Positions 1 through 64,000 of a stretch of DNA of 64,000 nt are shown one piece after another. The position numbers and the translations under genes were made by a program. Numbering within the stretch: position 1 is the first letter of the stretch; each line of letters begins with the position of its first letter. Origin of the DNA: Diadophis punctatus similis (Eukaryota; Chordata; Lepidosauria; Squamata; Dipsadidae); NCBI GenBank assembly GCA_023053685.1, contig JALIGW010000010.1, forward strand, positions 8,907,012-8,971,011, read 5' to 3'. Below the pieces are notes generated by a model. It did not search any database and had not been told where the DNA came from. It saw only the letters and a program-made list of their open reading frames with translations.

Positions 1-475
1 GACTCGCCCCTGTCATCTCGGCCTGCCCTGTCCAAATGGAGTCCAGGTCTGTCCGAATCTGAGTGATTTTATCCGCCAGGAACTGGGAAAATTCCTCAGC
101 TCTACCCTGCAAGGGTTCTTCGCCCCCCCCCTTTGCGAGGAGGGAGCGCGTCACCCTAAACAGGGCGGCTGGGCGGGAGTCGGCGGACGCAATAAGGGCG
201 GAAAAATGCGCACATTTTGCCGCCCGTATCGCCACTAAGTAAGACTTAATGCAAGTTCTTAAAAGTGTCCGGTCAGACTCAGCTTTACTGGCTCTCCATC
301 GTCGCTCTAGGCGTCTCTTTAGGCGCTTCATCTCCCGGAGCTCCTCAGTAAACCAAGGAGCCCTCCGGGATCCGCTGCCACGGAGAGGCCGCAAAGGCGC
401 AATCCGATCTAAAGCCCCTGTTGCCGCCTGATTCCAGGCAGTCACTAGAGCCTCAGATGAATCGTGTACTGATCG
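1..475 (-). mobile_element. L3-like CR1 LINE fragment (endonuclease-RT linker)
   Basis: Reverse-complement of this segment matches the part of the LINE at 29,918-32,697 that lies between its endonuclease and reverse transcriptase domains; the same wording of the DNA is seen a third time at about 37,620-38,100. It runs off the left window edge and stops abruptly near 475, where an unrelated CR1 segment begins. Frames are broken, so it is a dead fragment. Assignment to the L3-like lineage is by comparison inside the window plus family knowledge. Confidence 0.8.
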
Positions 476-640
476 TGTATGAAATGAGATTGGTTTGGCA
501 TGACTTGTTCTTAACAAATCCGTGTTGGCTGTTGGTTATTACTTGGTTTGTTTCTAGATGATGTGAGATCTGGTTTTTAATTATTTTTTCCAGTATTTTC
601 CCAGGTATTGATGTTAGGCTGATTGGTCTGTAGTTTCAGT
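476..640 (-). mobile_element. CR1 reverse-transcriptase fragment
   Basis: Matches, in the same orientation, the CR1 RT segment at 52,443-52,610, which encodes the fingers/palm region around the SQHGFVKNKSC motif. About 165 bp only. It abuts the L3-like fragment without a visible TSD, so how the two were joined is unclear. Confidence 0.75.
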
Positions 641-1080
641 TAGAAGTTCAGTTAGAAGAGTTCAGTTAGAAGAGAGGGGGGGAAATCCAGGTTGCAGACA
701 AAAGGCTAGCTTTAGTCAAAATATTTCTCAAGTCAAGCACAGACAGTTCTCTGGGTAAGATAATAAGTTATAAACAAGCTGCAGCTGTGTTCTCTCCACA
801 CAGTATCCAAATTGTATCCCAGTTAAAACTTAAGGTGGCACTGTGCTTACAAAGGCTACAATGTTCCAGCACAGAGAGAAAAAAAAGAGAGAGAAAGGAT
901 ACAATGATCAAACTTTGTTTCTTTTAAAAGTCAAAAGATCAAAAAAGAAATTGAATGGCACTCCACTCTCATTTCAAAGTATTCAATCCAAATAGAAACG
1001 CTTTTTTTCTTATTTAACGCTCTTCCGCCGCTGATGTCTGGGAGTGACTTCAAGGAGCCACCTCCCGTGCCCAGAGCTCT
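641..1080. other. No recognisable feature
   Basis: Contains three close copies of a CAGTTAGAAG motif at about 636-680 and then AT-rich sequence without a long open frame or a repeat I recognise. Confidence 0.5.
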
Positions 1081-1082
1081 TT

Positions 1083-1480
1083 AGAATAGAATAGAATAGA
1101 ATTCTTTATTGGCCAAGTGTGATTGGACACACAAGGAATTTGTCTTTGGTGCATATGCTCTCAGTGTACATAAAAGAAAAGATACATTTGTCAAGAATGG
1201 TTGTCATAGGGTTCAAGTAAGTAATCAGGAAACAATCAATATGAAAATAAATCGTAAGGATACAAGCAACAAGTTACAGTCATACAGTCATAAGTGGGAG
1301 GAGATGAGTGATAGGAGCCATGAGAAAAACTAATAGTAATAGTAATGCAGCCTAGTGAATAGTTTGACAGTGGTGAGGGAATTATTTGTTTAGCAGAGTG
1401 ATGGCGTTCGGGAAAAAACTGTTCTTGTGTCTAGTTGTCTTGGTGTGCAGTGCTCTATAGTGCTCTATGATTTAATAAAT
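1083..1480 (-). mobile_element. LINE 3' end with AATAG microsatellite tail
   Basis: Read on the minus strand, the segment ends in a CCAATAAA-like stretch followed by repeated ATTCT units, i.e. AATAG on the plus strand, as expected for the 3' tail of a LINE. A short peptide resembling a LINE C-terminus (NSFFPNAITLLN) can be read at about 1,392-1,430. AATAG microsatellites seeded by L3-type CR1 LINEs are known from colubroid snakes, which fits, but the family is not certain here. Confidence 0.55.
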
Positions 1481-2018
1481 CATCCAAATATCGTCCAGAT
1501 TCCAAGAAAAAAAAATAGCTAATTCCTATTTTAAAATTTAGAATCCCATCGCTAGTCCAAGTTAAAAAGTTTAAAAAACAAGAATTCTCTCACCCAGATG
1601 ACTCCAACATCAATCTTCAAGATATCTTCTTTTTCTGTAGCAAGCAAAGCCGCCGGAACTAATGGCGACACATCTGGTTGCCTCCACACAGCTGGTGGCC
1701 AGAAGCAGAGAAACTGCAGCTTACTCGGGGTCTGCGCCAACCCCTACGGACCGCTGCAGCAGGCTTCTTTTTTCCCTGCTCCACCTGAGTGGTTCTGACC
1801 CAAATTACAGGTCTCCTACCGGCTGTGGGACAGTGTTCTCCACAGAGTGTTGTGGAGAGCGACTGTACCGTTCCGGCGCTGGCTCCTCCTCCTGGGGCCA
1901 GATACCTTTGGTTAAAAAGAAAAGTTTTGCTAGTGATGGTTCAAGCATTGGTATCCTAGATCAGATCTTACAAGGAAACATATTGCACTATGAAGGCACA
2001 CTTCCCTCCACATCCATA
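1481..2018. other. Unassigned sequence, moderate GC
   Basis: Two overlapping open frames of 66 and 123 codons lie between 1,598 and 2,033, but neither shows a domain or composition that supports coding. The segment may be the 5' part of an unrecognised repeat. Confidence 0.3.
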
Positions 2019-2019
2019 T

Positions 2020-2352
2020 GTATTTGTAGATAAGCTGAGAATTTCAAATGCCAAAATACATCTAAAAATTAGGTTTGGCTTATCTGCAGATAGGCTTATT
2101 TGCAAATATATAAAGTAATATTTTTAAAAAGTACATATATGTCTGTATATACTTGCATATAAGCCCATCCATAGATAAGCTGATTCTCAACCTTTTAACC
2201 AAAATACCATGAAAAATGTGCCACACACAGATAAACCAATTGTGAAAATTTAAAAAATACAAATATTTAGATAGTTGGATTATCTGCAAATGGTGCATTT
2301 TTATAGTATTTTAGTTAAAAAACAGAGTCAGCTTATCTGCAGATGGTTTTAT
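2020..2352. repeat. AT-rich repeat with recurring GCTTATCTGCAGATA-like motif
   Basis: The motif GCTTATCTGCAGAT or its complement recurs at about 2,029, 2,077, 2,173 and 2,333, the outer two in opposite orientation. This could be a decayed short inverted-repeat element. No TSD was found. Confidence 0.35.
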
Positions 2353-2518
2353 CTATTAGTATACAGGATAGATTATTTAGTCTAAAAGGACTGCATCTAT
2401 GAAATGGTATGTGGAAATGATGTTGAGGAATAAGGGGAAGAGTTGTTGCCTAGGAAATAATCAGACAAGACAGGGAGAAGGCCCCAGTGGCTTAGCAGTC
2501 AGAAGAAACTACTTAGGA

Positions 2519-3582
2519 CAGGGGTGGCCAAACTATGGTTCTTTGAGGACCTGTGGACTTCAACTCCCAGAATTCCTGAGTCAGCCATGCATGCATGGCT
2601 AAAGTGACCAGATTTTTTTTTTAATTGGGACACCATGGGGGGGGCGCACCTGGACGTCGCAAATTGAGTTTTGCCCTCTGCGCATGCGCAGAACGCTGCG
2701 CATGCGCAGAGGGCAAAATAACGCAAATGTCGGCGTCCAGGTTGGGGGGGGGAGGCGGGAGGTTATGCAGTTTCCATATTATAAGTCCGTTCAGAGAGCC
2801 TCGGCCAGCCTAATTCTAGCGCTGAACGGAATCCAGATGGGGGGGAGTCACCACAACCAATAGAACCGTGCCGTGCGGACGATGCCCGGCAGTTGAAGCC
2901 CGCGAACTGGGGGAGGAGGAGGAGAGGAAGAGAAGGGTAAAGGTTCTCTGCCCAGCCCGGGGCTCCTTCCCCACGCAGCCGCGGAGCCCTCCCGTCCCTG
3001 CCGTCGCCTTGCGTCCCACCGCGGCTCCCTGCGCAACTCCCTCGCAGCCCTGCGCGCCCGTTGCCCCCTCCCTCCCTCGCTCGTTCGCTCGCTCCCCATG
3101 ACGCGGGCTGGCGTGGGGGGTGTGTGCCCGACGCTGCCCTTTGCTCACGGGCGGGGGCGACTCTGCTCTTCCCGCGGGAGGAGCCTGCCTCTCCGCCTCC
3201 TCCCCGAGCGCGCGCGTTGGGGGGGGGTCGTTCCAGGCGGGGAAATCCACCCGACCCCCCCCCACCTACCATGTTATCAGCAGGGCTTTCAACTTCACTC
3301 GCCAGCGCTGCCGCCGCTGTTGCTACCGCCGCCAGTACAGCTTGTTTCTGCGCACGCGCGGGTCGTCTTTCCCTTTAAGGTGACCAGACATCCCGCTGCT
3401 TCCGCATTCTTTTAAAAAAAGCGGGACTTTTTGAAAAGAATGCGGGACGCGGGACACACGCTTGAAAAGCGTGTCTGTCCCGCCAAAAGCGGGACGTCTG
3501 GTCACCTTATGCATGGCTAGCTCAGGAATTCTGGGAGTTGAAGTCCACAGGTCCACAAAGAACCATAGTTTGGCCACGCCTG
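2519..3582. mobile_element. hAT-type foldback element, TSD ACTTAGGA
   Basis: The ends form long inverted repeats of about 75 bp (CAGGGGTGGCCAAACTATGG at the left, its complement at the right). The host sequence ACTTAGGA is duplicated exactly at 2,511-2,518 and 3,583-3,590; an 8-bp duplication is the hAT hallmark. Without the nested insertion at 2,600-3,509 it would be a palindrome of roughly 150 bp. It has no transposase and is non-autonomous. Confidence 0.9.
2600..3509. mobile_element. hAT-like element with CpG-rich cargo, inside 2519-3582
   Basis: Terminal inverted repeats TAAAGTGACCAGA / TCTGGTCACCTTA bound the element and TGCATGGC is duplicated at 2,592-2,599 and 3,510-3,517. A second member with the same ends and an 8-bp duplication lies at 19,080-20,066. 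The interior (about 2,640-3,400) is strongly GC- and CpG-rich, with a GCGCATGCGCAG palindrome near 2,676-2,712 and a CCAAT sequence at about 2,868. On the minus strand an ATG near 3,272 is directly followed by GTAGGT, a good splice donor. The cargo resembles a CpG-island promoter with a first exon, but I recognise no gene. Confidence 0.8.
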
Positions 3583-3754
3583 ACTTAGGAAGAACTGGCC
3601 CTAATTGATCAGCCAGTTAAAAGTAGTAGTGAACAGTTTGTACCTTTAAACTTACAAGATTCTGTTAACATAAAGTAAAATAAGTTCATGAAATTGTGGT
3701 TACTGTCTGGTTTACCCAGGTGGGCTGACATTTTGACATCTTTTCTACATGTAG

Positions 3755-4183
3755 AGACCTTTTTATTCAAAATACATAAGAATGGGATCCCCTTACTCCC
3801 AATTGTGTCTCTACCTGGAACACCAACATACAAACTAGCAAAAATCCTGCAGAGGAAACTCAGACACCTGGTCAATGACTCAACACACTCAATAAACTCC
3901 TCAGAACAATTTCTCCAATGCATGAAACACAGCAAAATCAACAAGGAAAAAATTATGGCCTTCTCCGACGTAACTGGTCTCTTCACTTCGATTGACATTG
4001 ACCTAGCTAACCAAATCATACACCACCTATCACTAAATACTACACCCACGAAGATGATGCCACTACAGAACACTCCATATCCACAGAAACCATCATTAAA
4101 CTCCTGGATCTGTGCCTCAACACATACTTCAAGTTCAATGGAAAAATCTATAAGCAAGTACAAGGTACCCCGATGGAATCACC
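3755..4183 (+). pseudogene. Penelope-like element reverse transcriptase fragment
   Basis: The frame carries the Penelope-like RT signatures KIHKNGIPL followed by PIVSLPGTPTYKLAK, then a VTGLFTSIDIDLA stretch corresponding to the SFDVxSLFT motif, and, after a frameshift near 4,050, a FNGKIYKQVQGTPM stretch. These are early RT motifs of the Penelope/Poseidon group; the catalytic YADD-type motif and the GIY-YIG endonuclease are missing. Upstream sequence back to 3,600 is not recognisable. The frame is cut at 4,184 by a hAT-type end and does not visibly resume, so it is a dead fragment. Confidence 0.8.
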
Positions 4184-4315
4184 CAGTGGTGGGATTCAAA
4201 TTTTTTAACAACCGGTTCTGTGGACGTGGCTTATTTGGGGGCATGACTTGGTGGTCATGTGACTTGGTGGGAGTGGCTAGCTGGTCATGTGACCAGTGGG
4301 CGTGGCTACGTGCAT

Positions 4316-4802
4316 AGGGACTACTCAGAGGCAGAGGTGGGTTTCTACCGGTTCTAACCAGTTCTTTAGAACCGTTAGTAGTTTGGCGATGACGTCATGG
4401 AACCAGTTCTGTCGGTGTCTCCGTGGGCACCGCCATCTTCGATTTTGCTTCTGCGCAAGCGTAGAAGCAAATTTTTGTTTCTGTGCATGCGAAGAAGCTA
4501 TTTTTTGATTGCTGCGCACCTGTGTTTGGCGCAACCCTGACTGAACTGGCAGCAAAAGGATCCAGAACCCACCCCTGCTCAGAAGGCTGAAAAAAAGTGA
4601 ATTATGATTGGTCCTCACACTTACGACTATCCTCACATTTATGCCCATTGCAGCATTCTTAACAACTGTGTCATTCATTTCACAACTGTGGTGCTTCTCT
4701 TCACCATGGTAACAAGATAGGGCGCAAAACGTAAAATGTGAGGACAGTCGTAAGTGTGAGGACCGGTCAAAAATCACTTTTTCAGCCCTCTGAGTAGTCC
4801 CT
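4316..4802. mobile_element. Hairpin MITE with about 105-bp arms
   Basis: The arms read AGGGACTACTCAGAGG... inward from 4,316 and the complement of this inward from 4,802, continuing through a GTGAGGACNGTCGTAAGTGTGAGG segment on both sides. Flanks ACGTGCAT (4,308-4,315) and ATGTGCAC (4,803-4,810) match at 6 of 8 positions, a possible decayed 8-bp duplication. The left arm is interrupted by the element at 4,332-4,577. Confidence 0.65.
4332..4577. mobile_element. hAT MITE, TSD CTCAGARG
   Basis: Ends CAGAGGTGGGTTT / GAACCCACCCCTG. Flanking CTCAGAGG (4,324-4,331) and CTCAGAAG (4,578-4,585) differ at one position. The interior has GCTTCTGCGCAAGCGTAGAAGC-like palindromes as in the element at 9,188-9,592. 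No coding content. Confidence 0.85.
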
Positions 4803-4904
4803 ATGTGCACCCGGTGTGGCCAGGTGGGCATGTGACTAGGTGGGCATAGCCAACTCGACATCACTCATGTTGAGGGGTGCTCCTCCACGCCTGGCCTCTT
4901 GTGA

Positions 4905-5022
4905 CCGTGGGGATGCTGCAACGGTCGTAAGTGTGAAAAATGGTCATAAGTCACTTTTTTTAGTGCCATTGTAACTTTGAATGGTCACTAAATGAACTGT
5001 TGTAAATCAAGGATTACCTGTA
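4905..5022 (+). mobile_element. Mariner-like MITE, right-hand part
   Basis: Corresponds to the complement of the left part of the complete element at 50,767-51,150 (CAACGGTCGTAAGTGTGAAAA ... GTTGTAAATCAAGGATTACCTG). It is truncated on its left where it joins hAT-A sequence. Confidence 0.75.
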
Positions 5023-5284
5023 CAAAAATACAAAAAGCTTCTTTGCTTGCAAAAAGGTGCCCTAAATACCAATCATTAGATTAGAAATACCTGCAAGCTG
5101 GAGTTACAAATCAGGCGGGGTGCTAGAGCACCTTGAGGAATTAAAATAGTTAAAATGATAACTATCAGCAGACAACTCTTGCTCATAAAGTGAAACCCTT
5201 TAGCAGAGAGGTTATTTAAGCTCTCCAGAAAGAGCACACCCAGGAGAAGCAATCCTTAGATCCATTTGCACCACTTAAAGATCA

Positions 5285-5585
5285 GGGGTGGGTTCCAAAT
5301 TTTTTTTTTGCTACCACTCTGTGGGCGTGGCTTATTTTGTGGGTGTGGCGTGATGGTCATGTGATGGTCATGGGCGTGGCTTTGTGGTCATGTGACTGGG
5401 TGGGAGTGGTTTGGCAGTCATGTGACTGGGGGAGTGGCTTTGCGGTCATGTGACTGGGTGGGGGTTGCTGGGTGGTCATTGTGACTGGGTGGTCATGTGA
5501 CTGGGTAGGTGTGGCCAACTTGACGTCACTCACATCAAGGGTTAGGGTTAGGGTGCCTGGCCTCTCTTCGCCTCAAAGGCCTCAA
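5285..5585. repeat. hAT-A type segment with degenerate GGTCATGTGACTGGGTGG repeats
   Basis: Starts with CAGGGGTGGGTTCCAAATTTT and continues with at least six degenerate units combining GTGGGxGTGGCTT and GGTCATGTGAC. The right end is unclear. Same family as 52,747-53,050. Confidence 0.7.
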
Positions 5586-5644
5586 CGAGATTCAATTTCC
5601 CTGTCTATTTACTACTACTGAACATCCAAAATATACTATTTAAT

Positions 5645-5755
5645 CCTACGTATATATGCATATGTGTACATACATATTACACACAGGCACACAAAAAGAT
5701 ACATTATCTACTATATATACTGTATGTGTATGTACACACACACACACACACACAG
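5645..5755. repeat. TA/CATA-rich stretch and (CA)n microsatellite
   Basis: Alternating TATATGCATATG-like sequence followed by about nine CA units ending near 5,753. Confidence 0.9.
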
Positions 5756-5939
5756 CTCTTCTAAAACTACACATTCAACCTCACTTACTGCATTTGGAAA
5801 AACACACCCAAGTCCACTTTCTGCCACACATTTAACCATAATCTCTGTACATTAGAACATTACACATGCCTTCAGATGTTCTTCCCTAGCTTGCACATCA
5901 CTGTTAGAGCCAGGAAATGTCATGGATTGAGTAAAATGT

Positions 5940-6025
5940 GGTGAAACTCACTTAACAACGCTCTTGCTTAGCAACCAAAATTTTGGGCTCAATTGTGGTC
6001 ATAAGTCAAGGACTATCTCTGCCTT
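5940..6025 (-). mobile_element. Mariner-like MITE remnant
   Basis: Contains the ACTCACTTAACAA ... TTTTGGGCTCAATTGTGGTCATAAGTCAAGGAC part found near the right end of the 50,767-51,150 element. Only this terminal segment survives. Confidence 0.7.
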
Positions 6026-6239
6026 CCTCTGCATGGCAGCCTTGTCCTAGTAAACTCCTTCTCCTTTCTGGCAATTTTCCTCTCTGTTAGAGGCACCAAA
6101 ATAATCCAGACAATTTAAGTTTTCCTGCTACAGCACGGGGTTGGACTAGATGACCTCCAAGATATCTTCCAGCCCTAAATTGCTGTGCTGTTTCAAAGTG
6201 TCTCCTGAAGCCACATCTAGTGGCAGGGTTTGTGGTGCT

Positions 6240-6608
6240 TCCTTCCTCTTCTTCCTTTCTCTTTCTCTTTCTCTCTCTCTCTTCTCCCTCCCTCCCTCCC
6301 TTCCTTCCTTCCTTCCTTCCTTCCTTCCTTCCTTCCTTCCTTCCTTCCTTCCTTCCTTCCTTCCTTCCTTCCTTCCTTCCTTCCTCTTTCTTTTTCTTTC
6401 TCCTTCTTTCTCTTTTTCTTTCTCTTTCTCTGTATTTCTCTTTCTTTCTTTCTTTCTCTTTCTCTTTCTCTATCTCTTTTTCTTTGTTTCTCTTTCTCTC
6501 TCCCTTCCTTCCTCTTTTTCTTTTTCTTTTTCTTTTTCTTTTTCTTTTTCTTTTTCTTTTTCTTTTTCTTTTTCTTTTTCTTTTTCTTTTTCTTTTTCTT
6601 TTTCTTTT

Positions 6609-6673
<65 letters not shown>

Positions 6674-6693
6674 CTTGTCTCTCTCTTTCTTTC
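6240..6693. repeat. 450-bp polypyrimidine compound microsatellite
   Basis: Successive blocks of CTTT/CTCT, TTCC (about 6,290-6,385), mixed TTTC, then a perfect TTTTTC hexamer array (about 6,515-6,610) and a CT dinucleotide array (about 6,612-6,667). The long open frames here are repeat artefacts. It sits directly beside the dispersed repeat that begins at 6,694, as a similar tract does at 53,745-54,131. Confidence 0.95.
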
Positions 6694-7480
6694 TTAATAC
6701 CCTATATGAGCCCTACGGATTGATATAAGTGGATTTTATTCATATGTATCTTCAAGTGATCTGCTACCTCTGCTATAAGGAGTATGCCAGCAAAGGATTT
6801 AGAAGTCTTGGATACCTTAACAATTGAATGGTTAATATCATGGAGGTAATAAAAATGATGCAGGAGGCACATTAAATCATTTGGTGTTTTTTGTTAGTTT
6901 AGGTCAGGAATCAATAACAACAACAACAACAACAACAACAAAAGAGTTGGAAGGGACCTTGGAGGTCTTCTAGTCCAACCCCCTGCTTAGGCAAGAAACC
7001 CTACACCACTTCAGACAAATGGTTATCCAACATCTTCTTAAAAACTTCCAGTGTTGGAGCATTCACAACTTCTGGAGGCAAGCTGTTCCACTGATTAATT
7101 GTTCTAACTCTCAGGAAATTTCTCCTTAGTTCTAAGTTGCTTCTCTCCTTTTTTAATTTCCACCCATTGCTTCTTGTTCTACCCTCAGGTGCTTTGGAGA
7201 ATAGTTTGATTCCCTCTTCTTTGTGGCAACCCCTGAGATATTGGAACACTGCTATCATGTCTCCCCTAGTCCTTCTTTTCATTAAACTAGACATACCCAG
7301 TTCCTGCAACTGTTCTTCATATGTTTTAGCCTCCAGTCCCCTAATCACCTTAAACATTCAAAGAGCCATTTGGACCCTTTTTCCACAGAAAACTCCCACC
7401 CGGTCACATGAACCCCTTAACATTCTTATTCCTTCCTTCCTTCCATCCTCCCTTCTGATTTTACCTCCCTTCCTTTCTTT
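6694..7480 (+). repeat. Dispersed repeat, copy 1 (split by CR1)
   Basis: The 6,694-6,911 part and the 7,349-7,480 part together match 54,132-54,480 closely, from TTAATACCCTATATGAGCCC through AACAATTGAATGGTTAATATC to CTCAAAGAGCCATTTGGACCC. In this copy a CR1 3' fragment interrupts the match; the other copy shows the uninterrupted site. The second part resembles the end of a hAT element whose terminus is CAxGxGTCAGCAAxCTT. Confidence 0.85.
6912..7348 (-). mobile_element. CR1 LINE 3' fragment with (TTG)n tail
   Basis: On the minus strand it encodes the CR1 ORF2 C-terminus (motifs [46 protein letters not shown]), then a GGTTGGACTAGAAGACCTCCAAGG-like 3' UTR and a TTG repeat tail (AAC on plus, 6,916-6,940). 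The tail differs from the TGTAATC tail of the other CR1 copies here, so it belongs to a different subfamily. 5'-truncated, non-functional. Confidence 0.9.
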
Positions 7481-7600
7481 CTCTTTCTCTTTCTCTTTCT
7501 CTTTCTTTCTCCCTTCCTCTTTCTTTGTCTGTCTGTCTGCCTGTCTGTCTGCCTCTCGCTCTCTGTGTCTCTCTCTCTCTCTCACACACACACTGCATGA
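7425..7600. repeat. Compound microsatellite TTCC/CTTT/GTCT/CT/CA
   Basis: Successive short arrays of TTCC, CTTTCT, GTCTGTCTGC, CTCT and CACA. Equivalent sequence near 54,490-54,540 is much shorter. Confidence 0.9.
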
Positions 7601-7796
7601 TTGCAGGCAGGCAGCTAGCTCCATTGTTTAATAGGCTCTAAGTAAAATTTCTACATTAACAAAATTTATACCTAAACAACAGAATATAGGAGCAAAAAAT
7701 CATAGTAATAGTCTGAGCTGTCCTTCTTCCCACCTCCCCCCCTCGCTTCCTTTTGCTTTCAGGGTGGGAGGGAAAACCAAATAAAAACGGGAAGGA

Positions 7797-7885
7797 CAGA
7801 AAATGGTGCCTGGTTGCAAAATAGGAGAAAGGCATTTTTCAGCTGAAAAATGCCCTTCTCCTATTTTGCAGCCATGCACCATTTC
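7797..7885. repeat. Near-perfect 80-bp palindrome
   Basis: AAATGGTGC ... CAGCTG ... GCACCATTT with the centre at the TTTTCAGCTGAAAA sequence near 7,842. Arms of about 40 bp with few mismatches. It lies inside sequence I cannot classify and may be the core of a small foldback element. Confidence 0.8.
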
Positions 7886-7913
7886 TGGGACTGAAAAGTT
7901 GAGGGGACCGAAG

Positions 7914-8558
7914 CAGGGATGGGTTCTAACTTACCTCTCTGCTGGCTTGCTTCCTCAAGATGGCGACCGCATGCACAGTGCTGGAAACTCAGCTTTTGCA
8001 CATGCTCAGAAGAAAAATTAAATAAAAAATTAAATTAAATTAAATAAAAATTAAATTCAAAACAATATATATTAAAAAGAAAGCCGAAAACAAGATGGCA
8101 ACCACATGCACAGTGCCGGAAACTCGGCTTCTGTACATGCTCAGAAGAAAAATAAATAAATAAATAAATTAAATTAAATTAAAAAAAAATTAAAAAGAAA
8201 AAAGAAAGCCGAGAACAAGATGACAACTGCATGCACAGTGCCGGAAACTCGGCTTCTGCACATGCTCAGAAGAAAAATAAAATAAATAAATAAATTAAAT
8301 TGAATTTAAAAAAAATAAAAAATAAAAAAGAAAGCCGAAAACAAGATGGCAACCGCATGCACATTGCCGGAAACTTGGCTTCTGCACATGCCCAGAAGAA
8401 AAAAAATTCAATTTTTTTTTGAAAAAAATTCAAAAAAAAGATGGCAGTGCCCATGGACCAGCACCGACCGATCTGGTTTGGTGACATCGTCGTGATGTCA
8501 CCAGCGAGTCACTACCAGTTTGGGTGAACCGGTCCGAATCGGGAGGAATCCACCCCTG
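7914..8558. mobile_element. hAT MITE with internally amplified module
   Basis: Ends CAGGGATGGGTTCTAACTTACC / GGAGGAATCCACCCCTG match those of the element at 56,007-56,307. Inside, a module with ACAAGATGGC-AACC-ATGCACAGTGCCGGAAACTC and a CATGCTCAGAAG stretch, followed by an AAATAA/AAATT-rich linker, is repeated about four times (near 7,955, 8,085, 8,207, 8,330), against once in 56,007-56,307. Immediate flanks do not match (GACCGAAG, TGAGACTC), so no TSD is claimed. Confidence 0.8.
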
Positions 8559-9006
8559 TGAGACTCTAGAAAAAGTGCAGAGAATAGAAACCAGGATGAT
8601 TAGGGGACTGGAAACTAAACCATATAAAGAATGGTTACAGGAACTGGACATGGCTAGTCTAGTGAAGAGAAGGACCAGGGGAGACATTATAGCAGTGTTC
8701 CAATATTTGAGGGGCTGCCACAGAGAGGAAGGGGTCAAGCTATTTTCCAAAGCACCTATAGGCCAGACAAGGAATAATGGATGGAAACTGAACAAGGAGA
8801 GATTTAACCTGGAAATAAGGATAAATTTTCTGACAGTGAGAACAATCAACTAATGGAATAGCTTGCCTTCGGAAGTTGTGGAAGCTTCATCACTTGAGAC
8901 TTTCAAGAAGAGATTGGACTGCCATTTGTCAGAAATGGTGGAGGGTCTCCTTCTTGGGTTGGGGGTTGGACTAGATGACCTACAAGGTCCCTTCCAACTC
9001 TGTTAA
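8559..9006 (+). mobile_element. CR1 LINE 3' end
   Basis: Encodes the CR1 ORF2 C-terminus ([51 protein letters not shown]), followed by the conserved GGTTGGACTAGATGACCTAC 3' UTR segment and an AATCTG tail remnant near 9,006. It begins exactly at the edge of the hAT MITE to its left; the rest of the LINE is absent. Confidence 0.9.
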
Positions 9007-9187
9007 TCTGAATGCGTCTTGTTTAATTCTGTTACCTGCATAATTATAATTACACATGTAATGAAAAAAGGCCTAGGCTTCTTGTAAATAGTTCTGTAAG
9101 TAGATGCATTGTTATAAAATTTTAAAAATCTTAAGTTAAACCGACTTTTAAAACAGAGAAAAATGATAATATAATGATGAATGTAAC

Positions 9188-9592
9188 CAGAGGTGGGTTT
9201 GCGTGCGACCACTCCGGAGACCTCTCTGCCGGTCCACCACGCGCATCGCCATTTTTTCCCGTTGATTTTGGGTCGATTTTGCTTCTGCGCATGCGTGGAA
9301 GCAAAATCACGCCAAAATCTCATGAGGGGATGCGCGCGCGAGAGAGATTTCGGTGAGATTTTGCTTCTGCACATGCGCGGAAGCAAAATTGCGCCAAAAT
9401 CTCGTGCGCACGCCCATCCCTGCATAAGATTTTGGCGCGACTTTGCTTCAGCGCATGCGCAGAGGCAAAATCGTGCGAGGGGGCGTGCGTGCATAGGAAG
9501 CGCGCACGCACCCAAAGCGAGCGCGCCCACGCCCGAAGCGTGGAGATGCGCATGCAGCGCACTGGCACCGGTAAGAGAGCAACCCGCCGCTG
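9188..9592. mobile_element. hAT MITE, TSD AATGTAAY
   Basis: Ends CAGAGGTGGGTTT / AACCCGCCGCTG; AATGTAAC (9,180-9,187) and AATGTAAT (9,593-9,600) flank it. The interior holds three GCTTCxGCxCATGCGxxGAxGC palindromes alternating with GCGCCAAAATCTC segments and is CpG-rich. The small open frames here are by-products of the repeats. Confidence 0.85.
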
Positions 9593-9600
9593 AATGTAAT

Positions 9601-10275
9601 CCACAGGTTGCTATATTTATCCATATTATTACTCATTTAAATACACTGTCCACTCTTTTTCTCATGCTTTTTTTCCTAAGAACTTCTTGTATTCTTGTAT
9701 TCCTGGCTGGAATAAAAGTATATCTTCCTTAAAGCATCGATATACTATTTTAGCAAGGAGCTGAGCCAGTTGATACCTACTATTGTTAAATGCATGGCTG
9801 ATACAATTGTATTTTTTTCATTTTGAGTGCTTTTAGATACAATATCAGTATTCTCACTTTTTTAGTCAAATATTGTTTGTTCTGTATTGTGCCTATATAT
9901 TAAAACTGAGATATTACTAAAATGAAAAAGGGATCCTCATCTTGAATTCCTTATTTTCATATTATTTCATAACAATATACTGTATATCCCAAAGTAAAGT
10001 TTGCCCCAAATGGTTTTCTTTTCTATGTGAACAGAACAAAAGATTTATTTATTTAGCATATGGCATATAGGACATGGACTAGTAATATACCGTATATTAA
10101 CACAAGACAGTATTCCTGTATGAAGCTGAAGTAATCTGATATGCCATTTCCAGATAATTTCACTTAATTTAATATGAATATTCATTATTTACTATAATTT
10201 GTAATTTAATATGATTTAATTCATTACTATATTTTTTTCTAACATTTTAAATCAGAGTTTTGCCAGACTACAAAA
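9601..10275. other. AT-rich, no feature seen
   Basis: Low-GC sequence without long open frame, repeat match or RNA gene that I can recognise. Confidence 0.5.
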
Positions 10276-10283
10276 GGTACAGG

Positions 10284-10721
10284 CAGGAGTGGGCTTCAAA
10301 AATTTCAGCAACGGGTTCTCTGCCTGGTTGCTGGGTGGGTGTAACCATGGTGGGCGTGGCCTAGTCAGCCTCCTCCACCACGGGGGGGGGGGCATTTTCG
10401 CCTTCCCCAGGCTCCGGAGGCTTTCCTGAAGCTTCTGGGAGGGTGAAAACTGCCTCCCCTGGGCTCCGGAGACCCTTTGGAGGCTGGAAATGGGCCTGTT
10501 TCTGGCCTTCTGGAACTTCCGGGAGACCCATTTCTCCCCCTCCCGAGCCTCTGTGCGGGCCCTGCACTTACCTCACATCCAAAATGGACCACATGGAGAC
10601 TCCTGGGAGGGGCAGGTCAGGGTGGGAGGGGAGGGGCAGGATTTGGAGGTTCTCCGAACCAGCCATAACATTAGCTACAGGTTCTCCCGAACCCAGGCAA
10701 ACCTGTAGCAGCCCACCCCTG
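10284..10721. mobile_element. hAT MITE, TSD GGTACAGG
   Basis: Ends CAGGAGTGGGCTT / CAGCCCACCCCTG. The 8-bp sequence GGTACAGG is duplicated exactly at 10,276-10,283 and 10,722-10,729. GC-rich interior with inverted repeats built on CTCCGGAG and CCTTC. No coding evidence. Confidence 0.92.
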
Positions 10722-10729
10722 GGTACAGG

Positions 10730-11379
10730 AAAGAATTCCACCTCTTGACCAGATTCAGCTCTATGCCTCTTACATAGCTTGATAATATAATCTTACCATT
10801 AATTTTTTTCATGTCCACTCAGCTCTAGTAAAGTTGCTGGACTGCAGGGAGAACAAGAAATACATGGTGTTTTTTTTTTTAGCTGCGAAATATGTGTAAT
10901 AAATTTTAACTTTAATGCTTCTATTTTCTTTCCTGAACATGATGTAACCAGAAAGTTGCACTGGAGTTAGAAAATGAAGAAATTTGTTATAAACTGGTAT
11001 AACAATTTTACCAGGAAAATTAAGAAAATTAATTTAAATGATAGGAATCTGGCTGCAACTGGGGATGTCAGATACAAAACCTAGTTTCTTTTTTACTCTG
11101 ATGCTAGGGTAGATAGAAAGAGGACATTGGAGGAGATGGGAGTTTCTTGGTAGCCCTAGAATAATAATTGCTGGCGATAAAAGAAAGACAAAAGAAGAAC
11201 AAAAGACTACTTATGATTAAAAGGTAAAAAGAGAAGGTATAACACTTGCTTCTGGGCACTACAAATACTACAAAAAATACTGAACACTTTAGGATACAAA
11301 TGATTCAGGGCAAAACACATGGCTATAGAGGGTCACAAGTTTCATCAGCAAGAGTTTCACCAAGTAATTTAGCTTAGGA
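10730..11379. other. AT-rich, no feature seen
   Basis: No open frame or repeat recognised. Confidence 0.5.
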
Positions 11380-11384
11380 AGGTT

Positions 11385-11612
11385 TATAAGTTTGTGTATT
11401 TATTTGTTTGTCTATCTGTCTACATCCTTTATTATTTTTACAAATACAACACACCTTCCTTTTCCTATTTCCCCCCAACAACATCCCTGTGAGGTTGGGC
11501 TGAGAGAACATGAGTGGCCCAAGGTCACCCAGCTGGTTTTCATGACTAAGGTGGGACTAGAACTCATGGTCTACCACTTTCAAGTCTAGTGCCTTAACCA
11601 CTACACCAGAAA
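11385..11612 (-). mobile_element. tRNA-derived SINE
   Basis: On the minus strand the head contains TGGTGTAGTGGTTAAGG (11,592-11,608), an A-box-like pol III promoter, and TGAGTTCTAGTCCC (about 11,550), a B-box-like element, followed by AAGxxAGCTGGGTGACCTTGGGCCA and a T-rich tail region. It lacks the GTTGACTCAGCCTTCC body of Sauria SINEs, so it is another tRNA SINE family. Confidence 0.7.
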
Positions 11613-12097
11613 AGCCAATAGGAAGATAATCAGCCTAGATGCAGCCTGGAAATTCATAAAGGGATCTGGCAGCCAAGAGAGATAAATTACTACATGGGTT
11701 TTTTTTTCAGAAGCAGCCATGGCTGTTGGCATTTTTGCCAAGTGAAGTTGGCTTGCTTAAATGTGTACTCTGTTTTTGATGTATTGCATGATATATTGCA
11801 GCTATGTAGACTTCTCTGCTATTGGGAGAAAGAGACTGCTAGATCAGAACACACTTCCCTTCAGGACATCAGGAAAATCATCCTATTATTATCTGAAGTT
11901 GTTCTTGCATTTATAAAACATTATCTCTATGGAGATTGTTTTTTTCTAATACAAATGGAAAAGAATGTTTTTGTATGTTCCTACCCATGGTTTTGAAATA
12001 TTCTTATCCAATCCACAGAAGGAGGGAGGAAAGGACAAGGCCTGCTGATTAAAGCCTTGGAAGTAAGTTTGTTTAGAATAAATTAAAGCAGGAGCTG
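11613..12097. other. No feature seen
   Basis: A 100-codon open frame at 11,694-11,996 has no recognisable domain and AT-rich composition. Confidence 0.4.
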
Positions 12098-12398
12098 AAA
12101 GGGATGTGATGCCTCAGCTGTCTAGCAATAACATCTACCAGCTGGCATGTGAACCAAGGTCATGTCAATGGACACCTGTCGAAGCCGGGCGGGAACCTGC
12201 AACTGGACTGATTGGCCCATGTGACCTGAGAGACCTAGAGGGATGGGGAAATCTTATTCTTTTAACTATCCCTGCACGGGAATAATTTAGAGCTAGCTTC
12301 ACTTTTGTAAGTGCCAATATGATGTACTCAATAAAGGGTTTCTCGAACCTGAATTAAGTGTCAGAGTCCTGACTTCCTGGAGTTCATTACTCAGAATG
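12098..12398 (+). other. Putative LTR of an unclassified retroelement
   Basis: A segment starting near TGTGATGCCTCAGCTG holds a polyadenylation signal (AATAAAGGG, about 12,330) followed within 60 bp by TTACTCAGAA; this is how a plus-strand LTR would look. Sequence just downstream (12,396-12,650) is open for 84 codons and proline-rich, as a gag N-terminus can be. No partner LTR is seen in the window, so this stays tentative. Confidence 0.35.
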
Positions 12399-12623
12399 AT
12401 GACAGACCGGCCAGCGCCACCTCATCCCGGTCCAGGCCGACCAGGCACTAATCTGCAACCTGGTGGCGACCATCTGGGCCAGAGTGCGGCCAGCCTTACA
12501 TCCGCAAAACTGCCTCAGCCCCACTCCCTGGGCTTGCACATGGGGAAGCCACGCTGCCCATCTCTCCCTCTCTCCTCATCCTTTCCTGAGCACGGAGCCG
12601 CAGGCAAGCGTTGGTGGTTTGCG

Positions 12624-12715
12624 GCAGAGGTGGGTTTCAGCAGATTCTGACCAGTTCTAGAAAACTGGCAGCGGAAATTTTGAGTAGTTCGGAGAACCAG
12701 TAAATACCACCTCTG
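12624..12715. mobile_element. Short hAT MITE
   Basis: 92 bp between CAGAGGTGGGTTTCAGC and GGTATT-type complementary end ACCACCTCTG, with internal CCAGTTCTAG/CTGGCAGC inverted sequence. The flanks do not form a clear 8-bp duplication. Confidence 0.6.
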
Positions 12716-12978
12716 ACTGGCTAGCTGACCCATCTATTCTCTACCTCCCGAGTCCCAGCTGATTGGGAGGAAATGGGGATTTTGCAGTATCCTTCCCCTG
12801 GAGCGGGGAGGGAATGAGATTTTGCAGTATCCTTTCCCTGGAGTGGGGTGGGAATGGAGATTTTACAGCATCCTTCCCCTGTCACGCCCACAAAGCCACA
12901 ACCACAAAGCCACACCCACAAAGCCATGCCACGCCCACAAAGCCCACAGAACCGGTAGTAAAAAAAATTGAAACTCAC
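12716..12978 (-). mobile_element. hAT-A type end, reversed, with tandem repeat
   Basis: The right edge is the complement of CAGTGGTGAGTTTCAATTTTTTT followed by ACCGGTTCTGTGGGCTTTGTGGGCGTGGC, the left end of hAT-A elements (compare 4,184). To its left a GGAGxGGGGxGGGAATGxxGATTTTxCAGxATCCTTxCCCTG unit is repeated three times at about 12,765-12,880. Confidence 0.6.
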
Positions 12979-13975
12979 CACTGGCATTGCAGGGGGGGCA
13001 GAAGCAGAACTGCCCTCTCTGCTTCAGGCATGGAGGCAGTGGTGGGGAGGGTGGACAAGAAGCGAAGCTGCTGCTCCACAGGTTTTTTTAACTGCCAGAG
13101 GCTCTGGGCAGAGGCTTCTCATTTTCATCCCTCCACCATCATTGCCTCTCTGTGGCTCTCCGCTCATTTCTCCCAGACCCGCACATGTATTTGTGTGTGC
13201 GCACATGCGGGGTGTGAGGTGTCTGGCACAGCAGGGGCTCTGCAGCCTACTGCGACCACCAAGCTGGCACTCCAAGGAGCAGGTGTGGTGGTGGCAGCAC
13301 TGGCAGAGTGGGGGGATGCACATGATTGGGACCACCGGACATGCCTCTCCATCCCATGTAGCTGGAATGGTCAGGTGGCTGCCTGGTGCATCCAGCAGGC
13401 TGGACAGTGAGCCTCTCCCCTGCGCCTCTGCCTCTGGGTACTGCCATTGACCAAGACAAGATGAGGCATGTAGTGGGCAGCTGGCACGAGACACCATTGG
13501 GCCACCTACTCCATTTTGCTTGCGATTGGAGAGCTGGTCTCCTTGGCCTGCACATGGAGAGTGTTCCCCTTGTATACCTGGTGCACCTCAGCACCACTGT
13601 GGGCCGATGCCACCACTGAGGCTGCCAGCAGCTCACACAGGTCCATTAGGCTGCTGCCATTGCCACCCAGAGCACCAGGCCCACCCAGCATGAAGGAGGC
13701 TAAGCGGCCAGCTACAAATGCCCAGGCCCAGCAGGCAAAAGTCAGCCACCGCGAGTGGGGAAAGCCATATCCCCATCAGCGTCATGGTTGCCCAGGCTCA
13801 GCCAGGATTGTGTGCCTCCTCCCATCTTCTGGGCCTGGGTGGCCATGGCTCTGATGGGGATACGGCTTTCCCTGCTCGCGGCCTTTCTACCTGGCTGCTT
13901 CACCTCCTTTGAGCTGGGCAGGTCTACCGAGCGGCAGCAGGGCCGAGATGCATCGGGTGCCCAAGGGGAACACGC
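12979..13975. other. GC-rich unassigned segment with inverted repeat
   Basis: Several overlapping frames are open on both strands because of high GC, but none shows a known domain. An imperfect foldback of about 55-bp arms, built on GCGAGTGGGGAAAGCC / GGCTTTCCCTGCTCGC, lies at about 13,750-13,890. The segment may be interior cargo of a hAT-type element, like the GC-rich interiors at 2,640-3,400 and 19,200-19,930. Confidence 0.35.
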
Positions 13976-15240
13976 TGTTGTGTCCCAGCACCACAACCCA
14001 CAGAAAAACACACACACAACTGTTTGCTACAAAAGCAAAGGAGTCTTTTTTACTAATGAAGATGCTTAGTAAAAGCGCAGGGGTTTAAAGTCCAGAAACA
14101 AACATAAATAGAGTCTCAGGGAATAAAGTTCCTTCGTCTCTTTGTGAGTTATTAGCCAAAGTTCAAATGTCCAAAACAAATACCAATTAAGTCTTTCTTA
14201 TCTCAACTCACTCACTCGAGTTGGCTGGAATCCCAGAAATAAGCATTCCAGAAGCTGCTATTTCCAAACACAGAACTCAAAACAGGAACGCAGATGCAAA
14301 AGGATTCTGAAGTGCTCAGAGATCACAGGTGTTGCTTTCAGTACCAAGTGCTGAGTGCGCCAGTCCTAAATAGCCTGAGGGCATGGCCCATTAGCCCTCA
14401 GCTTTACCTGCAAGGAGACCTCTGGCTGTGAAGCCAATCCTGTCTGCTAGCTGCTCTGCGAGCCCTAGCATCCTCTGAGGACTCACTCTACACCAGCTGA
14501 GAAGGTCCAGAAGGCCTTGGCTGGTCTTCCTCCTCTGGCACTGAGTCCTCATCGCTGTCAGACTCAGGTGCCAGGTACACAGGGTGATAGTACCATGCCA
14601 TGGGTGGCTCTAGGTCCTCTGGATCCTCGACCAGCTGCACGGGACATGGGCAAGCCACAACACACGCTCCATGTGCAGGCCAAGGGCAAGACCCGTGAGG
14701 GGGCCAAGGAGAAGATGACCAATGGTGACCTGCTCTCCAGCCGCAGGCCAAAACAGACAATGGGATGGAGTAAGAACGTCCAATGGTCTGCATCACGTGC
14801 CTCCCCCTGCCTCCATCTCCGCCTCCGCCTGCTGCTGAGGCTGCTGCCACATGTGCTGCTGGGACGGCGAGCCCAGAGGAATGGGCTCTGGAACTCCAGA
14901 GTGCACCAGCTGATGGGCCAGAAAACATCGGTCCCCACACCCAAAGGACGGCAAGCATGCGATGGCTGACAGTTTCCAGCACAAGCCAACCCACCCCCTG
15001 CATCACCTCACCTCACCTCACTTCCTCCTGGTGGACGAGCCTCCCACCCATCCACTGCCCCATCCAACGGAGACCCCTGGATTCCCTCCCTAACACTGCC
15101 CAGCCCATGCGAGTGATGTTGAGCTGGACATGCCCTGTGGGCCTCGGCCAGTCGGCCGTGACCACCCCAGCCACACTCCCCACACCACACCCTGGCCCCC
15201 TGAGAACAACCACAATGCTGATGCGGCCCGCAATGAAATC
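13976..15240 (-). other. Possible decayed retroelement with acidic ORF end
   Basis: On the minus strand a frame of 172 codons ends at 14,488; its last 40 codons are highly acidic and proline-rich (EDPEDLEPP, APESDSDEDSVPEEEDQ), unlike random GC-rich translation, while its N-terminal part looks non-coding. The adjacent 13,976-14,480 could be an LTR or 3' region (it starts TGTTGTGTCCCAGC). I cannot assign a family and see no second LTR. Confidence 0.3.
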
Positions 15241-15463
15241 GAGTTTGATACTCCTGACCTATGTCAACTTCCCTTCCTTATGGGGTCATGTTATGTACAG
15301 TTTCTTTAATATAAACTATACTATTTACAAGCTCTTTGATCAAATTCTAATTTTTAATTCAAATGACTGTTGCCTTTTATGATAAACAAAGCAATTTAGA
15401 GTTTCACCAGAGAAAATTTCTTCCCAAATACTTCAGTTTATTCATGGCACCAATAGGTTAAAT

Positions 15464-15765
15464 CAGGGGTGAAATCCTCCCGGTTCGCCCGGGCCAGTCC
15501 TTCGGCGTATAGCCGATGGAACTGGCGGCGGTCGCGGCGCGGAGCTTCTCCCGCCCCCTTTCCCGGCCCGGCTGAACACAAACATTCGGGTTATTTTTCC
15601 CTCTGTGCATGCGCGCGCATGCACAGAGGGAAAAATAACCCGAATGGCGGTGTTCAGCCGGGCCGGGAAAGCGGGCGGGAGAAGCTCCGCGCCGCGACCG
15701 CCGCCAGTTCCATCGGCTATACGCCGAAGGACTGGCCCGGGCGAACCGGGAGGATTTCACCCCTG
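15464..15765. mobile_element. Near-perfect palindromic hAT MITE, TSD GGTTAAAT
   Basis: A 302-bp element in which the two 150-bp halves are reverse complements with about four mismatches, centred on GTGCATGCGCGCGCATGCAC near 15,613. GGTTAAAT is duplicated exactly at 15,456-15,463 and 15,766-15,773. Open frames of about 100 codons on both strands are mirror images caused by the palindrome, not genes. The low arm divergence suggests a young insertion. Confidence 0.93.
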
Positions 15766-16149
15766 GGTTAAATGAAATCAATCATTTGCCTGAGCAATAA
15801 CAATATCTGTTATGCCAATTTATGTACACACAATTCTGTATTATAATCTAAGACCAGCTGTCATGTGTCTTTATACAAATGAAGAACATTTACAATGCAG
15901 AAGTATCATAAAGTATCCCATTTACAATTTAGACAATTCCTTTAGAATATTCCAATGGTTTCTATAAGAACAATCAAAAATTGGCTGCCTTGTAGGTAAC
16001 ATCTCAATGTTATTCATTTTTTTTCTACTAACATAGAAACATGAAAGTAAAGTATATTCATGTATGTGTGTTTGTGTATGCATATTCTTTTTAAATTGTG
16101 AAGGCCCTCTATAAATCAGGCAGAGTCAATGAACAGAAAAATATATACA

Positions 16150-17458
16150 CAGGTAGTCCTCAACTTACAACAGTTCATTTAGTGACCTTCAGAGTTACAA
16201 CAGCATTGAAAAAGTGACTTATAACTGTTTTTCACACTTATGACCTTTGCAGCATTCCTATGCTTCAGATGCTTGGCAACTGGTTCATATTGATCACCAT
16301 TGCTGTGTCCCAATGTCATGTGGTCACATTTTGCAACCTTTTGACAAGCAAAATTAATGAGAAAGCCAGATTCACTTAACAACCATGTTATTAACTTATC
16401 AACTGCAGTGTTTCACTTAACAACTGAAGCAAGAAAGGTCATAAAATGGGGCAAAACTCACTTAACAAATGTCTCACTTAAGCATAGAAATTTTGGGCTC
16501 TGTAAAAGAGGTGATGATAAAATGGGCACAAAACTTCGGGTATAACATAGAACTGGAGAAATGGGAGAAGGTTTGGAGTAAAAGTTACAAAATGACAAAA
16601 TCCGTTGCATATGTTTTATAGAAATGTTTTATAGATGGCACCTGCTACTAGCAAGGATTGCAAAAATGTGCTCCAATGCATCGCCGGAATGTTGGAAGTG
16701 TAAATACAATACAGGAACATACTACCACATATGGTGGTCTTGTTCCAAAGCAAAACAATACTGGCAAAGGATAAAGAAATGGATTGAAGAAATAACAAAT
16801 CAATACATAGAAATGAAACCGGAATTATTTTTGTTAGGGATATTTACGGGAAATCGGGATAAAAAGACGCAATACTTAATTATACACATCATCATAGCAG
16901 CAAGAATAATATTCGCACAGAATTGGAAGAACAATAACATACCAACAGAGGATTGTGTGATCAAAAAAATCTTAGGGTGTGCAGAGATGGATAGGCTTAC
17001 TAAAGAAGAAGAAGAATCAGAATACTATAAGATATGGGATGACTGGTATAAATGGTTAAACAATAGATCTATAGGTTAGGAACAATGAATTTTAAGATGG
17101 TATAGAAGTAAGAAAAGGTGCTAAGTAACAGTAAAAATGAAATATCCTTGTATTAAAATAGTACTATTGTAAAATTGATATATTAGTAAGGAAAATATTA
17201 TTGTTCAACATAAAGAGAAAATTATGTAAGGACTGATTTATATGTTCATATGTTTATATTATATGTATATATCATAAGTTTATCTAAATGTAAATTGAAA
17301 AGAGGGACAAACGAATGTGAAATGGATGTAAATGAATATGGGATAACTGTCAAATAAATAGATTGTAAAAATCTTTTTTAACAAAAAACGTTTAATAAAA
17401 ATTATTTTTAAAAAAGAAATTTTGGGCTCAATTGTAGTCATAATTCAAGGTCCACCTA
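16150..17458. mobile_element. Mariner-like MITE split by an L1
   Basis: Left part 16,150-16,500 starts CAGGTAGTCCTCAACTTAC; right part 17,430-17,458 ends TTCAAGGTCCACCTA. Together they correspond to the complete 384-bp element at 50,767-51,150, which is flanked by TA. It contains no coding sequence. Confidence 0.85.
16501..17414 (+). pseudogene. 5'-truncated L1 LINE, ORF2 C-terminus
   Basis: The frame 16,624-17,079 (151 codons) is the C-terminal end of L1 ORF2p, with the cysteine motif seen as CWKCKYNTGTYYHIWWSC followed by a basic and aromatic tail. After the stop come about 330 bp of AT-rich 3' UTR with AATAAA near 17,393 and a short A-run. The insertion is bounded by an exact 15-bp duplication, AGAAATTTTGGGCTC, at 16,486-16,500 and 17,415-17,429, which is host MITE sequence. 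The catalytic RT is missing, so this is a dead copy. Confidence 0.92.
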
Positions 17459-17783
17459 TAGTACCAATTATTTATATGATTAGTCTTTGTGGAATGTAAA
17501 CAATCAGCACAATAATATGCTCTCCTCCAATCTGAAAAACTAATCTTGCTTAAAATTATTAGTAATTTCTCTCCAATTTGCTTAATATTTACATTTTCAT
17601 TTGATTTTAATCAAATAAATTAATGATCTTTTATTTTTATGTTTATTAAGATAAAGAAAAAGATTATTGGATATTATTGAGAAATAATAATATGACTTCC
17701 TGCACAATCTGAAAATGTTGCTAGATTAGAACTAGATTGTTTGGATCTCAATTTTATTTGCACATGCTCCCTCTGGTACCCTG

Positions 17784-17892
17784 TTCCCAAGTGCCTACTA
17801 TTCCAGGAAGTTGTCTTCAGCGGAAAGGAACTATACCATATGGGACAAGAAACTGCTGGCTGTGAAGGTGGCCTTTGAGATCTGGTGGCACG
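17784..17892 (+). pseudogene. Gypsy RNase H fragment
   Basis: A short frame reads [11 protein letters not shown] then [15 protein letters not shown], the conserved early RNase H segment of Gypsy pol (compare SKKLTTTERRW and EAFAVRWALLTWRQFLEG in the element at 23,410-29,845). About 36 codons; nothing before or after it belongs to the same element. Confidence 0.7.
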
Positions 17893-19071
17893 TTTGCTAC
17901 ATTTTTAATCAGTCAGTTCAGAACAATGTAATTGTAACATTTTTAATGTTTTATGAAGAATAAGTACAAATTCATTTGATAATTGTGTTAGGTTGCTTAT
18001 AATCGGAACAGGACGTTTAGGCACGTGCCTCTTTCGCCCCCAGCCACCCTCCTCAGCCCATTTATAGCCAGCTTTCCTCCTCCACTGGCCCTCCCCCAAC
18101 CATTCTCCACAGCCAATGGGCCAATGGCCCTCCACCCCTTGCCCTTTGTCCCTGCCCATTTGCCCAAACACCATTTGACCTGGACCTTTGGCTACATGGT
18201 ACAAATAGCCCCAGCCAATCAGGTAGCAGGCAGAAGCAATGGTACTGCAGGAGCAGTGTGCAATGCAAGACTTTTTTAAAAAAAAATACCGTGGCTGCTC
18301 CATAGGTTTTGGGGTCTTGCAGATCTGTCACCAGGAACAGAGGGAGGGGCAGTATCAGCTGACAGGGGCACTGGGGGGGCAGACAGGTGAGAGTGTGTTG
18401 GGGGGCACCAGGAAGGGAGGGAGGGCTGCCTCAAGGGAGTTTCACAAAGGCAGCTTAGCTCACAACTCAGTCAACTCCAATGAAAGAGGGAAGAGGATCA
18501 AGATGGGCACAGTTCTGGTATTGCGGGGGGGGCTGGGGGTACACAGGTGAACGGCAAGGCCGGCACTGCTTCTGCAATTTCAGGGGCTGGGGGTTGGGGG
18601 GCTGAGCAGACCAGACTAGACGGTGGAGCTGAGCCAACCGAAAAGCTAAATAGCAGGCCGAGAGAGCTGACCAGAGCAGAGACAAGGCTGAAAAGACCCG
18701 AGCACTGAAGGAGAGAAGGAAGCTGGCAGAAAAAATGACACAAGGCCGGAGCAGCAAACAATGCAAGTGAAGGCAACAATTAAGCTAGAGGTCCCAATAG
18801 GAAGGGAGGCAAGACCCCAGTAGAGAATAAAAATAAACACAGGACAGAAAATAAAAGACAAATAAATAGGCAAATAATAAGGACAAGAATGGAACATTAG
18901 AAATCAAGAAAGAATAGGATTAATAAAGATCAATCAAATAAATAAGGCAAATCTTAAATAATAAAGTAGGGAGGAATTGGAGGTCAAAAATAAAAAAAAT
19001 ATAGGGAAGAAAAGGATAAAACTAAAACAATAGTAAGCAAGTTACATAAATAACAAGGTAGAAAAACAAGC
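17893..19071. other. Unassigned; possible CR1 5' region
   Basis: GC-rich to about 18,700, then very A-rich and T-poor sequence (18,700-19,070) that continues after the inserted element at 20,075-20,170. Because a CR1 ORF1 begins downstream at about 20,440, this could be CR1 5' UTR; that is inference only. Confidence 0.3.
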
Positions 19072-19079
19072 ACATAGAC

Positions 19080-20066
19080 TAAAGTGACCAGATTTTTTTT
19101 TCTTCAAGCGGGACACCATTGACGGGGGTGGGTTTCTCCATTTGAGTTTTGCCCTCTGCGCATGCGCAGAATGCTGCGCATGCGCAGAGGGCAAAACAGC
19201 AAATGTCGGCGTCCAGGTGAGGTGGGGGGGGAGGGGGGAGGGGGGGGAGGCGGGAGGGCGCTTGGATGCCTGCAGCTCACGACAGGTAAGCTGCCAGCGG
19301 CCTCCTTTCCCCGTCTCCCGCCTCCCGTTCGTTGCTTGCCAGCCCGGCCGAAGGGAAGGCGGGAGGCGAGGAAAGGCCTCCCGAAAGGAGGGGAGGCTTC
19401 GGGAGCCCGCCTCCCTTTCGGCCCGAAAGGGAGGCGGGCTCCCGAAGCCTCCCCTCCTTTTGGGAGGCCTTTCCTCGCCTCCCGCCTTCCCTTCGGCCGG
19501 GCTGGCTCGCCTCCCCTCCTTTCGGGAGGCCTTTCCTCGCCTCCCGCCTTCCCTTCGGCTGGGCTGGCAAGCAACGAACGGGAGGCGGGAGACGGGGAAA
19601 GGAGGCCGCCGGCAGCTTACCTGCTCCAAGCATCCAAGCGCCGTGGTCTCCCGGTCGCCCACCCGGCCCCAGGGCAACGGCGGCAGCGAGGCGACGGGGG
19701 GAAGAAAGGGGAGGGGGACGAGGAAGGGCTGTTTGCGCCGCTCGTAAGCTCAAAGCGGCGACGGCTCCTCGTCCCTCACCCCTCCCAACCGCAGCAGTGC
19801 CTCCGAGGGCGGGGCTAGGGATGGGGCGGGGGAAGGAGAGGAGGAGCAGCCTCCCTTCCCCCTCCCCCCAGCTTCCAGCGCCCGCCCGCCACCAACGCTG
19901 GCCCGAGCTGAGAGGCCTGCTGCCTTTCAGGCCGATTTTTTGAAAGAATGCCCTAGTCGGGCATTGTTTTAAAAAATCGGGACTTTTTAAGAGGGCGGGC
20001 GGGACGCGGGACAAATGGCGAAAAAGCGGGTGTGTCCCGCCAAAATCGGGACGTCTGGTCACCTTA
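19080..20066. mobile_element. hAT-like element with CpG-rich cargo, TSD ACATAGAC
   Basis: Same terminal inverted repeats as 2,600-3,509 (TAAAGTGACCAGA / TCTGGTCACCTTA), with ACATAGAC exactly duplicated at 19,072-19,079 and 20,067-20,074. The cargo includes a GCGCATGCGCAG palindrome, a long inverted repeat (about 19,260-19,640, arms based on CCCGAAAGG, GGAGGCGGG and GCTTGGATGC), GC boxes (GGGCGGGGC near 19,810) and, at both arm ends, CAGGTAAGCTGCC, a consensus splice donor. This looks like a CpG-island promoter plus exon edge, duplicated in inverted orientation. Confidence 0.82.
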
Positions 20067-20429
20067 ACATAGACAGAAAAAAGGATATAAAAAATAGGGA
20101 TAATTATCTAAAACAGAGAAGGTAGAAATAAGGCTAAGAACAAAGCACATCCACCAACCAAAAATGGGATTTATAAATTCTAAATTTTTAAACCTTAAAA
20201 CTTTTACATTTGGAAAACTTTATATGAACTATTACATTTTTAAAATATTAACTTAAATTTTTCTTCTGGAAAACTGTGGCAAAAATCTTCCATATCCTTA
20301 AATAAACAACTAAAATGAAACATTTTAAATCTATGTTTTATCCCTTTCTTCAAAAATATATTGAAGTAAAATCTCCTACTTTTAATAATGTTTTTAGCCT
20401 TAAACAACCAGCAAAAAGAAACAAACTAA

Positions 20430-21543
20430 TGGTACAGGTGACTGATACTATTGTGGTATGCAATATATGTTCCATGTACAGTATGTGCTGATGCCCAAAA
20501 AACACCCAAATTATACATGTATTAAATGTAAACTATGTGAACTGCTAGAGGAAAAATAAGGAATCTAGAGGCAACTCTAGCCAACCTATGCAAGAAAGCT
20601 ATACCCAAATCGAACCATATAGTGAACAAATAACTCCCAGAGGATTTGACCCTCCTGATAAACCCTTGGAGGAAGATAAATGGAGGTCACACATAGAAGG
20701 AAAGACAATAATCAGAGAAAAAAGCAGCATGCATGTAACAAACCCTACTTCCCAATCTAACCCAACCAGAAGCAGCCCCATTAAAACTGAGCAATCGATT
20801 TCTCCCCCTAGATGAAAATATGCAGGCCCACAACCCCCCTGCAAAGGAAACACATAGACACTTAGAAAAGAGACATCATCAAATCCCCCTTAAAAAGTCA
20901 CATCAACAAACACACCTAAGATAAACAGAAAAGCACCCTAGACTGCACCCTCTAAAAAAGGAAGGCATGTGTTGGTGATAGCAGATTCTATTCTCAAAGG
21001 AACAGAACCAGCCATCTGCAGACCAGATATACAATCTAGGGAGGTATGTTGTCTCCCTGGAGCAAAAATTAAAGAAGTGGCTGAGAACCTAACCAAAATA
21101 ATTAGGCCCACAGATTACTACCATTTCCTCCTCTTTCACATTGGGATGAATGACACAACAAAGAACCTAAGTACAATATTGAGAGATTATAAGCAACTAA
21201 CTAGGCGATAAAGGTAAGGAGCTAGGAGCACAAGTAGTGTTCTCATCAGTACTCCCAACGAAAGGCCAACACCCATTGAGGGGAAAAAAGAATTCTAGAA
21301 ATAAACCACTGGCTAAAGGGTTGGTGTCACCAAGAAAACTTTGGTTTCCTGAACCATGGATTGCATTATCTACAAGAAGGACTCTTGGCAAAGGATGGAC
21401 TGCAACTCATGAAAACGGGGAAATGTACTGGGAAAAAGACTGGCCCAACTCATCAGAAGGGCTTTAAACTAAATTTGAGGGGGGAGGGTGACCAATCTTT
21501 AGAATCTCTAGAACACAAAACCAACCATAAATCTCAAGAAAAC
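20430..21543 (+). pseudogene. CR1 ORF1, first part (before Copia insertion)
   Basis: CR1 ORF1 with, in order, a cysteine-containing N-terminal segment (CNIC at about 20,460), a polar linker (20,588-20,815) and the esterase-like (SGNH) domain: VLVIADSILKGTE, CCLPGAKIKEV, FHIGMNDTT, then after frameshifts VFSSVLP and LLAKDGLQLMKTGK. The GDS nucleophile motif reads ADS and the catalytic His of the DGxHL motif reads Gln. Several stops and frameshifts. The sequence is interrupted at 21,543 by the Copia LTR and resumes at 41,801. Confidence 0.85.
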
Positions 21544-22086
21544 TGTTAAGGAGTTATTGTGCTATTGAGCACATACATAGCGAAATAGTGATTGTGGTTG
21601 TGGTGTTGCAGTTTGATATGAATGCTATTCAGTCAATAAGCAGCCAGTTTAGTATTTACAAATAGTTTACTTAAAGTAGTAGCAAAGTTCAATAGGAAGT
21701 CCAAGTCATACACATTAAGTCAGTCCATATGAAGAATCTTTTTCTTGCCTATCTTTGTTTAACTAACAAACAAAGATTACAGCTAACAATCAATTCTACA
21801 CTATCACAGATAGTTACTCTTTCACAGCAGCTCTTCACAGTACTTTCAAACAGTCACAAAGACAATTATTTGTTAGTAAAGCAGTAGAGTTAATCAGCAG
21901 AGAGTCAGTACTTCGGAACACACCTTCAAACACACACAGTCATCATAGTCATAGTCATACTGAGCATGCTCTCTTGCTTCTTTTTATAGCAATCAGCCTA
22001 CAAGCATTTAAAGTGATATACATATAACATTGATTTGTGGCTTGTTCATATATTAGCAAACCAATCGTTTGAACAGGGTTCTAACA
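21544..22086 (-). repeat. Copia 3' LTR
   Basis: 543 bp, same termini as the 5' LTR. The polypurine tract lies directly next to it at 22,087-22,100. Confidence 0.93.
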
Positions 22087-22100
22087 TTCTCCCCTTTGGG
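22087..22100 (-). other. Copia polypurine tract
   Basis: Minus-strand AAAGGGGAGAA directly upstream of the 3' LTR. Confidence 0.8.
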
Positions 22101-22115
22101 TTGTTAATATATCAC

Positions 22116-23409
22116 TCACAATCTTAGATTATAACCTTCACAACTTTCTTTACGTCTTACAGCACTTTGTACTTTCATGAAATGATCTGCTATATTACAT
22201 TCACTTGTACAATACTCTAACTTAATCATTTTACTCTGTACACATTGTCTCACATTAAGATATCTAAGATCTGTATGTTTTGATCTCATTTTCACACCAA
22301 TATTTGTTGCCATATTAACTGCAGCTTGATTATCTTCAAATACATTGATTGGTTCATTTATAACAATTCCCATGTCTTTACACAATTGTTTGTAATAAAT
22401 AAGCTCTGTACATATTAGGGATAAACACGAAAATTCAGCCTCCATCGTAGACAAACTGATGTGCTGTTGTCTTATTGATCTCCAACTAATCAACATATTT
22501 CCTAATAATATAACAATTCCTGATGTTGACTTTCGTGTAACTCTGTCTGTTGCAAAACTGGCATCTGCATATGCCTTTAATTCAAGTTCTGACCTTGGTT
22601 CTAGATAAAGCGAATAGTACATTGTTTGCTTTAAATATCTCAGCACATGCTTTGCTGCATTCCAATGTCTTTCACAAGGCTCTGCGTTATACCTTGCCAA
22701 CTGATTTACGCTATATGCTATATCTGGTCTCGACCAATTTGCAAGATACGATAAACTACCAATTAACGCTTGATATATGTTTTTATCAAACCTTGAATCA
22801 GTTACCTCACTATGCTGAAACTCAGTACTCATAGGAGTTTTGGCTTCTTTACAACTATCCATATTATAAGGCTTTAATAAACTATTTATTTTCTGAACCT
22901 GAACCTGAACTGAGCCAAGGTGGCGCAGCGGTTAGAGGCAGTACTGCAGGCCACTTTAGCTGACTATGATCTGTAGGTCAGCGGTTCAAATCTCACTGGC
23001 TCAAGGTTGACTCAGCCTTCCATCCTTCCGAGGTAGGTAAAATGAGGACCCAGATTGTTGGGGGCAATATAAATAATATACATTGCTTACTGGTGTAAAC
23101 TGCTTAGAGAGTGCTTGCACTGTGAGGCGGTATATAAATCTCACAAAATAAATAATAAATAAATAAATAAACCTGTGATATCTTGAATCCTGTACTTGTT
23201 TTAGTAATAGCTAGACCTAAATAATGTTGTATTTCTCCCAAATATCTTATTCTGAATTTTTCTTTTAGTTTAGCTACAATATCCTTTACTACATTTTCTG
23301 TTTTAGCAACAATTGCAATATCATCTGTAAATAATAACAATAAAGTAATTTCACCATCCTTTTCTTTCTTAAACAAACATGGATCGGCTAAACCAGCATT
23401 AAATCCCAT
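22116..23409 (-). pseudogene. Copia reverse transcriptase end and RNase H
   Basis: 23,172-23,409 has the RT active-site strand as FTDDIAIV in place of the usual YVDD, then IRYLGEIQHYLGL. A Sauria SINE interrupts at 22,912-23,171. 22,116-22,862 (about 248 codons) holds YQALIGSLSYL, RPDIAYSVN, the RNase H motifs YADASFA, STMEAEF, DNQAAV and the DLRYLNVR end. Substitutions rather than frameshifts dominate this part. Confidence 0.92.
22912..23171 (+). mobile_element. Sauria SINE in Copia RT
   Basis: Head GAGCCAAGGTGGCGCAGCGG with A-box (22,921-22,938) and B-box GGTTCAAATCTC (22,983-22,994), body GGTTGACTCAGCC and GAGGACCCAGATTG, and an AATAAATAA tail. AACCTG is seen on both sides, a possible short TSD. 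Transcription would be by pol III; the 3' part is LINE-derived in this family. Confidence 0.93.
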
Positions 23410-23754
23410 TGTCAAAGCATCGTTTGACACCATTCACCAGAAGTGAGGAGGGGGAAAGCGGAGAGTGTGAGAAGTGGCAGATAGCACATTCTTCGTGGCT
23501 TCTTCAAGGTCATCCTTGTCCAGCACCTGCAAGGAGGGGTTGCCACACTGGCAGAAAGCTTACTGGGCAATGTGACCCAGATTGGGGTGGAGAACAAGGA
23601 GTGGCCGTTTCCTATCGAAAGGGAACTTGGGAAACAAGTTAGATTTGGGATTTCCTTTGAGTTGCCAACATGGTGCCTGCAATAAATTGGAAATTTGGTG
23701 AACCTTTTGCCTTGGACTCTGATTTCTGCTCGGTTACTATTTGGAACCTTGACA
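23410..23754 (+). repeat. Gypsy-1 5' LTR
   Basis: 345 bp, TGTCAAAGCATCG to GGAACCTTGACA. AATAAA at about 23,683 may be the polyadenylation signal. A likely RNA start lies near 23,641 (see the self-priming site). Confidence 0.93.
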
Positions 23755-23756
23755 TT

Positions 23757-23767
23757 ATCCCAAATCT
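23757..23767 (+). other. Gypsy-1 self-priming primer-binding site
   Basis: Two bases after the 5' LTR, ATCCCAAATCT is the exact reverse complement of AGATTTGGGAT at 23,641-23,651 inside the LTR. Tf1 and sushi-type chromoviruses use an 11-nt match between PBS and RNA 5' end for self-priming; no tRNA 3'-end match is visible here. Confidence 0.7.
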
Positions 23768-23870
23768 CTTTTTAAAAACTTTACCCAGCTACCCCTTTCC
23801 TGGGACACTGGTTGGGGTCCTGAGCCCCAGTTCCGACCCAAAGCCGGGTGGTACAGAAGACTCAGGGAAG

Positions 23871-25500
23871 ATGGAAAAAGAAGAGAAACCAGCCAGGGAT
23901 CCTGCCAAGGAAGACGCGGAGGAGTGTATTAGGAGCCTCTACTCCCCGTCCCCAGCATTTGTGGAGGCCATGGAGGCTGCAGAGAGAGAGCGTCGGATGG
24001 GGGAACGGAGCAAGCTACCAACCCCTCAGCCTCTCTCTCAGGTGGAGAGGACCCCACTGGGAGCCGTGGGAGGCTGCCGGCTAGAGCAGCCCTTGTATAC
24101 TGGAGTAAGCCTGGATCCCGAATGGGGCCAGCCGAGAATCCCGCTCCCGGGGCGCTCCGAAGACGAGGGATCCCAGCTGGGCATGCAAACGCAATCGCTG
24201 ATGGACCTTCCTGATCAGTTTGGATGACTAAACATGAGTTGGACAACCCCCCCCTCGGGGATGGAAGCTCCGAGATGGAACCTGGCCCAGCCCGTATTCT
24301 CTTTCCCAGAGAGACCTTGAGTCTCCAACCAAAGTGGGGTGACAGCCTCTTTCCACACTGCTACGGGGAAAGCCTGGGGAGCCTCCCTACCGGGGCCACC
24401 TCCCAGGTGGGAATCCTGCTACCCGTCTCTGAGGCCAGCTCACCAACCAGAAGGTGGAAGATCCCAGTGGGGGCAGACGGGGGGAGAAAGGATGCCACAG
24501 CCAAACCCACCACCCACCTTCGGAAATTTGCCACCATGGCAGGCCCCTCCGGGATGGGGGTATTTCCCTGGAGTGGGATGGGTGCAATGCCAGTGGACCC
24601 CAGGTCAGCCCCCCCAACCGATGCCAGCACCGGCCGCACCAGCCCCTCCCCAGGGGGGGTTTGGGGCCAGCAGATGCAGTATGGAGGGATCCAGATGGGA
24701 GGACTCCTGCAACCAGCTGCTGCTGCGCCAGCCGCCGCTGGGTTAGACACCCCCCATCGGCCCCAGGAGGCTGCCCCCCCCCATTTTGAGCCACGTTTGA
24801 TGGGCACCCAACCAAATTGGCCTACTTCCTCCACTGGGTGCTGGTGTACGTCGATGAAAATCGAGCGCTGTTCCAGACAAGAGACAGCTGATCGATAAGA
24901 TCACTGAGGGGATGAATGATGGGGAAGCGTCCGAGTGGGTGGCGGAGCTCCACGACGAAGAGGCCCCTGAATTAGATGATCTGGGTGATTTTATCCAGCT
25001 GATGAGGATCAGGTTTCACGATGAGGCCCAGCAAGCAGATGCCGAGGCCCATGTCAAAGAGTTCAAGCAAGCGGGGTGCCCAGTGAAGGAACTAGTGTGG
25101 GAGTTTAGGAGAGTGGCAGGAAAAGTGTGAGATTGGCCCGAGCGGCTCTTAATGCACACATTCTGAGATGCACTAGACCCAGAGCTGAAGAAAGCATGCG
25201 AAATATGGGGGGGTCCCATGCCAGATCCAATAGTGGTTCTCCACCGCAATCACTCTGGACCAGGTGGTCAGAGTCAAGAAAGAGACCCCGGCGGATCAAC
25301 CCCCTAGAAGGCTGCCGGCCTGGAGAATCCCTCCTAGACCGAGGCCAAACCCCAGAGTGGAACCGACGAGGGGAGTGAAGTGTTACAGATGCGGCCAAGC
25401 TGGGCACCGCACGACCGAGTGCCTGGCACTGGCCCCCCTTCCTCTCCAGAGGGCCAGGCCAACTCCTGCCCCTCCGAAGGAAGCTGAGCAAGCCGCCTGA
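23871..25500 (+). pseudogene. Gypsy-1 gag
   Basis: Starts MEKEEKPARD at 23,871. An N-terminal acidic stretch is followed, across several frameshifts, by a Pro/Gln/Gly/Trp-rich region (about 24,490-24,740, PPPTFGNLPPW), a capsid-like piece (24,912-25,130, WVAELHDEEAPELDDLGDF) and an intact CCHC knuckle CYRCGQAGHRTTEC at about 25,380. At least three frame changes, so no complete Gag. Confidence 0.85.
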
Positions 25501-25510
25501 ACTGGGGCGG

Positions 25511-26086
25511 TTGGCCCTGCAGCCGGAGGGGTCCCCTCCCCCTCCGGACGACAACGGACCACCATCGATGGGGGAACCGAGTCCTCTATGGGAAGAGGGG
25601 GTCGAGGAGGAAGACGATCCGATGGTGAGTGCAGCCATCTGGCCTTTTCTCATAAAAGCCAAAATTCGGGTGCCCGACACGGGAAAAGAAGGGGAAGTAG
25701 ATGCCATAATCGACACTGGTTGCTCGAGGTGTCTCATCAGCAAGATAGTAGTAGATAAACAGGAGATCCACACTAGGCCCTTAACCAACCTCATTCACTT
25801 CCAACAACTGGATGGGTCACTAGTGGGTGGGGCTCCCACCATCCTATTAACCCAAGGAGTAATCCTGCAGTTTGTGCAGCACCAAGAGCGAATTCGATTC
25901 ATAGTAGCCCCCAACATGCCGGAAGCAATTATCCTGGGTCTGGCATGGTTAGATAAATGGATCCCCACCATACGATGGGAAGATGGGTACCAGAAACTCC
26001 ATATACACATCGGGCCGACTCCCCCCTCAGAAACCAACCAGCAGAGGGAGAAAGAGGTGCAGGGGGGAATTCGGAGCCTCAACTAG
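25511..26086 (+). CDS. Gypsy-1 aspartic protease domain
   Basis: 191 codons open. The retropepsin active site reads AIIDTGCSRCLIS at about 25,708-25,745 with Asp-Thr-Gly intact, and the second motif reads EAIILGLAWL. It is flanked upstream by gag and downstream by RT in another frame. The start given is the first Met of the open frame and is not meaningful biologically because the domain would be part of a polyprotein. Confidence 0.85.
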   Translation: MALQPEGSPPPPDDNGPPSMGEPSPLWEEGVEEEDDPMVSAAIWPFLIKAKIRVPDTGKEGEVDAIIDTGCSRCLISKIVVDKQEIHTRPLTNLIHFQQLDGSLVGGAPTILLTQGVILQFVQHQERIRFIVAPNMPEAIILGLAWLDKWIPTIRWEDGYQKLHIHIGPTPPSETNQQREKEVQGGIRSLN

Positions 26087-26089
26087 CCA

Positions 26090-27228
26090 TGCCCACGAGG
26101 GAGATAGCACCTCCAGGAGCCCAAAGGGTGCCGAGAGAATACCTCGACCTAGAGAGGGTGTTTAGTGAGGAAGAATGCAACGAGCTCCCTCCTCACCGGC
26201 CAACCATCTGCGCAATAGAATTCGAGCCAGGTGCTACGCTCCCAAAGCCAAAGATGTATTCAATGTCCCCCAAGGAATTGGGAGAATTGAGGAGATACAT
26301 CGACTCAAACTTAGAGAGGGGTTTCATCCAGCCAGCGAAGCCAAGAGTAGCCGCTCCTGTGCTATTCAAAGAGAAAAAACATGGGGGGGGGGTCCGATTA
26401 TGCATTGACTTCAGAGGAATCAATGCTGTGTGCGTCCAAAACACCTCCCCCCTCCCCCTCATGAAAGACTTACTGAACCATTTGTCAAAAGGCAAGATAT
26501 TCACTAAGTTGGACTTAAGAGAAGCGTACTATCGCATCCGAATCCGAGAGGGGGATGAATGGAAAACTGCTTTCAACTGCCCCCTGGGGAGTTTCCAATT
26601 CAAGGTGATGTCTTTCGGGCTGCAAGGGGCTCCAGCAGTATTCATGCAGTACATTAACCAGGTGCTTCACCCCCATTTGTACAAGGGGGTGATCGTTTAT
26701 TTAGATGATATTCTCATCTTTAGTGAGACAATGGAAGAGCATGTGAAATTGGTGAGGGAAGTCTTAAAAAAGCTTCTAGCTGCCAAACTGTATGCCAAAC
26801 TCTCCAAATGCGAATTTCATAAGACTGCGCTGGACTACTTGGGATACCGGATCTCCAAAGATGAAATTGAAATGGATCTGAGCAAAGTGAAAGCAGTGCT
26901 TGATTGGCAGGCCCCGCACACCCGTAAACAGCTACAGAGCTTCCTGGGTTTCACGAACTTCTATAGACAATTCATCCCGGCCTTTGCTGAAGTTGCACTA
27001 CCATTGACCGAATTGCTGAAGACGGGGCCAACGCCAACCAAGCCAAAACCCAGTCAGCAACTAAATTGGACAATGGCCTGCCAGAAAGCCTTTGAGAAAC
27101 TAAAGCGACTATTTGCCCAGGAACCGATCCTCCAACATCCCGATCCAGAACAACAATTCATCACTCAGGCGGATGCAAGTGATGTGGCTGTGGCAACAGT
27201 GTTGCTGCAAGGAGACGAGAACGGATAG
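26090..27228 (+). CDS. Gypsy-1 reverse transcriptase and start of RNase H
   Basis: Long open frame (from 25,957) in which real Gypsy homology starts about 26,090. Motifs: LPKPKMYSMSP, RLCIDFRGINAV, LDLREAYYRIRI, FQFKVMSFGLQGAP, the catalytic YLDDILIFS (about 26,698-26,724), and the thumb/connection LQSFLGFTNFYRQFI. RNase H begins with ITQADASDVAVATVLLQ, where the first catalytic Asp is present, and a TAG at 27,226 ends the frame. Confidence 0.93.
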
Positions 27229-27540
27229 CTCCTACCGTGTGCGTACGTCTCGAAAAAACTCACCACTACAGAGAGAAGGTGGGCCATCTGGGAAAAGGAA
27301 GCTTTTGCAGTTCGTTGGGCGCTGCTGACTTGGAGGCAATTCCTCGAGGGAGGAAAAGTACCTTTCGAGGTATGGACTGATCACAAGAACCTGGAAGCAC
27401 TAAAGACCCCCAGGAAATTGTCGCCCAAACAAGTGAGGTGGGCGCAATACTTTAGGCGATTCAAATTCGAACTAAAAGCATATCCTAGGGGGAAAAAACT
27501 TGCTGGCCGATGCCCTGTCCAGGAATACGACAGCCAGAGG
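27229..27540 (+). pseudogene. Gypsy-1 RNase H remainder
   Basis: Continues in the same frame after the TAG: YVSKKLTTTERRWAIWEKEAFAVRWALL, FEVWTDHKNLEAL and LSPKQVRWAQYF. A frameshift near 27,490 garbles the LADALSR end motif. Confidence 0.88.
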
Positions 27541-27639
27541 GAGGAGGAATTTCACTCGGTCATCCCAATCACAGAGGGGGAACTCGCGGCTCCTGTCACC
27601 AGGGCCCAATCCAGATGGTCATGCGCCCGAAGCCATGAG

Positions 27640-28310
27640 GAATGGACAGACAAATTCAAAGCAGCTCTGCCAACCTGGTTAAATGAAAACAAAGACATCC
27701 TAACCATGCGAGATGGATTGGCTTGGAAAGGAGACAAGCTGTATGTGCCGGTGAACCTCCACTTGCAAGTACTCCAACGGAGCCATGACTCTAAGCTGGG
27801 TGGACACTTCAGATTCTTGAAGACCTCCACCTCACAAGATGGCAATTTTGGTGGCCAAAGATGAAATCAGACGTGGAGGACTATGTAAAAAGCTGTGCCA
27901 CCTATGCCACAAGTAAGTACCGACCAGGGAAACCACCTGGACTCCTGCAGCAGGTGGCCAGCCCCAGCAAGCCATGGGAAGAAATAGGAATGGATTTCAT
28001 TGTAAAACTCTCAGAGAGCAAGGGAAATACCGTTATTTGGACGGTCATAGTTTTGTTCTCCAAACAAGCCCACTTCGTTGCCTGCTCGGGGTTACCAACG
28101 GCCAGACACTTAGCAAAACTTTTCCTCAAACACATCTACCGCTTGCACGGAGTACCAAAGAGGATCATCTCCAACAGTGGGGTGCAATTCACAGCTAAGT
28201 TCTGGAGGGAGTTCTTGCACACCATCGGGTCCACACAAGGGCTTAGTTCTGGATTTCATCCCGAATGTAATGGAGCAGCTGAAAGAGCCAACTCCATGGT
28301 GGAATAATAT
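27640..28310 (+). pseudogene. Gypsy-1 integrase
   Basis: HHCC domain: HDSKLGGH, then after a frameshift near 27,835 CATYATSKYRPGK, where one zinc cysteine is lost. Core: MDFIVKLSES carries the first catalytic Asp; the second position reads SNSGVQF, so that Asp is lost; the Glu in AAERANSMVE is present. A stop at 28,305 breaks the frame. A non-functional copy. Confidence 0.9.
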
Positions 28311-28346
28311 CTCTGTTGTTACATAAATTACCAGCAGGCCAACTGG

Positions 28347-29064
28347 GTGGAGCTGTTGCCTTTTGCAGAAGTGGCGTACAACAACACAGTACACAGCAGT
28401 ACCGGCCTAACACCTTTCCAGGTTACCAGCAGACAAGAATTCATCCCAATGCCAGAGCTGCCCACACAAGCACCCACGTCTAAGTCCCTAACAGAATGGA
28501 TGGAAGATTTGAAGAAGGGATGGGAGAACACAAAAAAGGCATTGATTGAAACCGCAGAGACATAAAAAACAAGCGGATAAACAAAGAGCCATGCAGCCCC
28601 CTTTTAAAGTGGGAGATAGAGTCTACCTATCAACAAAATACATTCGCTTGAGAATACTCAGTAAAAAATTGGGTCCAAAATTTTTAGGCCCTTTCCCAAT
28701 AGTAAAGATAAGCAATCCAGTCACAGTACAATTGGTGCTGCCAAGAATATTGGGAAAGATTCATCCAGTGTTTCATAGTAGTTTACTTAAACCAGTGAAA
28801 CCTTCTAATATTAGACCACAAGACCTTCCTCCACCACCCCCTATAGTGGTGCAAGGGGAGAGACATTATGAAGTGAAAAAAATCCTAGATTCCCAATTGT
28901 TTAGGGGCCACCTCCAGTATCTGATTTATTGGAAAGGATATCCTTTGGCTGAATCCACATGGATCAACAGTTGGAAAGTTAGGGCAGATAGGCTCATTAC
29001 AGATTTCCATAACAAATACCCAGATAAGCTGAAGGAGCCCCCTGGGGGAGGGAGGGGTGGTTAA
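28347..29064 (+). pseudogene. Gypsy-1 integrase C-terminus and chromodomain
   Basis: After a frame change near 28,560 the GPY/F module (VGDRVYLSTK, LGPKFLGPFPI) is followed by a chromodomain at about 28,850-29,010: HYEVKKILDS, LIYWKGYPLAESTW, with the aromatic residues Tyr, Trp and Trp of the methyl-lysine cage recognisable. Chromodomains of this type target integration to heterochromatin marks in chromoviruses. Confidence 0.93.
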
Positions 29065-29149
29065 GTCAATTGCTTAATCCCCTGTACTTTCACTAATTGT
29101 TTTCTTTTGTGTATTAGTAGGACATGCTTTTCTTGTGAGGAGGGCACCC

Positions 29150-29845
29150 TGACAAAGCATCGTTTGACACCATTCACCAGAAGTGGGGAGTGGGACAGCG
29201 GAGAGCGTGAGAAGCGGCAAATAGCACATTCTTCGTGGCTTCCTCAAGGTCATCCTTGTCCAGCACCTGCAAGGAGGGGTTGCCACGCTGGCAGAAGCTT
29301 AGTGGGCAATGTGACCCAGATTGGGGTGGGGAACAAGGAGTGGCCGTTTCCTATTGAAAGGGAACTTGGGAAACAAGTTACATTTGGGATTTCCTTTAAT
29401 TTAATTTAATAAAAGTTCTTATAAGCCGCCCAATCCCGTAGGACTCAGGGCGGCGTACAACATAGATAAGAACAGTACAATAAAAACAATAATAACATTT
29501 TTAAAAAGCGGAACATTATTTTAAAAAAACATTCATTCATGGGGGAATCTGATCTTCTTTTTTTCAACCCGCCTGCCGGAAGAGCCATGTTTTTACGGCT
29601 TTACGGAAGGCCAGTAGAGTGGGGATAGTCTGGATCTCTGGTGGGAGTTGGTACCAGAGGGACGGGGCTCCCACAGAGAAGGCTCTCCCTCGCGGCCCCA
29701 CCAACCGACATTGTTTGGCCAATGGGACCCGGAGGAGGCCAACATGGTTGAGTTGCCAACATGGTGCCTGCAATAAATTGGAACTTTGGTAAACCTTTTG
29801 CCTTGGACTCTGATTTCTGCTCGGTTACTATTTGGAACCTTGACA
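29150..29845 (+). repeat. Gypsy-1 3' LTR, interrupted by LINE fragment
   Basis: Starts TGACAAAGCATCG, is broken at about 29,398-29,752 by a minus-strand L3-like fragment, and resumes with GAGTTGCCAACATGG to end TTGACA. A purine-rich stretch GTGAGGAGGGCA lies just before it. Confidence 0.92.
29398..29752 (-). mobile_element. L3-like LINE 3' fragment inside Gypsy-1 LTR
   Basis: The minus strand encodes the ORF2 C-terminus (AKQCRLVGPRGRAFSV, QLPPEIQTIPTLLAFRKAVKTWLF), then the 3' UTR with the inverted GCCGCCCTGAGTCC / GGCGGC stem and an AATAAA-type tail. 5'-truncated. Confidence 0.9.
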
Positions 29846-29917
29846 CCCATTTTTACTAATTCACTAACAATGCATCGGTTCCATTCATATCCAGCCTGTT
29901 TCAATCCATGTAAACTC
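29846..29917 (-). pseudogene. Copia reverse transcriptase, 24-codon middle piece
   Basis: Reads LHGLKQAGYEWNR, the Copia LYGLKQA motif, between the L3-like LINE and the Gypsy element. Short but unambiguous because it joins the flanking RT pieces in frame. Confidence 0.88.
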
Positions 29918-32697
29918 CTGCCCCGGAGATTGTTGGGTGTGAGACGCTCCTTTTGAAGTTGGACTTAGGGGTACAGGTGGGCCTTTTCTTAACGTACCTG
30001 CCTCCCAGCTGCGTAAGCAAGGCCCTGCCTGAGCTGCTCGAGGCAGTAGCCGGCTTGGCAGTTGAGTTCCCCAGGCTTATGGTGCTGGGGGACTTCAACT
30101 TGCCATCTGCCGGCGAAACCTCTGGGGCGGCCCAGGAGTTCATGGATTCCATGACAACCATGGACCTGTCCCAAGTAATCCAGGGTCCGACTCATGAGGG
30201 CGGTCACATGCTCGACCTAGTGTTTCTTTCGGGGCAGTGGAGAGATGATCTGAAGATAAGGGACTTAGTCATCACCCCACTGTCATGGTCAGATCATTTC
30301 CTACTGAGGTTGGATTTCGCAGCCCCATTCCTCCCCCGCAGGGAGGCGGGACCGACTAGGTGGTTCCGCCCCAGGCGCCTAATGGAACCGGAAGGATTCC
30401 AGAGGGAACTTGGGGAAATACCTGAAACCCTGGTACACAATTCGGCTGACTCCCTGGTGGCTGCCTGGAACACCGCAGCATCAGGGGCTCTAGACCGAAT
30501 TGCGCCTAAGCGACCTCTCTATGGCAGTGGATTCCGGAAAGCTCCCTGGTTTACCGAGGAGCTCCGGGAGATGAAATGCCAGAAGAGACGTCTGGAGCGC
30601 CGCTGGAGGGCCAGAAAAACCGAGTCTGATCGAACACTATTAAGAATTTACATCAAATCTTATTTAGTGGCGATAAGGGCGGCAAAACAATCCTATTTTT
30701 CTGCTCTTATTGCGTCCGCAGATTCTCGCCCAGCCGCCTTGTTTAGGGTGACTCGCTCCCTCCTTGCTAAAGGGGGGAGCGAGGAACACTTACAAGGCAG
30801 AGCTGAGGAATTCGCTGAGTTTCTGTCGGATAAAGTCGCTCAGATTCGGTCAAATCTGGACTCCGGCTGGGCAGAGTCCATTGAGTTGACAGGGGCTAGT
30901 CTTAGTCCATCATTATGGGAAGAGTTTGGGTCTGTTTCTCCCGAGGATGTGGACAGGGCTGTGGGAGCGATGGGTACCTCCACCTGTTTATTGGACCCGT
31001 GCCCCTCCTGGCTGGTTTCGGCTAGCAGGGAGGTAGCACGCGGCTGGATCCAGGTGGTGGTCACCGCTTCTTTGAGAGAGGGATCCGTACCGCAGTCGTT
31101 AAAAGCTGCGGTGGTGCGACCCCTCCTGAAGAAGCCTTCCCTGGATCCAGCCGACTTGAAGAACTATCGTCCGGTCTCCAACTTACCTTTTTTAGGGAAA
31201 GTTGTGGAGAAGGTGGTGGTTACTCAACTTCTGCAGCTCCTGGATGAAACAGATCATCTAGATCCTTATCAGTCGGGTTTCAGGCGCAGCTACAGTACAG
31301 AAACTGCCTTGGTCGCTCTGATGGATGATCTCTGGCGGGCCCGGGATGGGGGGAACTCCTCCATCCTGGTGCTACTTGACCTCTCAGCGGCTTTCGATAC
31401 CATCGACCATGGTATCCTTCTGCATCATCTCAGCGAGTTGGGAGTGGGAGGCACCGTTTTGCGGTGGTTCTCCTCTTATCTCGCTGATAGGATGCAGTCG
31501 GTGCTGGCAGGGGGGCAGAGATCGTCCCCTAGGCCCCTATCATGTGGGGTGCCTCAGGGGTCGGTTCTCTCGCCCATCCTGTTCAACATCTACATGAAAC
31601 CGCTGGGTGAGATCATTTGCAGACATGGGGTGTGTTTCCATCAGTACGCTGATGACACCCAGCTGTACATCACCACCCCGTCTGACTTCAGTGAGGCAGT
31701 TGATGTAATGTGCCGGTGCCTGGACGACGTTAGGATCTGGATGGGGAGGAACAGACTCAGACTTAATCCCGACAAGACTGAGTGGCTGTGGATATTGCCT
31801 CCTAAGGACTATGACAACTGTCCCTCCTTGGTCCTTGAGGGAGCGAAATTGACTCCCTCGGACCAGGTCCGCAACTTGGGGGTCCTTCTAGATCCACAGC
31901 TAAAATTGGACAATCATCTTTCTGCTGTGGCTAGAGGGGCCTTTGCACAGGTTCGCCTGGTGCACCAGTTGCGGCCATATTTGGAGAAGGAGGCTCTACT
32001 CACGGTCACTCATGCCCTTGTCACCTCTCGTTTGGACTACTGCAATGCGCTCTACATGGGGCTACCCTTGAAGAGTATCCGGAGACTTCAGTTGGTGCAA
32101 AATGTGGCTGCGCGTGCTGTGGTGGGTGTGCCAAGGTATACCCACGTGACATCGATACTCCGCCAGCTGCATTGGTTGCCCATCGGTCTCCGGGTCCAAT
32201 TCAAGGTGTTGATTACCATCTTTAAAGCCCTTCATGGCTTGGGACCAGGTTATCTACGGGACCGCATTCTGCCTCATACTTCCCTTCGACCGGTTAGGGC
32301 CCACAGAGTTGGTCTCCTCCAGGTCCCGTCGGCCAAGCAATGCCGGCTGGCGGGCCCAAGGGGGAGAGCCTTCTCTGTGGCTGGCCCTGTGCTCTGGAAC
32401 CAACTTCCGCCAGAGACCCGAACTATCCCCACTCTGCTGGCCTTCCGGAAAGCTGTTAAGACATGGCTTTTCCTGCAGGCGGGGGGTAGAGCTTAATTCA
32501 CTCGAGCTCACCCCCCAAGTATGTATGATATTGAATGGTTGGTGATGATTTCTATATTATGTTTTAATTTTTATATTTGCTTTTAATTAACTTTTTAGAT
32601 TTTGGTTATTCTTGTATTTTCTCACTGTTGTACGCCGCCCTGAGTCCTTAGGGAGTTGGGCGGCATATAAGAATTCCAAAATAAATAAATAAATAAA
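29918..32697 (+). mobile_element. L3-like CR1 LINE, 5'-truncated, TSD TAAACTC
   Basis: 2.78 kb with a continuous ORF2 segment and a 3' UTR ending in CGCCGCCCTGAGTCC / GGGCGGCATATAAG, which can form a stem, then an AATAAATA tail. TAAACTC occurs at 29,911-29,917 and 32,698-32,704, where the Copia RT frame stops and resumes. L3-like refers to the CR1-clade L3 lineage, judged from the GVPQGSVLSPILFNIYMKPLG and HQYADDTQLY motifs. Confidence 0.9.
29953..32496 (+). CDS. L3-like LINE ORF2p, 847 codons open (endonuclease C-part, RT)
   Basis: The protein copies LINE RNA by target-primed reverse transcription. Residues about 1-120 are the C-terminal half of an APE-type endonuclease (VLGDFNLPS, then SDHFLL with the catalytic Asp-His). 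A basic linker follows, then RT at about 400-660: KNYRPVSNLPFLGKVVEKV, LLDLSAAFDTIDH, CGVPQGSVLSPILFNIYMKPLG and the catalytic HQYADDTQLY. The C-terminal region ends PPETRTIPTLLAFRKAVKTWLF. The endonuclease N-terminus is missing because of 5' truncation, so the first Met is internal and the copy cannot be autonomous. An 847-codon frame without a stop indicates recent insertion. Confidence 0.93.
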   Translation: MKLDLGVQVGLFLTYLPPSCVSKALPELLEAVAGLAVEFPRLMVLGDFNLPSAGETSGAAQEFMDSMTTMDLSQVIQGPTHEGGHMLDLVFLSGQWRDDLKIRDLVITPLSWSDHFLLRLDFAAPFLPRREAGPTRWFRPRRLMEPEGFQRELGEIPETLVHNSADSLVAAWNTAASGALDRIAPKRPLYGSGFRKAPWFTEELREMKCQKRRLERRWRARKTESDRTLLRIYIKSYLVAIRAAKQSYFSALIASADSRPAALFRVTRSLLAKGGSEEHLQGRAEEFAEFLSDKVAQIRSNLDSGWAESIELTGASLSPSLWEEFGSVSPEDVDRAVGAMGTSTCLLDPCPSWLVSASREVARGWIQVVVTASLREGSVPQSLKAAVVRPLLKKPSLDPADLKNYRPVSNLPFLGKVVEKVVVTQLLQLLDETDHLDPYQSGFRRSYSTETALVALMDDLWRARDGGNSSILVLLDLSAAFDTIDHGILLHHLSELGVGGTVLRWFSSYLADRMQSVLAGGQRSSPRPLSCGVPQGSVLSPILFNIYMKPLGEIICRHGVCFHQYADDTQLYITTPSDFSEAVDVMCRCLDDVRIWMGRNRLRLNPDKTEWLWILPPKDYDNCPSLVLEGAKLTPSDQVRNLGVLLDPQLKLDNHLSAVARGAFAQVRLVHQLRPYLEKEALLTVTHALVTSRLDYCNALYMGLPLKSIRRLQLVQNVAARAVVGVPRYTHVTSILRQLHWLPIGLRVQFKVLITIFKALHGLGPGYLRDRILPHTSLRPVRAHRVGLLQVPSAKQCRLAGPRGRAFSVAGPVLWNQLPPETRTIPTLLAFRKAVKTWLFLQAGGRA

Positions 32698-32704
32698 TAA
32701 ACTC

Positions 32705-33113
32705 TTGTTTAATTTCCAATACCCTTTACCATTGTCATTTAATCCTGGTGGTTTTCTCATATATATTTCATGCTGTAGCTTTGCATGTAAATAAGCTGTC
32801 TCTACATCAACATGATGTACCACACTTTTATTTCTAGCTGCCCACACTAATGCTGCCCTCAAAGTACTAGCCTTTAGACTCAGAGCGAAAACCTCATCAT
32901 AGTCTTTCGTACTCTGACTAAATCCTTGAACAACAAGTCTCGCTTTATGGGTTATAGGGCCATCACTGGCTGTTTTTAATTTATAAACCCATTTGCAGCC
33001 AATAGCTTTCTCACCTTGTGCTAAACTAACATCCTCATAAACATTAAGATATTTTAAAGACTTAAGTTCCTTACTCATTGCTTCATTCCAATCCTTCTGA
33101 TCCTTTTCTAGAT
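32705..33113 (-). pseudogene. Copia reverse transcriptase, first part
   Basis: Copia RT N-terminal motifs WNEAMSKELKSL, IGCKWVYKLK, KARLVVQGF and HHVDVETAYLHAKL, ending MRKPPG and YWKLNKSL. The frame stops where the LINE at 29,918-32,697 is inserted and continues at 29,917. Confidence 0.92.
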
Positions 33114-33622
33114 CAGTGTTTTTCAACCTTTTTTGTGCAAAGGCACACTTTTTTCATGAAAAAAATCACGAGGCACACCACCATTAGAAAATGTTAAAAA
33201 AATTTCAGTCCAGTATACCGTATGTGCCGGCGTATAAGACGACTGGGCGTATAAGACGACCCCCAATTTTTCCTTTTAAAATATAGAGTTTGGGATATAC
33301 TCACCGTATAAGACTACCCCTCCTACCATCTTTCTTTTTCTTTCTGTCTTCCTTCCTTCCTAACATCACTTTCTTTCTGTCTTTCTTTCTTTCTTTTTCT
33401 TTCTTTTTTCTGTCTGTTTTCCTTCCTTCCTAACTTCTTTCTTTCTGTCTGTCTGTCTGTCTGTCTTCTTTCTTCTTCTTTCTTTCCTTCCTTCCTTCTT
33501 TCTTTCTTCCATCTTCCTTCCTTCCTAACATCTTTCTTTTTCTTTCTTTCTGTCTTCCTTCCTTCCTAACATCTTTCTTTTTCTTTCTGTCTTCCTTCCT
33601 TCCTTCCTAACTTCTTCTTTCT

Positions 33623-33670
<48 letters not shown>

Positions 33671-34430
33671 TCCTTCCTTCCTTCCTTCCTTCCTTCCTTC
33701 CTTCCTTCCTTCCTTCCTTCCTTCCTTCCTTCCTTCCTTCCTTCCTTCCTTCTGTCTTTCTCCCTGCAGGAGGAAGAAGGAACCTCTGTGGCCTTCGAGC
33801 GGGGGGGGCTTGTCAACATTGCAGACGCTGCACACGCGGAAGGCACCACGGAGCAGAGGCGCCTGGCGAGTGAGGCAAGTGGCGGCATCGGGGGAAGGCT
33901 CCTGCCCGCGTCTCCCGCCCGCCTGCCCGTCTCTTGCCTCAGCATTTAAAAGAATGAGAGGCGGGCGGGCGGGCGGGAGACGCGGGCAGGAGCCTTCCCC
34001 CGATGCCGCCACTTGCCTCACTCACCAGCCGTCTCTTGCCTTAGCATTTAAAAGAATGAGAGGCGGGCGGGCGGGCGGGTGGGCGACGCGGGCAGGAGCC
34101 TTGCCCCGATGCCGCCACTTGCCTCAACACTTACCAAGTTGACAGCGCGCATCCTCCTCGCTGCTCTGGTCCTCCGCGATTGTTGCTATCGGCGCACGCA
34201 TGGGACATCAGTGAAGTCCCTGTGTGCGCTACCTCCTGGCGATCCCCGCGTTTTAAAGTAACTGCGGGGCTGCAGGGACTTAATAGAGGCATCTCTGTGT
34301 CCCGAAACCAACTTTCGGGACACAGAGATGTCCCGTAGCAAAAACACCCGGCGGGTGTTTTTCCCACGGCACACCTTACACTATGTCACGGCACACTAGT
34401 GTGCCGCGGCACAGTGGTTGAAAAACACTG
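33114..34430. mobile_element. hAT element, TSD TTCTAGAT, in Copia integrase/RT
   Basis: Ends CAGTGTTTTTCAACC / GGTTGAAAAACACTG; TTCTAGAT duplicated exactly at 33,106-33,113 and 34,431-34,438. Interior order: GCACAC-rich subterminal part, a CGTATAAGACGAC-type repeat (about 33,221-33,325), a CTTT/TTCC microsatellite (33,330-33,755) and a GC-rich segment (33,760-34,380) with a 100-bp unit in alternating orientation. No transposase. Confidence 0.93.
33330..33755. repeat. CTTT/TTCC microsatellite inside hAT
   Basis: Mixed TTTC, GTCT and TTCC tracts, ending with long uninterrupted CTTT (about 33,618-33,670) and CCTT (33,671-33,750) arrays. Confidence 0.95.
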
Positions 34431-34438
34431 TTCTAGAT

Positions 34439-35114
34439 ACAGTTTAATCTCATCAAAACTTGAAGTTTCTAGGCTTATTTCACAAGCAACATTAGCCTGA
34501 TACCTATCAGGTGACCTTCTTACTCTAGTCTCTCTTCTAGGCAAAGGAATACTAGTTGTAGCAATTTCCTCATTTTTCAATTCTAATTTTACCTCCCCTA
34601 TCAGAGATCTTTCCTCATCTAATGAATCCTCATCATCTACAAATTCCTCCTCTTCTATATTATTCTCCAAATACCTCATAGGAGTATCATCTTGGAACAA
34701 TGGAGTTTCTATTACAATACTATCTTTATTGCTATTTTCTTTCTGCTCTAATTTACTCCAACCTACATGTTCCATAAACTTGGCACTCGCACTCTTATAA
34801 ACATATATAGTGCCTTTGTCCCAAAATCTAAAAGATTTATTATTCCTATCATAACCAACAAAATACATTAATTTTGCTCTATGTTGACCCTTCTTTCTAA
34901 CTTGTGTTGGAATATGCACCCAAGCTGGTGCACAAAATACATGCAAATAATCCAATTCAGGTTTTCTGCCATACCATCTAGTAAATGGAATGTCCCCTGT
35001 TGTAGCATTTACAGCATTGTTCAATATATGATTAGCGCACATAAGAGCCTCTCCCCACACATGATCAGGCAGACCAGAATCATTAATCATCGTTCTTATC
35101 ATGGCTTGTAACAT
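34439..35114 (-). pseudogene. Copia integrase C-terminal region
   Basis: Same frame as the core domain. Motifs LPDHVWGEA, ANHILN and the FGCxAWVHIP-equivalent FCAPAWVHIP are typical of the Copia integrase C-terminal part, followed by an acidic linker and RVRRSPDRY. The frame is cut at 34,430 by a hAT element. Confidence 0.9.
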
Positions 35115-35120
35115 TTGCCC

Positions 35121-35852
35121 TCATCTCTCAACGTATGAATTGTGTTGAGGCCGATAAGAAACAGAACGCCTGTGCTCTATTCCTGCTCTTGCTAACAAAT
35201 TAACAAACTTACTATTTGTGAATTCAGTTCCGTTATCTGTTACCACACTTACTAACTTATTCTTCTGTTTTCTCTCTACAAATCTCAACCAATTTGAGAA
35301 ATTTTGATAAGTTTCTGCCTTAGTTTTCATCAAGTAGCAAAAACCATATCGAGAATAATGATCTACAATACTAAGAATATAGCAAGCTCCACCCATACTT
35401 GGTTTCTTTGGTCCAATTAAATCTACAAACACTACATCTAATGGTGCTGTAGTTTTGAATCCATTATATCTATTAGCAGGAGAAACTTTACTTTTCTCCT
35501 GATTACAGGCATTGCAATTAAGATACTTAGAACATGCTTGTAGTTTAATACCATTAGCCAACTCCACAGTTTTCTGTAACAATTTAAAATTCAAATGCCC
35601 CATTCTTCTATGAAGTAAGTGAATACAGTTGTTATGAGGCTGTTTGTTCTCAAAAACTAAATTAGCATTTTCTACTGGATTTTCATGCAGCAAAAATAAA
35701 CCATTTTCTAATTTAGCTATAACATTGTTACCTTCTTTTTGGATTTCACATTTATCATCCATAAATGTTATAGTATAACCTGCTTTAACTAATACTTTCA
35801 CAGATAATAGATTATAAACCAGTCTAGGCATATAAAGCATTGGCAGTTTTAT
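35121..35852 (-). pseudogene. Copia integrase, N-terminal and core domains
   Basis: 240 codons open. The zinc domain shows HRRMGH followed by CSKYLNCNAC (HHCC), and the DDE core shows VVFVDLIGP, SVVTDNGTEF and the Glu in NSYVER, so all catalytic positions are present. A single in-frame TGA at about 35,118 separates it from the next segment in the same frame. The right end is cut by the L3-like LINE at about 35,853. Confidence 0.92.
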
Positions 35853-36048
35853 TTTATTTTATTTATTTATTTATTTTAGTGTTCTTATATGCCGCCCTAC
35901 TCCCTGGGGACTCAGGGTGGCGTACAACATGTAAAGAACAACTATAAAAAACAGTGTCAATAATAAAATAATATCAGTTTAAATTTTTTAAAAAACATTC
36001 AAACCATACATTCATTGGGGGAGACCTAAGATATTAAATGATCTCGAA

Positions 36049-39000
36049 TCACCCCACCTGCATGAAGAGCCATGTCTTAATGGCTTTTCGGAAGGCCAGC
36101 AAGGTGGGGATAATTCGGATCTCTGAGGATAGTCGGTTCCAGAGAACAGGCCCCCCCCACAGAGAAGGCTCTCCCCCTAGGCCCCACCCACCGGCATTGT
36201 TTGGTTGACGGGACCTGGAGGAGACCCTCTCTGTGGGATCTAACCAGTTAAAGGGAAGTGTGAGGTAGGATGCGGTCCCAGACGTAACCTGGTCCCAAGC
36301 CATGTAGGGCTTTAAAGATGATGATCAACACCTTGAATTGCACCGGAGACCAATGGGCAACCAATGCAGCTGGCAAAGTATGGGTGTTACATGGGTGTAT
36401 CTTGAGACACCCACCACAGCTCGCACAGCCACATTTTGCACCAGTTGAAGTCTCCGGATACTTTTCAAGGGTAGCCCCATGTGGAGCGCATTACAGTCGT
36501 CCAATCAAGAGGTGACAAGGGCATGAGTGACCGTGAGTAGAGCTTCCTTCTCCAAGTATGGTCACAATTGGTGCACCAGGCGAACCTGTGCAAAGGCTCC
36601 CCTAGCCACAGCTGTAAGATGTTGGTCTAATTTTAGCTGTGGATCTAGGAGAACTCCCAAATTGCGAACCCGTTCCGAGGGAGTTAATTTTTCTCCCCCA
36701 AGAACCAAGGACGGACAGTCGACATAGTCCTTAGGGGGCAATATCCAGAGCCACTCAGTCTTGTCGGGGTTAAGCTTGAGCCTGTTCCTCCCCATCCAGA
36801 TCCTGACATCGTCCAGGCATTGGCACATTACATCCACTGCCTCCCTGAATTGAAACGGGGTGGAGATGTTTGAAAACTCACCCTGTGTCAACGGATGATC
36901 TCCCCCAGTGGTTTCATGTAAATGTTAAACAGGATGGGCGAGAGGACCGAACCCTGAGGCACCCCACAAGTCAGGGGCCTAGGAGACGACCTCTGTCCTC
37001 CTGTTAACACCGACTGCATCCTATCGGTGAGGTAAGAGAAGAACCACCGTAAAATGGTGCCTCCCACTCCCAACTCGCCGAGACGATGCAGAAGGATACC
37101 ATGGTCGATGGTATCAAAAGCCGCTGAGAGGTCAAGTAGCACCAGGATGGAAGAATGACCCCCATCCCGGGCTCGCCAGAGATCATCCATCAGGGCGACC
37201 AAGGCAGTTTCTGTACTGTAGCTGCGCCTGAAACCCGATTGAAAGGAATCTAGATAATCAGTTTCCTCCAATAACCAAAGAAGCTGAAAAGCTACCACCT
37301 TCTCAACAACCTTACCTATAAAAGGTAAGTTGGAGACCGGACGAAAGTTCTTCAAATCCGCCGGATCCAGGGAAGGCTTCTTAAGGAGGGGTCTCACCAC
37401 CGCAACCTTTAAAGGCTGCAGTACAGATCTCTCCCTAAAAGAAGCATTGATCACCGCCTGGATCCAGCCATGTGCCACCTCTCTGCTGGCCGAAACCAGC
37501 CAGGAGGGGCACGGGTCCAATAAACAGATGGAAGAGCTCATCGCACCCACGGCCTTGTCCATGTCATCAGGAGTAACTGGCTCAAACTCCTCCCACAACG
37601 CTGGACTAAAACTCGCCCCTGTCAACTCAATGGGCTCTGTCCAGCCAGAGTCCAGATTCGACCGGAACTGAGCGACTTTATCCGTCAGAAACTGAGTGAA
37701 TTCCTCAGCTCTACCGTGCAAGTGTTTCTCACTCCCCCCTTTAGCAAGGAGGGAGCAAGTCATCCTAAACAAGGCGGCTGGGCGAGAATCTGCGGATGCA
37801 ATAAGAGCGGAAAAATGAGATCATTTTGCCGCCCTTATCACCACTAAATAAGACTTAATAAAAGTTCTTAGAAGTGTTCGGTCGGATTCGGTTTTACTGG
37901 CTCTCCAGCATCGCTCCAGACATCTCTTGTGGTGTTTCATCTCCTGGAGCTTCTCAGTAAACCAGGGAACTTTCTGGGATCCACTGCCACGGAGAGGTCG
38001 CAAAGGCGCAATCCGATCTAATGCCCCTGATGCTGCGGTGTTCCAGGCAGGCACCAGGGATTCAGACGAATTGTGTACTAGGGTTTCAGGTATTTCCCCA
38101 AGATCCCTCTGGAATCCTTCCGGCTCCATTAGGCACCTGGGGCGGAACCACCTAGTCCAGTGATGGCGAACCTTTTTTCCCTCGGGTGCCGAAAGCGCGT
38201 GCGCGTGCTCTATCATGCACGTGCGAGTGCCCACACCCAAAATTCAATGCCTGGGGAGGGCGAAAACGGCCTCCCCCGCCCCTGCAGAGGTCCTCTGGAG
38301 GCTGGAAATGGCCCATTTTCCGACTTCCGGTGGGGCCGGTAGGCCTGTTTTTTGCCCTCCCCAGGCTCCAGAGGCTTCCCTGGAGCCTGGGGAGGGTGAA
38401 AATGCCCCCTGGCCCCCTGGAGGCCCTCCAAAAGCCTAAAATGCCCTCCCAGAGCCTCCGCGTGAGCCAAAAATCAGCTGGCCGGCGAGCACATGCACGC
38501 TGGAGCTGAGCTAGGGCAACGGCTCGCATGCCAGCAGATATGGCTCCGCGTGCCATATCTGCACACGTGCCATAGGTTCGCCATCACTGACCTAGTCAGT
38601 CCTGCCTCCCTGTGGGGGAGGAGTGGGGCTGTGAAATCCAACCTCAATAGGAAATGATCTGACCACGACAACGGGGTGGTGACTATGTCACCTAGCTTCA
38701 GATCATCTCTCCACTGTCCCGAGAGAAACACTAGGTCAAGCATGTGACCTTCCTCATGAGTCAGACACTGGATTACTTGGGTCAGGTCCATGGTTGTCAT
38801 GGAATCCATGAACTCCTGAGCTGCACCAGAGGTTTCGCTCGCCAAAGGCAGGTTAAAGTTCCCCAGCACCATAAGCCTGGGGAACTCCACCACTCAAGCA
38901 GCTCAGGCAGGGCTTTGGTAACACAGCTGGGAGGCAGGTACACTAACAGAAGGCCCACCTGAACCCCTAGGTCCAGCTTCAGAAGGAGCATCTCACACCC

Positions 39001-39415
39001 GACAATCTCCGGGGCAGGGCTCCTACGAGGATGCAGATTCTGGCGCGCTATAATAGCCACTCTTCCCCCCTTCCCTGGGGTCGTGGCTAATGCAACACTG
39101 AGAACCCATCTGGGTATATCTCAGAGAGGGCAACTTCCCCCTCCTGGCCCAGCCAGGTGTCAGTTATGCATGCCAGGTCAATCCCCTCACTCTTAGTAAA
39201 TCACATACAAGAGAGGCTTTGCTGACAATTGACCTGGCATTGAACAGCATCAGCTTGAGCCCAGGGCCCTGAAAACCCCGGTCACCACGTACTCGGGTTG
39301 AGCTCGATGGAACCACATTGGAGGGGCTAGAACAAGGGATCACTTGTAAACAGCAAGGTCTTATTCCCTGAGAGCGGACCACCCCTCTGCTCCTGCCATA
39401 CCTACCTCTCCCCAT
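36049..39415 (-). pseudogene. Decayed L3-like ORF2
   Basis: Pieces in different frames: endonuclease start LMLFNARSIVSK (39,164-39,415), VLGNFNLP (38,893), SWSDHFLL (38,650), linker (37,821-38,140), RT LLKKPSLDPADLKNFRPVSNLP to GVPQGSVLSPILFNIYMKPLGE (36,888-37,772), then DVRIWMGRNRLKLNPDKTEWLW (36,562-36,870) and the C-terminus (36,049-36,303). Compared with 29,953-32,496, about 30-40 bp around the YADD catalytic motif are deleted near 36,890, so this copy lacks the RT active site. Confidence 0.9.
38158..38589. mobile_element. hAT MITE, TSD ACCTAGTC
   Basis: Ends CAGTGATGGCGAACC / GGTTCGCCATCACTG; ACCTAGTC duplicated exactly at 38,150-38,157 and 38,590-38,597. GC-rich interior with inverted CCCTCCCCAGGC/GCCTGGGGAGGG blocks. 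Same family as 49,009-49,411. Confidence 0.93.
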
Positions 39416-40439
39416 AATGACTGAGATGTTCTGGTTCTCTCCCCCCCAGAGATCCCTTCCCCCTCCCCGCTGGTCCTCCTACCTTCCTGCAGGCCATACA
39501 TATCATCCACACTGGGCCAGGGAACCCAGTTCGCCCCCCCTCCGTTTCTGTTTCCACACTCAACAGAAGGGGGGCAACTCATAGTCCCCGGCTCATTCAT
39601 ACTCCCATATCCTATCATTCTAATTTACACATACATCGCCCTCAATCGTATCCACACACTTGCCCCCAACCACACCACTTCGAGGGTAAATTTTAAAATA
39701 TCAGCAATAAAAAACAATTCACTCAATAAATCTATTAATTCAATTCATTCCCATTAATCCATCAATATCAAAAATCATCCATACTCCAAATATACATACA
39801 ACAAACATACAGAGCAGACACACCACCTCTGGGGTAAAAAGTTAAAAGCAACAAAAATTAATACAGGGAAATAGTTAAAAAAAGCAAGCAAACATTTGCT
39901 TGGAGTCAAGTAAGTCCAGTTGGTTTTTGTACTCAAATTTCGCCAGTGTAACAACCCAATTTGAATATCAGTTTTCCAAAGAGTCCTCTTGGGGGGGGGG
40001 GTGATGTCAATATAGTCGTAACTTCCCCAACCAGTCCACGTGCATAATCAAGCTCTAAGTCCTCTACTTTATCAATCTGTGCCTTCCTCAATCTTCCATG
40101 AAGGGCCAGCTGGAACTCCATGCTGTTGTCACGGACTCTCCGCAAACGTCTCAACACACTCGAGCGACCGTCTCTGGTTTGATGTGAAAAACCAAAAGAA
40201 ACCAACCCAGCAGATCCCACACAAGCTTCCAGCCGCCACTAACTCCACCGGTGTCCTGCTTGGGGGGTCCCTGGTGCGCCATTCCTGCTAGTTGGCAACC
40301 ATCAGCAGTCCCGTCATTAATGGCGAAGAATACTCAGGTAAGCGCGAAGGCGAAGGCAAAGCAGAGAGGTGGGGGGGAGAGGCAGGTGAACTCCGCTCTG
40401 TTCTTCACGTCACAGCTTTTTTTAATGTTTTTCCTTAAT

Positions 40440-41125
40440 TCAATATACATTTCCTTCTCCATTAGCTCTCATCTTCCAACCATTTGCTAACGCAACATAT
40501 TGACTCCTTTTTTCCATTTTTACAAACTTTTCCTTATTGTTTGTTATACAGTTTGTAGCCCCACTATCTATCACCCATAAATTATGGTTTATTTTATCAG
40601 TTATGTTAGGCATAGTCAAACCAACATTTTTGTGTTCTCTCTGTTCATTTCTGATATTCTGCTTTTTATTCTTTCTACAAAACCTAGCTATATATCCTCT
40701 AGCCCCACAAGTATAGCATTTTCTAACAAAATAAACATTAGAAGTTGTCTTCTCTTCTTCTTGCAGTAGTTTTGTTCTCATCAATTTTCTGTCTTCACAT
40801 CTTCTGGACTTATCTTCATATATCTTTTTTAATATGTCCCAACACTTTGCAGCTTTCTCTTCTCCACAAATATGGACAGTTGCTGGTCATTTAGTGTTAA
40901 TCCAATTATGGTCAAAGCTGTATCATTGTCTCGTTTAAATTCAGCTAGCTTCTTTGCATCTTCATCTTTTGTTGGATCCCAACCTGTTGTATCCAGTGGA
41001 TTTGTTATCAAAGTCCATAAGCCTTCATTTCTCAAAAGTAGGCTACATTTAGTAGACCAAGTATCATAGTCAGTCCCATCCAACTGGGTTATCATTGATA
41101 GATAGGTTGACTTTGCTTCAGCCAT
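40440..41125 (-). pseudogene. Copia gag, zinc knuckle and protease
   Basis: The first frame (40,829-41,125) is the Copia gag N-terminal domain, starting MAEAK with LDGTDYDTW and EGLWTLI. After a frameshift the second frame (40,440-40,784) has the knuckle CYTCGARGYIARFC, where the CCHC histidine is Tyr, and the aspartic protease motif WVIDSGATNCI with DSGA intact. It is interrupted near 40,430 by the L3-like LINE; the protein continues at 35,850 and below. Confidence 0.88.
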
Positions 41126-41239
41126 TATTGATGTAATACTTCTTTAAACTTTCTGAATATTAAAACTGAATTTCCACACTCAATATCTTTTTACTAGCAA
41201 CAAACCACTATCACTCCTCCTTTGGGACCTGGTTTGGGA

Positions 41240-41254
41240 CTGGGCCCATAACCA
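41240..41254 (-). other. Copia primer-binding site (half-tRNA, initiator Met)
   Basis: Directly inside the 5' LTR, plus-strand CTGGGCCCATAACC (41,240-41,253) is identical to the anticodon arm of vertebrate initiator tRNA-Met. Copia and Ty5 prime from an internally cleaved initiator tRNA-Met half, so the position and match fit that mode. Confidence 0.85.
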
Positions 41255-41255
41255 A

Positions 41256-41800
41256 TGTTAAGGAGTTATTGTGCTGTTGAGCACATACACAGCGGAATAG
41301 TAATTGTGGTTGTGGTGTTGCAGTTTGATATGAATGCTATTCAGTCAATAAACAGAATACGTTTAGTATTTACAAATAGTTTACTTAAAGTAGTAGCAAA
41401 GTTCAATAGGAAGTCCAAGTCATACACAGTAAGTCAGTCCATATGAAGAATCTTCTTCTTGCCTATCTTTGTTTAACTAACAAACAAAGATTACAGCTAA
41501 CAATCAATTCTACACTATCACAGATAGTTACTCTTTCACAGCAGCTCTTCACAGTACTTTCAAACAGTCACAAAGACAATTACTCATCAGTAAAGCAGTA
41601 GAGTTAATCAGCAGAGAGTCAGTACTTCGGAACACACCTTCAAACACACACAGTCATCATAGTCATAGTCATACTGAGCATGCTCTCTTGCTTCTTTTTA
41701 TAGCAATCAGCCTACAAGCATTTAAAGCGATATACAAATAACATTGATTTGTGGCTTTTTCATGTATTAGCAAACCAATCATTTGAACAGGGTTCTAACA
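41256..41800 (-). repeat. Copia 5' LTR
   Basis: 545 bp, starting TGTTAGAACCCTG on the minus strand and ending AACTCCTTAACA. Partner of 21,544-22,086 with scattered substitutions visible throughout. Confidence 0.93.
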
Positions 41801-42215
41801 AAAACAAATCAAACAATGAGGTAGGGATTGATGAGAAAAAAGAAAAACTCTAACAACAATTAGGAGATGCAGGAATCATACCCATGGACAGGCATAAAAG
41901 TCTTAAATGCTTATATACAAATGCTCCAAGCTTGGGGAACAAACAGGGTGAACTAGAAGCAATAGTACACAAGGGTAGGTACGACATAGTTGCCATTACA
42001 GAAACCTGGTGGGACAAATCCCATGACTGGAATGTACTGATGGATGGATACAAATTGTTCAAAAGAAACAGATGTACAAAAAGAGGAGGTGGAGTTGCAA
42101 TATATGCGAGAGATCACTATATATCTACAGAAATGCACATGATCAAAGATAAAACCCCTCCAGAATGTATATAGATCAATATAAAAGGAAAAATCTGAGA
42201 AGGAATTTACAGTAC
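41801..42215 (+). pseudogene. CR1 ORF2 N-terminus (after Copia insertion)
   Basis: Continues the CR1 of 20,430-21,543. Frame 41,884-42,177 encodes the start of the APE-type endonuclease: LKCLYTNAPSLGNKQGEL, YDIVAITETWWD and RGGGVAIYARD. The Glu in ITETWW, a catalytic residue, is present. A stop follows at 42,175 and homology fades by about 42,215, so the 3' two thirds of the CR1 are missing. Confidence 0.9.
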
Positions 42216-42655
42216 AACTTATTTTCATAATTTTTCTTTCTTTCTTGTGCTGTTATAAACTCTTGATTTTATTTCTTTATGCAAACTCAGTAATCTTCAA
42301 CCTTTTCATATGCATATCTTAAGATGTGCCTGAGGAAATGAGTTGTCTACAATATTTTGTGATTTCAATAGTAATTGGAAATCACATTCCAAATTCTTTA
42401 CAATGAGTTCCATTCTATTTTCATCAGATTAGTACCATTTTATGTTATGCCTGGAGTATTGTGTTTTCTCTGGTAATTCCCCGGATATGAACATCTCTGT
42501 AATTATTTCATTAACAGAGAATGCTAACATTTTAATACCTAAAGTTTAAAAAAAAGTGTGTTTGTGTGTGTATATATATATATATGTACACTTTTTAAAA
42601 TCAAAATTTATTCAACCTCTTCTGAGATTAACCTATTTCTGGATGGGCTGAAACA
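42216..42655. other. AT-rich, GT/TA microsatellite at 42,555-42,590
   Basis: No gene or known repeat seen apart from a short GTGTGT then TATATA tract. Confidence 0.6.
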
Positions 42656-42660
42656 TCTAG

Positions 42661-42898
42661 TGTAAGGTCCTGCCTCTCCTCCTACACTCCAAGAAAGTAT
42701 AGACTCTTGAAACTTTGTATTTCAAAAGAAATCTTTTATTGAGAAGAAGTGATAGAAGAACAAAAGCAAAGCAAATTCTAAATTCCCTCCAATACTGCAG
42801 GATGCTTAGGTGCCAGGAAAAATGTTATAAAATACAGTTTATCCCCATGCTCCCCCCTCCCTCCATTTGAATGGCAGTATCATGGTAGGGATATGACA
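42661..42898 (-). repeat. Gypsy-2 3' LTR, internally deleted
   Basis: 238 bp. Lacks the segment corresponding to about 48,116-48,320 of the other LTR; the short direct repeat ATACT occurs at both deletion edges in the longer LTR. Purine-rich minus-strand AAGAAGGGTGGTA precedes it. Confidence 0.9.
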
Positions 42899-42966
42899 TA
42901 CCACCCTTCTTAGAAAAAAGATAGATCCACCTGTAAGAGATAAAGAAAAAGAACCATTACAGTATT

Positions 42967-43694
42967 TTAGCAAGGTTTCTGAGGGTATTGGGTGTGGAAT
43001 TTATTTAAGAGTGTGTGGGCCATGATGTGTTTTTTGTCCACCCACTCATTTTGGGAAGAGGGTAGGTGTTTCCATGCTATTAGCAATAGCAATATAGCAA
43101 TAGCACTTTTCTTATATACCGCTTCATAGTGCTTTACAGCACTCTCTAAGCGGTTTACAGAGTTCAGCATATTGCCCCCAACAATCTGGGTCCTCATTTT
43201 ACCGACCTCGGAAGGATGGAAGGCTGAGTCAACCTTGAGCCTAGTGAGATTTGAACAGCTGAACTGTTGAACTAGCAGTCAGCCTGCAATGGCTGCATTT
43301 AACCATTAGGTATTGGGTTTTCCCTTGATGGATTCTAGAATCGAGGATGTCTTTGATTTCAAAATGTTGCTCACCCTCAACCATTATGGGTGTGGGTGGT
43401 GCATGGGTTTGAGGTCTAAGTGAGGATGTCTACTTGTCTGAGTGATGTGGGGAGTGCTAATTCTACTGTCACTGGGTTGATGATCCTAGTGATTGGAAAT
43501 GGTCCCACAAACTTTAACCCTAATTTCTTTGAGAGTTGTAGTGTTTGCAAGAATTTTGTGGATAAGTATACTCTGTCACCTATTTGGACAGGTTTTGGTT
43601 GTGTTCTCTTCTTGTCTGCTTGGTGTTTAAACATTTCTCTAGCGTCCTTTAGTGCTAATTTGACTACAGGCCACGTGTTTTGTAGGGTTTCCAT
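42967..43694 (-). pseudogene. Gypsy-2 GPY/F module and chromodomain, split by SINE
   Basis: 43,416-43,694: IGDRVYLSTKFL and LGLKFVGPFPITRI. 43,313-43,400: FEIKDILDSRIHQGK, chromodomain start. After the SINE (43,083-43,312) the chromodomain resumes at 42,967-43,082 with AWKHLPSSQNEWVD and ends near KFHTQYPQKP. Confidence 0.88.
43083..43312 (-). mobile_element. Sauria SINE in Gypsy-2 chromodomain
   Basis: Minus-strand body TGACTCAGCCTTCC, GAGGACCCAGATTG and AAGCGGTATATAAG, ending in TGCTATTGCTA units. ATTAG lies at both edges. The head is truncated or degenerate at the A-box. Confidence 0.9.
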
Positions 43695-44033
43695 CCATTT
43701 CTTCAGGGGTGGGGGGGGGGTGTTTCCGTTGGTAGTTCTGGCATGGGGGTGAACTCTTGGCCTGTAGCTACTTTAAAAGGGGGGTAGCCTATGCTAGAGT
43801 GTATGGAGTTGTTGAATGCTACTTCTGCAAAAGGTAATAGCTCAGTCCAGTTATCTTGTTGGTAATTAATAAAACACTTTCAATATTGCTCTAACACCCC
43901 ATTCTTTTTTTCACATTGGCCATTGATCATTGGGTGATGGGAGGAGCTTAAGCTTTGGGCAGAGCCAAGTAGTGTTAGGAATGCCCTCCAAAATTTTGAT
44001 GTGAATTGGACACCCCCTATCAGAAATGATCCT

Positions 44034-44468
44034 CTATGGAGCTCCATGTAAACAATAAATGTGTATCAAGAATAATTTTGCTAAGGCTTTGGCTGTTGGG
44101 ATCTTTTGACAAGGAATAAAATGAGCTTGTTTAGAAAATAGGTATGTTATGACCCAAATAACAGTGTTCCCAGCACTCTCTGTCAATTCTACTATAAAAT
44201 CCATAGAGATCTCTCTCCAGGGTGCTGAAGGTTCAGCTACCATTTGTAACAGTCCTGGGGTTTTCCCTTGCCATCTTTTTGCTGCAGCGCAAATAGGACA
44301 GCTAGCCACATAGTTTTTGATGTCCTTTTTCAGGGAGGGCCACCAGAATTGTCTTTTGATGAGGTGCAATGTTTTGACAAATCCAAATTGACCAGCCAGT
44401 TTAGAGTCATGGCAGCGTTTCATAAGGTCCAATCTTTGGTTGGCTAGTACGTATAACTTTCCTCCCAC
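44034..44468 (-). pseudogene. Gypsy-2 integrase zinc domain and core start
   Basis: HDSKLAGQFGFVKT (second zinc His replaced by Gln), CPICAAAKRWQGKTPG, and the core with MDFIVELTESAGNTVIW. The frame ends at HIYCLHGAP; frameshifts downstream (43,750-44,030) destroy the remaining core. Confidence 0.9.
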
Positions 44469-44695
44469 CCATGCTAAGTCCTCCTTGATGAGGCAGAGGT
44501 TTTTGTGGTTTAGGAACCACTCATTGTTGTTTAAGGCTTGCTTAAATGCTTGAGTGGTTGTGTTATCAGTGGTTCATTCTTGTTTGGATTGTGATCTAGT
44601 GATTACTTTGGTTGGTACTTGATTATCCTGAAGGATTGGTCTGATTACTTCAGGCTTTGTGCTGTTGTATTGTGGTTTCCTTGATAGTGCATTTG

Positions 44696-45325
44696 CTAAG
44701 ATGTCCCCCCCCCAGGTAGGTACTTAAGGGTAAAGTCAAACCATTTGAAATATTGAACCCATCTGACTTGCTTTGGGGATAGTTTCCTTGGGGGTTTTAG
44801 GGCTTCCACATTTTTGTGATCAGTCCAGACTTCAAAAGGGGTCTTACTTCCCTCTAAGAATTGTCTCCATGTGAGGAGTGCCCAGCGAACTGCATAGGCT
44901 TCCTTTTCCCAGATAGCCCACCTTTGCTCAGTTTCTGTTAGTTTTTTGGACATGTAGCCACAGGGTTGCAGCTGTCCCTGCTCGTTTGTTTGCAATAGGA
45001 CTGCCCCTATTGCCACATCACTTGCATCTGCTTGTATTACAAATGGTTTCTCTGGGTCTGGGTGCTTTAAAACTGGTTCAGCTGAAAAAAGCTGCTTGAG
45101 TTTCTCAAATGTCACTTGGCATTCCATTGTCCAATTCAATGGCTGTTTAGGTTTTGATTTCTCGTCCTCTTTTGTTTTTAAGAGGTTGGTTATAGGAAGG
45201 GCTATTTGAGCAAAGGCAAGAATAAATTGGCGGTAAAAGTTAGCAAATCCCAGGAAGCTTTGTAGTTGCTTGCGTATGTGGGCTGTTTCCCAGTCAATTA
45301 TTGCTTGGACATTTTGGGGATCCAT
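44696..45325 (-). pseudogene. Gypsy-2 RT connection and RNase H
   Basis: LQSFLGFANFYRQFI, then RNase H FVIQADASDVAIGAVLLQ, YMSKKLTETEQRWAIWEKEAYAVRWALL and FEVWTDHKNVEAL. Open for 209 codons; better preserved than the RT. Confidence 0.92.
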
Positions 45326-45429
45326 TTCTATTCCTTGATGTGAAATGCAGTATCCCAGGTAGTCAATCTTTTCCTGGTGGAATTCGCATTTAGAGAGCTT
45401 GGCATAGAGCTTTGCTGCACGAAGTTTAT

Positions 45430-46098
45430 TTAGGACCGCCCAAGTAATTTTACATGTTCTTCTTTTGTCTCCGTATAGAGTAAAATGTCATTCAGGTAAA
45501 CCAGGACCCCTTTATATAAATGTTCATGGAGCACTTCGTTTATTAGTTGCATGAATACAGCTGGGGCTCCTTGTATCCCAAAAGGAAGTACCCTAAATTG
45601 GTAGCAGTCCAGTGGTGTGTTAAATGCCATTTTCCACTCATCCCCCTTCCTTATTCTTATTCGATAATATGCCTCTCTCAGGTCTAGCTTTGAAAATATT
45701 TTTCCTTGTGAGAGGTGTGCCAACATGTCCTTCATACGGGGGAGGGGGTACATGTTTTGTATGCTTATTGTATTCAAGTTCCTATAGGCTACACATAATC
45801 TCATAGAGCCTTCTTTTTTTCTCTGAAAAGTACTGGGGCTGCGTTTTTCAGGTGTGCTGGTTCAATGAACCCTCTTTTCAGGTTTTGGCAATGAAAGCTC
45901 TTAATTCTGTCAATTCTCTAGGGGACATGCAATATATCTTTGGTTTGGGAAGTTTTGCCCCTGGCAGGATTTTGATTGCGCAGTCGGTAGCATGGTGGTG
46001 GTGGGGAGTTCGTTGAATGCCTTTTCACTGAAAACCTCAGTTAGGTCTCTGTATTCCTTTGGTATGTCCCCGTTTGGCATTCCCCAACTGGGCATCAC
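45430..46098 (-). pseudogene. Gypsy-2 reverse transcriptase
   Basis: 46,098-45,910 has EYRDLTEVFSEKAFNELP; 45,804-45,430 has RLCVAYRNLNTI, LDLREAYYRIRIRKGDEWK, FRVLPFGIQGAPAVFMQ and the active-site strand as YLNDILLY, where the second catalytic Asp pair member is Asn-Asp rather than Asp-Asp. Frameshifts near 45,830 and 45,430. Confidence 0.92.
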
Positions 46099-46233
46099 CG
46101 TTCCGTGGTCAGCCCCCCCTTCCAGTCTCCCTTTTTTGTCGTCACCAAAAGTTATCCGTAACTGAAATCTGATCGACTGTTGCTTCCAGTTAATTTTGGG
46201 ATTCCATTTTTTTCCACCATGCTAACCCCAATA

Positions 46234-46764
46234 CTAACGGCAATTCCATGCTGGGTGCCACACAAATGTCAGTGTTTCTTTGTGATTATTCATAATCATT
46301 TGTAGGGGCTCGGTAGCAAACATGGCGGGCTCTCCCGCAGATATTGATCCATCTAACTGGCAAAATTTGATTGGGTTCCTTAGTCTCCTTAGCTTTATTC
46401 CCAGTTTCCCTATTAGGGTGGGACTTATCAGGCAACTTGTGTATTCCAAGTCTAGAAAAGCAGAGAGTTTTACTTCTCTGTTTCGACTGGGTATGAACAG
46501 TCTTAGGGGAAGGGGAAGCGGTTGAATTGGGTTGCTTACCAGTGGTTCATCTTCTGGGTCATTTTCGGTGAATGTTGGTTCCTCCAGTTGGGTTTCTGGA
46601 GTCTCAGTCCCCAAGGGGTGGGGGTCTTGAAGCTTGACAGTCACCTTGCTTCGCAGGGCAGTTTCTTTCCCTTGGGGGCTTGGCTTTATGGGTTTCCCCC
46701 CGGCATCTTCCTCACCGGCATCTTCATTCAGCACTCCACCGCTCGGTGCCCCTCCTTCCCGCAC
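46234..46764 (-). pseudogene. Gypsy-2 protease
   Basis: 176 codons open. The retropepsin position reads AFLDLEYTSCLIS, so the Asp-Ser/Thr-Gly active site has become Asp-Leu-Glu and catalysis would be lost. Downstream LIGKLGI and FCQLDGS are conserved relative to Gypsy-1. Confidence 0.85.
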
Positions 46765-47905
46765 TTAAAACAAGCCGACCATCTTGGGGCGAAGGGTGGT
46801 GGTGATTTGAATTGCTCTCTTTTCCCCTGGGGTGAGGATCTCCTCCAGCCTCGGCTTCGTCGATACGGGTTCCTAACCATGTTGATCTCAGCTTCCTCCG
46901 CAGTGAGGTACCATTCAGGCAGGCAATCTGGTGCTCCTCTGGCAATGCAATTATAGAGGTCATCATTTAATATGTCTTTGAAACAACTCACCAGGATGTC
47001 TTCGGGCCAGTCAATGTGGCAGGCTAGGTCTCGGAACTCCTCAGTGTATTCTGCTACAGGTTGGCACCCTTGCTTCATGACTTTGATTCGGTTTCGGGCT
47101 TTCCAGTCGGCTAGGGGATCCTCAAAACAGCAACGCAGGGTCATCATGAATCTGTTGAAGTTTCTCAGCTCTGCTGCATCTGCACTGTGCAGGGTGACCA
47201 TTCATCTGGCTGTGGCTCCTTCTAAGGCAAGTGTCACAACTCGCACTCATGTGCCCTGGGTTTGAAATGTGCACTCATATTCTTGCATGTAAGTGAGCAC
47301 ATGCACCACAAAGAACCCCAGCTGCTGCAGGTCTCCATCAAATTTCACTCCTAAGGGTGGTGCCGTTCTCCAAATGTGGGCCCCTGGGCTGACCTGGTAT
47401 ATTTGTGGCTGCCCGGATTGCTGGAGGGAGATTCGCTGCAGCGGCGGCTATCCCAGCAGCATCAGCTTGATTTCCTGTGGCAGGATCTGGAGTAATTGCC
47501 CAGGTGTTGTCTGTGGTGGCTGCGGCTTCTGTCCCTCTGGGTGGTGTTTCCTGTTCTCCCCTCAGGTTGATGTTTTCTAGTGCCTCTAACACCAGCCGGT
47601 TGATGTGGTGCTTCAGTTGGTCTTCCCTCCTGGTTTCTTCTAAAGTTTTTTCTTGATCGGCTAGGGTTTCCAGCTCCACCTTCCAGCCTGGCTTCTGACT
47701 GCCTCAGGTTAGAGTGACTCTTCAGGTTCTCCTGTCCCAGTTGTCTCTCTTTTTCCCAATTCTGATCCACCAGTAAGGTTTCTTGGAGTCTTCTCGAGGT
47801 GTCTCCATCTCCACGACTGGGTATAAGGAGTATGCTTCTGGTTGAATGATGGTGGAGATATCGGCACAGCATTCGATTTCTCCTTGGTTGCAGCTTTGCT
47901 TCAAC
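46728..47905 (-). pseudogene. Gypsy-2 gag
   Basis: The N-terminal part is Gln/Glu/Arg-rich (47,338-47,905, several frame changes). The capsid-like domain (46,728-47,201) reads LRNFNRFMMTLRCCFEDPLADWKARNRI and VAEYTEEFRDLACHIDWPED, followed by the CCHC knuckle CFKCGKEGHRAVEC at about 46,730-46,770. Confidence 0.88.
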
Positions 47906-47965
47906 ATCGTTGCAAAGTCCCCACGGTAGAGTGGAATATGCTTCTCCGGGTTGACTTAATTTTGC

Positions 47966-47977
47966 AGAATCTGCTTT
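47966..47977 (-). other. Gypsy-2 self-priming primer-binding site
   Basis: One base inside the 5' LTR the minus strand reads AAAGCAGATTCT, the exact reverse complement of minus-strand AGAATCTGCTTT within the LTR (plus 48,084-48,095). Twelve-nucleotide complementarity at this position fits Tf1/sushi self-priming. Confidence 0.7.
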
Positions 47978-47978
47978 A

Positions 47979-48421
47979 TGTAAAGTCCTGCCTCTCCTTC
48001 TTTCCCAAGAAAGTATAGACTCTTGAAACTTTGTATTTCAAAAGGAATCTTTTATTTAGAAGAAGTGATAGCAGAACAAAGGCAAAGCAGATTCTAAATT
48101 CCCTCCGATACTATACAGTTAGAAATAGGTCTTTAGAATCCCTCCCTCCATTCTGATGTGGATTCCAGCCAATCCATAGGTGTGAAGATGTTTATTGTAA
48201 CGACCATCCTGAGAAACAGATAAGGAGCCATTCCCAGGGTCTTCTTCCACTTTCAATGATCTGAAGTAATCCACATGGCCTTCCCTCCTTTTTTCATCCC
48301 AACGAAAGGTGAGAATACTGCAGGATGCTTAGGCGTGAGGAAAAAGGTTATAAAATACAGTTTATCCCCATGCTCCCCCCTCCCTCCATTTGTATGGCAG
48401 TATCACGTTAGGGATCTGACA
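47979..48421 (-). repeat. Gypsy-2 5' LTR
   Basis: 443 bp, minus strand TGTCAGATCCC to GGCAGGACTTTACA. It is about 200 bp longer than the 3' LTR, which has an internal deletion. Confidence 0.92.
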
Positions 48422-48426
48422 TCTAG

Positions 48427-49008
48427 CTATACTTCTCTTTGGTTTTTGTCCAGGAGGTAATTTGTATATCTGTTAACTGCAAGAAAATCAACAAAGGATA
48501 TGAGAGCCTTATTTATCTCACAAAGCAGAATTATGCAGAGATGGCAGGCAAGATGTCCCTGCAAAATAAATGATGCAACAGAAAATACCAAGCTGTAATC
48601 ACAAAACAGAAGGCAAGTCCAGATATAAATTCTTAAACAGGGAGAAGAGCTTGAAGATTGATAAACTTCCATCCTATAGATTCTGTCAATATTTCTCTTA
48701 CAATTACCAGGGTGATAAAGAAAAATGTGCTTTATAAATTATTTTAAATTTTGGTAGAAAGTTGTAATTAATTAATTGTTGGATATTTTTGTCTTTTTCC
48801 CAAATGTATTGTTAACTCCAGAGAAAAAGTTATTAATAATGTCCACATTTTGAAAGCACCTGAGGTTTCCACAGAAGTATGTGTTTGGAAATCATGAAAA
48901 GTGATGATATCAGGAGCAAAAATAGCATATGAATAAAAAGGGACAGCAATGATAGGAAGAGCAAAAATGTGTCTTTACATTGCACCTTATGTTCTGGAGA
49001 TATTAGAC
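48427..49008. other. No feature seen
   Basis: AT-rich single-copy-looking sequence; short open frames only. Confidence 0.5.
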
Positions 49009-49411
49009 CAGTGATGGCACACCTTTTTGGCACCAAATGCCGAAAAGGGAGTGTGCGTGCGTGCGCTCTCATCTGGGATGCAACCCAGAAGAGGAGCTGC
49101 CTGGTGGCATGTACGCGCCGAAAAATGCACTTCTGGTTTCCGGCAGGCGCATGCACACCATCCAGCTAGACTTCTGGTTACTGGTGCACATGTGTGTACA
49201 ACAATCAGCTGGCCAGCACGAATGCTCACACTGGAAAACAGAAGACCAGTTCTCCCAGTTTCCGGCACTGCCACATGCACGCAGGCCAGCTGATTGTTGT
49301 GCGCGCATGTGCACCAGAAACCCGGAAGAGGAACGGGCGATGCCGCGTGTGCCAGGGAACATGGTTCCGCATGCCACTTCAGTCACACGTGCCATAGGTT
49401 TGCCATCACTA
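49009..49411. mobile_element. hAT MITE, TSD TATTMGAC
   Basis: Ends CAGTGATGGCACACC / GGTTTGCCATCACT; flanks TATTAGAC (49,001-49,008) and TATTCGAC (49,412-49,419) differ at one base. Interior with CACATGCACGC/GTGCGCGCATG-type inverted repeats. Confidence 0.88.
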
Positions 49412-49922
49412 TATTCGACTATGGGAATGACCAAAGTTCTTATATGGGATCCCTATTCATAGGTTTCTTCTTTGAGTAGAATGGAAAAACAAAAATATCT
49501 TCAACAAGCACAAAAATGTTAGCATGGCTACAGAAGCTTGGCCATACTATACTATACTGTACATACTATACACAATTATTAGGCTGATATATCTTGCTGC
49601 CTATGATCACTTGGGTATAAATTTTGAATAAACTAAGATTAACTACATTTATGCATTGTATTAAGATATAATGTAAGGTTTCTAACTCCAGTGACACTAA
49701 GCTGTTATCAGCTTTAACAGATAAATCAGTTAGGAAACATGGCCAGCTAAGCTAATTCTACTTTATTCTTCATTAACAGAAATTTGCAAGTTTAAAAGAA
49801 CAGTTCTCCTACCATCACCTTTAGAGCCACATAACTTAGGGAGGATCTCTCCTGTGCCTCTTGCTCCACCAACTATGAATCAGTGGGCTATAATCCCTCT
49901 TATTTTATTGTTCCCTAGGCAG
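49412..49922. other. No feature seen
   Basis: AT-rich; includes a short TACTATACTATAC stretch near 49,545-49,570. Confidence 0.5.
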
Positions 49923-50180
49923 CATTTATTTATTTATTTATTTGTGAGATTTATATACCGCCTCATAGTGCAAGCACTCTCTAAGCAGTTTACACCATTA
50001 AGCAATGTATATATTTACATTGCCCCCAACAATCTGGGTCCTCATTTTACCTACCTCGGAAGGATGGAAGGCTCAGTCAACCCTGAGCCGGTGAGATTTG
50101 AACAGCTGAACTCAAATGATCATAGTCAGCTAAAGTAGCCTGCGGTACTTCTCTCTAACCGCTGCGCCACCTCGGCTCAT
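49923..50180 (-). mobile_element. Sauria SINE
   Basis: Complete on the minus strand: GAGCCGAGGTGGCGCAGCGG head with A-box, the CTGACTATGATC variant also seen at 22,960, GTTGACTxAGCCTTCC body and an AAATAAATAAATAAAT tail (49,923-49,945). Confidence 0.93.
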
Positions 50181-50764
50181 CAATTTCCAACTTGCTTCTA
50201 TAAGCAAACAAATCTATTGTAGTGTAGCATAATAGGTAAACATAATTATTTTTTGTGTCTATAAAATGAATATTTTAAGAATTGTGGATTGCACATACAC
50301 TTGATAAAAATTGCATTGATTTATAGGATATAATCAATCAAATGTACATAGAAGACTAATTCTCATGTACCCTTTCAATATTTGGGAATCACAGTACTGT
50401 ATCAGATTAAACTGACTGTACATGTATTTGCTATATATTAAACAAATATTGTATGTAATTTCCACCATTATATACATAACACATTGATGATAAACTTGTG
50501 TCGCAAAGTATATTTTTGAACACTCACACTGGTGTGTCAAAGGACATTTTCATGTGTAAGATATTGATGTTTGTATAACTTCAGGAACTAATTGATATAA
50601 ATTAACCTATATTCTCCTAAAGTCAATAGACTGTCTTGAGAAGATAAATCAATTATTTGACTAATAAAATAATTTTAACTTCTTTTAAAAATATCAAAAC
50701 ATCCATTTATTTTTCAGAAAGTGAAACTCAATCTTACAGTTCTCTTGGAGTTTATGGCTCTAAA
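50181..50764. other. No feature seen
   Basis: Very AT-rich; no frame or known repeat recognised. Confidence 0.5.
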
Positions 50765-50766
50765 TA

Positions 50767-51150
50767 CAGGTATTCCTTGACTTACAACAGTTCATTTAGT
50801 GACCGTTCAAAGTTACAACACTGAAAAAAAATGACTTTTGACCATTTTTCACATTTACAATCATTGCAACATCCCCATAGTCACATGATCAAAATTCAGA
50901 CACTTGGCAACACTCATATTTATGACGGTTGCAGTCTCCCGGGGTCATGTGATCACCTCTACTTCTGACCTTCTGACAAGCAAAGTCAATGGGGAAGCCA
51001 GATTCACTTAGTAACCATGTTCTTAATTTAACAACTGCAGTGATTCACTTAACAACTGTGGCAAGAAAGGTCGTAAAATTCACTTTAAAATGTCTCACTT
51101 AGCAACAGAAATGTTCAGCTCAATTATGGTCATAGGTCGAGGACCACCTG
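50767..51150. mobile_element. Mariner-like MITE, complete, TA flanks
   Basis: 384 bp, ends CAGGTATTCCTTGACTTAC / GGTCGAGGACCACCTG, flanked by TA at 50,765-50,766 and 51,151-51,152. Subterminal sequences on both sides contain CACTTAACAA/ACAACAG motifs. Non-coding. Confidence 0.88.
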
Positions 51151-51414
51151 TATAAGAAGCAAACTATTTTGTAGTATTATTGCTTGTCTGATTACATGCA
51201 AGATACATTCTTGGAATTTTATTATGATGTTTAAATCAATAATCCTAGTAGCAATATTTCATGTTGAATTATAGATTACAGATTACAGATTAATAGAGTT
51301 GGAAGGGATTTTGTAGGTCATCTAGTCCAACCTCCCGCTCAAGCAAGAGTCCCTACACCATTTCAGACAAATGGCAGTCCAATCTCCTCTTGAAAGTCTC
51401 AAGTATTGGAGCTC

Positions 51415-52738
51415 TCACAACCTCCATAGGCAAGCTGCTCTCACTGTCAGAAAGTTTCTCCTTATTTCCAGGTTGAATCTCTCCTTAGTCAGTTTCCATC
51501 CATTGTTCCTTGTCTGGCCTTCTGGTGCCTTGGAAAACAGCCTGACCCCCTCCTCTCTGTGGTAGCCCCTCAAGTATTGGAACACTGCTATCATGTCTCC
51601 CCTGGTCCTTCTCTTCGCTAGACTGGCCATGCCCAGTTCTTGCAACCGCTCTTCGTATGTTATAGTTTCCAGTCCCTTAATAATCCTGGTTGCTCTCCTC
51701 TGCACTTTCTCTAGAGTTTCAATGTCTTTTTTGTAGTGTGGTGACCAAAACTGGATGCAGTACTCTAGGTGTGGTCTAACTAAGGCTTTATAGAGTGGTA
51801 TTAGTACCACCCTAGTCCTAGATTGTATCCCTCTATTATTGCAATTTAGGATTGCATTGGCTATTTTGGCTGCCGCTGCACACTGCTGGCTCATGTTTAG
51901 CTGGTTGTCTACTAAGACTCCAAGATTCCTCTCGCAGTCACTGCTATTGAGTGTGGTTTCACTCAGTTTATATGTATATTTTTTGTTTTTCTTACCTAAG
52001 TGCAGGACTTTACTTTTCTCTGCATTGAATTACATTTTATTAGATAGGGCCCAGTGTTCAAGTCAGTCAAGATCCATCTGGATCTTGAGCCTGTCCTCTG
52101 GGGTGTTAGCTATTCCTGCCAGCTTAGTATCATCTGCAAATTTGGTTAGTTCCCCTTCTATTCCCTCATCTAGGTAATTTATGAAGATATTAAAGAGTAC
52201 TGGGCCTAAGACGGAACCCACTGCTTACTTCTCTCCATGTAGACTTAGACCCATTGAGGACTACTCGTTGAGTATGGTTAGTCAGCCAGTTGTTAATCCA
52301 TCTGGTCGTGTAGCTGCCTATCACACTTTTTTCTAGTTTATGAAGAAGTAGGTTGTGGTCTACTTTGTCAAATGCTTTGCTGAAGTCTAAGTATATTATG
52401 TCCACAGTATTTCGCTGGTCTACTAATTTAGTCACAGTGTTGAAGAATGAAATGAGATTAGTTTGGCATGATTTATTCTTAACAAACCCATGTTGGCTGC
52501 TGGTTATTACTTTGCTTGTTTCTAGGTGATGGCAGATCTGTTTTTTAATTATCTTTTCCAGTATTTTCCTGGGTATTGATGTAAGGCTGATTGGTCTGTA
52601 GTTACCTGGGTATATTTTTTTTTCCTTTTTTGAAGATGGGAACCACATCAGCTCTTTTCCAGTTCTCAGGTAGTTCCCCTGTGTTCCAGGATTTTTGGAA
52701 GATGTGGTGCAGTGGTTCTGAGATGACATCTGCTAGCT
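51415..52738 (-). pseudogene. CR1 ORF2: RT second half and C-terminus
   Basis: 52,190-52,729: YPGNYRPISLTSIPRKILEKII, QHGFVKNKSCQTNL and YLDFSKAFDKVDH. 51,900-52,190 (frame-broken) contains the catalytic [10 protein letters not shown]. 51,415-51,894: [21 protein letters not shown] and the [17 protein letters not shown]-terminus. Two or more frameshifts. Confidence 0.92.
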
Positions 52739-52746
52739 CCTTTAGA

Positions 52747-53060
52747 CAGGGGTGGGTTCCAATTTTTTACTACCACTCTGTGGGTGTGGCTTAATTTTGT
52801 GGGTGTGGCTTAATTTTGTGGGTATGGCTTAATTTTGTGGGAGTGGCTTTATGGTTATATGACCGTGTGGGAGTGGCTTGATGGTCATGTGACCAGGTGG
52901 GAGCAGCTTCGTGGTCATGTGAATGGGTGGGCGTGGCTTCATGGTCATGTGACTCAGCAGGCAAGGCTTGGTGGTCATGTGAATGGGTGGGCGTGGCCAA
53001 CTCAATGTCACTCACATCAAGGGGTGCCTCGCCTGGCCCCTCCCCTCCCAGCCATTCCTT
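52747..53060. repeat. hAT-A left part with GTGGCTT/GGTCATGTGA repeats
   Basis: About eight degenerate units of GTGGGxGTGGCTT with GGTCATGTGA. The same sequence follows the hAT end at 5,285. Confidence 0.8.
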
Positions 53061-53139
53061 GTCACACCCAGCCTCAACGAATCTACAGTTCTGTAAAAAT
53101 GTTGTTCACCTTTTTTCAAATTTATTATCTACATACTAT

Positions 53140-53425
53140 AGATGTACTTTCATGGACCACTGAAAGGAGGAAATGGCTCACATGCTTTGCCCAAGAGTGT
53201 GATAGGCAACAGGCTTTTAAGGGGCTGCCAGAAAAAAGGGGGCAATGTATTTTCCAAAGCACCAGAAGGCAAAACAAGAAGCAATGGATGGAAACTGAAC
53301 AAAGAGAGAAGCAACCTAAAACTAAGGAGAAACTTCCTGACAGTGAGAACCAATTTCGCCGCCCTGAGTCCTTCGGGAGTTGGGCGGCATATAAGAATAA
53401 CAAAATAAATAAATAATAAATAAAT
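53140..53425 (+). mobile_element. Chimeric fragment: CR1 ORF2 end joined to L3-like 3' tail
   Basis: 53,200-53,347 is CR1 (GCCAGAAAAAAGGGGGCAAT ... CTTCCTGACAGTGAGAACC). At about 53,350 it switches to the L3-like terminal stem CGCCGCCCTGAGTCC / GGGCGGCATATAAG and AATAAATA tail. CR1 does not resume after the tail, so this is not a simple nested insertion. Confidence 0.8.
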
Positions 53426-53744
53426 TTAGGTGCAGAAATATTTCAGTCATAATTTCAGATTTAAAATAGCCATTCGTGTAATACAACCTGCATATTGTTC
53501 AAAACAGTAATTAGTATTATGGCTGATGTGGCTAATTATGGAATAGCATATTAAGCTGGACTTATGCAACCTGATGTACAAAATAAATACACACATATTT
53601 ATGCTCTGGACCATAGACTTTGAATGCATGTAAATCCCTGAAAAATATGTGATAGCCCTGGAAAAAGAAAGGCAGTAAAATCACTCTACGTGTAAAATAG
53701 TATAAAATATTAACACATGATAAATAATGGAACAATTAAAAATA
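53426..53744. other. AT-rich, no feature seen
   Basis: No repeat or open frame recognised. Confidence 0.5.
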
Positions 53745-54131
<387 letters not shown>

Positions 54132-54480
54132 CTTAATACCCTATATGAGCCCTAATGATTGATATAAGTGGATTTTATTCATATGTATCTTTATGTGATC
54201 TGCTACCTCTGCTATAAGGAGTATGCCAGCAAAGGATTTAGAAGTCTTGGATACCTTAACAATTGAATGGTTAATATCATGGAGGTAATACAAATGATGC
54301 AGGAGGCACATTAAATCATTTTTTTGTTAGTTTAGGTCAAGAGTCAGCAATCTTAAACACTCAAAGAGCCATTTGGACCCATTTTCTACAGAAAACAAAA
54401 CATCGAGAGCCACAAAACCTGGGTGGGCATGGCCAACCCAACATCATACACTCCTACCCAGTCACATGAACCCCCTTCAC
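54132..54480 (+). repeat. Dispersed repeat, copy 2 (uninterrupted)
   Basis: Match of 6,694-6,911 plus 7,349-7,480 without the CR1 insertion. A hAT-like end CAAGAGTCAGCAATCTTAAACACTCAAAGAGCC-type sequence begins at 54,338. Confidence 0.85.
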
Positions 54481-54539
54481 ATCCTTATTCCTTCCTTCCT
54501 TCCATCCTCCCTCATGATTTTACCTTCCTTCCTTTCCTT

Positions 54540-55829
54540 TCGGCAACTGGAAGCTTCTCACACCAGCAAAGACCGACAGCTGCAGGCTTCTTGCACCAGC
54601 AAAGAGGTAGCAGCTGCAGGCTTCTCGGTTGGGGGGGGGACACGGCGAGGCTTGGCCACCTTTCGAACCCTGCTCTGGGCTGCCACCTGCTCAACCTCCA
54701 CTCTGCCTCAGGTCCCGCATCCAGCCACAAAGGGACATGCTGCTTCCAGGCCAGCCCGCTTGCTTGGAGCTGGTCTGGAAAGGAAAAAAACGCAGCCGAA
54801 TTAGGCAGGACTCGCCCCACTCTTCCAAGAGCCCGCTTTCTGCAGCGAATGAGCTGGTAGCGTGAAAAGCTCTTCCCCTTACCTGCATGCTGTTTATTAC
54901 TGGGTCTTCACCCCCCTCTGCACCCAAAAAGCGGCCGGTGGCCCCCGGTAGCGGTGTCTTGTTGGTCTTGGGGGGGGGTGCAGAGCTGGTAACAGCATGC
55001 AAGTAGAGGGCTACAACCTGCCTGCCTTTTGGATTTTGCCCTTCTTCTCTCCCCGCCACTCCAGGAAGGAAGCAGCAGCGGCAAATCTTTTTGCGCCCGC
55101 AGCAGTGGGCGATGGCTGGAAATTGCTGGGAGGCTCAGCTCGGGCTCCTTTCCTCCCTTTTCCTGCTTGGGTTTTAGGACACCTTCGTGGAAACCCCACC
55201 ACTGGTCAGCTCACTCGCCTGCCTGCACTCCGGATTCCCCCCTTCCTGGGAGCCCCAGCAGCTTATGTGGGGGGCTGTGGGGTGAGAGCATGAGCACCCT
55301 GAGGGGTGGGAGGTGGCACGCTCCAGGCTGCCTGGCACCCCGGCCGCATCCACGGGGCCGGAGGAGCCGCCAGCTGGGCGGAGCCTCCAGTCACATCACC
55401 AGCCACCTCCGGGATTGCTAAAAATAGAGGCTGGTGGAGGCAGGGAGGGTCTCGGCTGCCCCGCCCAAAGGGTCTGGCCGGGATCTGTCGGGCCCCGCTG
55501 GCCCCTGCGGTGCTCCTGCCACCCACTCCCAGCTACTTTCCCACCACCACCAAACCAGGGCCCTGGTCCCGGTGCCCCTTTGATTGCTCCTGACTGCCGC
55601 GGGGCTTCCCATTTCCAGGAAAGTCTCGGGGAATCTCTCGGTCAGCTGTTGTGAAGAAGCTTTGTTCTCGTTGAGAGCTGCTTTGCAAAGCGGCTCTCAA
55701 AGAGAATGGGGCATGGTGCACCCAGAGCTCCTGCTTCTTTGCAACAGCTGAGCACCTCTTCCACTTGGAACTGCAAGCTGCAGGGAGCGGGGACAGCTGC
55801 AATGACGGCAGCTATGGGGGCTCCTTCCC
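54540..55829. other. GC-rich cargo of unknown origin
   Basis: CpG-rich, with CTGCAGGCTTCTxGCACCAGCAAAGA direct repeats (54,550-54,640) and an inverted AGCTGCTTTGCAAAGCGGCT sequence near 55,677. On the minus strand a frame with TNKTPLPGATGRF and EDPVINSMQ ends at ATGCAG followed by GTAAGG (about 54,885), another possible exon-donor junction. Not recognised as a known gene; it could be intron or flank of the captured locus. Confidence 0.4.
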
Positions 55830-55871
55830 TCAGTCACTGATGGCATCCACCCACCCACCGGGTCTGCTCAC

Positions 55872-55943
55872 CTCCTGAGTTTCAGCATAGTAACTGTTCC
55901 ACTCGCTTGCGTCGTGACCTTCCATTTTCACAGTCCCTAACAT
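55872..55943 (-). pseudogene. Captured FOXA1-like first coding exon
   Basis: On the minus strand a 24-codon segment starts at ATG 55,943 and reads MLGTVKMEGH, then WNSYYAETQE, and is followed at once by GTGAGC, a consensus splice donor. The first coding exon of vertebrate FOXA1, a forkhead pioneer factor, encodes 24 residues beginning in this way; I count about 20 of 24 identical to what I recall of FOXA1, and it fits FOXA1 better than FOXA2 (Thr4, Asn in WNSYY, TQE end). The four changes are Glu/Asp exchanges and one Thr-to-Ala. No forkhead exon is seen in the 55 kb downstream on this strand, and the segment lies inside a hAT-bounded insertion, so it is read as a captured copy and not the gene itself. 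Confidence 0.72.
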
Positions 55944-56006
55944 CCTGGAGTCAACGTGCACGGTGTAACAATTCAGTCCCCTCTTGGCGAGCGCAAGGGA
56001 GGCAGG
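55944..56006 (-). other. Likely captured 5' UTR of FOXA1-like exon
   Basis: Directly upstream of the ATG, ending at the hAT MITE start at 56,007. The frame is open upstream through CYTVHVDSR. It is GC-balanced and unlike the neighbouring repeats. Confidence 0.45.
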
Positions 56007-56307
56007 GGTGGGTTCCAACTTACCTTGCTGCCGCTTTGCTTCCTCTCACAGCGCGTGGCCGCACCCGCGCATGCGCAGTACAAAAAACCCCAATTTTTTT
56101 TAAAAAAATAAAAATGCCAAAAACAAGATAGTGACCACATGCACAGTGCCGGAAACTCGGCTTCTGCGCATGTGCAGAAGAAAAAAAATTCGAAAACATT
56201 TGAATTTTAAAAAAAAATAGATGGTAGCTCCCACGGACCGGCACCGACCGAACCGGGTCGCTACCGGTTCAGGTGAACTGGTCCGAACCAGGAGGAACCC
56301 ACCTCTG
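56007..56307. mobile_element. hAT MITE, one-module form
   Basis: Ends CAGGGGTGGGTTCCAACTTACC / GGAGGAACCCACCTCTG. One copy of the ACAAGATAGTGACCACATGC module that is repeated in 7,914-8,558. Its left flank does not duplicate the right one, consistent with its right end being shared with the outer composite. Confidence 0.8.
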
Positions 56308-57830
56308 TCTTTAGGACTTTGGGATGTAATCCGTCTGGTCCTGGTGATTTGTATTTGTCACGTTCAGAGAGGTGATCTCTTACTGTTATTTTGCTTATGT
56401 TAACTTTTTTTTCCAATCTGTTTTTTGTAGTTGTGTTTCTGGTTAGTTGGGCTGCAGTTTCTTTTTGCGTTAAGACCGATGCAAAGAATGAGTTAAGCAG
56501 CTCTGCTTTGTCTGTGTTGCCTGTTACTTCGTTGCCTTCTTCTCCCTTTAGTGGACCAACTGTTTTCTTGATTTTTTTTCTTGTTATATATGTGTTGGAA
56601 GAAACTTTTTTTATTATCATTGACTTTTGTTGCAAGTCTTTGTTCATTCTGGGCCTTTGCTGTCCTGATTTTTTCTTTACAGATTCTGGCTATCTGTTGA
56701 TACTCTGCCTTAGTTATGTGTCTCTCTTTCCATTTTTTGTATTTGTCCTTTTTTTCATTCAATTTGTCAGTGAGGTCTTTGTGCAGCCATGCTGGTTTCC
56801 TTTTGGGTTTCTTGTTTTTCTTTCTCATCAGTATTGTGCTGTTCTGGGCTTTTTTATAATCGTGTTTTTCAGAGCTTCTTGAGTTGTTTTTCCCTTTAGG
56901 ACTTTCATCCAAGGAATATTTCCCAAGTTTTCTCTGAGTGTATTAAAATCAGCTTTTTTAAAAATCTAAGACTTTGGTATCGTTGTGTTCAATTATTTGT
57001 GTTTGCGTTATGTTGAATTCTAGTATGACGTGGTCACTCTCACCCAACGTTCCTGCAGTTTCAACTCCTTCTATCACTTCTTCTCTGTTTGTCAGTATTA
57101 AGTCCAGTATGGCTGTCCCTCTAGTTCCCTCCTTTACCTTTTGGACAACAAAGTTGTCAGCAAGGTTGGTTAGGAACATATTTGATTTCTCACTTGGTGC
57201 AGAACTAGTTTTCCAGTTGATATCCGGGTAGTTGAAGTCTCCCATTATTACTGCAGTGTGTTTCCTACATATGTTCATTAGTTGGTTGGCAAAAAGAATA
57301 TCCATTTTTTTCTGTTTGATTGGGTGGCCTATAGTATACTCCTATTGTCATGTCATTCTTTTTTTTCTTTTATGTTGATCCATATGCATTATAGGGGGTT
57401 TTCGTCTTTGGTTACATGCAGCTCTGTAGTAACATAGTGGTCCTTTACATACAGTGCAACTCCACCTCCTCTTTTATGTGGTCTGGGTTTTTTTTAAGAG
57501 TTTGTATCCTTCTATCAGTATGTTCCAGTTGTGAGTTTCATCCCACCAAGTTTCTGTTATTCCAACTATGTCGTATCTACCTTCGTGCATTAATATTTCA
57601 AGTTCACACTGTTTATTCCCCAGGTTTGTACATTTGTGTAAAGGCATTTGATATCTTTGTGCTTGATTCTGGGTGTGCTTTCTGTGTCTCCTGTTTGGCG
57701 TTTGAGTTTGTTTTCCTTCCCATTCCTCTTTAGTTCATTATTTGCCTTACTTACTAAGGGTCCTTGCATGGAGTTAGGTCCTGGAGATCCTATAGATTGG
57801 TCACCATCCCCGCTCAATTTTAGTTTAAAG
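56308..57830 (-). pseudogene. CR1 ORF2: endonuclease and RT start
   Basis: 57,590-57,817: ORF2 start with IKCLYTN. 57,310-57,590 (broken frames) has the TWWDETHNW region. 56,958-57,305: AVIMGDFNYPDINW and the SDHVILEF catalytic motif. 56,493-56,912: basic linker. 56,261-56,647: SPGPDGLHPKVLK, the RT entry motif, running into the hAT edge at 56,307. Confidence 0.92.
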
Positions 57831-57930
57831 CCCTCCTGATGACTGGCTCAACTCCTGATAAGTTGAGCCAGTCATTTTCCGAAGACATTCTTCCCAGTCT
57901 TTGTGAATTACTAAATAATATCTAATTTTA

Positions 57931-58815
57931 AAGTGTTTCTCCTACAATGTATTATGTGGCACATTAGAATACGATTATTCTATTAGTTAGCTTTGTCATA
58001 AAAAATATTTGCTTTGCTCTCAGCAATTTGGTTATGAAAAATAAAGAAACATGAGAGGACTGATGGGAATGGGAGGACTGGCAGGTGAAGGAAAGAAGAC
58101 AACTATTTTTAGGACTGTTTGATTCCAACAGCTTGTCGATAAAAAAGCATTCTTTGGTGGCCAAAGACAGGAAACTATTACCTGACTTGATACATATGCT
58201 CATATTTTGGGAAATGTACTACTTTATTCCTGATATGTAATTAAAAATCAAATCTTTGAAATAAGACAGCTGAATATTTAGCAGAGATGATAGATCCATT
58301 TACCATTGGTTTAAAACCTAGATACTGTTGTGGGATTATTGGGTAATGATAATATAATTTGGAATCTGATCTTATCTCATTGAATCATTAACTGTAATAA
58401 AACATGTTTAGAAAAACAGATTGGATGAAACCGAAGCAGAACAGTTAGTAATTTAATAAAAGAATCTGGCTGCTTTATCCCCTTGTCCCTCAGGGATTTT
58501 CATTAATTTGAGAAGGTTGTAGAAGAAGGCAAAACATTAACTAAACTTAGAGGCATTTCAGTTGAACACTCCTATATTGTTATCTATTATAAATAAGAAA
58601 ATCAAAGTGTACTCAGGAAAACAGCTTGTGACAGAAGCTGAATATTAGTATTCAGAATGCCTGCCCAGAAATATTTCAACAGCCACTCCATATCAGCTAC
58701 AAGCAACAATGCAATGATGACTGAAACAAGACATTAAGAGAAAAACAGAGCTGTGTGCAACAATGTGATTTTAAAAATTCACAAAAAAACAGTATAGTTC
58801 TGCTATAGAGGCCCA
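57931..58815. other. AT-rich, no feature seen
   Basis: No open frame longer than 80 codons and no repeat recognised. Confidence 0.5.
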
Positions 58816-58816
58816 C

Positions 58817-59945
58817 ATATTTATTTATTTATTTATTTATTTATTTGTTTGTTTGTTTGTTTGTTTAATTTATTTGTCAAACATGTATAGGATAGTAGTA
58901 GTTTGTATAAACATAAGTAAAAAGTAATGATAAAAGAGGACAATAGGACAGTAGGACAGGGACAGTAGGCACAGTGGTGCGCTTATGCACGCCCCTTACA
59001 GACCTCTCAGAAACGGGGAGAGGTCGACTATAGACAGTCTAAGGTTAAAGTTTTTGGGGTTTGGGGAAGAAACCACAGAGTCAGGTAGTGCATTCCAGGC
59101 ATTGATCACTCTGTTGCTGAAGTTGTATTTTCTGCAGTTGAGTTTGGAGCGGTTTACATTTAGTTTGAATCTATTACATGCTTGTGTATTGCTGTGGTTG
59201 AAGCTGAAGTAGTCATTAACAGGAAGGACATTTTGGTATATGATTTTATGAACTACATTTAGATCAGATCGGAGGCGACGTAGTTGTAAATTGTCTAATC
59301 CCAGTATTTCAAGTCTGGTGGAATAAGGTATTTTGTTGTGAGCGGAGGAGTGAAGGACTCTTGTTGTGAAATATTTCTGGACTCTCTCGATTGTATTTAT
59401 GTCTGATATGCAGTGCGGGTTCCAGACAGGTGAGCTGTATTCCAGAATTGGTCTAACAAATGTTTTGTATGCTCTGGTTAGCAATGTAATGTTGCCAGAG
59501 AAGAAGCTACGCAAGATTAGATTAACAACTCTTAGTGCCTTTTTGGCAATGTTGTTACAGTGGGCTCTAGCACTTAGGTCGTTGGATATGAGTACTCCAA
59601 GGTCTTTGACAGAGTGAGGGTCATCTACAAGTTCGTTTCCTCCAAGTTTGTATTTTGTATTCTGATTTTTTTGCCAATGTGTAAGACAGAGCATTTGTTG
59701 GTTGAGATTTGAAGTTGCCAGTTGTTTGACCATTCTGCTACATGATCAAGGTCTTTTTGAAGGGTAGCAACATTGTTGGTGGTGTTAAATAGTTTAACAT
59801 CATCAGCAAAGAGAACGCAGTTGCTTATAATATGATCACAAAGATCGTTTATGTAGAGTATGAAGAGTGTTGGTACTAGAACACTGCCTTGAGGGACACT
59901 AGTGTGACAGGAGCAGGATATGATATGGCACTTCCTATTAATGCA
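58817..59945 (-). pseudogene. Rex1-like LINE, RT end and 3' UTR
   Basis: The frame 58,996-59,733 (245 codons) encodes YKTFVRPILEYSSPVWNPH, IERVQKYFT, RLEILGLDNLQLRRLRSDL and NRVINAWNALPDSVV, the C-terminal part of a Jockey-superfamily RT. Upstream, in other frames, are VPQGSVL (about 59,895) and the catalytic FADDVKLF (about 59,795). After the stop the 3' UTR ends TTTGACAAATAAATT and an AAAC/AAAT repeat tail at 58,820-58,870. Rex1 is my best family guess; L2-like is the alternative. Confidence 0.75.
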
Positions 59946-60258
59946 ATATTTATTTTTTATCCCAGATTTATTTATTTATCCAACTTCCACCCCACTACAA
60001 TTTGGCAGGTTATATAACTAACAATTAAATTATCCATGATCAGAATTTATCACAGTCACCATCACAACAGTAACAACATAAAAGCCTGAACCAAAAACCG
60101 CTGAAACCAACCTATACATGTAAGGGCAGCGAATATGGCATCAAGTAAAGGCTTAGAAAAAGCCCCTCAAAAAAAGGTAATATTTTTTTAAAAAAATTAG
60201 CAGGTGGGGAGGGAGATGGACAAATCTCTGCTAGGAAGCTGTTCTACTTTTGATATTT
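59946..60258. other. Unassigned flank of the ORF1-only L1
   Basis: Starts with ATTTATTT repeats; otherwise unclassified. The sequence resumes at 62,961 after the insertion. Confidence 0.4.
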
Positions 60259-60929
60259 AACATTTATGGTCTTCTTTTTTTTTTTATCGAAAAAGTTTTA
60301 TTAGTACAGAGTACAAACATTTTTTTTTATTTTTCTCCCCACCCCCGCCCCCTTCCCTCCCCCCCTCCCCCCCGGACTTCCCAGAGAGAATTCAGGGCGT
60401 AATATCAGTAATTACAGAAAAAAGAAAAAAGAAAAACCCCTCAACTCCAAATTATACAATGCTAACATCATTAAATTTCTATATTTTCCATTATTTCCAA
60501 TATAATTCTAAAAGATAAAAAATAAAAAGTAAAAATATATTAATATATATATATTGTTGATAATAATAATAATCTGGGTTAAACAAAGGAAGGAAAACAG
60601 TTTTTCCCTCCTCCTTTCAATCAACTTTCTAGACCTATAAAAATTATTAATAATACTAAATCTTTAAAAAAACATTAATAATAATAATAATCTCATGATT
60701 AACTAAAACCGAGAAAATTTTACGTAGCTAATATCTAAATATTAAATAATAATACTTTTAAATTTCATCATAACAACATATTATTATAAAACAACTTATT
60801 AATTCAAATAAAACTAAAAATAATATTACGTGTCTACATATTAAATAATAAAACTTTTGAATTTCATCATAACCACATAGTATTATTATACACAACTTGT
60901 TAATTCATAATAAAAAGATATCCTTAAAG

Positions 60930-60986
60930 GTAATATTAATATTAATAATAATAATAATAATAACAATAAAAATAATAACAATAGTA

Positions 60987-61031
<45 letters not shown>

Positions 61032-61032
61032 G
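60930..61032. repeat. (AAT)n microsatellite in the half-L1 3' UTR
   Basis: Interrupted AATAAT array, longest run about 60,995-61,030. Confidence 0.9.
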
Positions 61033-61305
61033 TAGGAACCTAGAAGAGAGAGAGAGAAAAACGAAAACCTAAAGCAAAAGGAAAAAAAAATCCTTCCTTT
61101 AAAACGACTTTTAAAATCTAATTGTAATAATTTATAACTTAATAATTTTAATTAAAAATTAAAAATTCCAATTCTTAAAGAATTATTAAAAAAGAGAAAA
61201 AAAATTTTTTTAAAGAAAAAAAGAAGAAAGAAGAAACAACAATAAAAAAAGGGAGAAGAAGAAAATACAATTATATTATCTCCATCCATCTAATACATAT
61301 CAACA

Positions 61306-62408
61306 CTACTTCTCTTTATATCTTATTGGTTGCCTCCTTTTATATCTTGATGATTTTGAATTTATCAGCTCATCTTCCATCTGGTCCCAGTGCTCCATCT
61401 CCTTTTTCACATCTTTCTGGCTCTGCAGTTCACTTTGACTCTTTGAAACTATATCATTTTGATCCGGTAAAGATGACTTTTCCTCCTTATCCTCTTCTAC
61501 ATTAATACATCTTTCTTCTGGAATTTTAGATATATCAGCCTTTAAAATATTAACATAAAATTCAACAGCTTTGTTTATCGTATTCAGCCGATATCTTTTC
61601 TCCAAAAATTTCACCGTTACTCCTGTTGGTGCTTCCCATTTATATTGTAAATCCAATCTTTTAAGTTCATCAATCAAAAAAGTAAATTCTTTTCTAGCTT
61701 TAAGCATTTTAGAGGGAATTTCTTTCCATATCCTAAGTTCCTGACCATTCACCTGAAGATTATTCTTAAACGTCGCCTGGATAATTCTGTTCCGTAAAAC
61801 TCTTGTGGTAAAATATATAACAGTGTCCCTTGGTAAATGTTTTTGTTTTGCGTGCCACGAGTTGACCCTGTATATCTTTTCTATTTGTGTAGCCAACTCA
61901 TCTTTAGAAATTCCAGAAACCTGTACCAAGGCCTCAATCATTCTTCCTTTCAAATTATCATATAAACCTTCCTTCAACCCTCTTACTCTAATGGCAAATT
62001 GCATTCTTCTAAACTGTGACATCAACACCTCTGTTTCAAAATTTGCAATGTCCTTTTGAAATTTGTTTATATATTCCACCGAGGTTGCCAGCGCTTGTTT
62101 ATTTGTTTCAATACAGTCCTCCAAAACATCAACATTTGTTGCTAAACTTTTGCAAACCTCTAACATATCCATCCGTAACTGCTTTTCCATATTCTTTAAA
62201 GCATCCTGCATTTTTTTTCTATTTCAGTGATTTTTTGGTTAAATTCCAAAATTAAGTCTTGTTTCATAATCTTTAAAGTATTTAATAAGTTTTCCGATGT
62301 CAAAGCTTGTGGAGGTGTTGACTCAGTAGCAAGTTGCATTTTAGAAGTATAAGCAGAGGGATAAATAGGCCTTTTATTCAAGACAATCATTCCATACTTT
62401 GAAGCCAT
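61306..62408 (-). pseudogene. L1 ORF1p-like protein, one frameshift
   Basis: An RNA-binding chaperone in L1. The first frame (62,196-62,408) starts MASKYGMI and includes the beginning of a coiled coil (ILEFNQKITEIEKK). A frameshift in an A-run at about 62,212-62,220 joins it to a 301-codon frame (61,306-62,211) with coiled coil (EKQLRMDMLEVCKSL), RRM-like domain (FRRMQFAIRVRGLKEG) and C-terminal domain (HLPRDTVIYFTTRVLRNRII, VNGQELRIWKEIPSKMLKARKEF, LEKRYRLNTINKAVEFY). The domain order equals L1 ORF1p. The acidic then basic tail ends RYKRRQPIRYKEK. Confidence 0.9.
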
Positions 62409-62960
62409 TGTTGTAGTTCCAAAAAATTACACTGAAAGTGCCAAATCACTATCGATTGTTTTATAATCCAGAATTGAGAATCAAAAATAGAGACCAGTTT
62501 TCAAATACAAAAGTTTCCCAAAGTCCAGAGACCACAAGCAAAACACAAATAACTTTCACTTGTTCTTTATTGTAATTCCAAAGAAATGCAAAAAAGGGTC
62601 AAATCTTTAAAAAAAAGAAAGAAAAAAAATCTTGTAATTTCCAGGGCAAATAGTCTTTTATAATTTATTTATTTTAGTGAAGTTATCAGTTGCTGTTATA
62701 ATCCAAGGTCACGGAACAAAGAGTAAAAGTCAGTTTTCAAAATTTCCACAAGAGAAAAGCCGGAAAAAAAAAAACCCAATCTTTCCAGACTTAAAACCAT
62801 TTTTATATTTCCAAAGAGGTATAGAGAGAAGCCGTAACTCTAAATAAAATTCTTTCCAGTGTAAGAGACAGAAAGTTTTTAACTTCCAAAATCAGGAGAC
62901 AGAGAAAAAAAAAAGTCAGTTTTCAAAGTTATAATTTTCCGAACATTTATGGTCTTCTTT

Positions 62961-63205
62961 ATGAAGCTAATATAAAGTCACTTTATAAATAATACTGAAG
63001 TTAAGACTGTTGAGTTCATTCAGCAGTAATCTATTGTACAACCTGTTTATAAATACATATGTGCATGTGTCAGAATAAGAGGATTATTAGCATAGCAGAA
63101 ACTCCAGCTTGGTACCAATGCCCAAATCTGTGATTTTTAGCATCCATCAGAATGTAGCAAAACAAAAAAAAGAGCTTGAATAATTATAGCCCAAAACATA
63201 TCTCC
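62961..63205. other. Unassigned flank
   Basis: AT-rich; no feature recognised. Confidence 0.4.
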
Positions 63206-64000
63206 TTAGTGTCAACTCTTAGTGTCATATGGATAGTGATTGACCTCTTCTCTAAGCAAGTCCATTTCATAGCTTGCCCCAGTCTTCCATCAGCCCATTA
63301 AATTTAAGTTATTCCTAAGGCACATCTACTTCTAATACCATTCTATAAAGCCTTAGTAAGACCACACCTAGAATACTGCATCCAGTTTTGGTCACCACAC
63401 TATAAAATAGATGTAGAGACTCTAGAAAAAGTGCAGAGAAGAGCAACCAGGTTGATTAGGGGACTGGAGAGTAAAACAGATGAAGAATGGTTACAGGAAC
63501 TGGGCATATTTAGTCTAGTGAAGAGAAAGACCGGGGAGACATGATAGCAGTGTTCCAATATTTGAGAGCTGCCACAGAGAGGAGAGGGTCAAGCTATTTT
63601 CCAAGGCACCTGAAGGCCAGACAAGGAATAATGGATGGAAACTTACCAAAGAGAGATTCAACCTAGAAATAAGGAGAAATTTTCTGACAGTGAGAATAAA
63701 CAACCAATGGAACAGCTTGCCTTCAGAAGTTGTGGGAGCTTCATCACTGGAGGCTTTCAAGAAGAGATTGGACTGCCATTTGTCAGAAATGGTGTAGAGT
63801 CTCCTGCTTGGGTGGGGGGTTGGACTAGATTACCTACAAGGTCCCTTCCAACTCTGTTAATCTGTAATCTACAGGCTGTATGGGGTCCCTAGGAGGATAA
63901 TCTCCAATCGAGAGGTTCAATTTACAGCTAAATTCTGGAGGGAATTCATCAAGCTAATTGGATCCTCCCAGGGGCTTAGCTCGGCTTTTCATCCAAATAC
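63206..64000 (+). pseudogene. Gypsy integrase core remnant, split by CR1
   Basis: 63,210-63,329 reads VIWIVIDLFSKQVHFIACPSLPSAH and, after a frameshift, LRHIY. After the CR1 insertion 63,873-64,000 continues [40 protein letters not shown] to the window end. This is the middle of a Gypsy integrase core, close to Gypsy-1 (28,020-28,265) but a separate element. The second catalytic Asp position reads Asn. Confidence 0.88.
63330..63866 (+). mobile_element. CR1 LINE 3' end in Gypsy integrase
   Basis: Starts in the [18 protein letters not shown] part of CR1 ORF2, carries the usual C-terminus and 3' UTR (GGTTGGACTAGATTACCTACAAGG-type segment) and ends in TCTGTAATCT. ATCTAC at both edges is the likely TSD, merging with the tail. 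Confidence 0.92.

Follow-up and report, generated by a model that had tools for sequence, protein, structure and literature searches.

The window, by which we mean the whole 64-kb stretch of DNA analyzed here, lies on contig C2 of a 1.78-Gb assembly and contains a 3,561-bp transposable element that carries a short piece of the developmental regulator gene FOXA1. The element, its parts and a related copy in the same window are listed below by window position.

52739..52746, no strand: left copy of the target site duplication (TSD), CCTTTAGA, from 8-mer comparison
52747..56307, plus strand: whole non-autonomous hAT-type element with the FOXA1 fragment, 3,561 bp, delimited by matching ends, a restored LINE frame and a TSD of 6/8
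52747..52760, plus strand: left terminal repeat CAGGGGTGGGTTCC, 14 bases, from end comparison
52747..53060, plus strand: 5' subterminal region with GGTCATGTGA-type repeats, common to the copy at 5,283
54139..54539, plus strand: middle block, also in the 5,283-8,558 copy (198/205 identical over 54,139-54,343) and in other genome copies
54540..55834, plus strand: GC-rich interior, family sequence and not FOXA1, present in the FOXA1-less copy C57
55827..55834, plus strand: CCCTCAGT, in insert-free copies the element flank that adjoins the internal terminal repeat
55835..55840, plus strand: CACTGA, a palindromic, P-nucleotide-like extension of the CCCTCAGT flank
55841..55846, plus strand: six-base filler TGGCAT (TGTCAT in two other copies)
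55847..56002, minus strand: captured FOXA1 fragment (5'UTR, exon 1 and start of intron 1), ~156 bp, from alignment with the native locus
55847..55871, minus strand: start of FOXA1 intron 1, ~25 bp, with the GTGAGC donor, from alignment with the native locus
55872..55943, minus strand: coding part of FOXA1 exon 1, 24 codons, 72 bp, with three synonymous differences from the native gene
55944..56002, minus strand: FOXA1 5'UTR, 59 bp, from alignment with the native locus
56003..56016, plus strand: internal terminal repeat CAGGGGTGGGTTCC, directly adjoining the captured fragment
56003..56307, plus strand: unit B, a 305-bp end unit that also recurs in the genome on its own, as solo copies flanked by their own TSDs
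56294..56307, minus strand: right terminal repeat, CAGAGGTGGGTTCC, one base off the left end, inverted
56308..56315, no strand: right copy of the TSD, TCTTTAGG, 6/8 bases matching the left copy
5283..8558, plus strand: related FOXA1-less copy, with no matching TSD (3/8)

Deletion of 52,747-56,307 together with one 8-bp flank leaves a single uninterrupted frame, reverse-transcriptase-like, that runs through the join (…KSPGPDGLHPKVLK/ELADVISEPLHHIFQKSW…), and the split LINE is one that we take to be a CR1. A first-pass annotation of this DNA had described an insertion with hAT ends and a TSD that splits a CR1; the insertion and its ends are borne out, while the TSD matches at only six of eight positions. 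The left boundary was placed too far inward in that annotation, as the element starts at 52,747 and 54,540 is an internal junction. We label the element hAT-type on account of its end sequences, which we presume to be hAT-like, and of its 8-bp TSDs. Perfect (8/8) TSDs flank the genome copies C112a, C124, C389 and C397 as well as the solo copies L068 and L069, whereas that of the window copy is imperfect. A Pfam scan of 10 open frames in the GC-rich interior gave no match, with no transposase in the scanned frames. Elsewhere in the genome, hAT dimerisation domains were present in all 150 scored sequences among 984 candidates, some of them in long open frames. An Rfam search of 52,700-56,350 and a PDB search with a 147-aa frame gave no matches, and for two frames crossing the element/FOXA1 junctions, a protein search returned no candidate for one and 147 candidates, none with E <= 1, for the other. 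Two hairpins at 55,636-55,757 and 54,870-55,015 belong to the element family and not to FOXA1.

Several further features were recorded in the window. The copy at 5,283-8,558 contains a hairpin (7790-7895), a near-perfect ~40-bp inverted repeat with a fold z of -10.5, flanked by a pyrimidine tract on one side and by the end unit on the other. A 302-bp element at 15464-15765 has the ends CAGGGGTGAAATCC and a perfect 8-bp TSD, GGTTAAAT; with similar frames on both strands, it looks like a fold-back. At 9188-9592 lies a 405-bp CG-rich element with the TSD AATGTAAC/AATGTAAT (7/8), and the plus strand of 29914-32496 holds an 860-aa open frame that, by eye, is LINE reverse transcriptase-like. On its minus strand, the interior of the FOXA1-carrying element has a strong-looking predicted splice acceptor at 54,775 (TTTTTTTCCTTTCCAG) and a donor at 54,883 (CAG followed by GTAAGG); the FOXA1 donor could in principle splice in frame to this predicted acceptor.

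The minus-strand reading frame at 55,872-55,943 encodes 24 residues, MLGTVKMEGHDASEWNSYYAETQE, and is followed directly by GTGAGC. Searched against PDB with phmmer, the peptide matched residues 1-24 of human FOXA1 (E=5e-9, 20/24 identical). The PDB chain 5a5u_B, named eIF3 subunit B and 1121 residues long, matches FOXA1 with its forkhead domain over the first ~320 residues and is probably a merged gene model. A database query with FOXA1 residues 1-60 yielded 91 proteins, among which only the FOXA1 sequences of two advanced snakes, Agkistrodon contortrix and Erythrolamprus reginae, are identical to the window peptide at 24/24 positions; FOXA1 of Python bivittatus agrees at 22/24. Full identity (24/24) was also found to residues 1-24 of an intact FOXA1 on another contig of the same genome. 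A check for FOXA1 DNA similarity, as proposed in the first-pass annotation, gave 93.7% identity between the fragment and this native locus over 159 bp (55,844-56,002), spanning exon, 5'UTR and the start of intron 1, and this DNA match excludes chance as the origin of the exon. Judged from these comparisons, the exon in the window is genuine FOXA1 exon 1, as had been proposed from its peptide and donor. The forkhead exon, already reported as missing, is absent from the 64-kb window; tblastn with seven proteins and with human FOXA1 1-270 (for which the other rows had E values of 1.7 or worse) found exon 1 as the sole match.

The native gene was located as follows.

C1 275,794,774-275,796,012, minus strand: native FOXA1 exon 2
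C1, within the match 275,799,428-275,799,585: native FOXA1 exon 1, from DNA search with the fragment

Both native exons are intact, with exon 1 and its donor as in the window, a 3,448-bp intron 1 and a 435-codon product that is 97.0% identical to that of Agkistrodon and 95.2% to that of Python. Because this intact gene sits on C1, the FOXA1 sequence in the window is an extra copy. One might instead suppose that the window holds the native gene itself, with exon 2 beyond its edge, as the fully identical peptide (24/24) and the good donor would allow; however, the real gene is on C1 with its exons 3.4 kb apart and the window copy is part of an insertion that interrupts a LINE, which leaves this reading virtually no credence. 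The same can be said of a processed pseudogene or other RNA-mediated copy of FOXA1, for which no support was found: the fragment retains the donor and the beginning of intron 1 but lacks exon 2, and this reading is refuted because the fragment contains intron sequence.

Only ~55,847-56,002 is derived from FOXA1, since copies without FOXA1 carry the remaining interior. The CpG ratio fits this extent, at 0.78 in the exon and UTR versus 0.35-0.47 across the four quarters of the GC-rich block. The assignment of all of 54,540-55,998 to a FOXA1 intron was rejected, as genome copies without FOXA1 carry 54,540-55,834. As far as can be told, there is no sign that the promoter was captured, the upstream FOXA1 DNA consisting of 59 bp of 5'UTR only.

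Sister copies preserve the site as it is without the insert. In copy C57, the interior corresponding to 54,543-55,834 continues directly at 56,002. Eleven FOXA1-less copies were aligned at this junction, of which nine read CCCTCAGTG joined to CAGGG, one has a 2-bp deletion and one is broken just before it; the two sides are therefore joined without FOXA1 in 10/11 copies, including the one with the deletion. A genome-wide pattern search found the empty junction 14 times exactly and five times with one mismatch, and when up to two mismatches were allowed there were 30 matches versus two for a reversed-pattern control. The internal terminal repeat is already present in sister copies without FOXA1. 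These data bear on macrotransposition, in which a small hAT element in the 5'UTR of native FOXA1 and another in intron 1 would have moved everything between their outer ends. Such an arrangement was suggested by the layout in the first-pass annotation and would account for the element ends and internal terminal repeat on either side of the fragment. However, the FOXA1 DNA stops after ~25 bp of intron with the rest of the interior being family sequence, the internal repeat occurs in FOXA1-free sister copies, and inspection of the native locus found no hAT element at the breakpoint. We consider macrotransposition very improbable.

A search for further copies in the host genome, also suggested at the outset, revealed five element copies at five sites. 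In the DNA search with the fragment, all six scored candidates were matches, namely the native gene, the window copy and four others designated C362, C112a, C124 and C112b, this count of six being a lower bound. The TSD of the window copy agrees at 6/8 positions, those of C112a (GAGGCAAG) and C124 (CTCCAGAC, read by eye from the flanks) at 8/8 and that of C112b (ATATAGGC/ATATGGGC, likewise read by eye) at 7/8; for C362 (GTTTACCC), the match is 8/8 when the final G of the terminal repeat is included and 5/8 when it is not. Both junctions of the filled site are common to the window copy, C112a and C124, and the left one is kept in C362. This left junction is CCCTCAGTCACTGA in the window copy and C362, from which C112a and C124 each deviate by a single base, and the other junction is GGGAGGCAGGGG. 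C362 and C112b have both lost the internal repeat through a shared 21-bp deletion and are, therefore, uninformative on the right junction. In C112b, the left junction is absent and the interior rearranged: the copy (L040 3417-3847 and leftward) is shorter, with a quite different, apparently rearranged interior and a GGGA-rich tract reaching up to the FOXA1 piece. A further near-match of the filled junction with one mismatch, C154, was dropped because it showed no family sequence by eye.

Two bases differ from the native gene in all five copies, and the window copy and C112a share one more change. The common insert, its common junctions where these survive, the five target sites and the two common non-native bases make one capture with later transposition the simplest reading. 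Counted against it are conflicting variable sites, with one base common to C112a and C124 and another to C124 and C362, and a tree of 15 copies (including four with FOXA1) built from 197 columns of neighboring element sequence. This tree does not unite the four FOXA1 copies, requiring three label changes and recovering them as a single group in 0% of 200 bootstrap replicates, but none of its branches is strongly supported and a single FOXA1 clade is not rejected (p-AU 0.136). Overall, one capture followed by transposition to five sites, that is, a multicopy Pack-hAT, fits the data best. The earlier proposal that a DNA transposon captured a promoter-proximal FOXA1 exon is sustained, in view of the intact native gene and the five element copies.

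The captured exon has fared differently among the copies. In the window, its three differences from the native gene are all synonymous. C112a is frameshifted by a 7-bp deletion and carries T4I; a stop and D11N are found in C362; C112b, with two missense changes, no longer has the donor; and the frame of C124 stays open, with GTGAGT as donor and five missense changes. With these four copies altered by frameshift, stop, lost donor or five missense changes, there is no sign of selection on the exon, and the intact peptide in the window may simply reflect youth or luck. On present sequence evidence, the exon appears to be a passenger, with no sign of use as protein. The suggestion in the first-pass annotation that such an exon could seed chimeric transcripts is a conjecture to be read alongside these alterations in four of the five copies.

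The position and structure of the junctions suggest how the fragment was acquired. The insert directly abuts the internal terminal repeat that starts at 56,003. The end unit alone was matched in seven rows of the genome search with starts within five bases of this position, and all four solo copies that were fetched begin at that repeat; their TSDs match at 8/8 positions in two cases, at 7/8 (by eye) in a third and at 6/8 in the fourth. Because solo copies with TSDs begin there, the internal repeat is a working left end. On the opposite side of the insert, the CCCTCAGT flank is extended by a palindrome. hAT excision is described as leaving hairpins on the flanking DNA (PMC3878927, PMC4763223), and plant Ds footprints as compatible with a cut at the nucleotide next to the element (PMC1978519). 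For the empty site CCCTCAGTG, the hairpin expected from a one-nucleotide stagger reads CCCTCAGT-CACTGAGGG. Six bases in a row fit this hairpin in the window copy and C362, and 5/6 fit it in C112a and C124. Among 20 testable trimmings in the window, only the one-nucleotide-stagger geometry gives a run of six, the next best giving one, and random filler reaches a run of at least six in 0.2% of cases.

A route consistent with these data would begin with a hAT transposase, supplied in trans, cutting at the internal terminal repeat. The flank would be sealed into a hairpin in which one strand is a nucleotide short, and its off-centre opening would generate CCCTCAGT-CACTGA. FOXA1 would then have served as the template for a patch filling the gap, and this patch would have been linked to the terminal repeat, which had stayed intact. 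The route leaves the six-base filler unexplained. In our assessment, the best explanation, held with good though incomplete confidence, is that a Pack-hAT took up ~156 bp of FOXA1 once, presumably by such a cut, hairpin and patch, and carried it to at least five loci. For the insert itself, an origin at a transposase cut is likely, with some reserve because the scar represents one event and six bases.

The principal rival is fork switching, the mechanism put forward by Tan et al. 2021 for multicopy elements, with the palindrome being fold-back synthesis or coincidence. It is favored for multicopy Pack-TIRs in the pertinent passages of that paper (PMC8277862), and the GC-rich, hairpin-rich interior of the element could stall replication forks. 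However, the position of the breakpoint coincides exactly with a terminal repeat that serves solo elements as an end, and the palindrome shows the one-nucleotide geometry of hAT cleavage. We, therefore, regard fork switching as rather unlikely and prefer the transposase cut.

Rubin and Levy, in 1997, reportedly dealt with abortive gap repair of Ac/Ds. The passages on plant Ds describe a hairpin on the flank, its off-centre opening and palindromic bases at the repaired site, features that the FOXA1 element has in common with these members of the same hAT superfamily; unlike it, these are plant elements with footprints of a few bases or a deletion and no captured exon (PMC1978519). For animals, the survey by Tan et al. 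2021 describes 370 Pack-TIRs in 100 genomes, of which 208 are hAT, the commonest class, and four are multicopy, and it includes a frog hAT that carries CAPSL 5'UTR DNA and occurs on three chromosomes with distinct TSDs (PMC8277862). Since Pack-TIRs have, thus, been described in animals, the FOXA1 capture is of a known kind. It resembles them as a TIR element with a copied host fragment and an intact parent gene, and differs in having its breakpoint at an internal terminal repeat with a hairpin-type scar (PMC8277862). In Drosophila, Ssk-FB4 likewise comprises host gene DNA in a non-autonomous element with later copies at distinct TSDs; it contains a nearly whole gene, was judged a Pack-MULE and has evidence of function, in contrast to the 24-codon piece without signs of selection found here (PMC8277862). 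The features that define a multicopy Pack-TIR are present in this genome: TIR ends at 52,747 and 56,307 bound the FOXA1 DNA, the parent gene is on C1, insert-free relatives exist and five copies have distinct TSDs. Genuine capture of the exon and its spread by a hAT-type element are well supported.

In the relevant passages, Tan et al. 2021 argue mostly for transposition-independent gap filling and, in multicopy cases, for fork switching, report breakpoints away from element ends and single-copy cases with internal breakpoints, and argue in part from the missing clean empty sites of multicopy cases (PMC8277862). The main text of that paper makes no mention of hairpin, palindrom or internal TIR, nor of reptile, lizard or squamate, the word 'snake' in its passages denoting the fly gene Snakeskin (PMC8277862). 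We found no report of a FOXA1 capture or of a snake Pack-hAT in the open-access literature.

Here, a single genome holds empty sites, filled sites, the parent gene and solo end units, together with a junction bearing an apparent enzyme scar. It is conceivable, at somewhat less than even confidence, that cutting at internal or cryptic terminal repeats, hairpin opening and patching from open gene starts constitute a regular birth route of animal Pack-hATs. If so, this route would be distinct from fork switching and from the filling of gaps at chance breaks, it would be recognizable genome-wide by a one-nucleotide-stagger palindromic scar beside the captured piece and the scar would have been read for the first time in the FOXA1 element. 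The element is a clear case of a developmental regulator's coding start and splice donor being carried to new loci, use of the exon not being implied, and the question of how animal DNA transposons acquire host exons becomes one of counting such scars at Pack-TIR breakpoints.
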